A stretch of 64,000 bases of DNA from positions 620,001 through 684,000 of the forward strand of contig JADQCE010000002.1 of NCBI GenBank assembly GCA_016278265.1, given 5' to 3'. Both the position numbers and the translations under genes were made by a program. The notes below the pieces were generated by a model. The model saw only the letters and a list, made by a program, of their open reading frames with translations. It was not told where the DNA came from and ran no database searches. This DNA is from Halothiobacillus sp. (GTDB lineage: Bacteria > Pseudomonadota > Gammaproteobacteria > Halothiobacillales > Halothiobacillaceae). This document shows, piece by piece, positions 1-64,000 of the stretch (positions are counted from its first letter, which is position 1; every line of letters starts with the position of its first letter).

Positions 1-2016
1 CACCACCTCGACCGACAGCTGCGTCATGGCGAGATCCGGTGCCGAGAAGCGCGCGAAGATCATCGCGACGCCCAGCCCGACCACGCTCATGGTGATCAGC
101 GCGAACAGGCGCTGGCGGTGACCGATCACGGTGACCAGGGCGGCGACGATGATCAGCAACATGCCCAGCCAGGTCACCCAGTCGCCGCTGTCCTCGACCG
201 TGCCGCGGTCCAGGGCCGCTTGCACACCCGGGAGACCAACGGTCTGGATGTAGCCGACCAGTCCGGCGATCAGCGAGAAGACCAGCGTGAGGATCACGAT
301 TCGGCCCAGTCGACCGTTGTCCAGCCCGCCCGTGACGCCCGATCCGGTGCGCATCAGCAGCTCCATGAGGCGGTTGTAGACCGAGCGCGCGTCGAGATGT
401 GCCAGCGAACGGGCATGCCAGCGGAAGATCGGCGCGCGGTTCAGGTAGAGCAGCAAGCCGCCGATTAGGGCGATCGCGCTCATCAGCAGCGGCAGGTTGA
501 AGCCGTGCCATAGCGCCAGGCTGTACTCGGGCGGCTCGGCCTGCAGCACACCGGTGACGGCCACGTGCAGCAGCGGGCCGACCACGAGCGCCGGGAGAAT
601 GCCCACGGCGAGACAAAGCACGACGAGCAGATCGATCGGGCGCTTCATCATGCCGCGTGGCTCGTGCGGCTTTTTCGGCAGGTCGCCGTCGGGCTTGCCA
701 AAGAAGGTGTCGTGCACGAAGCGCAGCGAATAGGCCACCGACAGCAAACCACCCAGCGAGACCAGGATCGGCAGCAGCCACACCGGCCCGATGTCGCCGG
801 CGACCCGCACCGACTCGGTGAAGAACATTTCCTTGGAGAGAAAGCCGTTGAACAGCGGCACGCCGGCCATCGCCATCGCCGCGATCATGCCCAGCGCGGC
901 GGTGTGTGGCATGTACTTGACCAATCCGCCCAGGCGACGCATGTCGCGGGTGCCGGTCTCGTGGTCGACGATGCCGGCGACCATGAACAGGCTCGCCTTG
1001 AAGGTGGCGTGGTTGATGATGTGGAAGATGCCCGCCACGGCGGCCAGTGGCGTACCGAAACCGAACAAGAGCGTGATCAGGCCTAGGTGACTGATGGTCG
1101 AGTAGGCCAGCAGCCCCTTGAGGTCATGCCGGAACAGCGCGGTATAGGCGCCCAGCAGGAAGGTGATCAGGCCCGCGGTGGAGACGATGATCACCCACAG
1201 CTCCGTGCCGGCCAGCGCCGGGAAGAAGCGCGCCAGCAGGAAGATGCCGGCCTTGACCATCGTCGCCGAGTGCAGGTAGGCCGACACCGGCGTCGGCGCG
1301 GCCATGGCGTTGGGCAGCCAGAAGTGGAACGGGAACTGCGCGGATTTCGTGAACACGCCCAGCAGGATCAGGATCAGTGCCGGGGCATAGAGGTCGTGGT
1401 TCTTGATCAGCTCGCCGGACGCCAGCACATCGGTCAGCTCGTAGGAGCCGACGATGTGACCGAGAATCAGCACGCCGCCGAGCAGGGCCAGCCCGCCGGC
1501 CCCGGTGATCGCCAATGCCAGGCGCGCGCCGTAGCGGGCCTCCTTGCGATGCTGCCAGTAACTGATCAGCAGGAAGGAGGCCAGCGACGTGAGCTCCCAG
1601 AAGATGACCAGGTTGATCATGTTCTCGGAGAGCACCACGCCCAGCATCGAGCCCATGAACATCATCATGTAGGCGAAAAAGCGTCCCATCGAATCGTTGG
1701 GCGACAGGTAGTAGCGGGCGTAGACGACGATCAGCAGGCCGATCACCAGGATCAGCCCGGTGAACAGCAGCGACAGGCCATCGAGGCGGAAACCGAAGGA
1801 CAGCCCGGCGGCCTCGATCCAGGCATGCGAGGTGGCCACGGGCATCTGGCCGACGTGTAGAGCGACCAGCCAGGAGAAGAGCGCCAGGGCAGCCAGCGTG
1901 GCACCACCGGCCACCCAGGCAGCCGCATAACGGTTGATGCGGGCGCTCCAGGCCGCCAATGGGGCGGCCAGGAACGGCAGCAAGACGACTGCGGCCAAGA
2001 GTTCGATCGCGTTCAC
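1..2016 (-). CDS. mrpA: Mrp-type Na+(K+)/H+ antiporter subunit A, N-terminal part (runs off the window)
   Basis: Reading leftward from a GTG at 2016, the frame stays open to base 1, giving 672 codons without a stop. The product is a polytopic membrane protein with a NuoL-like proton-translocating core (FWELTSLASFLLISYW, then HSATMVKAGIFLLARF), followed by extra helices that include SAPDLAMTQLSVEVV, the signature I know from MrpA/MnhA rather than NuoL. MrpA is the large subunit of a multi-subunit cation/proton antiporter used for pH and sodium homeostasis. An AAGGA lies 8 bases before the GTG; a second GTG at 2022 is too close to it. Remaining mrp genes would lie left of the window. NuoL or DabB are the alternatives, disfavoured by the C-terminal signature. 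Confidence 0.85.
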   Translation of the reverse strand, partial: MNAIELLAAVVLLPFLAAPLAAWSARINRYAAAWVAGGATLAALALFSWLVALHVGQMPVATSHAWIEAAGLSFGFRLDGLSLLFTGLILVIGLLIVVYARYYLSPNDSMGRFFAYMMMFMGSMLGVVLSENMINLVIFWELTSLASFLLISYWQHRKEARYGARLALAITGAGGLALLGGVLILGHIVGSYELTDVLASGELIKNHDLYAPALILILLGVFTKSAQFPFHFWLPNAMAAPTPVSAYLHSATMVKAGIFLLARFFPALAGTELWVIIVSTAGLITFLLGAYTALFRHDLKGLLAYSTISHLGLITLLFGFGTPLAAVAGIFHIINHATFKASLFMVAGIVDHETGTRDMRRLGGLVKYMPHTAALGMIAAMAMAGVPLFNGFLSKEMFFTESVRVAGDIGPVWLLPILVSLGGLLSVAYSLRFVHDTFFGKPDGDLPKKPHEPRGMMKRPIDLLVVLCLAVGILPALVVGPLLHVAVTGVLQAEPPEYSLALWHGFNLPLLMSAIALIGGLLLYLNRAPIFRWHARSLAHLDARSVYNRLMELLMRTGSGVTGGLDNGRLGRIVILTLVFSLIAGLVGYIQTVGLPGVQAALDRGTVEDSGDWVTWLGMLLIIVAALVTVIGHRQRLFALITMSVVGLGVAMIFARFSAPDLAMTQLSVEVV

Positions 2017-2088
2017 GAACACGGTCCTTATGCGGGTGAAATGGAGCCTGAGCCCGGGTATGGTCCGGCTGCCCGGTGGGCGCAGTTA

Positions 2089-2449
2089 GGGAAGGTCTGC
2101 ACGAATACCCAATGCCTCTGGCTTACCGGCTTGTTCGCCATCAAGGCGTCGATTCTCGCCGGGCCCCAAGGCGATCACCCGGGCCCGGCGAGAATCGGCA
2201 ACCCCGAGGGCGGGCAAGCCGGCAAGCTCCGTAGGGCGAGCCGCCAGGCGCTCATCTTCGGTGTCGCGAGGTTCGTCCTTGAACCTCGCCCTCCGGGCCG
2301 GTTTATACCGGGCGCATCGGCTTCCTGCCGATCCGGTTTCGCGCTTGCAAATGCCGACGGCCATTGAACTGCGCACGGCGCCTTGCATCTCAACGTCTAG
2401 CGACCCGCAGAGGCATTGGCAGGCATTGGCTATTCGTGAAGACCTTCCC
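2089..2449. repeat. MITE-like element, copy 1
   Basis: The 361-bp segment is bounded by inverted repeats, GGGAAGGTCTGCACGAATA at the left and its complement with one mismatch at the right (2431-2449). It holds no convincing gene. Its ends and several internal blocks (CTTGTTCGC followed by an ATC/AAGGCG block; GCGGGCAAGC; GCGCCTTGCATCT) recur in the element at 45100-45367 in the opposite orientation. The pattern fits a non-autonomous element derived from an insertion sequence; the ends resemble IS5/IS1182-type termini, which is inference. It occupies most of the gene-free stretch 2017-2841. Confidence 0.7.
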
Positions 2450-2655
2450 AGCGCAAAATCCTAGCACAGAAGTTCGCCCGCATTCCCGGTAGAGCCGCGA
2501 CAGCATCGCATTTGCGCGCAGCCACTCGTGTTTATCCTGCGGGCGCGCGCGTGACGCGATCATCGGGTGTCCTTAACCGTTACGCTGGCCATGCCATTGG
2601 CCGGATTGGTGGGTAAATCACGCGAGCCCGATCATAGTGATAGACTTCGCCCTTC

Positions 2656-2732
2656 TTGAGGAGCCTCTGCACGAATAGCAATACGACTTGGCAAGCCAGA
2701 GTGGTGCTGCAATTCGTGCAGGGGGTCCGTAA
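2656..2732. repeat. Short hairpin sharing the MITE terminal core
   Basis: CTCTGCACGAAT near 2664-2675 is mirrored by ATTCGTGCAGG near 2711-2721 with about 35 bases between. The core CTGCACGAAT is the same as in the terminal repeats of the elements at 2089-2449 and 45100-45367, so this may be a collapsed or solo-end relic. It lies upstream of pcnB. Nothing else recognisable is present in 2450-2841. Confidence 0.45.
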
Positions 2733-2841
2733 TCCATCCGTGGCCCGCCGGTGCGTTCGAAGACGCGTCCGGCCCGCACAACGCCCGAACCGGGTCGATG
2801 CCGGCCGCGGCGATCAATGGCAGACCGTTTTGTCAGATAAC

Positions 2842-4194
2842 GTGACTCCAATTCAGACCCGAATCCCCGCCGAGACCCATGGCATCTCGCTAAGTGACCT
2901 GAGCGACAACGCCCGGTTTGTCCTCGAGCGCCTGCATGAGGGCGGCTTCGAGGCCTACGCCGTTGGCGGTTGCGTCCGCGACCTGTTGCGCGGCCGGAGC
3001 CCGAAGGATTTCGACGTGGTCACCGACGCACGCCCCGAGCAGGTCAAGCGCCTGTTCAAGCGCGCGCGCATCATCGGCCGTCGTTTCAAGATCGTGCATG
3101 TGGTCTTCCGTGACGAGCTGATCGAGGTGACCACCTTCCGCGGTGGCGATACCGGTGAAATCAAGCGCGCCGACGGCGGCATGATCACCCGTGACAACGT
3201 CTTCGGCAGCATCCACGAGGATGTCTGGCGGCGCGATTTCTCCTGCAACGCTCTCTACCTCGACTTCGCCTCGGGCGAGCTGATCGACTACGTCGAAGGA
3301 CTGACCGACATTCACAGCGGTCGGCTGCGCGTGATCGGCGAGCCGGAGGCGCGCTACCGCGAGGACCCGGTGCGGATGCTGCGCGCCGCGCGCTTCGCCG
3401 CCAAGCTCGGCTTTCATCTCACGCCGGACAGCGAGAAGGCCATCGCGCATTGCCGCGAGACGCTCGCCGACATATCCCCGGCCCGCCTGTTCGACGAGAC
3501 CGTCAAGCTGCTGCAAGGCGGCGCCGGGCGGCAGACCGTGCTCGAACTGCGACGCCTGGGCCTGCTTGAATACCTGTTCGATGGGTTGGCGACGTGGATT
3601 GAACCCAACGACCCCGCCAGCGACTGGGTCCTGATCGAGCCGGTGCTCGAGGCCACCGACGAGCGGGTCGCCAAGGACCTGCCGGTCAACCCCGCCTTCC
3701 TGTTCGCCGGCCTGTTTTGGCGCATGCTGGGGCGTCACCGCGTTCAGTGGATGCACCAGCGCGTGCCGAGCGAAGACGCGATGGTGCTCGCCGCCGACGA
3801 GGTGCTCGCCGTGGCGGCACGCCGTTTGATGATCCCGCGGCGGTTGGCCGAGATCATCCGCGCGATCTGGACGCTGCAGCCGGACCTCGAGCGTCACGCC
3901 CCGGTCCCCGGTGCCCGAGGAAAAGACAAGGGCAAAGAGAAGCTCACCGACGAGCAGCGCGCACTGACCGAGGCGCCGTGGTTCCGGGCGGCGGTGGATT
4001 TCCTCTGCCTGCGCTCGCGGACCAACGAGGTCGACGAGGCGGTATGCACCTTCTGGCGTCGTCATGCCCCGGAGCGCGCCAGCCGGGACGAGGTGCCGAT
4101 CGAGGCGTTGCAACCGTCGGATTTTGGCAAGAAGCGGCGCCGTCGTCCTCGCCGTCGCAAGCCGGACGGCAAGCCGCAGTCTGCCGGTAGCTGA
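2842..4194 (+). CDS. pcnB: Poly(A) polymerase I
   Basis: This enzyme adds poly(A) tails to RNA 3' ends, marking them for degradation. From a GTG start the protein is 450 residues. The nucleotidyltransferase signature VGGCVRD is at 41-47, followed by the catalytic aspartate pair in DFDVV (56-60); GRRFKIVHV and RRDFSCNALY follow, as in the CCA-adding/poly(A) polymerase family. The tail is very basic (KKRRRRPRRRK), as in E. coli PcnB. The reading frame stays open upstream to 2656, but the extra residues are not PcnB-like and run through a repeat, so the GTG just before TRIPAETHGIS is preferred. It leads the pcnB-folK-panB-panC run, with 14 bases to folK. Confidence 0.93.
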   Translation: MTPIQTRIPAETHGISLSDLSDNARFVLERLHEGGFEAYAVGGCVRDLLRGRSPKDFDVVTDARPEQVKRLFKRARIIGRRFKIVHVVFRDELIEVTTFRGGDTGEIKRADGGMITRDNVFGSIHEDVWRRDFSCNALYLDFASGELIDYVEGLTDIHSGRLRVIGEPEARYREDPVRMLRAARFAAKLGFHLTPDSEKAIAHCRETLADISPARLFDETVKLLQGGAGRQTVLELRRLGLLEYLFDGLATWIEPNDPASDWVLIEPVLEATDERVAKDLPVNPAFLFAGLFWRMLGRHRVQWMHQRVPSEDAMVLAADEVLAVAARRLMIPRRLAEIIRAIWTLQPDLERHAPVPGARGKDKGKEKLTDEQRALTEAPWFRAAVDFLCLRSRTNEVDEAVCTFWRRHAPERASRDEVPIEALQPSDFGKKRRRRPRRRKPDGKPQSAGS

Positions 4195-4208
4195 TTCCGG
4201 GAGCACTG

Positions 4209-4814
4209 ATGGTTCGGGAAATCGCGACCATCGGCCTGGGCGCCAATCTCGGTGACCCGGTCGACCAGATCGAACGGGCGGTGGAGGCCATCGACAGCCT
4301 GCCGCTTTGCGAAGTGCGCGCGGTGTCCGGCCTCTACGCCAATCCGCCGATCGGCCCGCAGGACCAGCCGGATTACATCAACGCCGTCGCCGAGATCGAG
4401 ACCGCCCTGGCACCCGAGGCGCTGCTCCGTGCCTTGAAGGGCATCGAGCGCGCGGCGGGCCGTTCCTACACGCGGCATTGGGGCGAGCGCATGCTGGACC
4501 TCGATATCCTCGCCTTCGGCGATCGCCAGATAAACTCCCCGGGACTGACGGTGCCGCATCCGGAAATCGCACGCCGGCATTTCGTGCTCGCCCCGTGGCT
4601 GGAGATCCGCCCGGATGCCCGCCTGCCCGATGGCGCGCCGCTGGCCGGCTGGCTGGAGGCGGTTGCCGATCATCCGCTGCGCTTCCTGCGGGCCATGCGC
4701 TGGCAGCGCCGCAGCGACGAGACCGGGGCAACCGGTCCGACACGTGCCCGCACGACCGATCGCCCCGGTGACGGCAAGGACGTTCGCAACACCCCCACGC
4801 GGAGATCGACATGA
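4209..4814 (+). CDS. folK: 2-amino-4-hydroxy-6-hydroxymethyldihydropteridine pyrophosphokinase
   Basis: FolK transfers pyrophosphate from ATP to the pterin intermediate of folate synthesis. The 201-residue protein opens with GLGANLGD (9-16), has the signature RHWGERMLDLDI (89-100) with the magnesium-binding aspartates, and VPHPEI near 115-120 that closes the substrate pocket. It follows pcnB directly, the order found in enterobacteria, and its stop overlaps the panB start (ATGA), indicating translational coupling. The last 40 or so residues are Arg/Thr-rich and look like a lineage-specific extension. Confidence 0.95.
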   Translation: MVREIATIGLGANLGDPVDQIERAVEAIDSLPLCEVRAVSGLYANPPIGPQDQPDYINAVAEIETALAPEALLRALKGIERAAGRSYTRHWGERMLDLDILAFGDRQINSPGLTVPHPEIARRHFVLAPWLEIRPDARLPDGAPLAGWLEAVADHPLRFLRAMRWQRRSDETGATGPTRARTTDRPGDGKDVRNTPTRRST

Positions 4815-5593
4815 CCCGTTCCCGATTGCGCCAGGCCAAGATCGATCGCACACCCATCGCCATGCTGACGGCCTACGACGCCGGCTTTGCGCGGGTCGCG
4901 GCCGCGGCCGGCGTCGATGCCTTCCTGGTAGGCGATTCGCTCGGCATGGTGGTCCAGGGGCAGCGTGACACGCTCGCCGTCTCGGTCGACGACGTCGCCT
5001 ACCACACGGCGATGGTGCGCCGGGGCGTGGACGATGCGCTCGTGATCGCCGACATGCCGTTTCTCAGCGATGCGACCGTCGACCGGGCGCTGGATGCCGC
5101 TGCTGTCCTGATGGGCGAGGGCGGGGCGGACATGGTCAAGCTCGAGGGCGGCGCCGAGAAGGCCGAGATCGTTCGTGCCCTGACCGAGAGCGGGGTGCCG
5201 GTATGCGGGCACGTCGGGCTGTTGCCCCAGCGCGTGCGCAAGCTGGGCGGATATCGGGTGCAGGGTCGCGAGGCGGCCGATGCCCGCCGCATCCTCGAAG
5301 ACGCCCAGGCCCTGGTCGCCGCCGGCATCGACCTGCTGGTGGTCGAATGCGTGCCCAGCGAACTCGGCCGCGCGTTGGCCGAAGCGGTCGACGTGCCGGT
5401 GATCGGCATTGGTGCCGGGGCGGATACCGACGGCCAGGTGCTGGTGATGCATGACATGCTGGGACTGACAGAGAAGCCGCCGCGCTTCGTGCGCGACTTC
5501 CTCGCCACGGGCGGCTCGATCCACGGGGCATTCGCCGCCTACGTGGAGGCGGTGCGCGAGCGGCGTTTCCCCACCGCCGAGGAAAGTTTCTGA
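4811..5593 (+). CDS. panB: 3-methyl-2-oxobutanoate hydroxymethyltransferase
   Basis: PanB makes ketopantoate from alpha-ketoisovalerate and methylenetetrahydrofolate, the first committed step to pantothenate and CoA. The 260-residue protein has the barrel signatures MLTAYD (18-23), VGDSLGMV (40-47) and VIADMPFLS (78-86), later VKLEGG and GHVGLLPQ, and ends with the conserved IGIGAG and DMLG stretches. Its start overlaps the folK stop by four bases and its TGA shares a base with the panC ATG (TGATG), so folK, panB and panC are very likely one transcript. Confidence 0.96.
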   Translation: MTRSRLRQAKIDRTPIAMLTAYDAGFARVAAAAGVDAFLVGDSLGMVVQGQRDTLAVSVDDVAYHTAMVRRGVDDALVIADMPFLSDATVDRALDAAAVLMGEGGADMVKLEGGAEKAEIVRALTESGVPVCGHVGLLPQRVRKLGGYRVQGREAADARRILEDAQALVAAGIDLLVVECVPSELGRALAEAVDVPVIGIGAGADTDGQVLVMHDMLGLTEKPPRFVRDFLATGGSIHGAFAAYVEAVRERRFPTAEESF

Positions 5594-6468
5594 TGCAGGT
5601 GATTCGCGACCTCCCCGAGCTGCGTGACTGGCGCGAGTCGGTGGCGTTCGATGCCCGTCGCGTGGGTTTCGTGCCGACGATGGGCAACCTGCACGCCGGG
5701 CACCTGGCGCTGATCGACCACGCCAAGCGTCGCGCGGACACCGTGATCGTGAGTATTTTCGTCAATCCACTGCAGTTCGAGGACCCGGACGACCTGGCGC
5801 GCTATCCGCGCACCGAGGAACGCGACCTCGAGTTGCTCGAGCGCGCCGGGGTGGCCGCGGTCTTCCTGCCGACCGAGCCCGAGCTCTATCCCCACGGCCA
5901 GGACGACATCGTGCGCGTCGATGCCGGCCCGCTGGGCGATCGCCTCGAGGGTGCCGCCCGTCCGGGGCACTTCACCGGCGTGGCGACCGTGGTCACCAAG
6001 CTGTTCAACCTGGTGCGGCCGGACGTGGCCGTTTTCGGTGAGAAGGACGCCCAGCAGGTGGCCGTGATCCGTCGACTGGTGGCCGATCTCGACATGACCG
6101 TGGAGCTGGCAATCGAGCCGACCCATCGGGAGCCCGATGGCCTGGCGATCAGCTCGCGCAACCGCTTTCTGGATGCCGAACAGCGCCGCCAGGCCCCGGC
6201 GGTGCATCGCGCCCTCAAGCGCGCCGCCGAGTCGCTGGCCGGCGGCCACAGCGTTGCTGCGACCCTCGCCGGGGCCCGTCACTGGCTGACCCAGCAGGGA
6301 TTCGCGGTCGACTATCTGGTCTACTGTGACGATGAGCGGTTCGAGGAGCAGACCCGGCTGGTTACGCACGGACGGTTGCTGGTCGCCGCGCGGCTCGGTC
6401 GCGTCCGGCTGATCGACAATCTGCCCGTGCACAGCCCGCATCCGGCAAGCGTCGGGAGCGATCGCTAG
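5593..6468 (+). CDS. panC: Pantothenate synthetase
   Basis: PanC joins pantoate and beta-alanine with ATP to give pantothenate. The 291-residue protein has the family signatures PTMGNLHAGH (28-37, ATP-binding HxGH type), VSIFVNPLQF (53-62), FGEKDAQQ and the SSRN loop. It overlaps panB by one base and ends the pcnB-folK-panB-panC run; 156 bases separate it from the accA start chosen here. The aspartate decarboxylase gene panD is not in the window. Confidence 0.96.
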   Translation: MQVIRDLPELRDWRESVAFDARRVGFVPTMGNLHAGHLALIDHAKRRADTVIVSIFVNPLQFEDPDDLARYPRTEERDLELLERAGVAAVFLPTEPELYPHGQDDIVRVDAGPLGDRLEGAARPGHFTGVATVVTKLFNLVRPDVAVFGEKDAQQVAVIRRLVADLDMTVELAIEPTHREPDGLAISSRNRFLDAEQRRQAPAVHRALKRAAESLAGGHSVAATLAGARHWLTQQGFAVDYLVYCDDERFEEQTRLVTHGRLLVAARLGRVRLIDNLPVHSPHPASVGSDR

Positions 6469-6624
6469 GCGATTCTCCAACTCGTCGTCAGTGGTTCCGA
6501 TTTACGCCGGGGCGGCAATTTCGGCACAATACGCGTCTGTCTCGCCGCCATGGGCGACCCTTTCGGTCCCGATGCCAACAGCGAGGCGGCATACCTACTA
6601 CCCGCCCACACAGCGCAGCCGTCT

Positions 6625-7564
<940 letters not shown>

Positions 7565-7584
<20 letters not shown>

Positions 7585-8980
7585 TCCTGCAATGCCGGGT
7601 GAGGTGTCCGGTCCGGACGGGATGCGCCGTCCGGACGGCCCGTCGCCGGCCTCCCACGTCCTGCTCGCCAGCTCCGGCGGACGAGACTCCCTCGGTGCAC
7701 TCGTCCGGTTGGCGCAATGGCGTGACGAGGGATGTTTCGCGCGCCTCTCGGTGATTCACGTCGATCATGGCCTGCACCCGGATGCCCCGGACTGGGCCGA
7801 GATCGCCCGTCGGCAGGCACAGACCCATGGCTGCCCGTTCGAGGTGCACCGGGTGGCGGTCAAGCGTGCGTCGGTGGGAGCGGGGCGTGGCTCGACCGAG
7901 GCGGCCGCCCGTGACGCGCGTTACCGCGCGCTCGATGCCGCGCTGATCGAGGCCGCCTCGGACGATCCCGACCATCCGCCCGTGCTCGTCACCGCCCACC
8001 ATGCCGACGACCAGGCCGAGACCATCCTGCTGGCCCTGATGCGCGGTTCGGGTGGGCAGGGTCTGTCGGGCATGTCGGCCTGGCGCTCGCGCGGGGCGTT
8101 CGCCCACTGGCGCCCCTTTCTGGAAACGCCCCGCGACGAACTCGAGGCAGCGGCCCGCGCCAGCGGGTTGGGTTGGGTCGATGACCCAGCCAACGACGAC
8201 CCCGGATTCGCCCGCAATCACCTGCGCCACCATGTCCTGCCCGAACTGCGGGCATTCTGGCCCGATGCCGTCGGCCGGATGCGCACCAGTGCCCAGCGAC
8301 TGTCGATGGAACAAGGCCTGCTCGGCGAACTGGCCGAGATCGACGCCGACCAGTCGCTCGACGGCCCGACGCTCGACTGGGGCAAGGCCGCCGCACTGCC
8401 GCCGCATCGTCAATGCAACCTGTTGCGCCAGTGGCTCGCCCGCCTGGGTTGCCTGCCTCCGCCACCCGAGCGGCTGGGCGAATGGCTCGCCCAGTTACGC
8501 ACCGCCGCGGCCGACCGCCAACCATTGCTCGAATGGCCGGGCGGCCAACTGCGACGCTACCGCGATCAGATCCACTGGCTGCAGGTCTTGCCCGAACCCA
8601 CGCGACCGGTCGATTGGCCGGCCGACCAGCATTGCGTGGTTCTCGAGGGTGGGCGTGAAATTTGCCGCCGTCCCACGTGCGCCGGTGCCGATGGCGGGGC
8701 CCTCCTGCGTCAACCCAAGGACGAGTGGCACTTGCGTCCGGTGGGCGGCAGCGAGCGCCTGCGCCCGGCCGAGGGGCGTCCGAGCCTGCCGATCAAGCAA
8801 TGGTTCCAGGACCAGGGCATTCCACCGTGGGAGCGGCCCGCGGCCACCGGGGTGGAGATCGGGAGGCAACTGGCCGCCGTGCTGGCCGGCGAGCACTGGC
8901 TGGTGGATATGGCGTTCCGGCCCAACCCCGACGAGCCTGCCTGGGTTTTGACCGAAGTGCGGGAGTCGAGAACCGGCTAA
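7565..8980 (+). CDS. tilS: tRNA(Ile)-lysidine synthase
   Basis: TilS attaches lysine to C34 of the CAU-anticodon tRNA-Ile so that it reads AUA. The PP-loop ATPase motif SSGGRDS is at 36-42 of the 471-residue frame, followed by HVDHGLHPD and [10 protein letters not shown], both typical of TilS. The C-terminal substrate-binding domain is recognisable ([21 protein letters not shown]). The GTG at 7565 overlaps accA by 20 bases; an ATG at 7592 is an alternative start that loses only non-conserved residues. It ends the accA-tilS pair, converging on dacB. Confidence 0.93.
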
Positions 8981-9092
8981 GCCAAGCCTGGCGCGAGGTT
9001 CGGGCAAAAGGGTGGCTTAGATTGACATCGAATCAATGTGTTGCAGAAGACTATTGATCCATAATCTTGGGTTGGTTCCGCCGGGTGCCATC

Positions 9093-9141
9093 CCGTGGGA
9101 GCGGGCCCCGCCCGCGAAGGCCGCATCGGCGGCCGTTCTGT
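9093..9141. repeat. REP-like palindrome between tilS and dacB
   Basis: CGTGGGAGCGGGCCCCGC followed by a GCGAAGGCC block and a GGCCGC/GCGGCC pair is a compact imperfect palindrome. It matches the consensus layout of repetitive extragenic palindromes in pseudomonads and relatives, and the same block recurs at 12097-12216. It may act as a transcription terminator or mRNA stabiliser between the convergent genes. Confidence 0.5.
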
Positions 9142-9185
9142 GACGAGTTGCCGCCGGATAGCGAGTCAGCGCCCCGTGCCGGCGC

Positions 9186-10673
9186 TCAACCGTTCTCGTA
9201 CAACCACGTCAGCAACGCGTCCTGCACGCGGGTGCCGCCGCCGTATTGCACGCCCTGTTCGTTGTGCAGCATGACCACCACGTAGCGTTGCCCCGATTTG
9301 GCGAGCAGGTAGCCCGCGCCGGCCCGGACGTCGCGCAGGGTGCCGGTCTTGATGTGGGCGTGGCCGCGGATCGAGCCGCTGGTCAGACGCTTGCGCATGG
9401 TGCCGTCGATGCCGGCAATCGGCAGCGTGGCCATCACCTCCGGCATATAGGGGCTTTTCCACACCGACAGCAGCATATTGCCGAGCTGGCGCGGCGATAG
9501 CCGCGCGATGCGCGACAGCCCCGAGCCGTTCTCGACCACCGCGCCTTCCCAGTTCAGGCCACGATCGGTGGCCCAACGCTCGATTACCCGCGCGGCCTTG
9601 AGCTCGGTGGCCGGCGTGCCCTCGAGTTCTGCGCCCATGGTCAGCATGATCTGGCGCGCCATGACGTTGTTCGACCACTTGTTCATCAGCCAGAGGTAGT
9701 TCGACAGCGGGCGGGAATCATGGGTGATCAGGCGCGTCGAGCCGGCCTGCACCAGTCCCTGGCGCCAGTGGCCCGTGATCTTGCCGCCGGCGGATTCGAA
9801 CAGCTCCTTGAAGGCGTGGAAGAAGGCATCGTGCGGGTCGCCGGCGACGCGGTAATACAGGTGCGGCGCGCACTGGCGCGAGACGGTGCCGCGCACCTGG
9901 ATCTCCGCGCCCCGATCGGTGGGGTTGCGGATGTCGATCACGGGCTGGTTGGTGTTGCTGCGGCAGGGCTGATCGACCAGGTTGAGGCTGTTGTTCAGCG
10001 CCATGCGCGGGTTCGGTGGCCAGGTGGTCACCGCCGATTCGCCATCGCCGTGCGGCGTGATGCTGATGCGCACCGCGCGGTTGTCGAGCAGCAGCGCGTT
10101 GGGCAGGGCGTTGTAGACCCGATCCGGGCGGTTGTCGAAATCGCCCGGGTCGGCGGCGATCGGAGCGAAATACGAATCGTCGAGCACCACGTCACCGCGA
10201 ATCTCCTTCACCCCCAGCTCGTGGAGGCGGCGTACGGCGTCCCACAAGTCCTCGCTGCGGAACCACGGATCGCCGTAGCCCTTGATGTAGAGATCGCCCT
10301 TGATCACGCCGTTGACCGGCAACGAATCGGCCAGGAACTCGGTCTTCCACTTGAACGTCGGCCCGAGCACGTCCAGCGAGGCGACCGTGGTCACCAGCTT
10401 CATCACCGAGGCGGGATTGAACAATCGGTCCCCCTGGTGGTTGATCACTGGCGTGTCGCTGTCGACCGCCTGTACCCACAGGCCGAGGTGATTGGCATCC
10501 AGTTTCTGTGCCGCGAGTGCCGCGTTCACACTGGCCGGCAGCGCGTTGTTCGCCGCCGGGGTGGCCAACGGCACAACGAGCAGGCAGGCCAGACCCAGGG
10601 CCTGGAGCCAGCGAGCGTTGAGCTTCGAGGAACGACGAGTGGTAGGCATGTAGTTGGGTAGCATCGGTTCCAT
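9186..10673 (-). CDS. dacB: D-alanyl-D-alanine carboxypeptidase/endopeptidase (PBP4)
   Basis: DacB is a periplasmic penicillin-binding protein that trims and cleaves peptidoglycan cross-links. From ATG at 10673 it has 495 residues and an N-terminal signal sequence (LQALGLACLLVVPLATPAA). The serine-protease triad motifs are SVMK (89-92, SxxK), SNN in KWSNNVMAR (SxN) and KTG in HIKTGTLRD. The long insert between the first two motifs is typical of class C PBP4. The frame is open to 10769, and ATGs at 10664 and 10649 are other possible starts; no clear Shine-Dalgarno site decides. It stands alone, convergent with tilS and divergent from prfB. Confidence 0.92.
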   Translation of the reverse strand: MEPMLPNYMPTTRRSSKLNARWLQALGLACLLVVPLATPAANNALPASVNAALAAQKLDANHLGLWVQAVDSDTPVINHQGDRLFNPASVMKLVTTVASLDVLGPTFKWKTEFLADSLPVNGVIKGDLYIKGYGDPWFRSEDLWDAVRRLHELGVKEIRGDVVLDDSYFAPIAADPGDFDNRPDRVYNALPNALLLDNRAVRISITPHGDGESAVTTWPPNPRMALNNSLNLVDQPCRSNTNQPVIDIRNPTDRGAEIQVRGTVSRQCAPHLYYRVAGDPHDAFFHAFKELFESAGGKITGHWRQGLVQAGSTRLITHDSRPLSNYLWLMNKWSNNVMARQIMLTMGAELEGTPATELKAARVIERWATDRGLNWEGAVVENGSGLSRIARLSPRQLGNMLLSVWKSPYMPEVMATLPIAGIDGTMRKRLTSGSIRGHAHIKTGTLRDVRAGAGYLLAKSGQRYVVVMLHNEQGVQYGGGTRVQDALLTWLYENG

Positions 10674-10859
10674 GGGGTATTGGCCGTCCGTTGGGTCGGG
10701 AATTTGGGCCCGGCCGAAATCGGGGATCTCTGCCGGGTATATCGCTCGGAACGTGTTCAAGGCCCGCACGGGCTCACGCGGGTGAGCTTCATCATGCCAC
10801 AGGGAAAACGCTGGAGAATATGGCGATGGCGCTCCCTCGTTTTCCCGTCGCCATGCGCT

Positions 10860-10888
10860 TTGAGGTAACCGTGGGCATTCAGTAAACT
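10860..10888 (+). promoter_or_regulatory. Candidate sigma-70 promoter of prfB-lysS
   Basis: TTGAGG (10860-10865) and TAAACT (10883-10888) are separated by 17 bases, a good match to a housekeeping promoter, 91 bases before the prfB start. The divergent dacB gene begins at 10673, so the intergenic region 10674-10979 probably holds both promoters; I see no other structure in it. Confidence 0.45.
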
Positions 10889-10979
10889 ACCGCACTTCCT
10901 GTCGAATCCGAGCCTCGTTCGGATTTGATCAGACGACGCCTGCTTCAAATCTCATCGACTACCAGCGAAACCGCATTCC

Positions 10980-12078
10980 ATGGCCGAAATCAACCCGATC
11001 GTGAACCGAATCGACAACCTCATCGAGCGCTCCGAGTCGCTCCGGGGGTACCTTTGACTACGATCAGAAGAAAGAACGTCTAGAAGAGGTCGATCGCGAG
11101 CTGGAAGTTCCCGACGTCTGGAATGATCCGGATCGCGCCCAGGCGCTCAACAAGGAGCGCGCCTCGCTGGTACGCATCGTCGATACCCTCTCCGAGATGC
11201 GCGACGGCCTGACCGACGCGCGCGAAATCCTCGAGATGGCCGGCGAAGAGGACGACGAGGAGACCATCGCCTCGGTCGAGTCCGACGTGTCGACCTTCGA
11301 GAAGCAGATCGAGGATCTCGAATTCCGCCGCATGTTCTCCGGCGAGATGGACGAGTCCAACGCCTACATGGACATCCAGGCCGGCGCGGGTGGTACCGAG
11401 GCGCAGGACTGGGCCTCCATCCTGCTGCGCATGTATCTGCGCTGGGCGGAAAAGCACGGCTTTACCACCGAGATCACCGAAATCTCCGACGGCGAGGTCG
11501 CCGGCATCAAGTCGGTCACCATCCGCTTCGAGGGCGAGTTCGCCTTCGGCTGGCTGCGCTCCGAGACCGGCGTGCACCGCCTGGTGCGCAAATCGCCATT
11601 CGATTCGGACAACCGTCGCCACACCTCGTTCGCCTCGGTGTTCGTTTCCCCCGAGATCGATGATGCAATCGAGATCGAGATCAACCCGGCCGACATCCGC
11701 ACCGACGTCTACCGCGCCTCCGGGGCCGGCGGTCAGCACGTCAACCGGACCGAGTCGGCGGTGCGCTTTACGCACACCCCGACCGGCACCGTGGTGGCCT
11801 GTCAGTCCGAGCGTTCGCAGATCAAGAACCGCGAGCGGGCGATGAAGCAGCTCAAGGCCAAGCTCTACGAGCTGGAGATGCAAAAGCGCCGCGCCGAGGC
11901 CCAGGCCGTCGAGGACACCAAGGCCGACGTCGGCTGGGGCAGCCAGATCCGCTCCTACGTGCTCGACCAGAGCCGCATCAAGGACTTGCGCACCGGCCAC
12001 GAGACCGGCAACACCCAGGCCGTGCTCGACGGCGACCTCGACCCGTTCATCGAGGCCAGCCTCAAGAGCGGCCTGTAA
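10980..12078 (+). CDS. prfB: Peptide chain release factor 2, programmed +1 frameshift
   Basis: RF2 terminates translation at UGA and UAA. The gene is read as 10980-11054 and, after skipping base 11055, 11056-12078, giving 365 residues. The first 25 codons end in CTT followed by an in-frame TGA at 11055-11057, preceded by the internal Shine-Dalgarno-like CGGGGG. This is the classical autoregulatory slip site (CUU UGA C). After the shift the frame continues [19 protein letters not shown] and carries the GGQ peptidyl-hydrolysis motif ([10 protein letters not shown]). The SPF-type anticodon tripeptide region is present in the expected place. It is followed by REP-like sequence and lysS, the usual prfB-lysS order. 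Confidence 0.95.
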
Positions 12079-12096
12079 GGCCAAACGAAGCCCTAC

Positions 12097-12216
12097 CGTG
12101 GGGAGCGAGCCTCGCTCGCGAAGGCCGCCATAGCGGCCGCCCCCGCCAAAGTGGGATACAACCTCGAACCGGGACTCGCGCGCCGCGCGATTCGCTTGCA
12201 AGGCAAGCTCCCACAG
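12097..12216. repeat. REP-like palindrome pair between prfB and lysS
   Basis: Two palindromic units in opposite orientation occupy the gap: GTGGGGAGCGAGCCTCGCTC at the left, and TTCGCTTGCAAGGCAAGCTC followed by CCACA at the right. The left unit shares its layout (GTGGGAGCG, then GCGAAGGCCGC) with 9093-9141. The head-to-head arrangement resembles a bacterial interspersed mosaic element built of REPs. No RAYT transposase gene is in the window. Confidence 0.5.
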
Positions 12217-12282
12217 TGATGTAACCGAACGCGATTACGTCGGGCACCGCCCGGCCCAACCCCACCACCAAGAGCCGAAACC

Positions 12283-13779
12283 ATGGCCGAGCAAAAGCCC
12301 GCACTCGACGAGAACCAACTGATTGCCGAGCGCCGCGAGAAGCTGAAAAAACTGCGCGAGACCGGCAACCCGTTCCCCAACGACTTCGACCGCGAGCACA
12401 TGGCAGGCGAACTGCAGGCCGAGTACGGCGAGCACGACAAACCGTGGTTCGAGGAGAACACCGTGCGCGTCGCGGTCGCCGGTCGCGTCATGGCCAAGCG
12501 GGTGATGGGCAAGGCGAGCTTCCTCTCCATCCTCGACCAGTCCGGCCGCATTCAGTTCTACGTCTCCCGCGACGACGTCGGCGCGGATGTCTACCAGGAC
12601 TTCAAGACCTGGGACATCGGCGACATCGTCGGCGGCGAGGGCGTGCTCTTCAAGACCAACAAGGGCGAGCTCTCCGTGCGGGTCGATGCCATCCGCATGC
12701 TCACCAAGAGCCTGCGCCCGCTGCCGGACAAGTTCCACGGCCTGTCGGACACCGAGTCCCGCTATCGCCAGCGCTACCTCGATCTCGTCATGAACGAGTC
12801 GGCGCGCAACACCTTCCGCGTGCGCAGCCGCGTGATCCAGTTCATCCGCGACTACCTCAACCAGCGCGGTTATCTCGAGGTCGAGACGCCGATGATGCAC
12901 GTCATCCCCGGCGGGGCGGCGGCCAAGCCGTTCATGACCCACCACAACGCGCTCGACATGCCGCTGTACCTGCGCATCGCGCCGGAGCTGTTCCTCAAGC
13001 GCCTGGTGGTTGGCGGCTTCGAGCGGGTCTACGAGATCAACCGCAACTTCCGTAACGAGGGGCTGTCCACGCGGCACAACCCCGAGTTCACGATGATCGA
13101 GTTCTACCAGGCCTACGCCGACTACCAGGACCTGATGAACCTCACCGAGGACCTGCTGCGCCAGTGCACCGAGGAAGTTCACGGCGGCACCACCATCGAG
13201 TACCAGGGGGACACCTTCGAGTTCGGCAAGCCCTTCGAGCGCCTGACCGTCCGCGAGGCGATCCTGCGCCACAACCCGGACCTGACCGCGGCGGACATCG
13301 ACGATATGGATCGGGCGAAGGCCGTGGCCGAAAAACTGGGCATCCCGCTTAAAGCGAGCTACGGGCTGGGCAAGGTACAGATCGAGATCTTCGAGAAGAC
13401 CGCCGAGCATAAGCTGCACGACCCGACCTTCATCACCGAGTACCCGGCCGAGGTCTCACCGCTGGCCCGCCGCAAGGACGACGACCCGTTCGTCACCGAG
13501 CGGTTCGAGTTCTTCGTCGGCGGCCGCGAGATTGCCAACGGCTTCTCCGAGCTCAACGACGCCGAGGACCAGGCTGAGCGTTTCGCCCAGCAGGTCAACG
13601 AGAAGGACGCCGGTGACGAGGAGGCCATGCACTTCGACGCCGACTACATCCGTGCCCTCGAGCACGGCATGCCGCCGACGGCGGGGGAGGGGATCGGCAT
13701 CGATCGGTTGATCATGTTGTTGACCGATTCGGCGTCGATTCGGGATGTGCTGCTGTTTCCGCATATGCGGCCGGAGTGA
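12283..13779 (+). CDS. lysS: Lysyl-tRNA synthetase, class II
   Basis: The enzyme charges tRNA-Lys. The 498-residue protein has an N-terminal OB-fold anticodon-binding domain (about 60-170) and the class II catalytic domain with motif 2 ([20 protein letters not shown]) and motif 3 ([25 protein letters not shown]). The ATG follows an ACC context about 200 bases after prfB and is the family-typical start (MAEQK, then [19 protein letters not shown]). A strong hairpin with a T-run follows at 13810. Confidence 0.96.
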
Positions 13780-13809
13780 TTTTTTGTTTTCTTATCTCGA
13801 TTAGATATG

Positions 13810-13834
13810 AAGCCCGCCTTTGGCGGGTTTTTAT
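13810..13834 (+). terminator. Rho-independent terminator of lysS
   Basis: GCCCGCC, a TTT loop and GGCGGGT followed by a run of T form a classical intrinsic terminator about 30 bases after the lysS stop. Confidence 0.85.
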
Positions 13835-13886
13835 TTTCTATGTTGTTGAGCGGTGTTGGTCTGGTTGGCTATCATAGGAGGATTGT

Positions 13887-14621
13887 GTGGAATCAAATGG
13901 ACAAGAGCGATCTCGGATGACTCAGCACCCAGTTTTTGTGGCTGGTTCAGTTTTTACCGCAACTGTTACCTTAGGGATTATTTTCGTTACGCAGATTGTT
14001 TGTCCAACTCAGACAGCATCTCTTGGGAACAAAGTTTCTGAGGTTGTTAGTGAGAATGATTCGCTGCATAGGAGGGTTCAAAGCCTAAAATCTGCGGCTG
14101 ATGAGCAAAGGAATACTATAATCCGACTTCGAGAATCTTATTCCGATTTACGTCGGAGGCTCGCGGAAGCAGAGTATTCGAACCTGTTGGTCTCGGGAAG
14201 TCCGTACCCTGTAGGTTTGGGGAAGGTGAAAGTAGGAGATCCGATTTCGTTGCTGGAGAAGTACTATCCGAGCGATCGGATAAAATATCGGAAAGATGGG
14301 CGTAAGACCTTATACGGTCAAAGTGAGATATTTGATAGGGTAACGTACTATTTCGAAGTGGAAGATGGTGAATCCCTGATAACGCATATCGTATTCCCGT
14401 TGAACTTTGATGAGCACTTTGATCTTGGGTCGGATCAGAAGAATGAGTTTCTCCTTTCGCGCCTCGTTGATTCTCTAGGTCAGCCAAAAGACTGGGGGGA
14501 TGGTTATTATTCTTGGGAATGTAGAATGGGCGGTAACGTATTTTTTGAAATTAACAAAAGGTATGCGCACAGTTACATTGTTATGCAAACGGGATTTAGG
14601 CCTGCAGGCTGGCCAGAATGA
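13887..14621 (+). CDS. Orphan membrane-anchored coiled-coil protein, A+T-rich
   Basis: I do not recognise this 244-residue protein. It starts at a GTG with AGGAGG 5-6 bases upstream. A hydrophobic segment at about 16-38 would anchor it in the inner membrane, followed by a predicted coiled coil at about 50-100 (SEVVSENDSLHRRVQSLKS, then LRESYSDLRRRLAEAE) and a globular C-terminal part rich in Asp and aromatic residues (VGLGKVKVGDPISLLEKYYP; DGYYSWECRMGG). The DNA is clearly richer in A+T, with many ATA, AGG and TTA/TTG codons, than any neighbour, which suggests recent transfer. It sits between lysS and a repeat-flanked nuclease gene. Confidence 0.75.
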   Translation: MESNGQERSRMTQHPVFVAGSVFTATVTLGIIFVTQIVCPTQTASLGNKVSEVVSENDSLHRRVQSLKSAADEQRNTIIRLRESYSDLRRRLAEAEYSNLLVSGSPYPVGLGKVKVGDPISLLEKYYPSDRIKYRKDGRKTLYGQSEIFDRVTYYFEVEDGESLITHIVFPLNFDEHFDLGSDQKNEFLLSRLVDSLGQPKDWGDGYYSWECRMGGNVFFEINKRYAHSYIVMQTGFRPAGWPE

Positions 14622-14732
14622 AGGTTGGATGAAAACGGAGTCGTTGTCGTTTATGGATTGGGAACGATTCCCTAAGACCTATGTTTAAATTGATTATGTC
14701 GCGCGTTTTAGAGTAAGCGGCCACTTTTGTAT

Positions 14733-14965
14733 GTGGTGCCGAGCGCGCGAGGCACTTTCTCTTGCTTGCCCAAGAGAAAGTACCCAAAGAGAAGGGCACC
14801 CCTCGCCTTGGCCCTGCGGGCTTCCCTCCCGTCCGGGGCGCCGCGGACGGGGAGGTTCGACGCGACGTCCTGTCGCGGCGAACCTCAGCGCCACGTCCTT
14901 GTGGCGCTGACCCTGCGGCACCCCGGCCGCTCGGCAACGCGAAGGGGATTTTCCAGCCCGATGGC
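14733..14965. repeat. Long direct repeat, left copy
   Basis: The segment starts GTGGTGCCGAGCGCGCGAGG and contains TTTCTCTTGCTTGCCCAAGA, then AAAGTACCCAAAGAGAAGGG and CTCGCCTTGGCCCTGCGGGC. The same blocks occur in the same order and orientation at 16481-16780. Each copy contains nested inverted repeats (TTTCTCTTG/CAAGAGAAA; CGTCCGCGG-type; GTGGCGCTGA-type). I know similar CCCAAAGAGAAGGGCACCC sequences as abundant intergenic repeats in Xanthomonadaceae and pseudomonads. It ends where the neighbouring nuclease gene stops; the rest of 14622-14732 is A+T-rich with no gene. Confidence 0.75.
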
Positions 14966-16323
14966 TACGTGCCGGTATTTTGTACTTGCTGCTCGTCCGG
15001 TGACTCGTCGGGCAGTGCCTCAATGGGTTCTTTCGGCTTTCTAGCGACCGGCTTGGGTGGCTTGGGTTGCCAGGCGTGCAGGTGCTGGCCGACAAGGTCG
15101 TAGAACTCGGGAACGAGGCGTTCGAGGTCTTCGATGAACGTCCGTCGACCATTGAAACGCTTGCCCAGGCCCTCGACGAGCAGCACCTCGAAGGAATGCG
15201 GGGTGGATTTCTCGTTGTCGGTTTGCAGTACGTTCGGATCTTCCCGTACGGCAGCGATGTCCTTCTGGGTGAATGGCGCGCGTCCCGGCCAGTAGGCTCG
15301 AATCAAGATCCGGGGATCATCCTTCTTCGACATGCGCAGGAGCCAGTTCACGCGGGCCTTGGTGGACTTGCGATCCTGCGGGGCCTTGAGCTTCATGCTG
15401 ACGGTGATTGTCTTGCGGGCAAGGTCGGCACAGACGTCCAAGTCGGCGGCGCTGTCGGGAACCAGAAAGCTTGATTGCAGCCGGTGGGTATCGACCAGTT
15501 CGGAAATACCCTGCTTGAGTCGTTGATTGGGATCATCGACCAGCTTGCGCTCGATCTTGGCTTTTACCGGGTGGCCGACATGACGTGACAGTTGCAGGCT
15601 CAGGTCGCGCTCTTCGGCATACCAGCAGCCGACGGCATTCTCGACGTCTTCCCCGGTTTTCTTGAGCTTTTCCTGGTTGGCCACCGCCATGACGAGGTCT
15701 TTCCAGTCCTTGCCCATCTGGGTGAACCGCTCGACACCGGTGCCGGAGTGGTTCAGGAATCGGGTGAGTTCTTCGAGCAGGAACAACTGCTCTTCGTCGT
15801 CGACCGCCTGCTGATAGTCGAGGATCTCGCACTGGGTTGCGATCCAGGTCCAGGACCAGTGGAATAGCTCGGTTTTCCTGAGCAGTGTCTTGGAAACCGG
15901 CACCGGGGGGTGATCGGCGCGGGCGACGAACTGGTTTGAAAGGGTGATGACGGCATCGATGCCGTTGGCCTTGGCGAGGTTCAGGTAGCGCTCGATCTGC
16001 TCTGAACAGATTTCCGCCTTGCCGATCTTTGCTTCGACCAACGCGGTCCAGGTGGATCGCGGCGTGGTCACGACAATCAATCCGTCCGGTCGGCACGAGG
16101 ATGGTTTGGTCTCCTTGAGCACGATCTCGGTAAACGTGTCGATCTGCGTGCGTTTGCCTACCCGGTTGCCCGTCGTGCGCAGCAGTTCATGGGCCAGGGC
16201 GGGAATCTGGGGCAGGGCGGCGAGCAGGATCGATGCAATACGCTGCTCGCGGTTGGTATCGGCGAGTACGGGAAACAGGCGGGCGGGTTCGCCCTGTTTG
16301 ATGAAATCGGGTAACGGCTTCAC
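14965..16323 (-). CDS. PD-(D/E)XK-like nuclease domain protein of unknown function
   Basis: The 452-residue protein has, at about 75-115, the layout of a PD-(D/E)XK nuclease core: RPDGLIVV, then WTALVEAKIG about a dozen residues later (aspartate, then E-x-K), then a helix with QIERY. The remainder (FLLEELTRFLNHSGTGVERF; RVNWLLRMSKKDDPRILIRAYWPG) matches no family I can name; such proteins are often annotated as hypothetical or stress-related. The C-terminus is Pro/Glu-rich. The gene is alone on the minus strand between two long direct repeats (14733-14965 and 16481-16780), suggesting a mobile cargo or defence role, which is inference. Confidence 0.7.
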   Translation of the reverse strand: MKPLPDFIKQGEPARLFPVLADTNREQRIASILLAALPQIPALAHELLRTTGNRVGKRTQIDTFTEIVLKETKPSSCRPDGLIVVTTPRSTWTALVEAKIGKAEICSEQIERYLNLAKANGIDAVITLSNQFVARADHPPVPVSKTLLRKTELFHWSWTWIATQCEILDYQQAVDDEEQLFLLEELTRFLNHSGTGVERFTQMGKDWKDLVMAVANQEKLKKTGEDVENAVGCWYAEERDLSLQLSRHVGHPVKAKIERKLVDDPNQRLKQGISELVDTHRLQSSFLVPDSAADLDVCADLARKTITVSMKLKAPQDRKSTKARVNWLLRMSKKDDPRILIRAYWPGRAPFTQKDIAAVREDPNVLQTDNEKSTPHSFEVLLVEGLGKRFNGRRTFIEDLERLVPEFYDLVGQHLHAWQPKPPKPVARKPKEPIEALPDESPDEQQVQNTGT

Positions 16324-16480
16324 TCGGACACTCCTTGTTCTGTGTGATTCGGTCTTCCATTACGACCGACTGTACCCCGGGTTCGGCTGGGTGCCGAATC
16401 CGACGAGAAAGGCGTCAGAACCCTTTAACGATCTGGGGTTGGTTTTCGCACGCCCTTAGCGTGATGCAGCTCCTGTATCG

Positions 16481-16780
16481 TGCGGTGCTCGGCGCGCGAG
16501 GCCCGTTTCTCTTGCTTGCCCAAGAGAAAGTGCCCAAAGAGAAGGGCACTCCTCGCCTTGGCCCTGCGGGCTTCCCTCCCGTCCGGGTTGCCGCGGACGG
16601 GTCGGTTCGGCGCGACGTCCTGTCGCGGCGAAGCTCAGCGCCACGGTCCAGCTTCGCTGACGCTTCGCGTTCATCGGGCTGCGACGTGCCACTGGCACGT
16701 CGTTCCGGATTCACCCATGTGCCCCGACCCTGTGGCACCCGGCCGCTCGGCAAGGCCAAGGGGGCTTCTCAGCCCGATGA
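16481..16780. repeat. Long direct repeat, right copy
   Basis: The copy matches 14733-14965 block for block (TTTCTCTTGCTTGCCCAAGA; CTCGCCTTGGCCCTGCGGGC; GACGTCCTGTCGCGGCGAA) with an extra segment of about 60 bases near 16675-16735 that carries its own palindrome GACGTGCCACTGGCACGTC. It lies in the gene-free stretch 16324-17038. That stretch also holds two short CAGAACCCTTTAACG-type motifs (16408-16430 and 16838-16864). Confidence 0.75.
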
Positions 16781-17038
16781 CTCCCTGCCAACTATATTTC
16801 TGATTTCACTCCAGCCGTTCTTGGTAACTAATGTCTGAAAGAAGGGTCACAACCCTTTAACGGGCAACCGCGACGAACTGACCGCCGAGGACTGCTCGTG
16901 CGCCCCTATCCGTGGCGTGCGTAGCGGCCGGGTGGCGCAGGGACGCCAACGAATCGTACAAAGTTTCCCTAGCTATACTTTTCCGCTACTTCTCAACCGC
17001 ACACGGGTGAAGTCATCGACAAGCTTCTTCAGTCGGCT

Positions 17039-18385
17039 TTGGAGCTCTCGCCCCTCACGATCTACGCCGTGCTCGGGGTGCTTTGCTGGGCCGAGGCCGC
17101 GTTCTTTCTCGGCTTCGTGACGCCCGGTGAACTGGCCGTGGTGATCGGCGGCATCCTTGCATCCAGTGGTCAAATCGAGATGGGGCCCTTGCTGGGCGTG
17201 GTGGTGTCAGCCACGGTCATGGGGAACACCACGGGCTTCTATCTCGGTCGTCGATGGGGCACCCGAATGCTGCAGTGGTCACCGCTGCAGCGTTTCTTTG
17301 GGCCATCGATCCGGCGGGTACAGGGCTTCATGCAGCGCCGGGGGGAGTGGGCGATCGTCCTGGGGCGGGTGTCCACTCCCACCCGGATCATCGTGCCTTT
17401 TCTCGCCGGTGCCTCGGAGATGCCCTATCGTCGGTTCCTGCTGTTCGACGTGCCGGCAAGTGTTGTTTGGGCAATCACGTTTATCACGCTCGGTGTGTTG
17501 CTCGGTGCGTCCTGGGACGTCCTGAAGGATGTCACTGGAACCGCCGCTCTTCTGCTGCTGATCCTGTTCATCATGGCCCTGGTCATTCGTTGGGTGGCCG
17601 CGCGCATTGCGGCAAACCGGCGCCGGGTGGAAGAGGTGTTCCTCATTGCCCTGCAGGTTACAGGCTTCAGCGGAGTCGCCCGGACACTCGGCCCGGGTCT
17701 TCACTGGCTGAGTCGGCGGCTCAACCCCAGTTTGGCCCACGGGTTGAGCCTGACGCTTAGTTTCCTTGCCCTGTTGGGTGCAGCGGGAGCTATCGGCCTG
17801 GTGCTCAGCCAGACACGGGCGGTAGCCGGCCTGGCGCTGATCGACTTTCCTGTTCTCGAATGGATGGGTGACGTGAGAACGGACCAGGCGGTCGCGGTGG
17901 CGCGCGGCGGTCTCCAGGCTTTTCATTGGCCAGGCATCCTTGCGGTGGCTCTGCCGTTAATGGCGTTTGTGTTCTGGCGTGCAGGCTGGGGTGCCGCGCT
18001 TCGAATCGGCGTCGGTTTCCTCGGGGCAGCCGTCGGCGCCTATTTTCTCGACCGCTTCGTGCTGGAAGGCGTCGTCCCCAACGCGGAGTTTCCTTCGGTG
18101 CCGGTCGCGGCTGCAGCAGCGCTGTTGATTCAAACGACCGCGTTCACTTTCAGAATGTCGAATTGGGGGGGCGCGGTGGTCTACGCCGGGATCGCTACCT
18201 TCGTGTTCTTCACCGTGGCGTTGAGCACCCTCGTCGCCGGCTGGGCCGCACCCTCGGGGATCGTTTTAGGCCTAGCGTTGGGGATAGCCTGGTCCTCGAT
18301 CGTGGAACTCGTCCCGCATGTCCTCGGTTCGGCACGACTCCCGCCCGCTCCCGAACCGGACTCCCGGGATGCATCCGATCCGTAA
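17039..18385 (+). CDS. DedA-family membrane protein with extended C-terminal membrane domain
   Basis: The first 200 or so residues match the DedA/SNARE-associated family (AAFFLGFVTPGELAVVIGG; MGNTTGFYLGRRWG; LGRVSTPTRIIVPFLAGASEMPYRRFLLFDVPASVVWA), inner membrane proteins implicated in lipid scrambling and envelope homeostasis. A second half of about 230 residues adds at least six more hydrophobic segments and ends in a Pro/Asp tail; phosphatase-like DedA fusions exist but I see no PAP2 motif here. The start is uncertain: the listed TTG has no clear ribosome site and the frame stays open upstream without an ATG or GTG. Confidence 0.8.
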   Translation: MELSPLTIYAVLGVLCWAEAAFFLGFVTPGELAVVIGGILASSGQIEMGPLLGVVVSATVMGNTTGFYLGRRWGTRMLQWSPLQRFFGPSIRRVQGFMQRRGEWAIVLGRVSTPTRIIVPFLAGASEMPYRRFLLFDVPASVVWAITFITLGVLLGASWDVLKDVTGTAALLLLILFIMALVIRWVAARIAANRRRVEEVFLIALQVTGFSGVARTLGPGLHWLSRRLNPSLAHGLSLTLSFLALLGAAGAIGLVLSQTRAVAGLALIDFPVLEWMGDVRTDQAVAVARGGLQAFHWPGILAVALPLMAFVFWRAGWGAALRIGVGFLGAAVGAYFLDRFVLEGVVPNAEFPSVPVAAAAALLIQTTAFTFRMSNWGGAVVYAGIATFVFFTVALSTLVAGWAAPSGIVLGLALGIAWSSIVELVPHVLGSARLPPAPEPDSRDASDP

Positions 18386-18651
18386 CGGCATTTCCCATCA
18401 TTCCTGTCCGCTCGTGGAAGGGCGCTAATAGTCGGACTTGTCACAGGCGTGATCACCCGGGAAACGGGTCGGAACCCCTTATCGCGTCAAAAAAGGGATC
18501 AGAATCCGCCGCCCCGGGTCGTGTCCATGCGATTGCCACCATCGACTACGTGTTCGTAGGTCGAGTCAGTCGTTCTGGCCTACGCTGGGCTCTATCGGCA
18601 CTCATCGGCAGCCGCTGTACTTAACGAGTGCCCTAAGGTCACCGGGTTGAT

Positions 18652-19299
18652 ATGACGCGAAGTCACCGGCGTGTTTTTCGGTTGTTTGCTTCCGTTGCCC
18701 TCGCGGGTGGGGCGGCGTTGCTGCTGAGTGCGTGCACCACAACCACCATCGTCCCCCCTGCGTCGGTGGATCGGCCGCAATCGGTTTTCGTTCTGGACCA
18801 CGGACGACATTCCAGCATCGTGCTTCCGCACCCCGAGGGCTTTGTCCGTTACGCCTACGGTGACTGGGGTTGGTATGCCGAGGTCGAGACGGGGCCGACG
18901 GAGGCGATCCGGGCCGCATTCTGGCCGACCCGCGCGGGGCTGGGTCGTAGCCTGACCGCCGGGACCGCGACGCGAGAAGGGGTGCGAGGCGGTCTCCGAG
19001 TCGGGATCCAGGAGATTCACGAGGTGCCTGTCGAGACGGATCGGGTGGACGCGCTGCGCTCCTCGCTTGAAGCCCTCCATCGGGAAAATTACGCCAGCGT
19101 GAAGTACAACACCGTCTACGACCTCGCCTTTGTCGAGCACCCGGAGCCGTATGCGTTCTGGCACAACTCCAATCACAAGGTCGCCGAGTGGCTTCGACAG
19201 CTCGGGTGCGCCATCGAGGGCAACGCCCTCTGGGCCAGTTGGCAGGTGCAGCCAAGGGCTTTGGCGACTGAAGGCGTAAAGGACCTCGGCGGGGATTGA
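18652..19299 (+). CDS. Lipoprotein, DUF2459-like
   Basis: The 215-residue protein has a lipoprotein signal (LFASVALAGGAALLLSAC, Cys-28 as lipidation site). The mature part (VLDHGRHSSIVLP; YAYGDWGWYAEVE; FWHNSNHKVAEWLRQLGC) has the conserved His, Gly-Asp and Asn-His features I associate with DUF2459, a family of unknown function. ATG is in a GGTTGATATG context. Two GGTCGGAACCCCTT/GGGATCAGAATCC motifs lie in the gap before it (18464-18510). The neighbouring 19300-19561 holds nothing I can identify. Confidence 0.75.
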   Translation: MTRSHRRVFRLFASVALAGGAALLLSACTTTTIVPPASVDRPQSVFVLDHGRHSSIVLPHPEGFVRYAYGDWGWYAEVETGPTEAIRAAFWPTRAGLGRSLTAGTATREGVRGGLRVGIQEIHEVPVETDRVDALRSSLEALHRENYASVKYNTVYDLAFVEHPEPYAFWHNSNHKVAEWLRQLGCAIEGNALWASWQVQPRALATEGVKDLGGD

Positions 19300-19561
19300 G
19301 GCGCCTCCGACGTTGCCGGGGGACGGGCCCGAGATGCTTGCCGGCTTTGCCTGCTCGTGCGGCCCGGTGTCCGCCGGCCACTCCCAAAGGCGAAGCGGAT
19401 CGGCCAGCCAGTTGATTCGTCGCCGATTGTTTTCACCCTCTCCTTGATCGCTTCCAACTCGGCACTTTTGCCGCGCATCCCTGTCAGAACCGGGAGTTCG
19501 TGACCTTGGCTATGCGTCTCGGTCGCGAGGGTTATTCCAACGACTGAATGAGGGATGGTCA

Positions 19562-19864
19562 ATGAGTGATCGCCAGTCTGACGAGGTCTATCGCCGCCGT
19601 CGTCGCCTGCTTGTCACGTTGGGCGCGGGCCTGGCGGGGGCGTATGTGGCACCGACGTTGGTCAACGTGGCGGGGGCGCAACCGGGCCCGCATCGGCATG
19701 GCAGCCGTGGCCGCTATTCCCGTCCGAGCTACAGCCGTCCCAGTGGCGGTCATCACCATCACTCTTACTCCGAGCGCCGGTACTATCGGGACGATCGGCG
19801 GCATCACCACCACCGTGACTCCGAGTTGCGACTGAACATCCTTCTTCATCCCAGCCGCTGGTGA
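19562..19864 (+). CDS. Small Tat-like exported His/Arg/Tyr-rich protein
   Basis: The 100-residue protein starts with RRRRRLLVTLGAGLAGAY, a twin-arginine-like signal, followed by a possible cleavage region VNVAGAQP. The mature part is of low complexity: GHHHHSYSERRYYRDDRRHH and similar runs of His, Arg, Tyr and Ser, ending LRLNILLHPSRW. A GAGGGATGG precedes the ATG. Its stop overlaps the GTG of the following kinase gene by four bases (GTGA), so both are made together. It is a candidate substrate or precursor peptide for that kinase/PqqD protein. I know no family for it. Confidence 0.8.
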   Translation: MSDRQSDEVYRRRRRLLVTLGAGLAGAYVAPTLVNVAGAQPGPHRHGSRGRYSRPSYSRPSGGHHHHSYSERRYYRDDRRHHHHRDSELRLNILLHPSRW

Positions 19865-21078
19865 CCGCCGGCGGGATAGGCACCGAGGTGCGGGACCTCG
19901 TCCTGCCGGGCATCGGGCCGGCGGTGCGGGTTTCGGGATGCCCGGCATTCTCGGTGGTTCTCGAGGCGGCCCTGGCGGGTTGGCCGATCAACGAGGTAGC
20001 GGCTGAAGGGCCGCCACCGACCATCCGGCTGGAGGGCCGGAATGGGGAATGCCGGCAGGTGTCGCCCGCCTTTCCCGGTGGTGTGTCTCACCGGTCACCG
20101 GTCTCGGCCGCGTGCGCCGTGGCCGCCGACTTGATCGAACGTTTTCTTGAACTGAACCCCCAGTGGATCGGCCTGCATTGCGCCTCGGTTGAGATCAACG
20201 GCCGGCTGGTCTTGTTTCCGGAAACCCACCGGGCGGGCAAGAGCACCCTGATGGCGGCGCTGGCCGGCGGCGGGCAGCGGGTGTTCGGTGACGACGTGCT
20301 GGCGCTGGGCGAGGCCGGGCAGGGCATGGCGTTGGGCGTGGCCCCGCGGCTGCGCTTGCCGCTGCCGCTACCCCCGGCACTGGACGTGGCGCTGCACCAA
20401 TACACCACCACGCATGCCGGCCCGGAAGACGATCGCTATCGCTACCTCGATCTGCCGGCCGGGCAGCTCGCGCACCACGGCGAGACCTTGCCACTCGGTG
20501 CGGTGGTCTTGCTGGAACGTGACGAGGGCCTGGACAAGGCGGAGCTCCTGCGGCTGGCCCCGGGCGAGGGTCTGACCCGGCTGCTGCGCCAGCATTTCGC
20601 CCACGATCTGCCCAGCGAGGCGCTGATGGCGCGCTTTATGCCCCTGATGCAGTCCCTGCCGTGCCGGCTGCTGCGCTACCCCGAACCGTTGTCGGCGACA
20701 CGCTGCTTGCTCGCGGCGATGCCGGGCGTGATCGACGGGGTGGATGCCGGCCCCAATGCACCAAGCACAGAATCGGTGGTCTCAACCGAACGTGCGCCGG
20801 TGGCCGCCGATGAACACTGGCAGGCCGTCATGGCGACCCGCGAGTACGAGTTGGGCGACGATCGCTTCCTGATCGATCCGCACAGCGGGGCCATCCATCG
20901 GCTCAACGCCACGGGTCAGTTGGTTTGGCGATTGTTGCAGGTGGAAGCGTTATCGGCCCGGGAGGTGACCGACCTGCTCGTCGAGCACTTCCCTGAGGTC
21001 GAGCCCGAGCGCATCGAGGCCGACGTTCGAGCGCTGCTGGCCAGGCTCGCCGCGGTCGAGTTGATCGCCCCCGCCTGA
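19861..21078 (+). CDS. HPr-kinase-related protein fused to a PqqD-like domain
   Basis: The 405-residue protein has an N-terminal half like HprK-related kinase A: a P-loop ETHRAGKSTL (121-130), a GGGQRVFGDDVLAL stretch whose aspartates fit the HprK catalytic acid, and LHCASVEINGRLVLF before it. Residues about 323-403 (REYELGDDRFLIDPHSGAIH, then TGQLVWRLL, then EVTDLLVEHFPEV) match PqqD, the peptide chaperone of ribosomal-peptide modification systems. In the HPr-rel-A system these two are usually separate genes; here they are fused. It overlaps the small His-rich gene. HPr itself and ptsI are not nearby, so carbon-catabolite control is unlikely. Confidence 0.85.
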   Translation: MTAGGIGTEVRDLVLPGIGPAVRVSGCPAFSVVLEAALAGWPINEVAAEGPPPTIRLEGRNGECRQVSPAFPGGVSHRSPVSAACAVAADLIERFLELNPQWIGLHCASVEINGRLVLFPETHRAGKSTLMAALAGGGQRVFGDDVLALGEAGQGMALGVAPRLRLPLPLPPALDVALHQYTTTHAGPEDDRYRYLDLPAGQLAHHGETLPLGAVVLLERDEGLDKAELLRLAPGEGLTRLLRQHFAHDLPSEALMARFMPLMQSLPCRLLRYPEPLSATRCLLAAMPGVIDGVDAGPNAPSTESVVSTERAPVAADEHWQAVMATREYELGDDRFLIDPHSGAIHRLNATGQLVWRLLQVEALSAREVTDLLVEHFPEVEPERIEADVRALLARLAAVELIAPA

Positions 21079-21225
21079 TCGCCCGCCGTAACCGGGCCGC
21101 CCCGATCTTTCTGCCGGCGGCCTATCGATATAGTGGGATTCGCTTGATGGCGTGGAGGCCTGCCGGATGACTGAGCGGGACGCGAGCGGGAACCGGCCGT
21201 TTTTCAATCGCTCGAGAGAGGCGTC

Positions 21226-21754
21226 ATGAATGCCCCAATGATCATCCGTCCCGAGACACCGGCCGACACCCGGGCGATTGCCGAGGTCACGCAGGCCGCG
21301 TTCGCCGCGCTGGAGATCAGCGACCATACCGAGCAGTACATCGTCCAGGCCTTGCGTGCGGCTGGTGCGCTGACCGTCTCGCTGGTCGCCGAGCGCGACG
21401 GTCGTGTGGTTGGTCACATTGCCTTCTCGCCGGTAACGATCTCCGACGGGACGCGCGGCTGGTACGGGCTGGGTCCGGTCTCCGTGCTGCCCGGGCACCA
21501 GCGGCAGGGCATCGGCGCGCGATTGATACGGGAGGGGCTGGCAGCTACAGCGTCCGGGTGCCGCCGGCTGCTGCCTGGTCGGCCATCCGGACTACTACCC
21601 GCGCTTCGGCTTCGAGCACCCGAGCGATCCCGTCGTCGAGGGCGTCCCGCTCGAGGCGTTCTTCGTCCTGCGTTTCGATGGCCCCATCCCGAGCGGCACG
21701 GTCACCTTCCACGAGGTATTTGCGGCGACCGGGCCCGCGGGGCCGTCATCGTAA
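21226..21754 (+). pseudogene. GNAT acetyltransferase, broken by a 2-base deletion
   Basis: The first 105 codons (MNAPMIIRPETPADTRAIAE, then YGLGPVSVLPGHQRQGIGARL) parallel the intact gene at 34922-35467. Near 21544 the frame is lost; in the next frame the rest continues LQRPGAAGCCLVGHPDYYPR, then FGFEHPSDPV, ending at TAA 21752-21754. The total of 529 bases is two short of an even frame, so a 2-base deletion between GCA and CTA explains it. Without it the protein would be 176 residues. A sequencing error is possible; the neighbouring csbD is also frameshifted. Confidence 0.8.
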
Positions 21755-21924
21755 GTCGGCACGGGGGTGTCCCTGGGCGGGGTGGCAGCCGACGCCAGTT
21801 GCCGATGCTGGCACAAGACGGTGAGTGCCGAGCCGGGTGGCGCGGCAGTGCGTCAATGGCGGGGCCTGAGCAGGCCGCCAGGTGAGCGCTGCCGTAGGAA
21901 GGCAGCGGTCGGTGGGGTGGGGAG

Positions 21925-22121
21925 TCAGAGATTCTTCTCGAATTCGTCTACCTGCCGGCGTGCCTCGTCCTTGGCAATGCCGTAACGCTCCTGGATCTTG
22001 CCGATCAGGTAGTCAGGGTGGCCCTCGGCCTCGGCGAGGTCATCGTCGGTCAGTTCCCCCATTGCTTCTTTACGCTGCCCTTGATCTTGTTCCAGTTGCC
22101 CTTGATCTGCTCTGCGTCCAT
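21925..22121 (-). pseudogene. CsbD-family stress protein, frameshifted
   Basis: From ATG at 22121 the frame reads MDAEQIKGNWNKIKGSVKKQ and WGN, then hits TGA; adding one base in the GGGGG run near 22067 restores ELTDDDLAEAEGHPDYLIGK and IQERYGIAKDEARRQVDEFE to a stop at 21925. The length of 197 bases is one short of the 198 of the intact paralogue at 40900-41097. The homopolymer makes sequencing error a real alternative. CsbD proteins are small, abundant and stress-induced. Confidence 0.8.
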
Positions 22122-22238
22122 CGCGGTTTCCTCCGACTGATAGCGAACACGAGCGGCCGCACCGGCGGTGCGAACCGTCCAGCGAGGGTATTGGTGACTC
22201 GCCTGCTTTTCAGGATCGCCCGCGCGTACCCGTCCGGC

Positions 22239-23294
22239 TCACGCGTCGGGTGTGGCGAGGAATAGCGTCTGGGTGGGGTAGGCGAACTCGATGCCTTCTT
22301 CCTCGAAACGCTGGTGGATGCGCAGGTTCACCGCCTGCTGGATGTCCATGTAGTGGTTGTAGTCAGGGCTGAGCACGAAGTAGACGGTCTCGAAGTTGAG
22401 CGAGAAGTTGCCGTAGGCCTTGAAGTGCGAGCGGTCGAAGCGGGTCCCCTCCGAGGCCTCGATGGCCTCGCGCATGATGGTGGGGATGATTTCCAGCTTG
22501 GTCCGCGGGGTCTGGTAGGTCACGCCGATCTCGAAGACGACGCGCCGTTCATACATTCGCCCGTAGTTGTGAATGCGGCTCTGCAGCAGGTCGGAGTTGG
22601 AGAACACCAGCTGCTCGCCCGAGAGGCTGCGTAGGCGGGTGGTCTTGAGGCCCACATGCTCCACCTTGCCGCGCAGGTCGTCGATGTTCAGGAAATCCCC
22701 GACGGCGAAGGGCTTGTCCAGCAGGATCGACAGGGAGGCGAACAGGTCGCCGAGGATGTTCTGCACGGCCAGGGCAACGGCGATGCCGCCCACGCCCAGC
22801 CCGGCGATCAGGGCGGTGACGTTGATGCCGAGGTTGTCCAGGGCGAGCAGCAGAATGAACGACCACAGCGCGATGCGGCCAAGGAAGCCGGCCGCGCTGA
22901 GGGTCATGGCGCTGCCCGGGTCGGTCTCGAGTCGTTTCTGCTGGTAGCGCTCCAGTCGGCAGGCGAGAAAGGTGCTGGACCACAGCCCGGCTTGCAGCAG
23001 CATGGCGAGCACGGTCAGCGACCGGACGAACCGGTCGCCCTGGGCCGGCAGGTCGAGGTGGAGCGTGCCGAGGTAAAGCCCCACCGCCAGCGGGAACCAC
23101 CACTGGGTGCGCCGCAGTACCGCCACCAGGTCATCGTCGAGGGAATTGGCCGTGCCTTCGGCGAACTTGCCCCAGCGATTCAGGAGCACGCGCTGGGCGA
23201 AAACGAGCAGGGCGAAGATGCCCGCCGCGACCCCAATGGCAATCAGGGCGTCAACGAGATTGACCGGACCGATAGTCCATTCCGGAGGGCTCAT
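22239..23294 (-). CDS. MscS-family small-conductance mechanosensitive channel
   Basis: The 351-residue protein has about five N-terminal hydrophobic segments and then the MscS signature: pore helix GLGVGGIAVALAVQNILGDL and the beta domain DKPFAVGDFLNI, DLRGKVEHVGLKTTRLRSL, and VFSNSDLLQSRIHNYGRM. It opens under membrane tension to release solutes in hypo-osmotic shock. ATG at 23294 has GAGGAAT 5-9 bases upstream; the frame extends to 23357 but without conserved residues. It is divergent from the NERD-domain gene. Confidence 0.92.
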   Translation of the reverse strand: MSPPEWTIGPVNLVDALIAIGVAAGIFALLVFAQRVLLNRWGKFAEGTANSLDDDLVAVLRRTQWWFPLAVGLYLGTLHLDLPAQGDRFVRSLTVLAMLLQAGLWSSTFLACRLERYQQKRLETDPGSAMTLSAAGFLGRIALWSFILLLALDNLGINVTALIAGLGVGGIAVALAVQNILGDLFASLSILLDKPFAVGDFLNIDDLRGKVEHVGLKTTRLRSLSGEQLVFSNSDLLQSRIHNYGRMYERRVVFEIGVTYQTPRTKLEIIPTIMREAIEASEGTRFDRSHFKAYGNFSLNFETVYFVLSPDYNHYMDIQQAVNLRIHQRFEEEGIEFAYPTQTLFLATPDA

Positions 23295-23559
23295 GTCGGC
23301 ATTCCTCAAGGTCGCTGGTGGGGATCTCGGCCCCAAAGGGGCTCGGGGAGCCGGCATCCGGCGATGCGCGCGGCCCCTGTTGGCGATTGGGTCGGTATAT
23401 CCAGACTATAGACGCCGTTCATGGGCGATTGAGCAATGGGCCGTGTTCGCCGGGGCGGGCGTTGGGGCGTTTGCGATGCATGGGGTGGGGCGGATGTTTG
23501 GATCGTTCTCCCGTGCGCGAAGCTGGTATACGCTTCGATTTTCCCGGAGAAGCATCGAA

Positions 23560-24333
23560 ATGGAATTCCTGCCCGCAATCGTGAACGCGTTTGCCACCCT
23601 GTGGTGGGTCGTCCCGCTGGCCGTGGTGATGGCGCTGGTCAAGACGCCCGGGTTCAAGGGCGTGTTCGGCGAGTTCCTGGTGCGGATCGCGGCATGGTGG
23701 CGACTGCCCACCGACGTCTACCACCCGCTTCACAATGTCACGTTGCCGACGCCGGATGGCACCACGCAGATCGACCACGTCTTCGTCTCCCGTTTCGGCA
23801 TCTTCGTGGTCGAGACCAAGCACATGAAGGGCTGGATATTCGGCGGCGAGCACCAGCCGAAATGGACCCAGAAGATCTATCGCAAGACGATCTCCTTTCA
23901 GAACCCGCTCCGGCAGAACTACAAGCACGTCAAGGCGCTTGAGGCGATGCTCGACGCGCCGGCCGAGATCATTCACTCGATTGTGGCGTTCACCGGTGAG
24001 AGCACGTTCAAGACGCCCATGCCGGCCAACGTTACCCACGGTGGCGGGTACGTGCGCTATATCCGTTCTTTCCAGGTGCCCGTCCTGACCGATGCGCAGG
24101 TAGGGGAGGCGATCGCTGCGATCGAATCCGGGCGATTGGTCGCGACACGCGCGACCCATCGTCAGCATGTGGCGCAGCTGAAGTCACGTTCCGATCCCGA
24201 TGCCGGGAGGCGGTGTCCGAAATGCGGCAGCGAGATGGTCCTGCGGACGGTCAAGCGTGGCGCGAATGTCGGCAAGCGTTTCTGGGGCTGCTCGGGCTTT
24301 CCCGCCTGTCGAGTCAGGCAGGAGGCCGAGTGA
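23560..24333 (+). CDS. NERD-domain protein with C-terminal zinc ribbon
   Basis: The 257-residue protein has an N-terminal hydrophobic segment (LWWVVPLAVVMALV), a NERD nuclease-related domain (PTPDGTTQIDHVFVSRFGIF, then VVETKHMKGWIFG; the D and E-x-K positions of a PD-(D/E)XK fold are present) and a topoisomerase-type zinc finger at the end (CPKCGSEM, then FWGCSGFPACR). Proteins of this layout are predicted membrane-linked nucleases of unknown role. CGGAGAAG precedes the ATG by 8 bases. It faces the sco gene across a long hairpin. Confidence 0.88.
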   Translation: MEFLPAIVNAFATLWWVVPLAVVMALVKTPGFKGVFGEFLVRIAAWWRLPTDVYHPLHNVTLPTPDGTTQIDHVFVSRFGIFVVETKHMKGWIFGGEHQPKWTQKIYRKTISFQNPLRQNYKHVKALEAMLDAPAEIIHSIVAFTGESTFKTPMPANVTHGGGYVRYIRSFQVPVLTDAQVGEAIAAIESGRLVATRATHRQHVAQLKSRSDPDAGRRCPKCGSEMVLRTVKRGANVGKRFWGCSGFPACRVRQEAE

Positions 24334-24338
24334 TGCGG

Positions 24339-24387
24339 GGCACGGGTTGGCGATGGTTGCGCCGCACGGTCGCGGCCAGCCCGTGCC
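24339..24387. terminator. Bidirectional hairpin between convergent genes
   Basis: GGCACGGGTTGGC (24339-24351) pairs with GCCAGCCCGTGCC (24375-24387) as a perfect 13-bp stem. There is no T-run, so it may act as a rho-assisted or mRNA-end-stabilising structure for both the NERD gene and the oxidase operon. Confidence 0.55.
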
Positions 24388-24396
24388 GAGGCGGGA

Positions 24397-24993
24397 TTAG
24401 CTCTTCGATTCCTCGATCAGGTGCCGGAGATCCTCGGTGATATTGGCGGTCTTGGTCTCCTCGTCGACCAGCAGACGGATCTTGCCCTGCGGGCCGAACA
24501 CGAACACCGCGCCACTGTGGTTGACGATGTAGAACCCGTCCTCCTGCGGCTCTTCATAGCTGAAGGCGACACGGTAGCGCTTGGCGACCTCCTTCAGCTG
24601 CTCCTGCGTGCCGGTCAGGCCGACGAGACTGGGGTTGAAGCCGGCGACGTACTCGTCGAGTACCTTCTTGTCGCGCGTCGGGTCGACCGCCACGAACAGG
24701 ATCTCGACCTGGTCGGCCTGGTCGCCGAGATCCCGGGTCGCCGCGGCCAGCTTGCGTAGCGCGACCGGGCAGACGTGCGGGCAGCTGGTGTAGCCGAAGA
24801 ACATCATCGTGATCTTGCCGCGGTATTCCTCGGCGGTGACCTGCTCGCCGTTGTGGTTGGTCAGCTCGAATTCCAGGTCCGGCATGACGCCGGTAATGTC
24901 GTGGCCGTGCCAGCCACCCGGGGGCTCCTCGCTGCAGCCGAGCAGCACCAGGGGGAACAGGCAAAGGGTCAGAAGGGTTTTGAGTCGCGACAC
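24397..24993 (-). CDS. SCO1/SenC copper chaperone for cytochrome oxidase
   Basis: The 198-residue lipoprotein (LCLFPLVLLGC lipobox) has the SCO thioredoxin fold with the copper-binding pair in TSCPHVC and the distal histidine in IVNHSGAVFVF. It inserts copper into the CuA site of subunit II. The GTG at 24993 has GAGGTAAAAGC upstream; the longer open frame to 25095 overlaps ctaG and is not conserved. It is the last gene of the oxidase run, 4 bases after the ctaG stop. Confidence 0.93.
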   Translation of the reverse strand: MSRLKTLLTLCLFPLVLLGCSEEPPGGWHGHDITGVMPDLEFELTNHNGEQVTAEEYRGKITMMFFGYTSCPHVCPVALRKLAAATRDLGDQADQVEILFVAVDPTRDKKVLDEYVAGFNPSLVGLTGTQEQLKEVAKRYRVAFSYEEPQEDGFYIVNHSGAVFVFGPQGKIRLLVDEETKTANITEDLRHLIEESKS

Positions 24994-24997
24994 GCTT

Positions 24998-25867
24998 TTA
25001 CCTCGCGCAGCCAAGGTTGGGGGTGGAGGAAACAGGGGTGTCGAGCTGTTGGCTCTGGTGTTTCCAGCGGGAGATAAGCACGAGCCCGCCGACAACGCTC
25101 ATCATCGCCGCAGGCACCCAGGTGAGCAGGCCGCCGATCGACTGGTCCACCAGCGGGGTGATCGGCAGGATGCGACCGCAGGCGGCGTAGATCCCGAACA
25201 GGTCGTGGTTGCTCAGGGCGATGTAGGCGCCCAGCGCGATCTGCGGGAACATCACCAGGACCAGCACCAGCAGGCGGTAGCCATAGTGGCGGGTATCGCT
25301 CACGCCCGGGGCGCGCAGGTTGAAGATCATCCACCAGAACAACAGCCCGTCGATCGCCATGCCCCAGTTCATCGCGTTGTAGAGCGGCACGTTGAGCATC
25401 GCGTAGAAGTGAATCGACGGGATCAGCCAGAAATAGATCAGGCCGACGAAGATGGCGCCCGACACCAGCGGCTCCTGGATGGCTGCGTACAGCGACCGCA
25501 GGACGCGATTGCGCCGCATGGGGGTGACGACGTGTCGATGGATGACCTCTGGCAGCCCGGCGCCGATGATCGCGGACGGTGCCGAGACGGCGATCAGGAA
25601 CGGGGCGACGTGGTGCAGCACCAGGTGCTGCAGGCGGTGCATGAAGAAGCTGTGCTGGGCGTAGTACTCGAACTGGGTCTGGAGCATGACGTACATGCCC
25701 ACCAGCCCGATCCAGAACATCACCGCCTGGCCGATGCCGCCGCCCGCCCGGCGCCAGCCTCGCTGGTAGAGCAGGCCGGCGACGATGCAGGCCAGCAGTA
25801 CCGTCGGCGAGAACTCGTACGGCAGCAGGAAGGCGACGCTCTGCTCGAGCAAGGCGGGCAGCGTCAT
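24998..25867 (-). CDS. ctaG: caa3-type cytochrome c oxidase assembly factor CtaG
   Basis: The 289-residue protein has about seven membrane segments and the conserved histidine and motif pattern of the CtaG_Cox family (HSFFMHRLQHLVLHHVAPFL; SAPSAIIGAGLPE; LMFPQIALGAYIALS-like region). In Bacillus, CtaG is needed for active caa3 oxidase, probably at the copper-delivery stage. This family is unrelated to the Cox11 protein that also carries the name CtaG in proteobacteria. It is 26 bases downstream of ctaB. Confidence 0.9.
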   Translation of the reverse strand: MTLPALLEQSVAFLLPYEFSPTVLLACIVAGLLYQRGWRRAGGGIGQAVMFWIGLVGMYVMLQTQFEYYAQHSFFMHRLQHLVLHHVAPFLIAVSAPSAIIGAGLPEVIHRHVVTPMRRNRVLRSLYAAIQEPLVSGAIFVGLIYFWLIPSIHFYAMLNVPLYNAMNWGMAIDGLLFWWMIFNLRAPGVSDTRHYGYRLLVLVLVMFPQIALGAYIALSNHDLFGIYAACGRILPITPLVDQSIGGLLTWVPAAMMSVVGGLVLISRWKHQSQQLDTPVSSTPNLGCAR

Positions 25868-25893
25868 GGTCTGCGTTCCATTAGCCGGTCAGC

Positions 25894-26820
25894 TTAGCCA
25901 ACCACCGCCGGCACGGAGCCGAGCGGCAGGTAATGGTCGGCCAGCATCAGGGCGAACAGCGCGGTCAGGTAGGTAATCGAGAAGCCGAACAGCTTCATCG
26001 CCTGCTGGTCGCTGTCGGTATGCATCAGCCGCCAGGCGCGCAGGATGAAGCTGCCGCTTAACAAGGTGGCGCCGACCAGATATACCGGACCGCTCATCCC
26101 CACGGCCACCGGCAGCAGGCTGACTGGCAGCAGGGCGATGGAGTAGTACAGGGTTTGGCGCTTGGTGTAGGCCACGCCGTTGGTGACCGGCATCATCGGC
26201 ACCTTGGCGGCGGCGTATTCCTCGCGCCGGGCGATGGCCAGCGGCCAGAAGTGCGGCGGCGTCCAGACGAAGATGATCAGGAACAGGGCGATGGCCTCCC
26301 AGCCGATCATCCCGGTGACGGCGGTCCAGCCCAGCAGCGCCGGCGCCGCGCCCGATGCCCCGCCCAGCACGATGTTCTGCGGCCCGATCCACTTCAGATA
26401 GCGGGTGTAGATCACGGCGTAGCCGATCAGGGTGAACAGGGTCAGCACCGCGGTCAGCGGGTTGACCGCGAACCACAGCAGCGCCAGTGACGCCCCGCCC
26501 AGCAGGGCGGCGAAGATCGTCGCCGCGGTTCTCGAGACATCCCCGGTGGGCAGTGGCCGGGCCTTGGTGCGGCCCATGGCCGCATCGATCTCCCGGTCAG
26601 CGACGTGGTTGAGCGCTGCCGCCGAGAAGCCGGCGAGGGTGATGCCGATGGTGCCAGCCACCAGCAGCGTCCAGGGCAGATCCCCCGGCGGTGCGGCCAG
26701 CAGCATGGCAACCAGCGCCGTGAACACCACCAGCGAGACGACCTTGGGCTTGCACAGCTTCACATAGCTGCGCCACGGGAAGGCGCCGATGGCAGCAACC
26801 GTCTGGGCTCGAACATTCAT
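25894..26820 (-). CDS. ctaB: Protoheme IX farnesyltransferase (heme O synthase)
   Basis: CtaB attaches farnesyl to heme B to form heme O, the precursor of heme A. The 308-residue UbiA-family protein has the substrate motif NHVADREIDAAMGRTKARPL and a second Asp-rich loop region (VWTPPHFWPLAIARREEYAA). Nine or so hydrophobic helices are visible. ATG at 26820 overlaps the ctaA stop (ATGA), so the two heme genes are coupled; the long upstream extension of the frame is antisense-like and overlaps ctaA. Confidence 0.95.
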   Translation of the reverse strand: MNVRAQTVAAIGAFPWRSYVKLCKPKVVSLVVFTALVAMLLAAPPGDLPWTLLVAGTIGITLAGFSAAALNHVADREIDAAMGRTKARPLPTGDVSRTAATIFAALLGGASLALLWFAVNPLTAVLTLFTLIGYAVIYTRYLKWIGPQNIVLGGASGAAPALLGWTAVTGMIGWEAIALFLIIFVWTPPHFWPLAIARREEYAAAKVPMMPVTNGVAYTKRQTLYYSIALLPVSLLPVAVGMSGPVYLVGATLLSGSFILRAWRLMHTDSDQQAMKLFGFSITYLTALFALMLADHYLPLGSVPAVVG

Positions 26821-27872
26821 GAGCACACTCCCTTTGGTGCCTGACCCATCGCGGGGGTCAGCGGATTGTTTAGGTGGTGGATGAGCGCGATGATTGACAG
26901 CAGCAGCAATGCTGCCAACGCGTTGTGGGCGTCGGCCGTCGCCAGGGGCAGGCCAAACAGGACATTGGCGACGCCGAGGGATATCTGCAGCCCCAGCAGG
27001 ATGCCGATGGCCAGGGTCACTCGCGGCGCCAATGGGCTTGCCTTGATCGTCAATGCCAGCAGGGCGATGAACACGACCAGCGCCCCCAGTCGATGAAGCC
27101 ACTGGATAGCGATCAGGCCGGGGCCATGCAGGTCGTTCACTTCGTGCAGCCCGAAGACGGAGCCGTAATCGGCATCCGGCCACCACTGGCCGTTGCAGGT
27201 GGGGAAGCCGCTGCAGGCCAGCCCGGCGTAATTGGTCGAGGTCCAGCCGCCCAGGAAAATCTGGCCGATCAGCAGCACCAGGCCGATTGCGGCGAACCAG
27301 CGCATGCCGGGGCTTACCGTCGATGATGGCAACCGTGTTGCCCCGGCCTCACGCAGACATCGGTGGCGGTTGTCGAGCCATATCCACCAGAGCATGGACA
27401 GCACGGCCAAGCCGCCCAACAGGTGGGCGGTTACCACCAGCGGCTTGAGCAGCATGGTCACGGTCCACATGCCCAGCAGGGCCTGGAACACGACCAGCGC
27501 GGCGAGGGTGGACAAGAGGGCCCGATGGCGCTTGTACCACCAGCCGATTGCCACCAACATCACGATCAGCAGGCCGAGGGTTCCGGCGGCATAGCGGTGC
27601 ACCATTTCGTTGAGGGCCTTGCCGGCCTCCAATGGCTGGTCGGGGTAGAGGGTGTTGATCTGGCTTTCGTTGGCTTCGGCCGAGCTGACCGTCAGATGGC
27701 CGTAGCAGCCCGGCCAGTCCGGGCAGCCCAGGCCGGCATCGGTCAGGCGCACGTAGGCGCCGAGCACGACCACCACCAGGGCCAGTACCGTGGCCAGGTA
27801 GATCAGGCGACGGTAGACGCGGCCGGAACCCGCGCTTTTTACACGTTGCTTTGCCGAGTTGAGATGCACCAC
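26817..27872 (-). CDS. ctaA: Heme A synthase
   Basis: CtaA oxidises the C8 methyl of heme O to a formyl group. The 351-residue protein has two four-helix halves; the first has GAYVRLTDAGLGCPDWPGCYG and a heme histidine in EMVHRYAAGTLG, the second has GWTSTNYAGLACSGFPTCNG and QWLHRLGALVV. The paired cysteine loops (GCPDWPGC and ACSGFPTC) are typical of proteobacterial type CtaA. It overlaps ctaB by four bases and starts 1 base after the preceding small gene. Confidence 0.95.
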   Translation of the reverse strand: MVHLNSAKQRVKSAGSGRVYRRLIYLATVLALVVVVLGAYVRLTDAGLGCPDWPGCYGHLTVSSAEANESQINTLYPDQPLEAGKALNEMVHRYAAGTLGLLIVMLVAIGWWYKRHRALLSTLAALVVFQALLGMWTVTMLLKPLVVTAHLLGGLAVLSMLWWIWLDNRHRCLREAGATRLPSSTVSPGMRWFAAIGLVLLIGQIFLGGWTSTNYAGLACSGFPTCNGQWWPDADYGSVFGLHEVNDLHGPGLIAIQWLHRLGALVVFIALLALTIKASPLAPRVTLAIGILLGLQISLGVANVLFGLPLATADAHNALAALLLLSIIALIHHLNNPLTPAMGQAPKGVCS

Positions 27873-27873
27873 G

Positions 27874-28434
27874 TTAACCCTCTCCGGCCAGTCGCAACAG
27901 GCGTTCCAGGTCGTCCAGCAATCCTTGCGGGTTGAAGCCCGGGTCGTAGCGCATCACCAGGAAACCCTGGCGATCGACGATGTAGACGGATCCCTCTGCC
28001 AGCGGCCATTGCTCGCTTTCGAGCACCTGGAGCCCCTTGTCGAAATCCGCCGATTGGCCCGTGCCCGCCGGCTCGATCAGGACGCGTTGGACCGCGAGCA
28101 TCGCCTCGTCCTGCGCCAGGCGGACCCGGCGGAGGGTATCCATGAGCGAGCGGCAGTCCGCGTCGCAACCAACCTGATTGTCTCCGGCGGGCACGTGGTG
28201 AAGCAGGGTCCATTTGCCTTCGAAGGCGCTGATGTCGACCGGCTCGCCGGCGAGTGTTTCCAGCCCCGCCACCGGCACTTTCTCGGCGGGGGTGAGCAAC
28301 GTCCCGTGCTCGAGCCCGCCTTGTTTCTCAAATGGCTGAAGGGTGTACATGGCCCATGATGCGGCCAGCGGCAGGATGAAGATCGCCGCCAGGCTCAGCA
28401 GGATGAGTCGCTGCCGACCATTTCCACTCGTCAT
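27874..28434 (-). CDS. Membrane-anchored SCO/thioredoxin-like protein of the oxidase operon
   Basis: The 186-residue protein has one N-terminal membrane helix (LILLSLAAIFILPLAASWAMY) and a periplasmic domain with C-x3-C (GCDADC) at the position of the SCO copper ligands, followed by EAMLAVQRVLI. Genes like this sit between surf1 and ctaA in pseudomonads and are thought to assist oxidase assembly; the biochemical role is not established to my knowledge. ATG at 28434 overlaps the surf1 stop (ATGA); an ATG at 28446 is an alternative. Confidence 0.8.
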   Translation of the reverse strand: MTSGNGRQRLILLSLAAIFILPLAASWAMYTLQPFEKQGGLEHGTLLTPAEKVPVAGLETLAGEPVDISAFEGKWTLLHHVPAGDNQVGCDADCRSLMDTLRRVRLAQDEAMLAVQRVLIEPAGTGQSADFDKGLQVLESEQWPLAEGSVYIVDRQGFLVMRYDPGFNPQGLLDDLERLLRLAGEG

Positions 28435-29303
28435 TGCTGCTTCCATTCCTCGTTTCTCCTTTGACGGCCACGATGCAGGCCGTGCCACAGGTAAACAATC
28501 ACCAGGATCAGCGCGAACCCGAACCACTGCGCGGCATAGCCGTGGTGTCGCGACGGGCCGAATTCATGCATGACCTCGACCTTGTGGGCCGCGACCTCTG
28601 ACCCGTCGGGGTAGAGCACGACCGGCCGCAGGCGGTAGTCCAACTCGTTTTCGAGTCTCCCGGGTACCGCGGTCTGGACCACCTTGGGCCAGCCGGCGGC
28701 GAAGGTCTCCCGGTCGGACAGTTCGAACGGTGGCGGTTCGGGCGTCATGGCCAGGCCGATGACCTGCACCGTGCCCGCTGGCACCTCGACGTTCGGCAGT
28801 TGCGCGCGGCTCGCGCCTTGCGCCACCCAGCCGAGGTTGACCAGCACGGCCTGGTCTTCGTCGATGCGCAACGGGGCCAGCACCTCGTAGCCCGGGCGTC
28901 GGTCCCGTACCCGGTTGTCCAGCAGGAACACGTGCTCGCCGTACCGGCCGCTGGCCCGGGCGTGCAAGGGCACATCGGTCGGCCCGAGCGATGCGACCGG
29001 TACCGGAGAGGCCTGTGCCGCTGCCGACTCGGCGTCGAACAGTTGCTGCTTCTCCGCGGCGCGCTGGAGCTGCCAGGACCCCAGTCCAATGAAGACCGGC
29101 AGCAGGACTAGCGTGGCGAGGGTTTGCACCAGGGCGGGACGGAATCGGCGTCCTCCCGGCCCGAACCCCGTCGTCGACGGAGTCCTGCCGTGGATGTCAG
29201 CCGATCGGTTGTCCTGGACCATGGCCATGGTTGCCTCTTGCCTTGCGACGTTGCCGCGAGTGTCCCTGGCTTTTGAGGTGATTCCGTTCACCGCATCCGC
29301 CAC
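28431..29303 (-). CDS. SURF1-family cytochrome oxidase assembly protein
   Basis: Surf1 helps heme A insertion into subunit I. The protein has an N-terminal membrane helix ending in LGSWQLQRAAEKQQLF, the signature YEVLAPLRIDEDQAVLVNLGW, and a C-terminal helix after HHGYAAQWFGFALILVIVYL. The GTG at 29303 has GGAGGAG 10 bases upstream and lies just after ctaD; an ATG at 29228 (MAMVQDN) with AGAGGC upstream is an alternative that removes 25 non-conserved residues. Confidence 0.9.
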   Translation of the reverse strand: MADAVNGITSKARDTRGNVARQEATMAMVQDNRSADIHGRTPSTTGFGPGGRRFRPALVQTLATLVLLPVFIGLGSWQLQRAAEKQQLFDAESAAAQASPVPVASLGPTDVPLHARASGRYGEHVFLLDNRVRDRRPGYEVLAPLRIDEDQAVLVNLGWVAQGASRAQLPNVEVPAGTVQVIGLAMTPEPPPFELSDRETFAAGWPKVVQTAVPGRLENELDYRLRPVVLYPDGSEVAAHKVEVMHEFGPSRHHGYAAQWFGFALILVIVYLWHGLHRGRQRRNEEWKQQ

Positions 29304-29323
29304 CGAATCGTTTCTCCTCCGCG

Positions 29324-30955
29324 TCAGTGATAGCCGTGCGGACCTTCCTCATGGACCGCCTTGTCAGACGGCGGCTCGGTGAAGGTGTGGTACGGCGGCG
29401 GGGAAGGCAGGGTCCACTCCAGGCCTTTTGCGCCATCCCAGGGACGGTCGCCCGCCTTCTTGCCGCCACGGATCGTCTGGATGATCAGCCAGATGAACAG
29501 CAGTTGGGAGAAGCCGAAGACGAACGCCCCCACGGTCGAGACCATGTTGAAGTCCATGAACTGCAGCGGGTAGTCGGGAATCCGGCGTGGCATGCCGGCC
29601 AGCCCGGCGAAGTGCATCGGGAAGAAGGTGACGTTGACCGAGATCGCCGACAGCCAGAAGTGCCACTGACTGAGCGTCTCGTTGTACATGTGACCCGTCC
29701 ACTTGGGCAGCCAGTAGTAGACGCCGGCGATGATCGCGAACAGCGAGCCGGTCACTACGACGTAGTGCAGGTGCGCCACCACGAAGTAGGTGTCGTGATA
29801 CTGGTAGTCAGCCGGCACGTCGGCCAGCATGAGCCCGGAAAAGCCGCCGATGGTGAACAGGAAGATGAAGGCGAGCGCCCACAGCATCGGCGCCTCGAAT
29901 GTCATCGACCCGCGCCACATGGTGGCGACCCAGTTGAAGATCTTTATCCCCGTGGGAATCGCGATCAGCATCGTGGTGTACATGAACAGCACCTGCGCCT
30001 CGACCGGCAGGCCCACCGTGAACATGTGGTGCGCCCAGACGATCGCCGACAGGAAGGTGATCGCGATCACGGCCCAGATCATCGACGTGCGGCCGAACAG
30101 CGGCTTGCGGCTGAACGCCGGCACGATCTCCGAGACGATGCCGAAGGCAGGCAGGATCATGATGTAGACCTCGGGGTGACCGAAGAACCAGAAGATGTGC
30201 TGGAACAGGACCGGGTCGCCGCCGGCGGTGGCATCGAAGAAGGCGGTGCCCAGGTGCCGATCGGTCAGGAGCATGGTGACCGCGATGGCCAGGACCGGCA
30301 TGGCCAACAGCAAAAGAAAGCCGGTGATCAGCCAGGTCCAGGTGAACAGCGGCATGTCCCAGAGCTTCATCGACTTGGTGCGCATCTTCAGGATCGTGAG
30401 GATGATGTTCAGTGCACCCATGATCGAGGAGATGCCCATGATGTGGATCGCCATGATCACCCAGTCGATCGATGGCGGGGCGTAGGTCGACGAGAGAGGC
30501 GCGTACAGGGTCCAGCCACCGCCGGGCGCGCCCTGCGGCATGAAGAAGCCCACCCACAGCATGAGTGCCGCCGGCGGCAGCATCCAGAACGCCCAATTGT
30601 TGACCCGTGGCCAGTACATGTCGTCCGCGCCGACCTGCAACGGCACCATCCAGTTGGCCAGGCCCGTCAGCCCCGGCATGATTGCCAGGAAGATCATGGT
30701 CAGGCCATGCATGGTGGTCAGTGAGTTGAAGAACTGGGGCTGTGTCAGTTGCAGGCCGGGCTGGAAGAGCTCGGCCCGGATGACCAGCGCCATGACACCG
30801 CCGACAAGCAGCGCCACCAGGGCGAGCACCATGTACATGGTGCCGACGTCCTTGTGGTTGACGGTCAGCAGCCAGCGTAGCGGGCCTTTCCTCGGCCCGT
30901 GGTGGCTGTGATCGTGTTCGATCTGATCGACTACAGAATCCGCTGTTTGACTCAT
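29324..30955 (-). CDS. ctaD: Cytochrome c oxidase subunit I
   Basis: The 543-residue protein is the catalytic heme-copper subunit. Visible landmarks are the heme a ligand region TMHGLTMIFLAIMPGLTGLA, the D-channel glutamate motif FWFFGHPEVYIMILPAFG, the CuB histidines WAHHMFTVG, the K-channel region ATMWRGSM, and the paired histidines HDTYFVVAHLHYVVV. About 12 helices are present. It follows ctaC in the usual order; the next gene, 20 bases on, is surf1, not subunit III or cox11 as in most proteobacterial loci. Confidence 0.97.
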   Translation of the reverse strand: MSQTADSVVDQIEHDHSHHGPRKGPLRWLLTVNHKDVGTMYMVLALVALLVGGVMALVIRAELFQPGLQLTQPQFFNSLTTMHGLTMIFLAIMPGLTGLANWMVPLQVGADDMYWPRVNNWAFWMLPPAALMLWVGFFMPQGAPGGGWTLYAPLSSTYAPPSIDWVIMAIHIMGISSIMGALNIILTILKMRTKSMKLWDMPLFTWTWLITGFLLLLAMPVLAIAVTMLLTDRHLGTAFFDATAGGDPVLFQHIFWFFGHPEVYIMILPAFGIVSEIVPAFSRKPLFGRTSMIWAVIAITFLSAIVWAHHMFTVGLPVEAQVLFMYTTMLIAIPTGIKIFNWVATMWRGSMTFEAPMLWALAFIFLFTIGGFSGLMLADVPADYQYHDTYFVVAHLHYVVVTGSLFAIIAGVYYWLPKWTGHMYNETLSQWHFWLSAISVNVTFFPMHFAGLAGMPRRIPDYPLQFMDFNMVSTVGAFVFGFSQLLFIWLIIQTIRGGKKAGDRPWDGAKGLEWTLPSPPPYHTFTEPPSDKAVHEEGPHGYH

Positions 30956-32091
30956 CGTGCCGCCTCCACTGCTTGCGGGGTGACCAGGTCACCGGTGTCA
31001 TTGCTCCAGGCATTGCGTTCATACGTGATCACGGCCGCGAGCTCCCGATTACTCAGCTTGTCGCCGTAGGCCTGCATGACCGGGTTCTTCTCACTGCCGT
31101 GAATCACGATCTTCAGGTGGCCTTCCACCGGGCCGGTGGTGATCTTGCCGCCTTCCAGTGCGGGGAAGGCGCCCTCGATGCCTTTGCCGTTTATCTGGTG
31201 GCAGGAGGCACAGGCCGATTCGTAGACATTCTTGCCCTGCTTCATGGCCACCTCGAAGTTGTAGGGAGCGGAAGCCTGCTCGGCTTCCTTGGCCGCGGCC
31301 TGTTGCTGCTGGGCCACCCACTTGTCGTAGGCCTCGGGCGTGACCGCCTCCACGACGACAGGCATGTAGGCGTGCCCCGAACCGCAGAGCTCGGCGCACT
31401 GGCCTCGGTAGGTGCCGGGTTTGTCGATACGAATGTCGGCGTTGTTGAACTGCCCGGGAACCGCGTCCCGCTTGAAGCCCAGCTCCGGTACCCACCAGGC
31501 GTGGATCACGTCGTCACTGGTGATGCGCAGGCGAACATCCTTGCCTGCCGGCACGACGAGGGGATTGTCGACATCCAGCAGGTAGTTGGGGGTGTCGGCC
31601 GGGTTTTCCTTGGCGTTCAGCTGGCTCGCGTCGCGGCTGTCCGAGGCCAGGTTGCTGACGAAGGAAATTTTCTCGTCGGGATAGACGTATTCCCATTTCC
31701 ACTGGGAGCCATGAACATCGACCACGACGTCCGGATCGGGCGCTTCCGCGTTGGTCTTGAGGAGGACTGCCGTCGCGGGAACCGCCACCCCGACGAGGAT
31801 CAGGACCGGGATGACGGTCCAGATGATCTCGACGGTGGTGTTCTCCGAGAACTTGGCCGGCTTCGCGCCACGAGACCGGCGGTGCCGAATGAGCGACCAG
31901 GTCATGACGCCGAATACGCCAACGCCGATCGCCACGCAGATCCAGAACAGCAGCATGTGCATGTCGAAGGCGTCGCGGCTGATCTCGGTGACCCCGCGAG
32001 TCATGTTGAAGCCGCTCGATTCCTCCTGCGCAGCGGCCCCGGCCGCTGTAGACAGGGTGAACAAGGCCGTTAGCAGTCTTTTCCACATCAT
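30952..32091 (-). CDS. ctaC: Cytochrome c oxidase subunit II with fused cytochrome c domain (caa3 type)
   Basis: The 379-residue protein has a signal peptide (ending AAAQE), two membrane helices, a cupredoxin domain with the CuA ligands (HAWWVPELGF; QCAELCGSGHAYMPV) and a C-terminal cytochrome c domain with CASCH at 294-298 and a distal methionine candidate in NPVMQAYGDKLS. This makes it a caa3-type subunit that can take electrons directly. AAGGAGG lies 6 bases before the first of two ATGs. It overlaps ctaD by four bases (ATGA) and leads the whole minus-strand operon. Confidence 0.96.
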   Translation of the reverse strand: MMWKRLLTALFTLSTAAGAAAQEESSGFNMTRGVTEISRDAFDMHMLLFWICVAIGVGVFGVMTWSLIRHRRSRGAKPAKFSENTTVEIIWTVIPVLILVGVAVPATAVLLKTNAEAPDPDVVVDVHGSQWKWEYVYPDEKISFVSNLASDSRDASQLNAKENPADTPNYLLDVDNPLVVPAGKDVRLRITSDDVIHAWWVPELGFKRDAVPGQFNNADIRIDKPGTYRGQCAELCGSGHAYMPVVVEAVTPEAYDKWVAQQQQAAAKEAEQASAPYNFEVAMKQGKNVYESACASCHQINGKGIEGAFPALEGGKITTGPVEGHLKIVIHGSEKNPVMQAYGDKLSNRELAAVITYERNAWSNDTGDLVTPQAVEAAR

Positions 32092-33157
32092 TGTGGCCCT
32101 CCTTGGCTTTAAAGCTCTCGGAATAGGGGTGGACGGAATCGGGAACCGTTGCTGGTTAATTAGAAATTCATTAAATACTTGACTGTATGGTTTTCTCGAA
32201 AGGCGTTGGTTACATCAATAGCACAGTTATTGGTCGTGAGTACAACATACGTTCCTCTGTCACAAGATCATCGAAAAGTTTTTAGTGATTCACAAGCCCG
32301 GAATGGGCGTGAGGCGATGGTCATGGCAGACCGGTGAGAGTGCGCTGCCGGGGTGGCGCGTCGGTCCTGATCCGGGCCGGCCCGTACCATGCTGGCGCCA
32401 TCCGGCGGGCCGGGAATGGTTGTGAATCCGATGCGCTTCTTCCCGGTTGGAATGCGTGGCGGTGATGGGGTGTGACTAAAGACCGGGCGTTAAATGTGGT
32501 TATTTCCCGAGAAGCCGCATGATTCATGCGGTCATTTCTACTGGAGATTTCCCCGCTGTCATTGTGGGTATTTCCCCGAGTCCCGCATGGGTGTGGCGGT
32601 TGTCCGTTGGGAGAGTGGACCTGGTTTCGCCTAGCATGGCGAATCGATGTGTCGATTATGCCGAGTACTATCCGAGACGGATTATGTTCCCGCTGACCGA
32701 GGTGGTTTTCCGAATGCTGCGGACCGTCCTGTGCCATTGCAGCCGGCGAGTCAAGGGTTCGTCAGTTGCCTGTTTGGCGCTTGCTCCTTGAGATGGGCCG
32801 GCGGTTCAGGTTCGGGGGCGTGTTGGGCACTGGCGTGTGGACGACCTGGGGGAGCGCAATGCGGGCGGCCGGCGGGCGCTGGAGAACCCCCTGCCCGTGA
32901 CGGAGGGCGGCTTGCGTGAGCACGGAGGCACGGAGGTGAGTCAACCGGGCCGCTGATATGGGAGAACAGCGCCCTGAGGGGTCAGAACCGTTTCTTCGCG
33001 CCTCGGCGGCCGAAACAAACGGCGGTGGCCCTTGTGCCTAACTTTGGCTATATCCAGTAGCTGCGCCCTGGGTGAGAGGTCATGTCCTGGGGTATCGAGG
33101 AGCTTGATTCCGAGGAATCCTCGTCGGCAGAAGACACGCCTAAGGAGAAAACCGTCG
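32092..33157. other. Gene-free region between the divergent oxidase operon and a diheme cytochrome gene
   Basis: I find no convincing gene in this kilobase. The first 200 bases (32140-32300) are A+T-rich and should hold the ctaC promoter. A perfect palindrome CCGCATGATTCATGCGG lies at 32515-32531, close to three ATTTCCC(C)G motifs (32501, 32547 and 32569 areas), and a GGGGTCAGAACCGTTTC motif at 32978-32994. Short open frames here have no recognisable homology or ribosome sites. Confidence 0.6.
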
Positions 33158-34804
33158 ATGAACGTATCCGGCTCGCTGCTCGCTCTCTTTCTCGCGGTTC
33201 CCGCCGCGGTCGCACAGGAGGCCGGTCAGGCCTTGCAGGGCTTATCGCTCGAAGGGGTTCACAACCAGGAAGCGGTGGTTCCGTCGCAGTGCTACACGCG
33301 CACCGAGGGCCGCTTCAATCCTTGTTACACCTGCCACCAGAGCTATCAGGGCACGGATCGGCCGAATTTCATGGAGGATGCCCGGCTGCAAGGCGAGTAC
33401 GACTTTACGGATTTCGCCATGACCAACCACTGGACGAACCTGTTCCGGGACCGCGCCGACAAGGCCAAGTCGATCAGCGACGAGGAGATTTCGGCCTACA
33501 TCGCGGAGGACAACTACTCCGCCTTGGCCGGGCGGCTGGAGTCCCTGGGCTGGGAAGGCTTCATTCCCGATCTGGATGGCTTGCAGCTGGCCGACGAGGC
33601 GTTCGACGAGCACGGTTTTGCGCGGGACGGCAGCGGGTGGGTGGCGTTCAACTACAAGCCGCTGCCGAGTACCTTCTGGCCGACCAACGGCTCGACCGAC
33701 GACGTCATGCTGCGGTTGCCGGAGAAATTCCGGCGGGCCAGTTGCCAGGGCGAGGACGGCTATTCCGTCGATGCCTACCGCGCCAACCTGGCCATCCTGG
33801 AGGCGGCGATCAAGGATCTCGCCGAGATCGAGAGCCTGCCGGTCGACGAGAACGCCGTCTGCGCGGATCTCGACGGGGACGGTGAGCGGACCGTGATCAG
33901 CCGGCTCTCGCGACCGACGCACTACGTGGGTGATGCCAAGGACGTGCCAGTGGCGGCGATGATCTACCCCGAAGGCACCCAGTTCCTGCACACGGTGCGC
34001 TACGTGGGCGTTTCCGAGGACGGGGAGATCACGCACACGCCGCGCATGAAGGAGCTGCGCTACATGAAGAAGCTTGCCTTCCATGACCGTGACGAGCTGC
34101 GCGAGATCTACGAGCAAGAGACCGGCGGCGAGGAAGGTGCCGAAGCGGTCGAGGACGCTCCCGCTGAGGAAAAGCCCGACGAGGAACGACTCGATTCGTT
34201 CAGCGACACCGGCCACGGCCTGACGAACAACTTCGGCTGGCTCGTGCTCGGCTTTATCGAGGACAAGCAGGGGGATCTCCGCCCGCAGACCAAGGAGGAG
34301 CAGTTGTTCTGCATGGGCTGTCATAGCACGATCGGCGCCACCATCGACCAGACCTTCGCCTTCCCCCGCAAGGTCACCGGCGCCGAAGGCTGGGGCTATC
34401 TCGATCTCAAGGGGATGGCCGACGCCCCCAACGTGGGCGAGATCGACGGTGAGATTCTGACCTACTTCGAGCGTGTGGGTGGCGGCAGCGAGTTCCGCCA
34501 CAATCCCGAGATGCAGGCCAAATGGTTCACGGAGGAGGGTGACGTGGACCGTGCCAAGGTCCAGGCGGCGGACGTCTACACCCTGATAACGCCATCCCCT
34601 GAGCGCGCACTGAGGTTGAACAAGGCCTACCGCGTGATCGTCGACGAGCAGAGCTACATCCATGGGCGCGATGCGACCATGCTGCCGGTGGAGAATGTCT
34701 TCGAGGAAATAGACGCCGATGAGTCTCCGTTACCGGACGAGCTGCATTATGACTGGGACATCCGGCTGGACTGGTCGAAGACGTCGGGTGTTGCCCAGAA
34801 GTGA
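33158..34804 (+). CDS. Large periplasmic diheme cytochrome c of unknown function
   Basis: From ATG (AAGGAGA 10 bases upstream) the protein is 548 residues with a signal peptide (LLALFLAVPAAVAQE). Two c-type heme sites are visible: CYTCH at 56-60 and CMGCH at 385-389. The region between contains Trp/Tyr-rich stretches (NYKPLPSTFWPTNGSTDD; CADLDGDGERTV, a possible calcium loop) and an acidic Glu-rich insert near 330-345. I do not recognise a named family; it is not a SoxAX, peroxidase or c4 cytochrome. Its position opposite the caa3 oxidase operon suggests an electron-transfer role, which is inference. Confidence 0.82.
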   Translation: MNVSGSLLALFLAVPAAVAQEAGQALQGLSLEGVHNQEAVVPSQCYTRTEGRFNPCYTCHQSYQGTDRPNFMEDARLQGEYDFTDFAMTNHWTNLFRDRADKAKSISDEEISAYIAEDNYSALAGRLESLGWEGFIPDLDGLQLADEAFDEHGFARDGSGWVAFNYKPLPSTFWPTNGSTDDVMLRLPEKFRRASCQGEDGYSVDAYRANLAILEAAIKDLAEIESLPVDENAVCADLDGDGERTVISRLSRPTHYVGDAKDVPVAAMIYPEGTQFLHTVRYVGVSEDGEITHTPRMKELRYMKKLAFHDRDELREIYEQETGGEEGAEAVEDAPAEEKPDEERLDSFSDTGHGLTNNFGWLVLGFIEDKQGDLRPQTKEEQLFCMGCHSTIGATIDQTFAFPRKVTGAEGWGYLDLKGMADAPNVGEIDGEILTYFERVGGGSEFRHNPEMQAKWFTEEGDVDRAKVQAADVYTLITPSPERALRLNKAYRVIVDEQSYIHGRDATMLPVENVFEEIDADESPLPDELHYDWDIRLDWSKTSGVAQK

Positions 34805-34921
34805 ACCCCGGCAGAGGTTCCTTAATGGAAAAGGATCAGAACCCTTTGACTTTCCATCTGATTCCGCGGTCGCGGCGGCGGTCTCACGTCACGCGTTCGT
34901 CCATATGTTTGGCTGAGCACC

Positions 34922-35467
34922 ATGGATAACTCCATTACCATTCGTTCCGAAAGCCCCGGGGATGTCGACGCCATTACCGTGGTGACCGAGGCCGCCTTCG
35001 CGACGCTCGAGGTCAGCGGTCACACCGAGCAGTACATCATTGAGGCCCTGCGTGCCGCCGGGGCGCTGAGCGTGTCGCTGGTCGCCGAGCGCGATGGCCG
35101 GGTGGTCGGTCACCTCGCCTGCTCGCCGGTGGCCATGTCCGACGGCACGCCCGGCTGGTACGGATTGGGGCCGGTTTCGGTGTTGCCCGAGTACCAGCGC
35201 CAGGGCATCGGCAAGGCCCTGATCCGCGCGGGGCTGGCCCGGCTCAAAGACCTCAACGCCCGCGGCTGTTGCCTCGTCGGCCACCCGGAATACTACCGCC
35301 AGTTTGGTTTCGAAAACCCGTCCGATCTCGCCATCGATGGCGTCCCGCCCGAAGTCTTTTTCGTGCTGTCGTTCGACGGCCCCATTCCGCGCGGCACCGT
35401 CACCTTCCATGAGGCATTCACGGCGCAAGGCCCCGTGCGTCGTTCTCCCGATGCCGAGGAAGGCTGA
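34922..35467 (+). CDS. GNAT-family N-acetyltransferase
   Basis: The 181-residue protein has the acetyl-CoA binding stretch YGLGPVSVLPEYQRQGIGKA followed by CCLVGHPEYYRQFGFENPSD, typical of YhbS-like acetyltransferases. It is the intact paralogue of the broken gene at 21226-21754, with which it shares most of its first 100 residues. The substrate is unknown. An AAAGGATCAGAACCCTTT motif lies upstream at 34829-34846. Confidence 0.88.
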   Translation: MDNSITIRSESPGDVDAITVVTEAAFATLEVSGHTEQYIIEALRAAGALSVSLVAERDGRVVGHLACSPVAMSDGTPGWYGLGPVSVLPEYQRQGIGKALIRAGLARLKDLNARGCCLVGHPEYYRQFGFENPSDLAIDGVPPEVFFVLSFDGPIPRGTVTFHEAFTAQGPVRRSPDAEEG

Positions 35468-36095
35468 CGCACGGTTTCGACGGACATCACTGCTCCTCAC
35501 GTCAAAACGACGGGCCTTGTTGTTGCCGCAGGATCGCCGCCTGCGCGCGTCAATGGGCGGTCGATGGGGCAGAAGGCCTTGATCTAGCTGTGGGGTCGAA
35601 GTGGCTGCCGGCCGCCTCGCGGTGGATGGGCCATCGGCCTTGAAGAGGATGGCTTGCCCATAAGGGATTGATAGAGGGGGTTGGCCTACGTAACCGGCTG
35701 ATATCAGCGAGGCGGTCTGCCAATGTAGCGGGCTGTTTTCTTGTTAGACGGCCGTTTTCGGGCTAGGAATCAGGCATGTAATAGGCCGGTAAGACGCCGG
35801 GGTCTCGCGTATTCCAGGAGACGCCGGCGTTTGCCTTGCCTGCCGCGCCCCCGCTCGACGATTAATGCTTCCCGGATGACTTCCACGACGGCGTGGGTAT
35901 CCATTGCCGGTCCTTCCGACCAGCGTGGAACCCTCTGCCTCCGATTCCGCTTCAGTGTTTCGTCCACCCCTTTGACGGCGGTCCGTGGTTGGCCGGTTGA
36001 AATCGTAGCGTTCCAGCCCCTCGTGGACGGCCTGCGGGTCTCTGCCGCGAGGCGGCGGCCATTGAATCAGACCACGGTGTGGTAACTTGGAGCCG
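35468..36095. other. Gene-free region upstream of the CheB-CheR signalling gene
   Basis: No intact gene is visible. The only recognisable content is a 65-bp relic of an HD-GYP coding sequence at 35564-35628 (separate entry). A long minus-strand open frame at 35744-36286 has no family resemblance and overlaps the start of the next gene. Confidence 0.6.
35564..35628 (-). pseudogene. Relic of an HD-GYP gene 3' region
   Basis: Read on the minus strand this stretch contains the codons for AGSHFDP and, after small changes, an AFCPIDR-like tail. TGGGGTCGAAGTGGCTGCCG is shared exactly with the intact HD-GYP gene (42869-42888), and the flanks (GAAGGCCT; CGCCTCGCGG versus CGTCGTCGCGG) also align. Frame and stop context are degenerate, so it is a decayed duplicate fragment. 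Confidence 0.5.
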
Positions 36096-39000
36096 ATGAG
36101 CAGAGACAAGCCTGAGTCCTCAAAAAGCGGGGCCGTATTGGACGAAAGGGATTTGGTGCCCGTGGTGGGGATAGGGGCCTCGGCCGGCGGCCTGCATGCG
36201 TTGCAGAAACTGCTCCACGAGTTGGACTCGGGTCTTCCTTTCGCCTTCGTCGTGCTGCAGCACGTTGCTCCGACCCACGTGAGCATGATGACCGAACTCC
36301 TCGGAGGTCAGGGGCGGCTGCCGGTCGAGACCATGCGTGATGGTGCTCGGCCAGCCGCCGGCACCGTCTACGTGGTCCCGCCCAACGCCGATGCCGCGAT
36401 TCATGATGGACGTTTCAGTGTGCATAGCCCGGCTTCGGTGGGCGGGCCTCGGCCGTCAATCAATGACTTTTTCGTTTCGCTCGCCGCGGACCTGGGCGAG
36501 GATGCGGTCGGGGTCGTGCTTTCGGGCAGCGGTTCGGATGGAATGGCGGGCTTGCGCGCGATTCAGAGCGCCGGCGGGATCACGTTGGTGCAAGAGCCGT
36601 CGACTGCCGAATACGAATCGATGCCGCAGTCGGCCATCGACTCCGGGGTCGCTGACATCGTTCTCACCCCGGTGGCTATGGCGGGCAAGATTGGCGAACT
36701 GGCCGGTCTTTATCAAAAAACCCACTCGACGGAACATGAGCCGGAGCATGAGGTGCCCAGCCGTCTGCTGGTGTTGCTCAAGAAGCGTCGTGGAACAGAC
36801 TTCTCCGGCTACAAAAAGGGCACCGTGTTTCGACGCTTACAACGGCGTCTTTTCGCCACCGGTTGTGCGGATATCGAGGCCTACCTCGATCACGTCAAAC
36901 ATCATCCGGAGGAACTGGATGCCTTGGCCCAGGAGATACTGATCTCGGTGACATCGTTCTTTCGTGACCCGCAAGCATTCGAGGCCTTGGCAAAACAGAT
37001 TGAGCGAATCACCAAGGAGGCAAGCCAGGCTGAACGCGAGATTCGCGTATGGGTGCCCGGCTGTGCCACCGGAGAGGAAGCCTATTCGATTGCCATCCTG
37101 TTCGACGAGGCCTTCGATCACGTGGCACACCGGCCCGCGATCCAGATCTTTGCCACCGATATCGACGCGGATGCCCTGATCACCGCCCGCCGTGGTGTCT
37201 ACCCCGCCGCGGCCTTGGCGATGCTCCCGGACACGCAACTGAGACGGCATTTTCAGCAGGTCGATCATGTCTATCGCGTGACCGAACGCCTGCGCAGCAT
37301 GCTGGTCTATGCCGAGCACAACCTCATCAGCGACCCGCCTTTCCCGCGGCTGGACCTGATCGCCTGTCGTAATGTCCTGATCTATTTCGATAGCCAGTTG
37401 CAGTCGCGAATCCTCAATCGGTTCCACTTCGCACTGGCCACGGGGGGCATTCTCTTCCTCGGTCAGTCCGAGACACCGGGGGCGGCCGACTCCCTGTTTA
37501 CGGCGATTGACGCGCGGGAACGTCTGTTCCGAAAGCGAGGCGGTACGTCGACTCGGCTCATTCCGAGCCTGTTCAAGTCCCTGCCAAGAGCCAGCCATTT
37601 TCCCGTCGAGGCAGACACGGAGAGCCTGCTCGAGGCCGTGGTATCGCAACTGGATGCCACGGTGGCGTTGTGCGAACCGAACGGCGATATCCGACATACC
37701 GCCGGCGAGGTGGAGCGGTTCTTCCAGTTCCCGCGGGGCAAGGCAGTTCACCAGATCACCGACGTGATCGCCCAACCGTTCCGCAATGAATTGTTCTCTT
37801 TGCTGCATCGGATGAAGCAATCGCCTCAGCGCTTGTTCGGGCGCGAACGCGACTACGGTGGCCAGCGCTGGCGGCTTTCGCTGCGGCCGATTCCCGATCA
37901 GGACGCCAACCGCATCCTGGTATGCATCGAACGGTTGTGCGAGGCGCCCGAACGCCCCGATCGACCGGATGCCGAGTCGGAGACGGATGAGAACGCCGCC
38001 GCGGATGGCGACGTGCAATCGTTGATAAGAGAGTTGGCCAAGACCAACGAGGAGATGCAGTCGCTTAGTGAGGAGGCGCAGGCCTCCAGCGAGGAATACC
38101 AGGCGACCAATGAAGAGTTGCACGCTGCCAACGAGGAACTGCAGGCGTCGAACGAGGAGTTGAGTGCGCTCAACGACGAGCTGAATACAAAGACGGAACA
38201 GTTGCAGTCACTGACGGACGAATACCGCCATTTGTACGACGCGATGGAGTTTCCGGTGCTCGTGTTCGACACAAAACAACATTTGCAACGCTTCAATCTG
38301 GCGGCGAAGGAGATCCTCGACCTGCGCTCGGCGTTCATCGGCCGGCCCGTCGAGCGATTGCGTCTGCCCGCGGCTCTCGATGGTCTGAAGAAGGATCTGG
38401 CCCAGGCTCGCGTCGAGGTCAAATCCGACAAGAAGGTCGTGCCGCTTCAAGGGGGGGAGTGGCAGCAAATGGTGACTCCGGGCTGCCACGAGGCGGGCGA
38501 GGTCGAGTTGCTGGTCGTCACCCTGGTCGACGTTACCGAGATTCGCCGCACGCGCAGTGAGCTGGCGGCATCGCGGGCCCACCTGGATGCGTTGATGAGT
38601 AACAGCACGGTGCTCGTCAGCAGCAAGGGCCTGGATGGTCGGTACCAGTTTGCCAACCCGGCCTTCCTCAAGGCGTTTGACTTGAGCCTTGAGGAGACAC
38701 TGGGCCGAACCGATTTCGAACTGTTCTCACAGCCACTGGCCGGCAGCATGTGGACCACCGATCTCGAGGTGATGCGTACTGGCAGCGCCAAGGTGGTCGA
38801 ACACGAGTTTGATGCCGGCGAAAACCGTCGGATCTATCGCACGACCCATCAGTTGTTGCTGGATGAAAACGGCGCGCCGGAACGATTGCTGATCGAGGCA
38901 GATGACGTAACCACGAGAAGGCGGATCGAGCAGAATTTGCGGGTTTCCGCCCAGGTCTTCGAGCAGGCCGGTGAGGCGATCATGGTGGCGGATGCCAACA

Positions 39001-40598
39001 CCGTGATCACCTCCGTCAACCAGGCTTTCACCGAGATTACGGGCTATCCGGCCGAGGAGGCCATTGGTTGCCGGGTGGCTGATCTGCTTCAGTCCGATGA
39101 AAACCCCAGCAGGCTTTACGAGGAGCTCTGGGACGGCGTGCAGCGGACCGGGCTGTGGCGGGGTGAACTCCTCAATCGCCGCAAAAACGGCGAGCTCTTT
39201 CCCGAGTGGCTGACGATTACCCGGACCGCGGGAGAAGGCGACGCTTACTACGTGGCGGTCTTTTCAGACATCTCGAAGCTCAAGGACTCGCAAAAGCACG
39301 CCCAATACCTGGCAACCCATGATGAGTTGACCGGCTTGCCCAGTCGCTCGGTGTTTTCCGACCGCCTAGACTCCGCCATGTCCTCGGCCCGGCGGCATGA
39401 GGGAGTGGTGGGGGTGATGTTCCTTGATCTGGATAATTTCAAGGCCGTCAACGATACCCTCGGCCATGACGTGGGTGATGTGTTGCTGATCGAGGCGGCC
39501 AAACGATTGTCGGGCGTTCTGGGCGAAGTGGATACGGTCTCGCGCATGGGTGGGGACGAGTTCACGATCATTCTTTCGGACACCAGCGTGGATGGTGCCA
39601 AGCATGCGGCTAATCGCATCCTGGAGGCCTTTCGCGAGTCATTTGTTGTCGACGATCGGCGTCTGTTTATCACGGCGAGCATTGGCATCGCCTTTTTCCC
39701 TGACGACGGTCGCGAGATCACCACCTTGTTCAAGGCGGCCGACATGGCGATGTACCGGGCCAAGGACAATGGCCGCAACGGCTTCGAGGTCTTCCAGAAG
39801 GAACTCGAAGCCCGCTTGATCCGGCATTACCGGGTCGAGTCGGCGCTGCGCGGTGCCTTGCAGACCGAAGCGCTGAAGCTCGCGTTTCAGCCGCAGTTCG
39901 AGATTGTGGACGGGATGCCTGTCTGCAGCGCAGAGGTCTTGCTGCGATGGACCGATCCCACGCTGGGGGTGGTCTCGCCGGCCGAGTTCATCTTGATCGC
40001 CGAATCCAGCGAAATGATCATCGAAATCGATCATTACGTGATCGAGCGGTCGATACGTGCAATCGCCCAGTGGACCAGCGAGGGCTTTGCCGGCGTTCCG
40101 CTGTCGATCAACCTGTCCGTGCGTAGCTTGAAGGAAGCCCGGATGCCCGATTATTTGATCGGTCGGCTCGCCTACCACGGCGTGGCCGCGGATCAGATAC
40201 AGATCGAGATTACCGAGGGGGCACTTGTCGATCGCACGAGCGTGGTGATTGGCAATATCGAACGGCTGCGGGAAGCCAAAATCCCATTCGCCGTGGATGA
40301 TTTTGGCACCGGCTACTCTTCGTTGAGTTACCTCAAACGGCTGCCATTGACGGAACTCAAGATCGACAAAAGCTTTGTCGATGGCCTGGGCGGCAACGAT
40401 CGCAATGACGAGAGCATTGCCCAGGCCATTCTGGTCATGGGGCAGGCGCTCGGCCTTCGCACCTTGGCGGAAGGGGTTGAGACCGAGGTGCAGCTCGAGT
40501 GGCTCAGAGCGCATGGCTGCGACCGAGTGCAGGGCTTTCTGTGCGCCCGGCCCATGAGCTTCGAGGACTTCACTGCCTATCTGCGAAACACAAAATAA
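36096..40598 (+). CDS. CheB-CheR-PAS-GGDEF-EAL hybrid signalling protein
   Basis: This 1500-residue cytoplasmic protein has, in order, a CheB methylesterase domain (GIGASAGG at 25-32, LQHVAPTH, SGSGSDGM), a CheR methyltransferase domain (CATGEEAYSIAIL, FATDIDADAL), a Gln/Glu-rich coiled coil (TNEEMQSLSEEAQASSEEYQ and on), about three PAS domains, a GGDEF domain (GGDEF at 1152-1156, no RxxD I-site before it) and an EAL domain whose signature reads EVL (1280-1282), with DDFGTGYSSL intact. It would link chemotaxis-type methylation chemistry to cyclic-di-GMP turnover. ATG at 36096 has GGAG just upstream; a TTG at 36087 is an alternative. Confidence 0.92.
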   Translation: MSRDKPESSKSGAVLDERDLVPVVGIGASAGGLHALQKLLHELDSGLPFAFVVLQHVAPTHVSMMTELLGGQGRLPVETMRDGARPAAGTVYVVPPNADAAIHDGRFSVHSPASVGGPRPSINDFFVSLAADLGEDAVGVVLSGSGSDGMAGLRAIQSAGGITLVQEPSTAEYESMPQSAIDSGVADIVLTPVAMAGKIGELAGLYQKTHSTEHEPEHEVPSRLLVLLKKRRGTDFSGYKKGTVFRRLQRRLFATGCADIEAYLDHVKHHPEELDALAQEILISVTSFFRDPQAFEALAKQIERITKEASQAEREIRVWVPGCATGEEAYSIAILFDEAFDHVAHRPAIQIFATDIDADALITARRGVYPAAALAMLPDTQLRRHFQQVDHVYRVTERLRSMLVYAEHNLISDPPFPRLDLIACRNVLIYFDSQLQSRILNRFHFALATGGILFLGQSETPGAADSLFTAIDARERLFRKRGGTSTRLIPSLFKSLPRASHFPVEADTESLLEAVVSQLDATVALCEPNGDIRHTAGEVERFFQFPRGKAVHQITDVIAQPFRNELFSLLHRMKQSPQRLFGRERDYGGQRWRLSLRPIPDQDANRILVCIERLCEAPERPDRPDAESETDENAAADGDVQSLIRELAKTNEEMQSLSEEAQASSEEYQATNEELHAANEELQASNEELSALNDELNTKTEQLQSLTDEYRHLYDAMEFPVLVFDTKQHLQRFNLAAKEILDLRSAFIGRPVERLRLPAALDGLKKDLAQARVEVKSDKKVVPLQGGEWQQMVTPGCHEAGEVELLVVTLVDVTEIRRTRSELAASRAHLDALMSNSTVLVSSKGLDGRYQFANPAFLKAFDLSLEETLGRTDFELFSQPLAGSMWTTDLEVMRTGSAKVVEHEFDAGENRRIYRTTHQLLLDENGAPERLLIEADDVTTRRRIEQNLRVSAQVFEQAGEAIMVADANTVITSVNQAFTEITGYPAEEAIGCRVADLLQSDENPSRLYEELWDGVQRTGLWRGELLNRRKNGELFPEWLTITRTAGEGDAYYVAVFSDISKLKDSQKHAQYLATHDELTGLPSRSVFSDRLDSAMSSARRHEGVVGVMFLDLDNFKAVNDTLGHDVGDVLLIEAAKRLSGVLGEVDTVSRMGGDEFTIILSDTSVDGAKHAANRILEAFRESFVVDDRRLFITASIGIAFFPDDGREITTLFKAADMAMYRAKDNGRNGFEVFQKELEARLIRHYRVESALRGALQTEALKLAFQPQFEIVDGMPVCSAEVLLRWTDPTLGVVSPAEFILIAESSEMIIEIDHYVIERSIRAIAQWTSEGFAGVPLSINLSVRSLKEARMPDYLIGRLAYHGVAADQIQIEITEGALVDRTSVVIGNIERLREAKIPFAVDDFGTGYSSLSYLKRLPLTELKIDKSFVDGLGGNDRNDESIAQAILVMGQALGLRTLAEGVETEVQLEWLRAHGCDRVQGFLCARPMSFEDFTAYLRNTK

Positions 40599-40899
40599 CG
40601 AGCCAGAACGCCTTTGGTCGACGACGGACGAGCTTGTCTCGCATCGTATCGCCATTCTGGGAGGTAGGCTCCCGGTGGATGAGTGAGCGTATGTCGCCTG
40701 GAAATAGGCTTTGTCGGGGCTAGTAGCGTGTGCAAGTAATGGGGCCAGGAAACCGAGGTTTGCTGGCTGTAGGGGAGTTGGCGTGAGGGGCAGTCTTGCC
40801 TGATTGTCCCTGCTCGTGATGACGGGCTGCCAGCTCGAGCGAGGGACGCTAGCTGTAAGGGGCCACTGGTCTCAAGGGCCAGCCGCCGTATGGCAGGAG
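40599..40899. other. Intergenic region without recognisable features
   Basis: The 300 bases between the signalling gene and csbD contain no supported gene, terminator with a T-run, or repeat that I can identify. Confidence 0.5.
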
Positions 40900-41097
40900 T
40901 TAGAGCTTGCGTTCGAAGTCGTCGACCTGTTCACGCGCCTCATCCTTGCTGATGCCATACCGTTCCTGCACCTTGCCGATCAGGTAGTCACGGTGACCTT
41001 CGGCCTGGTCGAGGTCGTCATCGGTCAGTTTCCCCCAGTGCTCCTTCACGCTGCCCTTAATCTGTTTCCATTTGCCTTTGATGCGGTCTGAATCCAT
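40900..41097 (-). CDS. CsbD-family stress-response protein
   Basis: The 65-residue hydrophilic protein (MDSDRIKGKWKQIKGSVKEH, then WGKLTDDDLDQAEGHRDYLI) is a full-length CsbD-like protein, a family induced by general stress in many bacteria, with unknown biochemical role. GGGAGGAATCC precedes the ATG. It is the intact counterpart of the frameshifted copy at 21925-22121. Confidence 0.92.
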   Translation of the reverse strand: MDSDRIKGKWKQIKGSVKEHWGKLTDDDLDQAEGHRDYLIGKVQERYGISKDEAREQVDDFERKL

Positions 41098-41316
41098 GAG
41101 GATTCCTCCCAGTGATATGTGAAAAGACCTGTAATCGCACTCGCGATCTGGGGCACCTAATGAAGCTAGTTAGGGCCCTCGGTGTTGTCAAATACGGCCA
41201 GACGCAAGCTGACGGCGCTACCGAGCGGCACAGGGGTTCCTTTGCACGACCCATCTACGGGGTTGTCGCCTTACGTGGATGCCGTCGCACGTTCCCACCC
41301 ACGAGAGACGTGATCC

Positions 41317-41634
41317 ATGACCGCCAATCTGTTTGAAAACCTGCCCGCGCGCCTGGCGGAAGAATGCTTCGACATGCTGGTCGAGTCCGAGCACGTGACG
41401 GTCGAACGCATCGTCTCGCATGGCCACAGCTCGCCGGCCGTTGGCTGGTACGAGCAGTCGCGCCACGAATGGGTGGTCGTGCTCAAGGGGCGTGGCGTGG
41501 TGGCATTCGAGCTCGGCGAGGAGGTCACCCTTGGCCCGGGCGACCATCTCAGCATTCCCGCCCATACTCGGCACCGCGTTGCCTGGACCGCGCCGGACGA
41601 GGACACGGTCTGGCTGGCGGTGCATTTCGACTGA
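41317..41634 (+). CDS. Cupin-domain protein
   Basis: The 105-residue protein is a single cupin barrel: HGHSSPAVGWYEQSRHEWVV (first motif, with histidines and Glu as metal ligands), then ELGEEVTLGPGDHLSIPAHT and RHRVAWT (second motif). Small cupins of this type (cupin_2) bind a metal; the substrate is not predictable. ATG follows GAGAGACGTGATCC. It precedes the FmdE-like gene by 180 bases on the same strand. Confidence 0.88.
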   Translation: MTANLFENLPARLAEECFDMLVESEHVTVERIVSHGHSSPAVGWYEQSRHEWVVVLKGRGVVAFELGEEVTLGPGDHLSIPAHTRHRVAWTAPDEDTVWLAVHFD

Positions 41635-41815
41635 CCGCCGATCGACCAAAACCTGGATCTGCCCAATGGACCCGTCAAACGACGGATCTTGTTGTTTCCG
41701 GGGCCGCCCGGCCTATGCTCATGGATGGGCAGGGGGCGCGAGATATGGGTGACCAGACGCGAGACCTGTCCACGGTGCCGGGTGATAGAACGGATAGTCG
41801 TGGAGGGTCAGTGCC

Positions 41816-42733
41816 ATGAAATCGAGTTGGACAAGATTTGCCGCCGGGCTGGTCGCGTCATTGGGCGCGGTTGGGTTATGGGGCATGCCGTCATTTGTTC
41901 TGGCCGCCGAGCCTACCTTCGAGCAGGGCCGGACGATGTTCATCGAGACGGGCGTGGAGCTGCCGGATCGTGAGCCGACCTGGTACGCCTCGATGGTGGC
42001 GAAACCCCACGCGCCGGTGTTCGAGATGTTGGCCACCCGCGGCACGCAGGGGCGCTACTACCCTTACACCTACCCGGTCACGCTCAAGGACCTGGTGCGC
42101 TTTCATGGTCACGACTGCGAGGGCACCACGCACGCGGCCAACGCGGCCTGGGTGGCCTTCCAGACGCTGTTTCCGGACGGGATCATCGATCGCAGCGTAT
42201 TGCGCGGCATCAGCGGCACCTCGCCGTGCTGGTCGGACGCGGTGGCCTACCTGACCGGTGCACGCCTGCAATACGGCACACTGGGTTTCTTCAAGGACAA
42301 GCGTTACAGCCACGCCATCCTGCTGTACCGCGAGGACACGGACACGGCCGTGTTGGCGACCTGGAAGCAGGGCATCAACAACATCCCGGGCGAGCCGGTG
42401 ATGCTGCCGGGCAAGATCGACTGGGAGCCCACGGTATCGATGGAGAAGGTCAATGCGCTCAAGGCGGTGGTCAAGCAGGCCGGCGGCAACCCGACGCCCT
42501 ACCAGGTCGATCTGATGCGCCACTACCAGTGGCAGCACATCAACGACATCCTCGAGCACCCGCTGGCGGCAAGCTACCAGGCGAAGGTGATCGAGGATTT
42601 TGTCTGGGAGGATTGGATCGACCCCGACAAGACTCTGGTCGAGCCGCACACGCGCGGCGACACAAGGCTGAAGAACTATCCCTATCGCAGTCGTCCGGTC
42701 GTGCCGGACGCCGAGGTGGAAATGCCCGAGTAG
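41816..42733 (+). CDS. Exported FmdE-domain protein
   Basis: The 305-residue protein has a signal peptide (AAGLVASLGAVGLWGMPSFVLAAE is longer than needed, cleavage near 31) and then an FmdE-type domain: FHGHDCEGTTHAANAAW (HGHDCEG at 97-103) and GISGTSPCWSDAVAYLTGAR, LQYGTLGF. FmdE is named after a subunit of formylmethanofuran dehydrogenase, but isolated FmdE domains occur in many bacteria and are thought to bind a metal through the His/Cys residues. Here it is periplasmic. No molybdenum enzyme genes are adjacent, so its role is open. GGAGGGTCAGTGCC precedes the ATG. Confidence 0.82.
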   Translation: MKSSWTRFAAGLVASLGAVGLWGMPSFVLAAEPTFEQGRTMFIETGVELPDREPTWYASMVAKPHAPVFEMLATRGTQGRYYPYTYPVTLKDLVRFHGHDCEGTTHAANAAWVAFQTLFPDGIIDRSVLRGISGTSPCWSDAVAYLTGARLQYGTLGFFKDKRYSHAILLYREDTDTAVLATWKQGINNIPGEPVMLPGKIDWEPTVSMEKVNALKAVVKQAGGNPTPYQVDLMRHYQWQHINDILEHPLAASYQAKVIEDFVWEDWIDPDKTLVEPHTRGDTRLKNYPYRSRPVVPDAEVEMPE

Positions 42734-42751
42734 GCAGGGTCGGCGCGCCGT

Positions 42752-44008
42752 TCAGAAGAAGTACTTGGCGATGCCGCGTTCCAGGATCTCGCGCGAGCGC
42801 CCGCCGTTTTCGCCGAAGTGCTGCCGGTGGAGCCTGCGGGCGAGGGGGCGGAAGGCCTCGACCACCCTGGGGTCGAAGTGGCTGCCGGCGTCGTCGCGGA
42901 TAATGCCCCAGGCGGTATCGAAGGACATGGCGTCCTTGTAGGGACGCGGCGAGCACAACGCGTCGAACACGTCGGCAACGGCGAAGATGCGGGCACTGAG
43001 CGGGATGTCCTCGCCGGCCAGCCCGCGCGGGTAGCCGGTGCCGTCCCACTTTTCGTGGTGGTAGGCGATAACGTCACGGGCGTCGGCTAACGAGGGGATG
43101 CCGGCGACGATGTCCTCGCCTTGCGGCACATGGGAGCGCATCAGGGCCATTTCCTGGTCGTCCAGGCGGCCGGGCTTGAGCAGGATCCGATCCGGTACGC
43201 CGATCTTGCCGACGTCGTGGAGCAGGGCGCCGGAGAGCAGGGCGCGCATGGGCTTGTCGGCCAGGCCGAGCTTTTCGCCGATGGCCATGGCGATGTTGGT
43301 GACGCGGTAATTGTGATCGCCGGTGTCGGAGTCGCGCTTGGCCACGGCCTTGCCCATGGCCTCGAGAAGCGCGATGTGCGATTTCAGCAGGTCACGCGAC
43401 TTGCGGTCGTTCTCGTTATTGAGATGCACCACGATCGGGTAAATCGCCAGTCCGCAGGCGATCGCCGCGAGTGCGGCCATCAGCGCGGCGGTCAGCGTGG
43501 CGCCGAGCATGTTCTGCCGCTGCCAGTCGGGCACCACCCGCACGCCCTCGAAATACGCGGTCGGCGCGGCGTCCGCCGGCTGGTCGCCGTATAACGGCAC
43601 GAACACGCGCAGCACCCAGCGGCCATCGGGGAGGTGCTGGCCCTGGTAGTCGGGCTGGCGGGATTGCAGTCCGTCGTGCTCGTCGATCTGGGCCTGAAGC
43701 CGTTCGCCCTCGCGGGTATTCCATTCGGCCAGCAGCGCACCGTCACGGTCGTAGATCTCGGCGACTTCGAACAGGCCGCCGGCCAGCGCCCGGGCGGCGC
43801 GGGTAGCAACGGCCTGGCCATCTGGGCCGTTGAGGTCGGCGATGTCGAGCTGGCCGATCATCCGCCGGGACTCTTCCACGGCGAGTTGGACCGTGGCGTG
43901 CTCGGCGTTCTCTCGCGCGACGAATGACGCGGCGGTGCTGGCGACGATGGCGAGTACCGTGCTCACCAGGGCGATCAGGATGGCTGCCTTGCGTCGGTAT
44001 GACTGCAT
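42752..44008 (-). CDS. Membrane HD-GYP cyclic-di-GMP phosphodiesterase
   Basis: The 418-residue protein has an N-terminal helix (AAILIALVSTVLAIVASTAA), a periplasmic sensor region, a second helix (ATLTAALMAALAAIACGLAI) and a cytoplasmic HD-GYP domain: HNYRVT, LLHDVGKIGVPDRILLK, HHEKWDGTGYPRGL and RIFAVADVFDAL. All metal ligands and the GYP triad are present, so it should hydrolyse cyclic-di-GMP. ATG at 44008 (MQSYRRK) is preferred; the frame extends to 44179 without conserved residues. Convergent with the FmdE gene, divergent from DUF808. Confidence 0.93.
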   Translation of the reverse strand: MQSYRRKAAILIALVSTVLAIVASTAASFVARENAEHATVQLAVEESRRMIGQLDIADLNGPDGQAVATRAARALAGGLFEVAEIYDRDGALLAEWNTREGERLQAQIDEHDGLQSRQPDYQGQHLPDGRWVLRVFVPLYGDQPADAAPTAYFEGVRVVPDWQRQNMLGATLTAALMAALAAIACGLAIYPIVVHLNNENDRKSRDLLKSHIALLEAMGKAVAKRDSDTGDHNYRVTNIAMAIGEKLGLADKPMRALLSGALLHDVGKIGVPDRILLKPGRLDDQEMALMRSHVPQGEDIVAGIPSLADARDVIAYHHEKWDGTGYPRGLAGEDIPLSARIFAVADVFDALCSPRPYKDAMSFDTAWGIIRDDAGSHFDPRVVEAFRPLARRLHRQHFGENGGRSREILERGIAKYFF

Positions 44009-44182
44009 GTCGCTTTCCCTTACGAAAAGACCCGTTCCTTGTTGGGGGTATCTTCGCACGAGCGGGCGACTGGGTGAACGAGGCCCGGCCCGCATGTCGT
44101 CTCGGACACGGGCAGGCAGCTGTATGGCACACTGCGTGGTTGATCCACCCCGTACCCATTCGCAATCCAAGGAAAACACCCC

Positions 44183-45100
44183 ATGGCTGCTGCTGGTCTG
44201 CTCGCCCTGCTCGACGACATTGCCACACTGCTCGACGACGTCAGCGTCTATTCCAAGGTCGCGGCCAAGAATACCGCCGGCGTGCTGGGCGATGACCTGG
44301 CGCTCAATGCCCAGCAGGTAAGTGGGGCGGGCGCCAAGCGGGAACTAGCGGTGGTCTGGGCGGTGGCCAAGGGGTCGTTTCTCAACAAGCTGATCATCGT
44401 GCCCGCCGCACTCCTGATCAGCGCGTTCCTGCCATGGCTGATCACGCCGTTGCTGATGATCGGCGGGCTGTTCCTGTGCTTCGAGGGTGCGGAGAAGATC
44501 GCCCATAAGTGGCTGCACAGCGCCGAGGAGGACGAGGCCCACCGCAAGGAGGTACTCGAGGCGGCCGTCGACGAGCAAAAGGATCCGAGAGAAGCGGAGC
44601 GCGAACAGATCCGCGGCGCGATCCGCACGGACTTCATTCTCTCGGCGGAGATCATCGTGATCGCACTGGGCGCGGCGAGCGCGGCAGGCATCTGGACGCA
44701 GACCATGGTGGTGTCACTGGTAGCGTTGGTGGCCACGGTGGGTGTCTACGGGCTGGTCGCCGGGATCGTGCGCTTCGATGACTGGGGGCTGGCGCTGGTG
44801 AAGGATGCCGGGGCCGATGCCTGGGGCCGCTTCAAGGAGGCACTCGGGCGCGGCATTCTGGTGGCGGCACCGAAGTTCATGCGTGTGCTGTCGGTTGTCG
44901 GCATGGTGGCGATGTTCCTGGTCGGCGGCGGCATACTGGTCCACGGTCTGCCGTTTTTGCACCACATTCTCGAATGGTTCGATCCCGGCTTCGAGGGTGT
45001 GGCCGGGTTGCTGATCCCGATGCTGTTCAACGGGGCCGTGGGGCTGATCGCCGGCGCGATCGTGCTGGCGGGCGTGACCGGCGTGCAGCGGGTTCGGTAG
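44183..45100 (+). CDS. DUF808-family membrane protein
   Basis: The 305-residue protein (AAAGLLALLDDIATLLDDVS, then LIIVPAALLISAFLPWLITP, FLCFEGAEKIAHK) matches the DUF808/YedI family, inner membrane proteins of unknown role with about six helices. The stop codon TAG is formed by the TA of the insertion target and the first G of the MITE-like element that begins at 45100, so the original C-terminus may have been slightly different. A promoter should lie in 44009-44182. Confidence 0.88.
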   Translation: MAAAGLLALLDDIATLLDDVSVYSKVAAKNTAGVLGDDLALNAQQVSGAGAKRELAVVWAVAKGSFLNKLIIVPAALLISAFLPWLITPLLMIGGLFLCFEGAEKIAHKWLHSAEEDEAHRKEVLEAAVDEQKDPREAEREQIRGAIRTDFILSAEIIVIALGAASAAGIWTQTMVVSLVALVATVGVYGLVAGIVRFDDWGLALVKDAGADAWGRFKEALGRGILVAAPKFMRVLSVVGMVAMFLVGGGILVHGLPFLHHILEWFDPGFEGVAGLLIPMLFNGAVGLIAGAIVLAGVTGVQRVR

Positions 45101-45367
45101 GGAAACTCTGCACGGTTCGATGACGTCTCTGCGGAGCCTCCAAGGGTCCAGATGCAAGGCGCAGTCCGCCGTGAAGGGCGTCGGCCCTTTACAAGGGCTG
45201 TAACGCCGCAGATGGGCCCTGGGGTGTCCGCCCGGAGGGGGCTTGCGGGTTTGCCCGCACTCGTCGTTACCGTCCCTCGACGGACAATGGGCCCGCCTTT
45301 AGTCCGGCGCCTCGATTGCGAACAAACCCGCGAGCCAGAGATGCCATCGAACCGTGCAGAGCTTCCC
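45100..45367. repeat. MITE-like element, copy 2
   Basis: The 268-bp element has terminal inverted repeats of about 23 bp with one mismatch (GGGAAACTCTGCACGGTTCG at the left) and is flanked by a TA on both sides (45098-45099 and 45368-45369), consistent with a TA target duplication. Read in reverse it shares its ends and internal blocks with the element at 2089-2449. It carries no gene. With the terminator below it fills the gene-free stretch 45101-45474. Confidence 0.75.
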
Positions 45368-45420
45368 TAGGCACTGTGATGCAGCCCGGGCCGCCGAAGG
45401 CCCTCGCGACATGACGCAAA

Positions 45421-45443
45421 ACGCCCGCCATGATGGCGGGCGT
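45421..45443. terminator. Hairpin terminator downstream of the NTF2-like gene
   Basis: ACGCCCGCC and GGCGGGCGT form a perfect 9-bp stem around ATGAT. The A-rich CGCAAA before it gives a T-run on the minus strand, so it should terminate the gene that ends at 45475. Confidence 0.75.
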
Positions 45444-45474
45444 TGTCGTTCGATCGTGGTGATCGCGGTCGGTG

Positions 45475-46035
45475 TCAGTCGGTCGGCATCATCGAGGAGT
45501 GGTGATGCACGATCAGCCAGCGGCCGTCGCGGTTCTCGTAGACGAAGGTGTAGCGGGCCGGGACGTCGCGGGTCTCGTCGCCGTCGGTAACGCGGAAGGT
45601 ATAGGTGCCGGCGTCGGTCAGCTTGTTGCAGCCGAGCTTCACGTTGCGCGTGTTGATGGTGCCGACCGGCTTTTTCTCCAGGAAATGCTCGAAGTAGTCC
45701 TGGATTTCCGCGTGGCTTGTGCGCGGTACGTTGGAGACGGTGGGCAGCAATACGGCGTCTTCGGCATACAGGGCGGTGACGCGACGGGCATCGCCGGTCT
45801 GCAGGGCGTCGTTCCACTGGTCGAACAGTTCCTCGGCCAGTCGGCGGGTGGCCGGGGCGCAGACCACGCAGCTCTCGTCGGCGGGTACGTCGATCGCGCC
45901 ATAGTTGCTGCCGGTACCGGTGACCGAGCGATACGCGTCGCGATGGGACGACCCCATGCTCAGGCGCGAGTTCGGCGCATCGTCGGCACTGAGAAAGCGG
46001 GAGCCACTGATGCGGGGGCGGTTGCTGCTGGTCAC
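45475..46035 (-). CDS. NTF2-like (SgcJ/CaMKII-association type) domain protein
   Basis: The C-terminal 120 residues of this 186-residue protein form a SnoaL/DUF4440-like domain: FDQWNDALQTGDARRVTALY, AEDAVLLPTVSN, then HAEIQDYFEHFLEKKPVG and DGRWLIVHHHSSMMP, the last typical of the calcium/calmodulin kinase association-domain family. The function is unknown. The first 60 residues are polar with CVVC near residue 57. The GTG at 46035 has GGAGACC upstream. It stands alone with its own terminator. Confidence 0.82.
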   Translation of the reverse strand: MTSSNRPRISGSRFLSADDAPNSRLSMGSSHRDAYRSVTGTGSNYGAIDVPADESCVVCAPATRRLAEELFDQWNDALQTGDARRVTALYAEDAVLLPTVSNVPRTSHAEIQDYFEHFLEKKPVGTINTRNVKLGCNKLTDAGTYTFRVTDGDETRDVPARYTFVYENRDGRWLIVHHHSSMMPTD

Positions 46036-46426
46036 TGATCGGTCTCCATCACGATTCGATAGGGCCGGGAAATCCTGCCAGAAATGCTGTCAGGGGATTC
46101 AGCGGGAAAGCCCTCGGGAAGCCTGCCATTGTAGGGATTCCGTGCGGCGATGTCATTTCCGGCGGAGCTGAATGGTGAGGTTCGGTTTTCATGCCTTGTT
46201 CGACAACTTCGAAATCATAACGGGGGGCGTGCGTCGCCTGAGACCGGGGTTCGTCGAGACGGAATGCCGCGGGGATCAGGGCTCCGCTCACTTCGATTTT
46301 TTTCCATGACACAGCGGTGACGAGTGGCCTACAGTGGATCAGTGCGCGCCTCGGAGCCTTCCGGGGCTGTCACTCACCACGGCCGGCCGCCTTATCGCGG
46401 TACGGCCTGATCACGACAAAGGTGTG
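46036..46426. other. Intergenic region without supported genes
   Basis: A minus-strand open frame at 46049-46312 has no ribosome site or family resemblance. I see no repeat or strong promoter; the region presumably contains divergent promoters for the flanking small genes. Confidence 0.5.
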
Positions 46427-46657
46427 ATGCTCATGGCAGAGAAGATGGACGCGGAACGCGGTTTCTACCGCAACGGCAACATCCTGGTTGAACAGGCCAC
46501 CGACGGCATGTACCTCGTGCAGCGACCCGCTCGGCGACCCCGCAAGGGATCGACCAACGGTCGCATGACCGTCCCGGGCGACATGGAAACCCTCTACGAG
46601 ACCACGGTGTTCGACGACGCGGTCGACCACGCTCGCGGTCTGGCCAAGGCAAGCTGA
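46427..46657 (+). CDS. Small hypothetical protein
   Basis: The 76-residue protein (MLMAEKMDAERGFYRNGNIL, then QATDGMYLVQRPARRP) has no signal or membrane segment and I do not recognise it. Codon use is like the neighbours. AAAGG precedes the ATG at 46427, with a second ATG at 46433 equally possible. A strong terminator follows at 46712, supporting expression as a single-gene unit. Confidence 0.6.
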   Translation: MLMAEKMDAERGFYRNGNILVEQATDGMYLVQRPARRPRKGSTNGRMTVPGDMETLYETTVFDDAVDHARGLAKAS

Positions 46658-46711
46658 CCTCGAGGCATATGACTGAATGGCCCGGGCCGTGTGAGCGGCC
46701 CAGAAACGACG

Positions 46712-46742
46712 AAGCCCGAATCCGGCGGATTCGGGCTTTTTC
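46712..46742 (+). terminator. Rho-independent terminator
   Basis: AAGCCCGAATCCG and the complementary ATTCGGGCTT form a long stem followed by TTTTTCG, about 55 bases after the small hypothetical gene. Confidence 0.85.
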
Positions 46743-46790
46743 GTTGGCTTGAAAAGTGGGCCGCGGTGTCCCGCCGAGCCGGACCGGGGC

Positions 46791-47342
46791 TCAGCGCATC
46801 TTGCGGGTCTTGTCGACCATGCGCAGGGTCGAGCGGCTGTTGTTCAGCCGCGTGACCATCGAGACAGGGACCCAGCGCAGTTCGAAGGACTCGTCGTTGC
46901 CCGGCGCGGGGACGTTGTCGTCGATCTCAACCAGGTAGCGCACATCGATGTGGTGATGCGGCATGGCGTCCGGGTGCGGCTCCTGGGTGGCGTGGATGTC
47001 GACGTCGAATATCTCGTCGCCGACCAGGCGGACATGCTCGGGTGAGACGCCCGTCTCCTCGATGCATTCCTTCAGGGCCACGCTGCGCATGTCGGTTTCG
47101 CCGTCGGCATGCCCGCCGGGCTGCAACCAGCAGTCGAGCTTCTTGTGGTGCATCAGGAGCACCGCGCTACGCGAGGGGTTGACCACCCAGGTGGACGCCG
47201 AGACGTGTGCGGGCAGGTGCTCGCGGTAGAAGGTGTCGGGGTGCGAGGCAACGAACTGCCGCGCGCGCTGGACGAAGGCGGCCTCGTCGAGGTAGCGCGT
47301 GTCGTAGCGGGCGAGTTGGTCAAGCAGGTCGCAGCGATGCAT
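46791..47342 (-). CDS. Nudix hydrolase
   Basis: The 183-residue protein carries the Nudix box GGHADGETDMRSVALKECIE followed by ETGVS, matching Gx5Ex7REUxEExGU except that the usual Arg is Lys. It would hydrolyse a nucleoside diphosphate derivative; the substrate is unknown. It lies 12 bases after csoS1D on the same strand, so the two are probably cotranscribed. Confidence 0.9.
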   Translation of the reverse strand: MHRCDLLDQLARYDTRYLDEAAFVQRARQFVASHPDTFYREHLPAHVSASTWVVNPSRSAVLLMHHKKLDCWLQPGGHADGETDMRSVALKECIEETGVSPEHVRLVGDEIFDVDIHATQEPHPDAMPHHHIDVRYLVEIDDNVPAPGNDESFELRWVPVSMVTRLNNSRSTLRMVDKTRKMR

Positions 47343-47354
47343 GAGTCGGCGCCC

Positions 47355-47969
47355 CTAGGTCATGGCGGGGTTCTTGACCGCGGCGATGGCCGCGCGAGCG
47401 GCTTCGTCGACGTTGCCCTCGGTGCCGGCAATCGTCAGGCGGCCGTACTTGCCCACCGCGCGGACGTCGATCAGCGAGATGCTGGCCGCCTTCTCCGCCT
47501 GGTTGGCGGCGTAGACGACGTAACCGGCCGGCTCAACCTCGAGGATGAACATGCTCTGGTCGGGCAGGATCATGTTGCCGCGGCGGTTCTGGCGGTTGAT
47601 CAGTACCGTGTGGTCCGGCGTCATGCCGCGAATGATCTCCTGCCAGGCGATCTCGCAGGGCTGGCGCTCGGTCTGCTCGCGGCCGAGGTACTCGAGTACC
47701 GTGTTGCCGGCCTGGACCACGTCGCTCTGCACGCGGTGGTGGATGACCATCGAGCCGAAGGCCCGCTCGACCACCTGCTGGGCAAGACGCACACTGGAGG
47801 CCTTGAGCGCGATGTCGGTCAGCCGGTGGACGGCCATGCCCGGCGAGACTTCCACCCACAGGCAGGCATCGCCCGGAACCGGCAAAAAGCCCTGAGACGC
47901 CGTCGCCAAGTACTCAGCCAACTGGGGCTGGAGCGAGTCGATAAAGACGTACGTCCGAAGTTCGATCAT
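47355..47969 (-). CDS. csoS1D: Tandem BMC-domain carboxysome shell protein, CsoS1D-like
   Basis: The 204-residue protein has two bacterial microcompartment domains: an N-terminal one ([40 protein letters not shown]) and a C-terminal one ([40 protein letters not shown]). The sequence order and phrases such as [10 protein letters not shown] and ILEVEPAGY are those I know from CsoS1D, the trimeric gated-pore shell protein of alpha-carboxysomes. No other carboxysome gene is in the window, so this is a satellite locus. There is no clear Shine-Dalgarno site. An alternative is another tandem-BMC trimer, but the match to CsoS1D is strong. Confidence 0.85.
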
Positions 47970-48242
47970 CGAGCGGGGACCTTGGCGTGGGCCAGTTCAA
48001 GTATCAGGAAAGGTCGAATGGCGGCGAGTTTACCATCAGCAGGAACCGGGAGGAATTGCGATCCCTTATGGTTGCCATACGATAAACGAGGTCGACATGA
48101 ATCCCATGCCGCTCATCGTGCCTACTGGTATGTGGCGACTCACGAATCGGGATCCGCCGGGCACTGAGCGGGCTGTGCCGGGGGCGGATCGAGCGATGCT
48201 CGACGAGAGCCGCGCCGCACGGAAGGAGGCGACAAGCGATTG

Positions 48243-48861
48243 ATGACCTGGTTTGGGCGATCAAGCCGCTGGCTGTTGGCCAGTCTCGTGCTGGCTCTGG
48301 TTGGCTGTGGCAAGCCGGTGCTCGAGCCGCTGCCGCGTGATGCCACCATCCTGGCGTTTGGCGACAGCCCGACCAAGGGCGTGGTGCACCGGACGGCTCG
48401 GCCTATCCTGAGTAGCTCGCCCGGCTGACCGGATGGACGGTGGTCAATGCCGGTGTGGCCGGTGAGACCACGGCCGACGGCGTGGCGCGCCTGCCCGAGG
48501 CACCCGAGGCCCATGCCCCTGATCTGGTGATCCTGTTGATGGGTGGCAATGACGTGCTGCGTAACCAGAACCTGACCGAGGCCAAGCACAACCTCGCCCG
48601 GATGATCGACCAGGCTCAGGCCAAGGGCGTGGCCGTGGTGCTCGTCGGCGTGCCGGAAAAGTCCCTGTTCTCGCAGTCCACTCCCCTTTACGAGGCACTG
48701 GCCGAGGAGCACGGGGTGGTGCTCGTCGATGGCCTGGTCGCCGGTTTGTTGCGTCGCCCGGGGTACAAGGCCGATGCCGTGCACCTGAATGCGGCGGGCT
48801 ATCGTGCCATGGCCGAGCGGCTTGTCGAGGTACTACGCGAGGAGGGCGCCTTGTGGGGTGA
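48243..48861 (+). pseudogene. GDSL esterase/lysophospholipase (TesA-like), degraded
   Basis: The first 50 codons encode a lipoprotein-like leader (LASLVLALVGC) and ATILAFGDS of a GDSL hydrolase. Near 48385 one base is missing (GTGGTGCACC, expected GTGGGTGCACC); in the corrected frame the text continues APDGSAYPE, then a TAG stop where Gln is expected (48415 area), then LARLTGWTVVNAGVAGETTA and ILLMGGNDVL, and DAVHLNAAGYRAMAERL with the catalytic Asp/His. The frame has no stop at the usual end and runs into the next gene. GDSL itself reads GDSP. Three lesions make a real pseudogene more likely than an error. Confidence 0.8.
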
Positions 48862-48953
48862 TGCCGTGCCGGTGGACAATGCCCGCCGGGCGCGGCACGA
48901 TCGGTGGGGTGGTCATACGACTGTCACACTGACGACAAGACAAGGAGAAACGC

Positions 48954-49097
48954 ATGACCTTACATATCGAATTTGTTCCCGTGATCTCGCTGGCCGCGGG
49001 CATCGCGATCCTGATCGTTCCCAAACTGCTCAACTACATCGTCGCGATCTACCTGATCACTATTGGGGTGCTGGGGTTGCTGGGTTACGGTTTCTGA
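48954..49097 (+). CDS. DUF3096 small membrane protein
   Basis: The 47-residue protein (MTLHIEFVPVISLAAGIAIL, then IVPKLLNYIVAIYLITIGVL) is almost entirely hydrophobic with two helices and matches the DUF3096 family. CAAGGAGAAACGC gives a good ribosome site 5-8 bases before the ATG. It lies in an alternative frame to the run-on of the esterase pseudogene and 48 bases before the SHOCT gene, so the two small genes are probably cotranscribed. The function is unknown. Confidence 0.85.
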   Translation: MTLHIEFVPVISLAAGIAILIVPKLLNYIVAIYLITIGVLGLLGYGF

Positions 49098-49145
49098 TAA
49101 TCGCCAAGATGGCGGGACCGTTCCTGAAGTCCACGGAGGCAAGGT

Positions 49146-49403
49146 ATGTACGACTGGGGTTATGGCTGGATGCCGCATGGCGGCATGTACGGAGCAGGCT
49201 GGGTCTTGATGGTGCTCTTCTGGGTGCTGTTGATCATCGGCATCGTCGCGTTGATCAAGTGGCTGCTTTCCTCCGGCCAGCAGCGGCCATCCGAGCCGCG
49301 TGACGGTCGGCGCACGGCACTGGACATACTCAAGGAACGGTACGCGCGCGGCGAGATCGACCACGAGGAGTTCGAGGAGCGCCGACGACGGTTGAACGAT
49401 TGA
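49146..49403 (+). CDS. Small membrane protein with SHOCT domain
   Basis: The 85-residue protein has one membrane helix (WVLMVLFWVLLIIGIVALIK) and a C-terminal SHOCT motif (ALDILKERYARGEIDHEEFE). The N-terminus is Gly/Tyr/Met/His-rich (YDWGYGWMPHGGMYGAG), a composition also seen in the convergent gene at 49510-50151. SHOCT domains are short oligomerisation elements. GGAGGCAAGGT precedes the ATG. Confidence 0.88.
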   Translation: MYDWGYGWMPHGGMYGAGWVLMVLFWVLLIIGIVALIKWLLSSGQQRPSEPRDGRRTALDILKERYARGEIDHEEFEERRRRLND

Positions 49404-49448
49404 TGGTCATGACACGGCATCCCGCGCCAATCGCCAGCGACAAAAAGG

Positions 49449-49485
49449 AAGGCCGCCCATTCTTTCTTTGGGCGGCCTTCTTGGT
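49449..49485. terminator. Shared terminator of convergent small genes
   Basis: AAGGCCGCCC (49449-49458) and GGGCGGCCTT (49470-49479) form a 10-bp stem with A-rich and T-rich flanks on opposite sides, so it can stop transcription from both directions. Confidence 0.8.
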
Positions 49486-49509
49486 TTCGTGTCGGATCAG
49501 GGGCGACGG

Positions 49510-50151
49510 TCAGTCCTGATCCAGGGCCTCGTGCATGCGCTTTTGCATCTCGATGCGTTCCTCGGCCATTTCCTGCTGGAGCTCGCTGATCTCCCGAGAC
49601 TTCTTTTTGATCGCCTCGTAGTCGGGTTCATCGGCGAGCTGCAGGCGCTGGAGTTCGCGCTGGCGATCCTGCATTTTCTGCATGCGCTCCCAGTTTTCCT
49701 TCTGCTGTTCCTGCTGAAGCTCGCGTACCTGATCGCGCTGCTTCTCTGAAAGTGGCTCGCCACCCCAGCCCGGGCCAGAACCGTTCATCATCGGGCCGTA
49801 GCCGCCACCAGGGCCCATCATGCCCTGACCCATCATCATGCCGGGGCCGTAACCCGGTTGCATCATGCCCGGGCCGTAGCCACCGCCATAACCCGGGCCC
49901 ATCATGCCGGGGCCATAGCCGGTGCCGGGGGCACACGGGGCGCCTCCCTGCATCCCGTAACCGGGTCCATATCCCTGGCCATAACCCTGGCCATAACCGG
50001 GTCCGTAGGGGCCGGAGCCGTCCATCATGCCCGGTCCGTACATGCCGCGCCGCTGCTTGTCGTCATCGGCCAGTACCGCTGGGGCAGCGGTCAGCATGGT
50101 GGCGGCAAGTCCGCAGGCGGTCAGTTCTCGTAACAGTCGTTTCCTGATCAT
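49510..50151 (-). CDS. Periplasmic Gly/Tyr/Met/Pro-rich protein with Spy/CpxP-like helical tail
   Basis: The 213-residue protein has a signal peptide (ACGLAATMLTAAPAVLAD), a low-complexity middle of YGPGMM, GYGQGYG and MMGPGGGYG repeats (about 35-130) and a Gln/Glu/Arg-rich helical C-terminus (LSEKQRDQVRELQQEQQKEN, then EISELQQEMAEERIEMQKRM) similar to Spy/CpxP envelope chaperones. Met-rich repeats of this kind can bind copper or silver; that is inference. The start has GGAGGAGAAGCGCC upstream, a strong ribosome site. Confidence 0.82.
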   Translation of the reverse strand: MIRKRLLRELTACGLAATMLTAAPAVLADDDKQRRGMYGPGMMDGSGPYGPGYGQGYGQGYGPGYGMQGGAPCAPGTGYGPGMMGPGYGGGYGPGMMQPGYGPGMMMGQGMMGPGGGYGPMMNGSGPGWGGEPLSEKQRDQVRELQQEQQKENWERMQKMQDRQRELQRLQLADEPDYEAIKKKSREISELQQEMAEERIEMQKRMHEALDQD

Positions 50152-50610
50152 GGCGCTTCTCCTCCTTATTCGGGTTGAAGGCCTCGGACCGCGGTAAACC
50201 CGCGGGTCAATCCATCACTCGGAGCGACATTGGCACCCAGGATGGGTTGACCCACGAATGTCTTGGGCGGCCCGACCGAGGAACGTCGAGCGAACGTTCG
50301 GAACAGCCTGCTCGGTCGGTTCCCCGTATTGCTGATCATCCACTGACGTGGATGTCCCGGAACGCTGGTGGCCACAGTACCCCCTGATCGATAAGCCTTC
50401 GGCTTACGACGTTGGGATAAATGTGGCGCGACTAACTAACCGGCGTTCCGCCATGAAACATAGCACAGAAAACCACCCCGTTATCGTTCGCAACCTACTG
50501 TTTGGCCGTGAAAAAAACCGGATTGAGGGCAGCGTTGCTCTGCTGAATGGCTATAGTCATGTCAGGCCCGACGAGTGGGTCCTCCACTCAGGATGTCTTG
50601 GGAGGGTGTC
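50152..50610. other. Intergenic region with a small hairpin
   Basis: No gene is supported in these 459 bases. AAGCC TTC GGCTT forms a small perfect hairpin at 50395-50407. The region should contain the divergent promoters of the Gly/Met-rich protein and the phosphoribosyltransferase operon. Confidence 0.5.
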
Positions 50611-51261
50611 ATGCGATTTGCCGATCGACGCGAGGCCGGCCGCCAATTGGCCGAGGCCCTGGAACGTTTCCGGGGTCAGCCCGGCGTGGTCTATGCGCTC
50701 CCCCGGGGCGGGGTGTCCCTTGGCCTGGAAGTGGCGCGCTACCTGGATATGCCGCTGGACGTGTTGATTCCGCGCAAGATCGGTCACCCGTTGCAGCCGG
50801 AATACGCCATCTGTGCGGTGCCCGAGCAGGGCGAGCGCGTCTGCAATCGGCGTGAAGAGGCGGCCGTCGACCCGAACTGGCTCGCGGACGCCGAATCGCG
50901 CGAGCGGGCGGAGGCCTCGCGTCGTCGGGCACTCTACGGGCGGGCGGATGCGCCGTCGGTGGGCGGAAAGCTCGCCATCATCGTGGATGACGGGATTGCC
51001 ACCGGGCTGACGATGCGAGCGGCCATTCGCGATGCCGCCGCCCGCGGCCCGTCCCGGGTGGTGGTCGCCATCCCGGTGGTGCCGGCATCGACTGCCGCGC
51101 AACTGGAAACGGAGGCCGACGAGCTCGTGGCGCTGGAAATTACCGACCAGTACCTGGGGGCTGTCGGCGCCTACTACGACAGATTCCCACAGGTGAGCGA
51201 CCACGAGGTCATCGCCATGCTCCAGCAGGCGACTGACCGGGAGGTGGGCAATGAACGCTGA
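50611..51261 (+). CDS. Phosphoribosyltransferase-family protein
   Basis: The 216-residue protein starts at ATG after GGGAGGGTGTC and has a type I phosphoribosyltransferase fold: YALPRGGVSLGLEVARYLDM, VLIPRKIGHPLQPEYAICAV and the PRPP loop IIVDDGIATGLTM. Proteins of this group are often fused to or paired with an alpha/beta hydrolase, as here. The substrate is unknown; it is not a standard purine or pyrimidine salvage enzyme by sequence. It overlaps the hydrolase gene by 11 bases. Confidence 0.88.
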   Translation: MRFADRREAGRQLAEALERFRGQPGVVYALPRGGVSLGLEVARYLDMPLDVLIPRKIGHPLQPEYAICAVPEQGERVCNRREEAAVDPNWLADAESRERAEASRRRALYGRADAPSVGGKLAIIVDDGIATGLTMRAAIRDAAARGPSRVVVAIPVVPASTAAQLETEADELVALEITDQYLGAVGAYYDRFPQVSDHEVIAMLQQATDREVGNER

Positions 51262-51898
51262 TACGCAACAGAACGTCGAGATGCGGCTGGGCGGGGCGAT
51301 TCACGAAGGCATGCTCGGTCTGCCGGCCCGGCCTCGAGGGCTGGTGCTGTTCGCCCATGGCAGTGGCAGCAGCCGACACAGCTCGCGCAATCAGTTCGTC
51401 GCCCGCCAGCTCCGCGAGGTGGGGTTGGCCACGCTGCTGTTCGATCTGTTGAGCGAGTCGGAGGATGAGGTCTACGAGAATCGCTTCGACATCGATCGGC
51501 TGGCGGACCGGCTTGTTCAGGCCTCCGGGTGGGTGGCCGAACAGCCCGAGCTGGCCGAGCTCCCGCAAGGATATTTCGGTGCCAGCACCGGGGCGGCTGC
51601 CGCGCTGAAGGCCGCCGCACAGCTGCCCGACTCGATTCGGGCGGTGGTCTCGCGGGGCGGTCGACCAGACCTGGCGGGCGAGGAGCTGCCTCGGGTGGTC
51701 GCCCCGACCCTGCTGATTGTCGGTGGGGCGGATACCCAGGTGATCGAACTCAACCAGATGGCCCGCGCGCGCATGCAGGCCACCACTGAGCTGGCCATCG
51801 TGCCGGGGGCCACGCACCTGTTCGAGGAGTCGGGCACCCTGTTTCAGGCAGCGCGGTTGGCGGCCGACTGGTTCACACGCTGGCTGATTCCGGCTTAG
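51251..51898 (+). CDS. Alpha/beta hydrolase, dienelactone-hydrolase-like
   Basis: The 215-residue protein has the hydrolase landmarks LVLFAHGSGSSRHSSRN (oxyanion region), GYFGASTGAAAALKAA with nucleophile Ser, LLIVGGADTQV with the catalytic Asp and GATHLFEE with the His. It overlaps the phosphoribosyltransferase gene, is separated from the reductase gene by 2 bases, and is often found with the former. No specific substrate can be named. Confidence 0.9.
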   Translation: MNADTQQNVEMRLGGAIHEGMLGLPARPRGLVLFAHGSGSSRHSSRNQFVARQLREVGLATLLFDLLSESEDEVYENRFDIDRLADRLVQASGWVAEQPELAELPQGYFGASTGAAAALKAAAQLPDSIRAVVSRGGRPDLAGEELPRVVAPTLLIVGGADTQVIELNQMARARMQATTELAIVPGATHLFEESGTLFQAARLAADWFTRWLIPA

Positions 51899-51900
51899 CC

Positions 51901-53709
51901 ATGGCACGGGACGCACTTGACACGGCTATCGCCCGACAGGTCTGGGCCAGTCGGTACCAGTATGCCGACGAGCCGGGCATCGAGGCCACATGGCAGCGCG
52001 TGGCGCGGGCACTGGCGACGGTCGAAGCCGAGCCCGCGGTCTGGGAGCGGCGATTTGCCGATCTGCTGGCTGACTTTCGCTTCCTGCCCGGAGGTCGCAT
52101 CCTCGCCGGAGCCGGCACCCAGCGCCATGTAACGCTGTTCAACTGCTTTGTCATGGGCCCGATCGAGGACTCCATGGACGGGATCTTCGAGGCGCTCAAG
52201 GAAGGCGCGATCACCATGCAGCAGGGCGGGGGTGTCGGCTACGACTTCTCCACGCTGCGCCCGGCCGGCACGGCGGCGCGGCACGCCGGCACGATCGCCT
52301 CGGGACCGGTCTCGTTCATGCGTATCTGGGACAGCATGTGCGCCACCATCCTTTCCACCGGCGCCCGGCGCGGGGCGATGATGGCCACCCTGCGGGTCGA
52401 TCACCCGGATATCGAGTCGTTTGTCGATGCCAAGCATCGTTCGGGGGAGCTGACGCATTTCAACTGCTCGGTGCTTGTGACCGATGCCTTCATGGCCGCG
52501 GTGCACGCCGATGCCGACTGGCCGCTGGTCTTCCCGGCCGCTGCGCTGGAGGGCTCGAGCGGGGAGGGCACGGGCGAAACGGTTCGGCGCGATTGGCCCG
52601 GGTTCGACGAGCCGGTCGTCTGCCGGGTGATCCGCCGGGTGCGCGCCCGCGAGCTCTGGGAGCACATCATGCGGGCGACCTACGATCACGCCGAGCCCGG
52701 CGTGCTGTTCATCGACCGGATCAACCAGTGGAACAACCTGGGCGATCGTGAACGCATCACGGCGACCAACCCCTGTGGCGAGATCCCGCTGCCGCCCTAC
52801 GGGGCCTGTGATCTCGGCTCGATCAACCTGACGCGCTTCGTGAGCGATCCGTTCACGTCGCGGGCGGCACTGGACCACGACGGGCTGGAGGCGACCGCTC
52901 GCCTGGCGGTGCGTTTTCTCGACAACGTGATCGATGCCTCGTCGTTCCCGTTGCCCGCTCAGGCCGAGCAGGCGCGCGGCAGCCGACGGATCGGCCTGGG
53001 CGTCACCGGATTGGCCGATGCGCTGATCATGCTGGGGCTGCACTACGACAGCCCCGAGGCGCGAGCACAGGCCGGCGCGATCATGCAGTCGATCACGCAC
53101 GCGGCCTATCGCGCTTCGATCGAACTGGCGCGGGAGAAGCGACCGTTCGCATGCTTCGAGGTCGCTCGCTTTCTCGACCGGCCATCTGTCCGCGGGCTGC
53201 CGGCCGACATCCGCGCCGGGATCGCCCGCGACGGCATCCGCAACAGCCATCTGACCGCGATCGCGCCCACCGGCACCATTAGCCTGCTGGCGGGAAACGT
53301 ATCCTCCGGTGTCGAGCCGATCTTTCGCCGCGAGTTGTGCCGCTCGGTGCTTACCGGCGACGGCACGCGCGAGTCGTTTCGACTCGAGGACCGCGCCTGG
53401 CACCAATGGCGCACCGGGCATCCGCATGGCCCGGCACCGGATACGTTCGTCGAGGCCGAGGCCCTGCTGCCCGAGGCGCATCTGGCGATGCAGGCCGCGT
53501 TGCAGCCGTATGTCGACAGCGCGATCTCCAAGACCATCAATGTTCCGGAATCGATGCCGTTCACCGAGTTCGAGGCCATCTACCAGCGCGCCTTCGACCT
53601 GGGACTGAGGGGCTGCACCACCTACCGGCCCAACCCGATCACCGGCGCGATCCTGCAAGACGTGGACACGGCCACGCCGTGCTGTGGGATCGACCGCGAG
53701 TCGGACTGA
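51901..53709 (+). CDS. nrdJ: Adenosylcobalamin-dependent (class II) ribonucleotide reductase
   Basis: The 602-residue protein reduces ribonucleotides using a B12 radical and works with or without oxygen. Landmarks are FLPGGRILAGAGT, FNCFVM, QQGGGVGYDFS, STGARRGAMMATLRV, TNPCGEIPLPPYGACDLGSI (active-site Cys and Glu), APTGTISLLAGNVSSGVEPI and a terminal CC pair (TPCCGIDRE) for re-reduction. It belongs to the shorter class II group without an ATP cone. The ATG directly follows the hydrolase stop, so all three genes of this run are probably one transcript. It faces the CapA-like gene. Confidence 0.93.
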   Translation: MARDALDTAIARQVWASRYQYADEPGIEATWQRVARALATVEAEPAVWERRFADLLADFRFLPGGRILAGAGTQRHVTLFNCFVMGPIEDSMDGIFEALKEGAITMQQGGGVGYDFSTLRPAGTAARHAGTIASGPVSFMRIWDSMCATILSTGARRGAMMATLRVDHPDIESFVDAKHRSGELTHFNCSVLVTDAFMAAVHADADWPLVFPAAALEGSSGEGTGETVRRDWPGFDEPVVCRVIRRVRARELWEHIMRATYDHAEPGVLFIDRINQWNNLGDRERITATNPCGEIPLPPYGACDLGSINLTRFVSDPFTSRAALDHDGLEATARLAVRFLDNVIDASSFPLPAQAEQARGSRRIGLGVTGLADALIMLGLHYDSPEARAQAGAIMQSITHAAYRASIELAREKRPFACFEVARFLDRPSVRGLPADIRAGIARDGIRNSHLTAIAPTGTISLLAGNVSSGVEPIFRRELCRSVLTGDGTRESFRLEDRAWHQWRTGHPHGPAPDTFVEAEALLPEAHLAMQAALQPYVDSAISKTINVPESMPFTEFEAIYQRAFDLGLRGCTTYRPNPITGAILQDVDTATPCCGIDRESD

Positions 53710-53717
53710 GCGGGCGC

Positions 53718-54845
53718 TTACTCCTCCCAACGGCAGGTCAGGTGGGCGCCGGAATCGATGACCCGGCCACCAAAGCGTTGCGCCTGCCGGTCGATCACGC
53801 CCAGCAGCCAGTTCCGCTCCGGTGGTGAACAGGCCTGCAACTGCAACTGGCGGATCGCGAACGGATCCAGTTCGAGGCGCTGCAGGTGTCCCCGGCTTAG
53901 GGTCGGCCGATAGAGCAGGGTCAGGTCGGATCGATACGGGGTGGTCTCGCCGATGCCCTCGTAGTCGTTGATCAGATCGCCGCAGCCGTAGAGGATCAGG
54001 CGATCATGGTGGACTTCGAACGCGCGCGGGTGGTGCGAGGAGTGGCCGTGGACCAGGTCGACCCTCGCCACGTCGATCAGCGCATGGGCAAACCGCCGAT
54101 GCGCCTCCGGGATCTGGTAGCCCCAGTTGCTGCCCCAGTGGATCGAGAACACCACCGTGTCCCGCGGTTGGCGGTGGGCGGCGATCGTTTCGGTGAGCCG
54201 CTCGATTGCCGCCTCGTCGAGCGCGGACAGGTAGTGCACGCCGGGGCTCGACTCGTCGGCCGCCCAGTCGGCCGGGATGCCGCTGTCGCCGTGACCGGCG
54301 GCGAATACCAGTAATCGCTTGCCGTTAGCGGTGGGCAGGATGGCGGGGCGCTCGGCCTCGCATCGATCCCGGCCTGCGCCGACGACTGGAATGCCCGCGG
54401 CCTCGAGTGTCCGCAAGGTTTCGATCAGCCCCGCCCGACCCCAGTCGAGTATGTGGTTGTTGGCCAGGACCAGACAGTCCGGCGCGATGGCCGTCAGGCA
54501 ATCGATATTCGCCGGGTGCATGCGGTAATGGATGCCCTTGGCCGGCCACGGCGAGTCGCTGGTGGTGATCGCGGTCTCGAGGTTGAGAAGGCGCACACGG
54601 GAGCGATCCGCCAGAGCGTCCCGGGCCGCGCCCCAGACATAGTCGGGACCGGCGGCCCGCGGCACCGCCCCGTTGGCGCGTTCGGCCAGCCGGACGTAGT
54701 CGCGGGCGTCCTTGAGGTAATCCTCGTAGAGCACGGGGTCGGAAGGCGAGGGCAGGATCTGGTCGATGCCACGGCCGAGCATCACGTCCCCGGCCAGCAA
54801 TAGCGGCAGTGAATCGTCGATCATCGTGCGTTGACGGCTGGGCAT
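53718..54845 (-). CDS. CapA-family metallophosphoesterase-like protein
   Basis: The 375-residue protein has the CapA/PgsA layout: LLLAGDVMLGRGID, LLNLETAITTSDSPWPAKGI, CLVLANNHILDWG, IHWGSNWGYQ and LVHGHSSHHPRAFE, the metal-binding D, N, H motifs of the calcineurin-like fold. The family is linked to poly-gamma-glutamate synthesis, but no capB or capC is nearby and there is no signal peptide, so the role is open. ATG at 54824 (MIDDSLP) is an alternative start. Confidence 0.9.
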   Translation of the reverse strand: MPSRQRTMIDDSLPLLLAGDVMLGRGIDQILPSPSDPVLYEDYLKDARDYVRLAERANGAVPRAAGPDYVWGAARDALADRSRVRLLNLETAITTSDSPWPAKGIHYRMHPANIDCLTAIAPDCLVLANNHILDWGRAGLIETLRTLEAAGIPVVGAGRDRCEAERPAILPTANGKRLLVFAAGHGDSGIPADWAADESSPGVHYLSALDEAAIERLTETIAAHRQPRDTVVFSIHWGSNWGYQIPEAHRRFAHALIDVARVDLVHGHSSHHPRAFEVHHDRLILYGCGDLINDYEGIGETTPYRSDLTLLYRPTLSRGHLQRLELDPFAIRQLQLQACSPPERNWLLGVIDRQAQRFGGRVIDSGAHLTCRWEE

Positions 54846-54947
54846 GCTTTCGTGCTCTTTCGCTGGTCCGGCCGGCCTGACCTATGCTGGGATTAAAGCA
54901 GAACCGGCCCGGTGCGTGATCCGCGGTCGACCCGATAGGAGAGACCC

Positions 54948-55655
54948 ATGACGCTGGAAGCCACGCTTGGTCTGGCCCTGATGGCCGGTTTGGCCATTCC
55001 CGCCGGGGCGCTGGTCGCGGCGCACCATCGGTTGCGCTCGTACTGTTTCGAGCACGAGATCGACAGCTTCGTGTCGTATTTCGGGGGCGGGGCGCTTTTG
55101 GCGGCCGTGGCCCTGGTCCTGGTGCCGTTCGGCATGGAACACGCGCATGTCGCCAGCGCGGCGGTGGCCTTTCTGATCGGTGGGCTGGTTTTCTGGCAGG
55201 TCAGTTTGTGGCTCAAGCGCCGAGGCACGACCGTCGCGCAGTTTCTCAGCATGCTGCTCGACTTCATTCCCGAAGGGATCGCCTTGGGGGCGGCGGTGGC
55301 GACCGGGTCGAACGTCGCCTACCTGCTTGCCCTGCTGATCGCCCTGCAGAACATGCCGGAGGGATTCGCCTCCTTCCACGAGATGCGCCAGGGCGGCATG
55401 CGTCTTGGCCGACTCTGGACCATCTTCCTGCTCGCGCCGCTGGCCGGCCCGCTTGCGGCATGGTTCGGGTTCGCCCTGCTCGCCGCGGAAGACCAGGTTC
55501 TCGCGCTGCTGATGCTGTTTTGCAGCGGCGGCATTCTCTACCTGATTTTCGAGGACATCGCGCCGGGTGCGCACATGACACGCGAGACCCTGCCCGCCAT
55601 GGGCTCGGTCGCCGGGTTCGTTCTCGGCCTGATCGGCGCGATGCTCATTCACTGA
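54948..55655 (+). CDS. ZIP-family divalent metal transporter
   Basis: The 235-residue protein has about seven membrane helices and the ZIP metal-site motifs DFIPEGIALGAAV and QNMPEGFASFHEM in helices 4 and 5. It would import zinc, iron or manganese, or, as in some subfamilies, act as an exporter. The loop histidine clusters typical of ZupT are small here (MEHAHV). GGAGAGACCC precedes the ATG. Convergent with wrbA. Confidence 0.85.
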   Translation: MTLEATLGLALMAGLAIPAGALVAAHHRLRSYCFEHEIDSFVSYFGGGALLAAVALVLVPFGMEHAHVASAAVAFLIGGLVFWQVSLWLKRRGTTVAQFLSMLLDFIPEGIALGAAVATGSNVAYLLALLIALQNMPEGFASFHEMRQGGMRLGRLWTIFLLAPLAGPLAAWFGFALLAAEDQVLALLMLFCSGGILYLIFEDIAPGAHMTRETLPAMGSVAGFVLGLIGAMLIH

Positions 55656-55665
55656 GCCGTGGCAT

Positions 55666-56265
55666 TCAGCGGCAGAGCTTGGCGGCAATCTCCGCGACGT
55701 GGCGACCCTGGTAGCGGGCAATCGTGTGTTCGATGGCGCTGGGCTGGCGGCTGCCATCGCCGCCCGCCAGGGTGCCGGCCCCGTACGGGCCTCCGCCACG
55801 CGGTTCGGAAATATCGTACATCTCGGGGATGCCGTAGGGCGTGCCGACGATCACCATGCCCAGGTGGGCGAGCGTGTTCCAGGTGGAGGTGATGGTGGTC
55901 TCGTTGCCCGCGCCGGTGCCCGTGGAGGTAAATACGCTGCCGACCTTGCCGATCAGCTTGCCCTCCGCCCACAGACTGCCGGTCTGGTCGAGGAAGTTGC
56001 GCATCTGCGCGGCCATGTTGCCAAAGCGTGTGGGCGTGCCGATGATCACCGCGTCGTAGTCACCCAGTTCCTTGGGGTCGGCAATGGGGGCGAACTGGTT
56101 GAGCTTGGCCCCGGCCTTCTTCGCCGTCTCCTCGTCCATCAGTTCCGGCACGCGCTTGATGGTGACGTCGGTGCCGTCGACCCCGGCGGCGCCGTTGGCT
56201 ACCGCCTGCGCCATCGTCTCGATGTGGCCGTACATGGAATAGTAGAGAACGAGGACCTTGCTCAT
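55666..56265 (-). CDS. wrbA: NAD(P)H:quinone oxidoreductase, WrbA type
   Basis: The 199-residue flavodoxin-like protein starts [20 protein letters not shown] (FMN phosphate loop), then [20 protein letters not shown] and [14 protein letters not shown], all typical of WrbA. It reduces quinones by two electrons, avoiding semiquinone radicals. ATG at 56265 with GGAGATTCCGC upstream is preferred to the longer frame that starts at 56385. Confidence 0.94.
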
Positions 56266-56413
56266 GCGGAATCTCCGAGATTGATTGCGTTTTGGGATTG
56301 ACGTAGGACAAGGGTAGACAAGGTGGGCATGATTGCCGGATCGCTTACGGCTGTCACCCATGGGCCATACTCGTCGGGCCATCATCGGCTGGATCGATCA
56401 GGGAGAAGACGAC

Positions 56414-57409
56414 ATGCGCGAAGAATTGGGGCGAACCGTGGCGAAGGGGGTGCTTGACCATGACCGCGTACGAGGACTGATCGAGAACGCCGCCGCGGCC
56501 CCGTCCAGCCACAACACGCAACCATGGCACTTTCGCATCGAGACGAACGGGGTTTCCATTCACGCCGATACCGAACGACGATTGCCCGTCAACGATCCCG
56601 CCGACCGCGAACTCACCATCAGCTGTGGCTGCGCCCTGATGAACCTGCGGGTCGCGGCGGCTGCGGCGGGTCAGGCGTATCGATTGGAACTTTTTCCCGA
56701 GGGAGAAGGTGCCGCGTGTCTTGCTCGGGTGACGTGGCAGGAGGGCGATGCGGACGCCGAAGAGGCGAGTCTCGGCTCGGCCCTGGCGCGGCGTCGTACC
56801 TACCGCAAGCGATTCGCGCCCTCCACCGTGCCGCGTGAGGCGAGCGAGGCGCTCGAGGCCATGGCGGAGCGCGAAGGGGCCTGGCTGCAAGTCATCGAGT
56901 CGGGCGAACCGCGATGGGAGGTGGCACGCCTGGTCGCCGAGGGTGATGCCAGCCAGTGGCGGGACCCGCGTTGGCGTGAGGAGCTGGCGGACTGGATGCG
57001 CCCGGTGCGTCAAAGAGACGGGCTGAGTGTTCCCGCCCTGCTCGCGCCAGTTGTCCGGGCCGTGGTGCGGAAATTCGACATGGGCAGGCGCGTCGGTGAA
57101 CACGACCGGGAGCTGACCGAGAATGCGCCGTTGCTGGTCGCCCTCGGCACCGAAGGGGACGGGCGGCGTGACTGGCTGACGGCGGGTCTGGCGCTGGAGA
57201 GAGTGTTGCTGGCGGCCTGTCAACTTGGCATGCAGGCCTCCTACCTCAATCAGCCGATCCAGGTCTCGTCGTTGCGTGACCAGCTGCACACGGTACTTAA
57301 TCGGCCGGGTCACCCGCAGGTCCTGTTGCGACTAGGATATCCGCCCGGGGAGTTGCCGGCCACGCCGCGCCGCCCGCTGGCGGACCTGATGCTTCCCGTT
57401 CGCGACTGA
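56414..57409 (+). CDS. Nitroreductase-family protein (Acg-like)
   Basis: The 331-residue protein has the FMN-binding nitroreductase landmarks NAAAAPSSHNTQPWHFRIET, SLGSALARRRTYRKRF and, in the C-terminal half, GLALERVLLAACQLGMQASY, LNQPIQ. The length and the order of motifs fit the Acg family of two-lobed nitroreductase-like proteins, known from mycobacterial dormancy genes. ATG follows GGGAGAAGACGAC; the frame extends to 56333 without conserved residues. Divergent from wrbA. Confidence 0.88.
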   Translation: MREELGRTVAKGVLDHDRVRGLIENAAAAPSSHNTQPWHFRIETNGVSIHADTERRLPVNDPADRELTISCGCALMNLRVAAAAAGQAYRLELFPEGEGAACLARVTWQEGDADAEEASLGSALARRRTYRKRFAPSTVPREASEALEAMAEREGAWLQVIESGEPRWEVARLVAEGDASQWRDPRWREELADWMRPVRQRDGLSVPALLAPVVRAVVRKFDMGRRVGEHDRELTENAPLLVALGTEGDGRRDWLTAGLALERVLLAACQLGMQASYLNQPIQVSSLRDQLHTVLNRPGHPQVLLRLGYPPGELPATPRRPLADLMLPVRD

Positions 57410-57593
57410 TTCGCGCGTCGTTGAACCGAGGACCCCCACCGATCATCGCTGACCGCCCGAATCACGCGGCCACAAATCGGTCGACACGCTGATTGAGAAA
57501 ATCGAGCACGAATAACCCCATGAATATCGAGGGAATAAATACATCACGACGTGCTAATGTTCGCGCCAAATCGAATAAAAAAGGGGAACAGGG

Positions 57594-58973
57594 ATGAGTT
57601 TCTACCGATCCAAGCACGTTTTCCGTGCGTTGGCCTGGGGCATGATTTCGATGGGCATCCTCATGGGGGCGATCTTCCCGCTGGTGGGTGTGCAGATGGG
57701 AATTTCGGCCGATTTGGCGCTCTCACCGACCTTCATCGGTACAACGCTCGCCGCGGGCCTGATCGTGGGTGGACTTAACTTCGCGCTGGCCAGTCGCATT
57801 GTCCGCCCGCGGCTACGTCGACTGACCAGTCGGATGCGCCAGGTGCGCTCGGCGATGGATCAGGCCACCTATTCCGGGGACTGGTCGGAATGCGATCCGG
57901 CGGTCTGTCAGCTCAAGGAACAGGCCGAGGACGAGCTCGGCGACGTGGCCGATAGCTACAACGCGCTTCTACAGGCATTGCACGCGGCTCATCGCGTCGA
58001 GGAACGCATCCAGGATTTCAACAACACCCTCTCCAGCCAACTCGACCTGCATGACCTCAGTGAGCAGGCCCTGGCGCTGTTGATCGAGCATTCGGCGGCC
58101 GATGGTGGCGCGATTATCCTGGAAAAGCAGGGCGAATGGACCGTCCCCGCCTCCACCGGGCTGATCGAGCCCGGGGCGATCCTCAAGAGCCCGGCCTTGC
58201 AGGCGGCCCACGAGCAGGCCGTGGTGCGACGCTACGACCTGCCCGCCGAGGTCAAGGTCGACGCGGTGCTCTCGCATTTCACCCCCAGTGACGTGCTGCT
58301 GTTGCCGATCAAGCACCATGGCCTGCTACTGGGCTGGGTGGTGCTGGCCGCGGCTTCCCCCTTTAGCGATAACACCACGCGCCTGTTGCCGCTGATGATC
58401 CAGGGACTGGGCATGGCGCTGAACAACGCCCTGTTGCATGACGACCTGCAACGGGTCGCGGCGCTGGACCCCTTAACCGGGCTTTACAACCGTCGCTTTG
58501 GCATGAAGCGGCTCGACGAGGAACTGGCGCGCATCCAGCGCAACCAGACACCGATGTCGTTGATCATCGTCGACCTGGATCATTTCAAGCGTCTCAACGA
58601 TACCTACGGACACCTGGCCGGCGATAAGGTGTTGGTGCGCGCGGCGGGAATCATCCGCGACATGCTGCGCAAGGGCGACGTGGTGATGCGCTACGGTGGC
58701 GAGGAGTTCATCGCCATCCTGCCCGGCTCGGATATCGAGGACGGCCAGGAAATCGCCGAGCGGATCCGCTTTGCCTTGGCCCAGAGCCAGGTGGAGATTG
58801 CCGGGCATACATTGTCGGTCACGGCCAGCCTCGGGGTTGCTTGCACCGCCAACGATCGCGTCACCAGCGCCGAGCCGCTGATGAAGCTGGCCGACTCGCG
58901 CCTGTATGCCGCCAAGTCGGGCGGCCGCGATCGGGTGATCGCCGAGGGGGCCGGCGAGGCGCTCGCCAGTTAG
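57594..58973 (+). CDS. Membrane diguanylate cyclase with GAF-like sensor
   Basis: The 459-residue protein has two N-terminal helices (about 14-34 and 45-65), a HAMP-like linker, a GAF-like domain (about 140-280) and a GGDEF domain with GGEEF at 368-372. An RKGD inhibitory site lies exactly five residues before it, so product inhibition by cyclic-di-GMP is expected. It should make cyclic-di-GMP. AAAAGGGGAACAGGG precedes the ATG. The upstream 57410-57593 is A+T-rich and should hold the promoter. A strong terminator follows. Confidence 0.93.
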   Translation: MSFYRSKHVFRALAWGMISMGILMGAIFPLVGVQMGISADLALSPTFIGTTLAAGLIVGGLNFALASRIVRPRLRRLTSRMRQVRSAMDQATYSGDWSECDPAVCQLKEQAEDELGDVADSYNALLQALHAAHRVEERIQDFNNTLSSQLDLHDLSEQALALLIEHSAADGGAIILEKQGEWTVPASTGLIEPGAILKSPALQAAHEQAVVRRYDLPAEVKVDAVLSHFTPSDVLLLPIKHHGLLLGWVVLAAASPFSDNTTRLLPLMIQGLGMALNNALLHDDLQRVAALDPLTGLYNRRFGMKRLDEELARIQRNQTPMSLIIVDLDHFKRLNDTYGHLAGDKVLVRAAGIIRDMLRKGDVVMRYGGEEFIAILPGSDIEDGQEIAERIRFALAQSQVEIAGHTLSVTASLGVACTANDRVTSAEPLMKLADSRLYAAKSGGRDRVIAEGAGEALAS

Positions 58974-58996
58974 GCCCCGCTTTAGGCCGTCGGTTC

Positions 58997-59034
58997 AACG
59001 CATCATTCCCCGTTTCGGGGGTGATGCGTTTTTT
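58997..59034 (+). terminator. Intrinsic terminator of the diguanylate cyclase gene
   Basis: AACGCATCA (58997-59005) pairs with TGATGCGTT (59022-59030), with CCCC/GGGG extending the stem around GTTTC, followed by a T-run. It overlaps the last codons of the convergent psiE-like gene. Confidence 0.88.
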
Positions 59035-59560
59035 CTTGGCCGCGCCGTTCGGGTGATGCGGTCACCGTCGGCGTGGTTTCCTGATCGATGCGGATGGCAT
59101 CGCGTTGTTCGATCAGCCAGTACACAGTACCTAGCGCCACCACACCGACCGAGAGCGCCAGCAACATCATCGGGCTGGTGTTGGTCGCATCCAGGATGAT
59201 GAACTTGCGGGCCAGGGCGAGCAGGGCAATCAGCAACACGATCTTGGTCTGGATGATGTGCTCGCGTCGCTCGATCACCTTGATGATGGAGTGCTGAAAC
59301 TCCATCGCGATCAGTAACGTCAGGATCGCGCCGAACAGCTTCTGGAACACGCTGTGATCGAGCACGTTCTGGTGCTGCAGGACGAGCGTGTCTATCACTA
59401 GTCGCAGCAGTTCCCACAGCGCGAGCAGGATGACCACCGCGACGATCACGCCGGGTACGGCGGCTATGATCTGTTCGAAGCGCTCGGACAGGCTCATTAC
59501 CTTCCAATAGCGGCGCAGGTCCGAAGTGTGTCTGGTGCGGCGAAGGTGAATGTGCGCCAT
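59003..59560 (-). CDS. PsiE-family phosphate-starvation-inducible membrane protein
   Basis: The 185-residue protein has four hydrophobic helices (IIAAVPGVIVAVVILLALWE; FGAILTLLIAMEF; KIVLLIALLALARKFIILDA; LLALSVGVVALGTVYWL) and the family pattern EFQHSIIKVIERREHIIQTK. PsiE responds to phosphate starvation in E. coli; the function is unknown. ATG at 59560 with GGGGGGAA upstream is preferred to the one at 59578. Its stop codon lies inside the stem of the terminator of the opposite gene. Confidence 0.88.
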   Translation of the reverse strand: MAHIHLRRTRHTSDLRRYWKVMSLSERFEQIIAAVPGVIVAVVILLALWELLRLVIDTLVLQHQNVLDHSVFQKLFGAILTLLIAMEFQHSIIKVIERREHIIQTKIVLLIALLALARKFIILDATNTSPMMLLALSVGVVALGTVYWLIEQRDAIRIDQETTPTVTASPERRGQEKTHHPRNGE

Positions 59561-59694
59561 GTCATTCCCCCCTGGCAAAGCGATGATGCGATCGGTATGA
59601 ATCCGGTCCTTTCTGATCGCGATCAGTAGGGTCTCCCCGCGGGCGATTCAAGTTCGTCTACCCTCGAACGACACGTACTCGACGAGGGGAAGGC

Positions 59695-60420
59695 GTGGTG
59701 CTCTATATCGGCACATCCGGTTGGAATTACCCCCATTGGCGGGAGGCGTTTTACCCGTCCGGGGTGCCTGCTGCCGACTGGTTGGCGTTCTACGCCCGGC
59801 ACTTTTCCAGCGTCGAGATCAACGCGACCTTCTATCGCTTGCCCAGCCCGGAGACGCTGGATGCCTGGCGGGGTGCCGTGCCGCCGCATTTTCGCTTCGC
59901 GGTGAAGGCCAGTCGCTACATTACCCACCTGAAAAAGCTCAAGGATCCGCAATCCAGCATTGCCACATTCTTCGAGCGCATCGATCGGCTCGGCGACCGA
60001 TTGGGACCGATCCTGTTTCAGTTGCCACCGCGCTGGCGCGTCAATGTCGAGCGTTTGGCCATCTTTCTCGACGCGTTGCCTACCGGGCATCGCTATGCCT
60101 TCGAGTTTCGTGATCGCAGTTGGTGGGATCCGGCGGTGACCGACTTGTTGGCCACGCACGGGGCCGCATTTTGCGTGTTCGATCTCGATGGGCAGACCAG
60201 CCCGTTCCTTGAGACCACGGATTTCGTCTATCTGCGCTGGCACGGGGCCGCGGGGCCATATCGGGGTGGGTATAGCGACGCGCAATTGAGATCGCTGGCT
60301 CATCGTTTCCAGGAGTGGCTGAACGACGGTCGGCATGTCTATGCCTACTTCGATAACGATGCCGAGGGGCAGGCACCACGTGATGCCGCGCGGCTGCAGG
60401 CGCTATTGGCTTCCAGCTAA
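59695..60420 (+). CDS. DUF72-family protein (YecE-like)
   Basis: The 241-residue protein is a TIM-barrel DUF72 member: LYIGTSGWNYPHWREAFYPS, VEINATFYRLPSPETLDAWR, VKASRYITHLKKLKD, GPILFQLPPRW, AFEFRDRSWW and VYAYFDNDAEGQAPRDA. No activity is established for the family. GAGGGGAAGGC precedes the first of two adjacent GTG codons. Confidence 0.93.
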   Translation: MVLYIGTSGWNYPHWREAFYPSGVPAADWLAFYARHFSSVEINATFYRLPSPETLDAWRGAVPPHFRFAVKASRYITHLKKLKDPQSSIATFFERIDRLGDRLGPILFQLPPRWRVNVERLAIFLDALPTGHRYAFEFRDRSWWDPAVTDLLATHGAAFCVFDLDGQTSPFLETTDFVYLRWHGAAGPYRGGYSDAQLRSLAHRFQEWLNDGRHVYAYFDNDAEGQAPRDAARLQALLASS

Positions 60421-60561
60421 ACGGGCGTGACCGGCACGCCTTTTTGGCTGGCGCACATAAGCCAGACTTCGTGGAAATCAAAAGTTCGAATGCGAAAAGA
60501 GCGCCCTTTCCTTATCACGGGTCTATAAGGGTGGTACGGAGTTCAGAAGAGGGGCGACTTC

Positions 60562-60942
60562 ATGAGTCTGGTAAACGATCTGATGGACCAACCCGGGGTC
60601 GAGGCGGCGGGCGACTTCGCCTACCGGGGAGATCAGTCCTATCACCACAAGGGCGATTTGTCTGCAGCCGACACCCGACTCATGGTGTCGCTGTGTCGGT
60701 CAAACGCCGCGGCGGTACGGATGGAGGGTGACATGCTGGCGATGTTCTCCCGCGTGTGCCAGCCGGGTGCCGGCGGTTGCGGCTTCGAGCCCACCAAGGG
60801 CTGGGTGATGCATGGCAAGTCGCGCAGTGTCTGTGTGATCTCCAACGTCTACTGCGTGATCGACAACGAACGGGGATCCTTGGGAAATGTGCTCGGCATG
60901 ATGCGCAACCGTCTAGCCGACGCACCCGATTTCCTGAACTGA
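60562..60942 (+). CDS. DUF2173-family protein, copy 1
   Basis: The 126-residue protein starts MSLVNDLMDQPGVEAAGDFA, the DUF2173 pattern (short helix, then PGV-AAG-F), and later has TKGWVMHGKSRSVCVISNVY. DUF2173 is a small family predicted to adopt a roadblock/profilin-like fold, which I know mostly from sulfur-oxidising chemolithotrophs. AGAGGGGCGACTTC precedes the ATG. It is the first of three paralogues in a row on one strand. It has five cysteines, more than the others. Confidence 0.8.
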   Translation: MSLVNDLMDQPGVEAAGDFAYRGDQSYHHKGDLSAADTRLMVSLCRSNAAAVRMEGDMLAMFSRVCQPGAGGCGFEPTKGWVMHGKSRSVCVISNVYCVIDNERGSLGNVLGMMRNRLADAPDFLN

Positions 60943-60983
60943 TGACGCCCGCGGGCGATCCGTCCTAAACAGGAGGAATGACC

Positions 60984-61322
60984 ATGTCCGATCTCAAGAC
61001 ACTCAGTTCGATGCCCGGCACCGTGGCGGCGTTCCAGTTCGATGAGGAAGGTCGACTCGAGGACGCGGTGATCACTGACGATGTAGTGATCGACCGAGAT
61101 ACGCTCGATCTGCTCGGTCATCTTTGCGTGGCAAACATGGCCATTGGCGCCATGCAGGCCCGTGGCTGGGAGGGGATGAGCGACGTCAAGGGTTTCTATC
61201 CAGTACAAGGCTTCACCTTCGTCGGGCTAGACTGGTCGGCGGTTTCGCGCGGCCGGCAGGGCGTGGTGTTGTCCAACGACCAGGCCGACTTCGACGCCGC
61301 CTACAAGGCCCTGGCGGGGTGA
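60984..61322 (+). CDS. DUF2173-family protein, copy 2
   Basis: The 112-residue product (MSDLKTLSSMPGTVAAFQFD, then LLGHLCVANMAIGAMQARGW, FYPVQGFTFVGLDWSAV) has the family's short first helix, PG-x-VAAF strand and central helix. The ATG at 60984 is 7 bases from AGGAGG and is preferred to the ATG at 60978, which is only 1 base away. It lies 41 bases after copy 1 and 10 bases before copy 3, so the three are likely one operon. Confidence 0.78.
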   Translation: MSDLKTLSSMPGTVAAFQFDEEGRLEDAVITDDVVIDRDTLDLLGHLCVANMAIGAMQARGWEGMSDVKGFYPVQGFTFVGLDWSAVSRGRQGVVLSNDQADFDAAYKALAG

Positions 61323-61332
61323 GGAGGCTGTC

Positions 61333-61671
61333 ATGCTCAAGCAACTTCTCGATCTAAGGGGCGTTCAGGCCGTCGCGCATTTTCGCGAGGAATCCGGTGA
61401 GCCGTGGCAGGTGCACGGTGAGCTGTCGGACACCGATGCCCGACGGCTGACGCGTCTGGCGCTGGATTTCAAGCGCATGACCCAAGGTCATGCCGACCAG
61501 TTGGCCCTGTTCGTCAACCAGCCCGGCTGGACACCGGCCAACGGCTGGATCGTGCATGGCGATCAGCGAACGGTATGCGGCATGTCGAGCATGGTGGCGG
61601 TGGTCGACAATGCCGAAGCCAATCTGACCGAGGTGATGAAGGCGCTCGCTCAGGAATCGTTTTATACCTGA
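61333..61671 (+). CDS. DUF2173-family protein, copy 3
   Basis: The 112-residue product (MLKQLLDLRGVQAVAHFREE, then PANGWIVHGDQRTVCGMSSM) shares with copy 1 the GWI/VMHG-x-x-R-x-V-C strand pattern. GAGGAGG precedes the ATG by 5 bases. It ends the three-gene run and is followed by an intrinsic terminator. Confidence 0.78.
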   Translation: MLKQLLDLRGVQAVAHFREESGEPWQVHGELSDTDARRLTRLALDFKRMTQGHADQLALFVNQPGWTPANGWIVHGDQRTVCGMSSMVAVVDNAEANLTEVMKALAQESFYT

Positions 61672-61702
61672 CCAGCACAGGTCAACTGTCTGGACAATGA
61701 AA

Positions 61703-61740
61703 AACCCCGCGAATCGATTCGATGCGCGGGGTTCGTTTTT
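61703..61740 (+). terminator. Intrinsic terminator of the DUF2173 operon
   Basis: AACCCCGCG (61703-61711) pairs with CGCGGGGTT (61725-61733), followed by CGTTTTT. It lies 30 bases after the third DUF2173 stop. Confidence 0.88.
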
Positions 61741-61761
61741 GTGGGCAGGTTCCGGTCTCGA

Positions 61762-62676
61762 TCAGCGGTTCTGACGAATCCCGGCGATCAGCCAGTTGGC
61801 GTTCTCGTCGTCGAGATTGCGGCTGACCAGCCAGGTCTCGTCGAGTGACTCGGCCGTCGCCGCACGGTCTTCACGCACGTGACCGGTAAAGCGCACGGCG
61901 GCGATCAGGTCCCGGCCTTCCTCGCCCAGTTCCTCCAGCGAGACTTCGAGGTCGAGTACCTCGGTGACGTTCTCGGCATCGCCCAGGGCGGCGCGTTCGC
62001 GCACCAGCTCACGGAACAGCTCGGGGGTGACGAACTCGCGGATCTCGTCCATGCGGTTAGCGTCCCAGGCGAGTTGCAGGTTGGTGAAATGGGTACGTGC
62101 CGCGCCGAGAAAGCGGGTCTCGTCAAACCAGCTCGGTGGCTGGTAGCCGGACGTGCCGCCAAAGCCGAACTCGTCCATCAGCGAGCCGGGGCGTACGCCC
62201 GATTTGCCGTTGTTCGAGCCGCCGAGTGTCTCGTTCGACGCCCGGGCCTGATGGGTCGGTTGCTCGACCATCGGCTCCGGACGGGACGCGCCCGCATAGG
62301 CCGGCCGGGTCCCCATGGCACCGCCGCGCAAGTGACGGATCAGGAGAAACGCCCCGGCGGCCAGCAGCAGGATCACGAGGAAGTCCATCGGCTGAAATCC
62401 CTCGAAGGCACCGCCCATGAACATCCACGCCAGCAGGCCGCCGGCGGCCAGTCCGGCGAACATGCCACCCAGGCCAACGCCCGGGCTACGGGTGGCCTTC
62501 TGATCCGTGGTGGATTGACGCTGGCTGGTGGTCTGTGAGCTTTTCTGGCCCAGAAAGCCGAAGCTCTTGCCGCCACCGAAGCGCTTGGCCTCGGCGGGCG
62601 TGCTCAGCATTACGGCCAGCAGCGCGCTGATGGCGAGCAGGACGAGGGATCGGGCGAGCGGTTGGCGGGACGTCAT
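61762..62676 (-). CDS. Tim44-like domain membrane protein
   Basis: The 304-residue protein has a signal peptide or anchor (LVLLAISALLAVMLSTPAEA), a Gly/Ser/Gln-rich segment (KRFGGGKSFGFLGQKSSQTT), two short membrane helices (GLGGMFAGLAAGGLLAWMFM; MDFLVILLLAAGAFLLIRHL) and a C-terminal Tim44-like domain (AARTHFTNLQLAWDANRMDE, LFRELVRERAALGDAENVTE). Bacterial proteins of this layout are common and uncharacterised. ATG at 62676 has AGGAGA 5 bases upstream and is preferred to the one at 62724. Confidence 0.88.
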   Translation of the reverse strand: MTSRQPLARSLVLLAISALLAVMLSTPAEAKRFGGGKSFGFLGQKSSQTTSQRQSTTDQKATRSPGVGLGGMFAGLAAGGLLAWMFMGGAFEGFQPMDFLVILLLAAGAFLLIRHLRGGAMGTRPAYAGASRPEPMVEQPTHQARASNETLGGSNNGKSGVRPGSLMDEFGFGGTSGYQPPSWFDETRFLGAARTHFTNLQLAWDANRMDEIREFVTPELFRELVRERAALGDAENVTEVLDLEVSLEELGEEGRDLIAAVRFTGHVREDRAATAESLDETWLVSRNLDDENANWLIAGIRQNR

Positions 62677-63103
62677 GGGGTCTCCTGCGGTCGGGATGAT
62701 TCCGATGAATCGCGCATCTCTCACGGCGAATCGGCGGCCGGAAATCCTACCACGCCACCCGGGCCACAGAAGCGGTTTCGGTCCTGTTCTGAACGGATCA
62801 AGGCGTGATCCGCGGCATCCGGATCACCCAGGCATGGATGCAGGTGATCGACTCGGCGAGCAGCAGACCCAGCATGCCGGCCGCATCGTCCGCGACGACG
62901 AGGGCCGATGCCCCAGTCTGCAACAGGATCCAAACAGGGAGTGGGTCGACGGTGTGTCCATGCCGGCGATGTCTGGCACCAGCGGCGGGTCGCCACGTTG
63001 TTGCCGGGCGACCAGCGAGGGCGGTGACCTGAAAGTCTTCGGGTGTGTTGCCTAGACTCGGGGTTGGCGATTCAGGTCACCCAATCTCAAGAGGACACAG
63101 TTC
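62677..63103. other. Intergenic region between Tim44-like and DsrE-like genes
   Basis: I see no supported gene or repeat. A plus-strand open frame at 62805-63032 lacks a ribosome site and any family resemblance. The divergent promoters of the two flanking genes should lie here. Confidence 0.5.
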
Positions 63104-63547
63104 ATGTCGATGCTCAAACGCCTTTTCACCCCACTTTTCCTCGGCCTTGCCCTGATCGGATCCGGCAATGCCATTGCCGCTCCCGACACAGGCAACACAT
63201 TGTTCTACAACCTGACGACAGACGAAGTCTGGCCGGCAGGCATGGCCGCGGCGCAGGCGTACAACGCCGCCAAACGGGGCCATGAGGTGATCGTGTACCT
63301 CAATGTGCGCGGCGTGTATCTCGCCGCCAAGGATCGCAAGCAGGACACCCTGGGGGCGACCGGTCGGACCGCCCAGGAGACCCTGCTGATGGCAATCGAG
63401 AACGGCGCCCGCGTGTTGGTTTGCCCGATGTGCATGAAGCAGGGAGGCCTGTCTCCCGACGACCTGATCGACGGGGTGGAACTCGGCAAGCCAGACAAGC
63501 TGTTCACGCTGCTCTCCCGTGACGACCTCGTGACATTGAGCTACTAA
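63104..63547 (+). CDS. Exported DsrE-like protein with a CxxC site
   Basis: The 147-residue protein has a signal peptide (FTPLFLGLALIGSGNAIAAP) and a DsrE/DsrF-like domain: LFYNLTTDEVWPAGMAAAQA, RGHEVIVYLNVRGVYLA and VLVCPMCMKQGGLSPDDLID with Cys-107 and Cys-110. Cytoplasmic DsrE proteins pass sulfur between carriers; a periplasmic version with CPMC fits sulfur-compound handling in a sulfur oxidiser, but that is inference. The ATG is 10 bases after AAGAGGACACA. A terminator follows. Confidence 0.85.
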   Translation: MSMLKRLFTPLFLGLALIGSGNAIAAPDTGNTLFYNLTTDEVWPAGMAAAQAYNAAKRGHEVIVYLNVRGVYLAAKDRKQDTLGATGRTAQETLLMAIENGARVLVCPMCMKQGGLSPDDLIDGVELGKPDKLFTLLSRDDLVTLSY

Positions 63548-63572
63548 CGGTCTTTCCTGCTGGATGTGATCG

Positions 63573-63608
63573 GGCGGCCTGACCTTCTGGGGTTGGCCGC
63601 CTTTTTTT
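63573..63608 (+). terminator. Intrinsic terminator of the DsrE-like gene
   Basis: GGCGGCC (63573-63579) and GGCCGCC (63595-63601) form the stem, followed by a run of seven T. It also separates the convergent partial gene at the right edge. Confidence 0.85.
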
Positions 63609-63613
63609 GCCTG

Positions 63614-64000
63614 TCAGGCAGGCTCTGCTGGCGAGGGAACGCGGATGACGGGTATGTCGATCTGGGCGATGAGATCGGCCATCGGCAGTCCGAGGGCGAA
63701 GGCGCCCCGGTCGTCTATCACCAGGGCAGCGGCTGGCTGTGCCTGCAGTGCGCGGCGCAGGGTCTCGATGCCTTGGTCCGCAAGCCGTTCGACTGTCACC
63801 TGGGGACCCCCCTGTTGCTGCCATGACGCGAAGAGGGCCGGCAAGGAGGCCGGCTCGAGGTCGGGCATAAGAAGCAGCCGGACGTTTCGGTCGGTGGCGA
63901 GCGCAAGCAGGCGAGCGGTCTCGATCCCAGGGCCGCAGTCCCCCATATTGTGAACCAGCGCAACGATGGCGGCCTCTGGAGCGCACGCGTCTTCCTGCCA
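63614..64000 (-). CDS. C-terminal part of a protein with universal-stress-like fold (runs off the window)
   Basis: The minus-strand frame is open from base 64000 to a stop at 63614, giving 128 residues. The sequence (AAIVALVHNMGDCGPGIETA, LALATDRNVRLLLMPDLEPA, AALVIDDRGAFALGLPMADL, IDIPVIRVPSPAEPA) alternates hydrophobic strands and helices like a universal stress protein or a similar Rossmann-type domain and ends in a typical IPVIRVP strand. I cannot assign a function. The ATG at 63946 is internal, as the similarity pattern starts before it. Confidence 0.6.
   Translation of the reverse strand, partial: WQEDACAPEAAIVALVHNMGDCGPGIETARLLALATDRNVRLLLMPDLEPASLPALFASWQQQGGPQVTVERLADQGIETLRRALQAQPAAALVIDDRGAFALGLPMADLIAQIDIPVIRVPSPAEPA

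Follow-up and report, generated by a model that had tools for sequence, protein, structure and literature searches.

The YxxPxL motif in precursor leaders is bound by the B1/RRE proteins of lasso-peptide systems (PMC10368454, PMC13381572). In the Bradymonadales lasso system BsfA/BsfB1/BsfK, the RRE protein BsfB1 strongly raises the phosphorylation of a YxxPxL-leader peptide at Ser3 by BsfK, an HprK-like Ser/Thr kinase (PMC10368454). The paeninodin-type kinases PadeK and ThcoK are also HprK-like and act in a lasso context, where they phosphorylate Ser at the precursor C-terminus, the last residue being itself Ser. A family without a lasso cyclase, the linear polyphosphorylated peptides (LPP; LppA/LppB/LppK), was described from Bacillota in 2026. 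Its precursors, of 35–200 aa, have a YxxPx leader that an RRE recognizes, a conserved N-terminus and a highly variable C-terminus, and the HprK-like LppK places several phosphates on a single Ser of the linear LppA, with the RRE LppB encoded in the same cluster (PMC13381572). In HPr-rel-A (kinase TIGR04352, PqqD TIGR04353), an HprK-like kinase and a PqqD protein are encoded in separate genes and, as we found here, usually have a Tat-leader protein upstream. This upstream protein is about 200 aa long, contains Cys, and carries CTxSGxxSGNxS and TPGYW motifs. Our literature search, which took in a minority of subscription papers, found no paper on HPr-rel-A with PqqD or on HprK-related kinase. 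Here we describe a cassette that probably encodes a Tat-exported linear phosphoprotein system of only two genes, in which the RRE is fused to the kinase and the Tat signal doubles as the RRE leader.

The two genes of the cassette

The features of the cassette are collected in Table 1, with positions in the window, the whole stretch of 64,000 nucleotides that was analyzed. A sequence-only reading had described a 100-residue RR-leader protein overlapping a kinase–PqqD gene by GTGA, and both ORFs lie where it placed them. The small protein begins with MSDRQSDEVYRRRRRLLVTLGAGLAGAYVAPTLVNVAGA, ends in NILLHPSRW, and is laid out as a Tat-like leader followed by a body rich in His, Arg, Ser, and Tyr and an invariant C-terminus. 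The window is part of a 2.73-Mb genome that named relatives place in Guyparkeria, a salt-loving bacterium. Across the copies found in this genus, the leader, PSYSRPS, and NILLHPSRW vary little or not at all. PSYSRPS itself does not vary in these copies and is amplified to SYSRP repeats in a second gammaproteobacterial family (f171). The pN/pS ratio, calculated from seven Guyparkeria copies, is 0.29 for the whole small gene and 0.06 for its last ten residues. These values, and the recurrence of the same layout in each of the six Guyparkeria species with the kinase, mark the small ORF as a real gene. It belongs to no Pfam family; in NCBIfam it matches one model alone, a Tat-target family, and does so weakly (15 bits, E 0.019).

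The body of the Guyparkeria protein contains 11 His in 60 residues. This His-richness is peculiar to Guyparkeria, and since it is missing from the bodies of most relatives, we dropped it as a defining feature of the substrates; what the relatives have in common is the leader and Ser/Arg-rich repeats. Thus, of the earlier idea that the kinase is paired with a His-rich Tat-leader peptide, the Tat leader recurs in relatives and the His-rich body does not. The bodies differ widely, being His-rich, built of SYSRP repeats, or Gly/Ser/Arg-rich, and inspection by eye found no motif common to all of them.

In the second protein, AGKST at residues 125–129, FGDD at residues 142–145, and the PqqD-like C-terminus, all claimed from the sequence alone, were borne out. 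Residues 337–402 match the PqqD family PF05402 with an E value of 5.8e-14 and 52.6 bits, above the gathering score of 23.4. Residues 101–160 match HprK_rel_A TIGR04352 (E 1.2e-7) at 31 bits, below the cut-off of 200, and TIGR04353 PqqD scores 26 bits, below its cut-off of 35. The signature of the HprK-like superfamily is present in order, with His106, GKS at 126–128, and DD at 144–145, and lacks the first Gly of the P-loop, a position at which the fusion has Glu and most relatives have Ala, Asp, or Ser. All 17 Guyparkeria and f171 members retain His106, Lys127, Ser128, Asp144, and Asp145, as do the further relatives listed. The counterparts of these five residues are needed for BsfK activity, for which the glycine matching the first P-loop position is also important (PMC10368454). 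By sequence the fusion belongs to the HprK-like kinases, with predicted protein kinase activity; Glu121 counts against this prediction, as the matching Gly mattered in BsfK.

For the PqqD domain, the best PDB sequence match is TbiB1 (E 5e-4). A structure model built from three sequences, usable for the PqqD domain only, has most of this domain at a pLDDT of about 80–90, and its best fold match is to the TbiB1–leader complexes 5v1v/5v1u, with a TM of 0.81–0.84 on target. The kinase part of the model is unreliable, with a pLDDT below 50 for residues 99–311.

In the window, the neighbors of the cassette are DedA/VTT, DUF2459-like, and GNAT genes, and searches of defense and phage libraries gave no matches. 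The downstream GNAT gene (21226–21755) appears frameshifted near 21560, with a C-terminal GHPDYYPRFGF in another frame. The window also holds a 162-nt direct repeat, 90% identical, at 14756–14917 and 16506–16667, 1750 bases apart, which is covered by ORFs in several frames.

Table 1. Features of the cassette, with positions in the window
Feature	Position	Strand	Basis
Shine-Dalgarno-like GAGGGA before the small gene	19550..19555	+	sequence
Small gene for the putative substrate, 100 aa, ATG start	19562..19864	+	sequence, conservation
Tat-like leader core RRRRRLLVTLGAGLAGAYVAPTLVNVAGA, residues 11-39, AxA end	19592..19678	+	conservation; best background profile matches are ordinary Tat substrates
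YVAPTL, residues 28-33, YxxPxL motif, proposed PqqD/RRE docking site	19643..19660	+	Y28 and P31 invariant
SRPSYSRPS, residues 53-61, proposed phosphoacceptor repeat	19718..19744	+	conservation
C-terminus NILLHPSRW, residues 92-100, invariant, retained in orphan copy	19835..19861	+	conservation, pN/pS
GTGA overlap of small-gene stop and fusion start	19861..19864	+	sequence; translational coupling predicted
HprK-like kinase fused to C-terminal PqqD/RRE domain, 405 aa, GTG start	19861..21078	+	profile matches
His106, counterpart of conserved kinase His (BsfK H148)	20176..20178	+	alignment; PMC10368454
P-loop PETHRAGKST, residues 120-129, first loop Gly replaced by Glu121	20218..20247	+	alignment
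Asp144-Asp145, metal-binding pair	20290..20295	+	alignment
PqqD/RRE domain, residues 337-402	20869..21066	+	PF05402, PDB sequence match, model

Co-occurrence of the two genes

Among eleven Guyparkeria genomes, the small gene is present in all six that bear the fusion and in none of the five that do not. One of the latter, G009, is complete and lacks both genes; the other four are less than 90% complete, so the co-occurrence within Guyparkeria is weak evidence on its own. In each of the six Guyparkeria with the kinase, the small gene and the fusion directly adjoin or overlap each other. The fusion profile found full-length relatives in the f171 family, elsewhere in Pseudomonadota, and on plasmids of Paracoccus and Shinella. 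The pairing with a small leader gene also persists in these more distant relatives, the alphaproteobacterial plasmids included. In f171, the small gene accompanies the kinase in 11 of 11 genomes and occurs in 0 of 110 others; when the leader profile was run over all 121, the 11 genomes with the kinase, and no others, scored 65–86 bits, and the rest stayed at or below 34 bits. Each of the 11 f171 fusions has an RR-leader gene upstream whose product carries SRP-type repeats in its body, one body running as SYSRPSYSRPSYSRPSYSRPSYSRPSYSRPSRW through to its end, and the C-terminal residue is Trp, usually preceded by Arg.

In G087 and G403, the kinase and PqqD are separate genes. The split pair of G087 is preceded by a leader gene of the type described above, and no leader gene was found near the split pair of G403. 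The neighborhood survey that the sequence-only reading had called for, a search for an upstream small Tat-leader gene, thus gave 6/6 in Guyparkeria and 11/11 in f171, with the split homolog of G403 as the exception. The G087 genome (C2 and C3; L057, L060) also contains a canonical HprK_rel_A kinase besides its divergent split kinase/PqqD pair. The flanking genes vary from locus to locus among the relatives, and therefore the two genes are the unit.

Guyparkeria sp. SCN-R1 has a second small gene, at a distance of approximately 3.2 kb from the first copy and not adjoined by a kinase, and such an orphan copy is confined to this kinase-bearing genome. It retains the leader, PSYSRPS, and NILLHPSRW, indicating that the conservation of the small protein is not a by-product of the gene overlap. 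A copy of this kind is what one would expect of a substrate that the kinase reaches in trans.

A YxxPxL motif in the Tat-like leader

Across 14 leaders representing these systems, the start Met and the pattern RR..L..LG......Y..P.......A never vary. All 24 substrate leaders contain Y-x-x-P-x-(L/V/M/F), and none of the 46 controls does; these comprise 27 canonical HPr-rel-A leaders (one of them a spurious pattern hit) and 19 background Tat signals. Because the sequences are related, the p value of 3e-19 assumes more independence than there is. Given that the motif lies in the leader and that the PqqD domain is closest to TbiB1, we propose that the hydrophobic part of the Tat-like signal carries an RRE-docking motif to which the domain would bind.

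Among the weaker matches of the leader profile in f171, the strongest come from ordinary Tat substrates, DctP-type binding proteins for example, indicating that the leader has the Tat form. The RR pair, the hydrophobic stretch, and AxA are all present, and TatC is encoded in the genome; judged by these features, the small protein is most likely exported by Tat. Its proposed role as the substrate of the kinase–PqqD fusion, already put forward in the sequence-only reading, is strongly supported by the co-occurrence, the orphan second copy, and the YxxPxL docking motif. Phosphorylation on both Ser and Tyr had also been suggested: Ser is supported by analogy, and Tyr is not, since neither of the two closest characterized kinases phosphorylated a Tyr that replaced the target Ser (PMC10368454, PMC13381572).

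On the Shinella and Paracoccus plasmids, genes for S8 serine peptidases adjoin the fusion on its upstream side (L092:4046-5383, L091:4203-5468, L093:4227-5495), together with a sigma factor gene. These peptidases have the same YxxPxL Tat-like leader and a Ser-rich linker, and YxxPx[LVMF] was found in both of the S8 leaders tested. Possibly they are additional substrates, or else the protease that carries out maturation.

Relation to known systems and proposed mechanism

Like LPP, the cassette combines a YxxPx-leader precursor, an RRE, and an HprK-like kinase without a cyclase; precursors with a conserved N-terminus and a highly variable C-terminus are common to both. In LPP the RRE and the kinase are separate, whereas they are fused in Guyparkeria, and the fusion systems occur in Pseudomonadota and use a Tat-like signal as the leader. 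LPP clusters also add an archaeal-type signal peptidase, an NTP transferase, and an MsbA-like transporter; the cassette has no further linked enzymes, and neither these two enzymes nor a transporter was seen among the neighbors examined. With lasso systems the cassette shares a YxxPxL leader with a B1-like RRE, and the catalytic residues of the fusion are those of BsfK except for the first P-loop Gly. The Bsf system differs in having a lasso cyclase and a leader peptidase, with no Tat signal described (PMC10368454); a macrolactam cyclase and a leader peptidase are absent among the window neighbors and were not seen in the flanks of relatives examined. Unlike the precursors of the paeninodin-type kinases, the Guyparkeria protein ends in SRW.

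At canonical HprK_rel_A loci (L027-L056), a Tat-type leader protein was found upstream in 27 of 30 with a loose pattern, which also gave hits at the opposite end in 7 of 30, and many of these loci have clear CTxSGxxSGN...TPGYW proteins. Three of the canonical leader proteins were examined; none belongs to a Pfam family, and a single weak NCBIfam match was obtained among them. The canonical leader motif is different and lacks YxxP. The leader profile trained on the fusion systems missed the canonical leaders, and we do not claim homology between the two sets. In the kinase tree, the fusion clade and the canonical HprK_rel_A kinases fall on opposite sides of a 99/97 branch. Because of this separation and the failure of both NCBIfam cut-offs, we did not file the fusion under HPr-rel-A. 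The sequence-only reading was right that HPr-rel-A encodes the kinase and PqqD separately but missed the upstream Tat-type leader of the canonical loci. By analogy, the cassette would work as LPP and lasso phosphorylation do, and by their defining features it is a member of neither, nor of HPr-rel-A.

Given that PqqD-type domains bind leaders and that the leader of the small protein is Tat-like, the fusion might act mainly as a signal-peptide chaperone, its PqqD domain masking the Tat signal in a TorD-like manner and its kinase-like part serving as an ATP-driven or degenerate switch while the cargo stays unmodified. The loss of the first P-loop glycine in most members fits such a role, but the full retention of the catalytic His, Lys, Ser, and both Asp does not, the cargo keeps its Ser-rich repeats and, in Guyparkeria, the invariant PSRW end, and the related RRE–kinase pairs are active kinases (PMC10368454, PMC13381572); we regard this explanation as unlikely. 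It is also quite improbable that phosphorylation is an activating step only, after which an unlinked enzyme eliminates or glycosylates the phosphoserines and leaves a mature product that is no phosphoprotein. A nucleotidyltransferase gene does accompany the kinase in related lasso and LPP clusters, but no transferase or lyase was identified among the window neighbors of the cassette or in the flanks examined, and no such partner moves along with the two genes. The abundant His of the Guyparkeria body would suit a periplasmic metal-binding protein, with the overlapping kinase acting on something else. We give this very little credence: most relatives are not His-rich, the small protein is linked to the fusion by its strict co-occurrence and by the YxxPxL motif, and the orphan copy occurs only in a genome with the kinase.

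In the phosphoprotein system that we favor, the small protein and the fusion would be translated together through the GTGA overlap. The PqqD/RRE domain would bind YxxPxL inside the Tat signal in the cytoplasm, as suggested by TbiB1, FusB1, BsfB1, and LppB, and the attached kinase would phosphorylate Ser residues of the body, the likeliest sites, judged by conservation, being in SRPSYSRPS and/or the C-terminal PSRW. Once modified, the protein would be released for export through Tat and cleavage at AxA, in keeping with the form of the leader and the presence of TatC. Fusing the kinase to PqqD would make RRE-guided kinase action obligatory, and an RRE sitting on the Tat signal would delay export until modification is complete. 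A single target site is not evident because the substrate bodies differ so much, and the conservation of the low-complexity tails, rich in Ser, Arg, and Gly, could have a different cause.

A two-gene phosphopeptide system of this kind does not appear to have been described: in a literature search that left most subscription papers outside its range, no paper joining PqqD, HPr kinase, and twin-arginine was found, and the papers pairing PqqD with twin-arginine concern other matters according to their titles and abstracts. The cassette offers a plausible substrate, docking motif, and function for the orphan HprK-like/PqqD genes of Pseudomonadota, and its minimal two-gene form suits reconstitution. 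Lasso peptides and the 2026 LPP family provide the known examples of leader-guided phosphorylation; the cassette would extend the principle to proteins exported by Tat, and it provides a testable case of an export signal and a RiPP leader being the same segment. We see an even chance that Tat signals can double as RiPP leaders in a modify-then-export checkpoint, and that the HprK/PqqD systems of Pseudomonadota, canonical HPr-rel-A included, form a large unrecognized set of systems for Tat-exported phosphoproteins.
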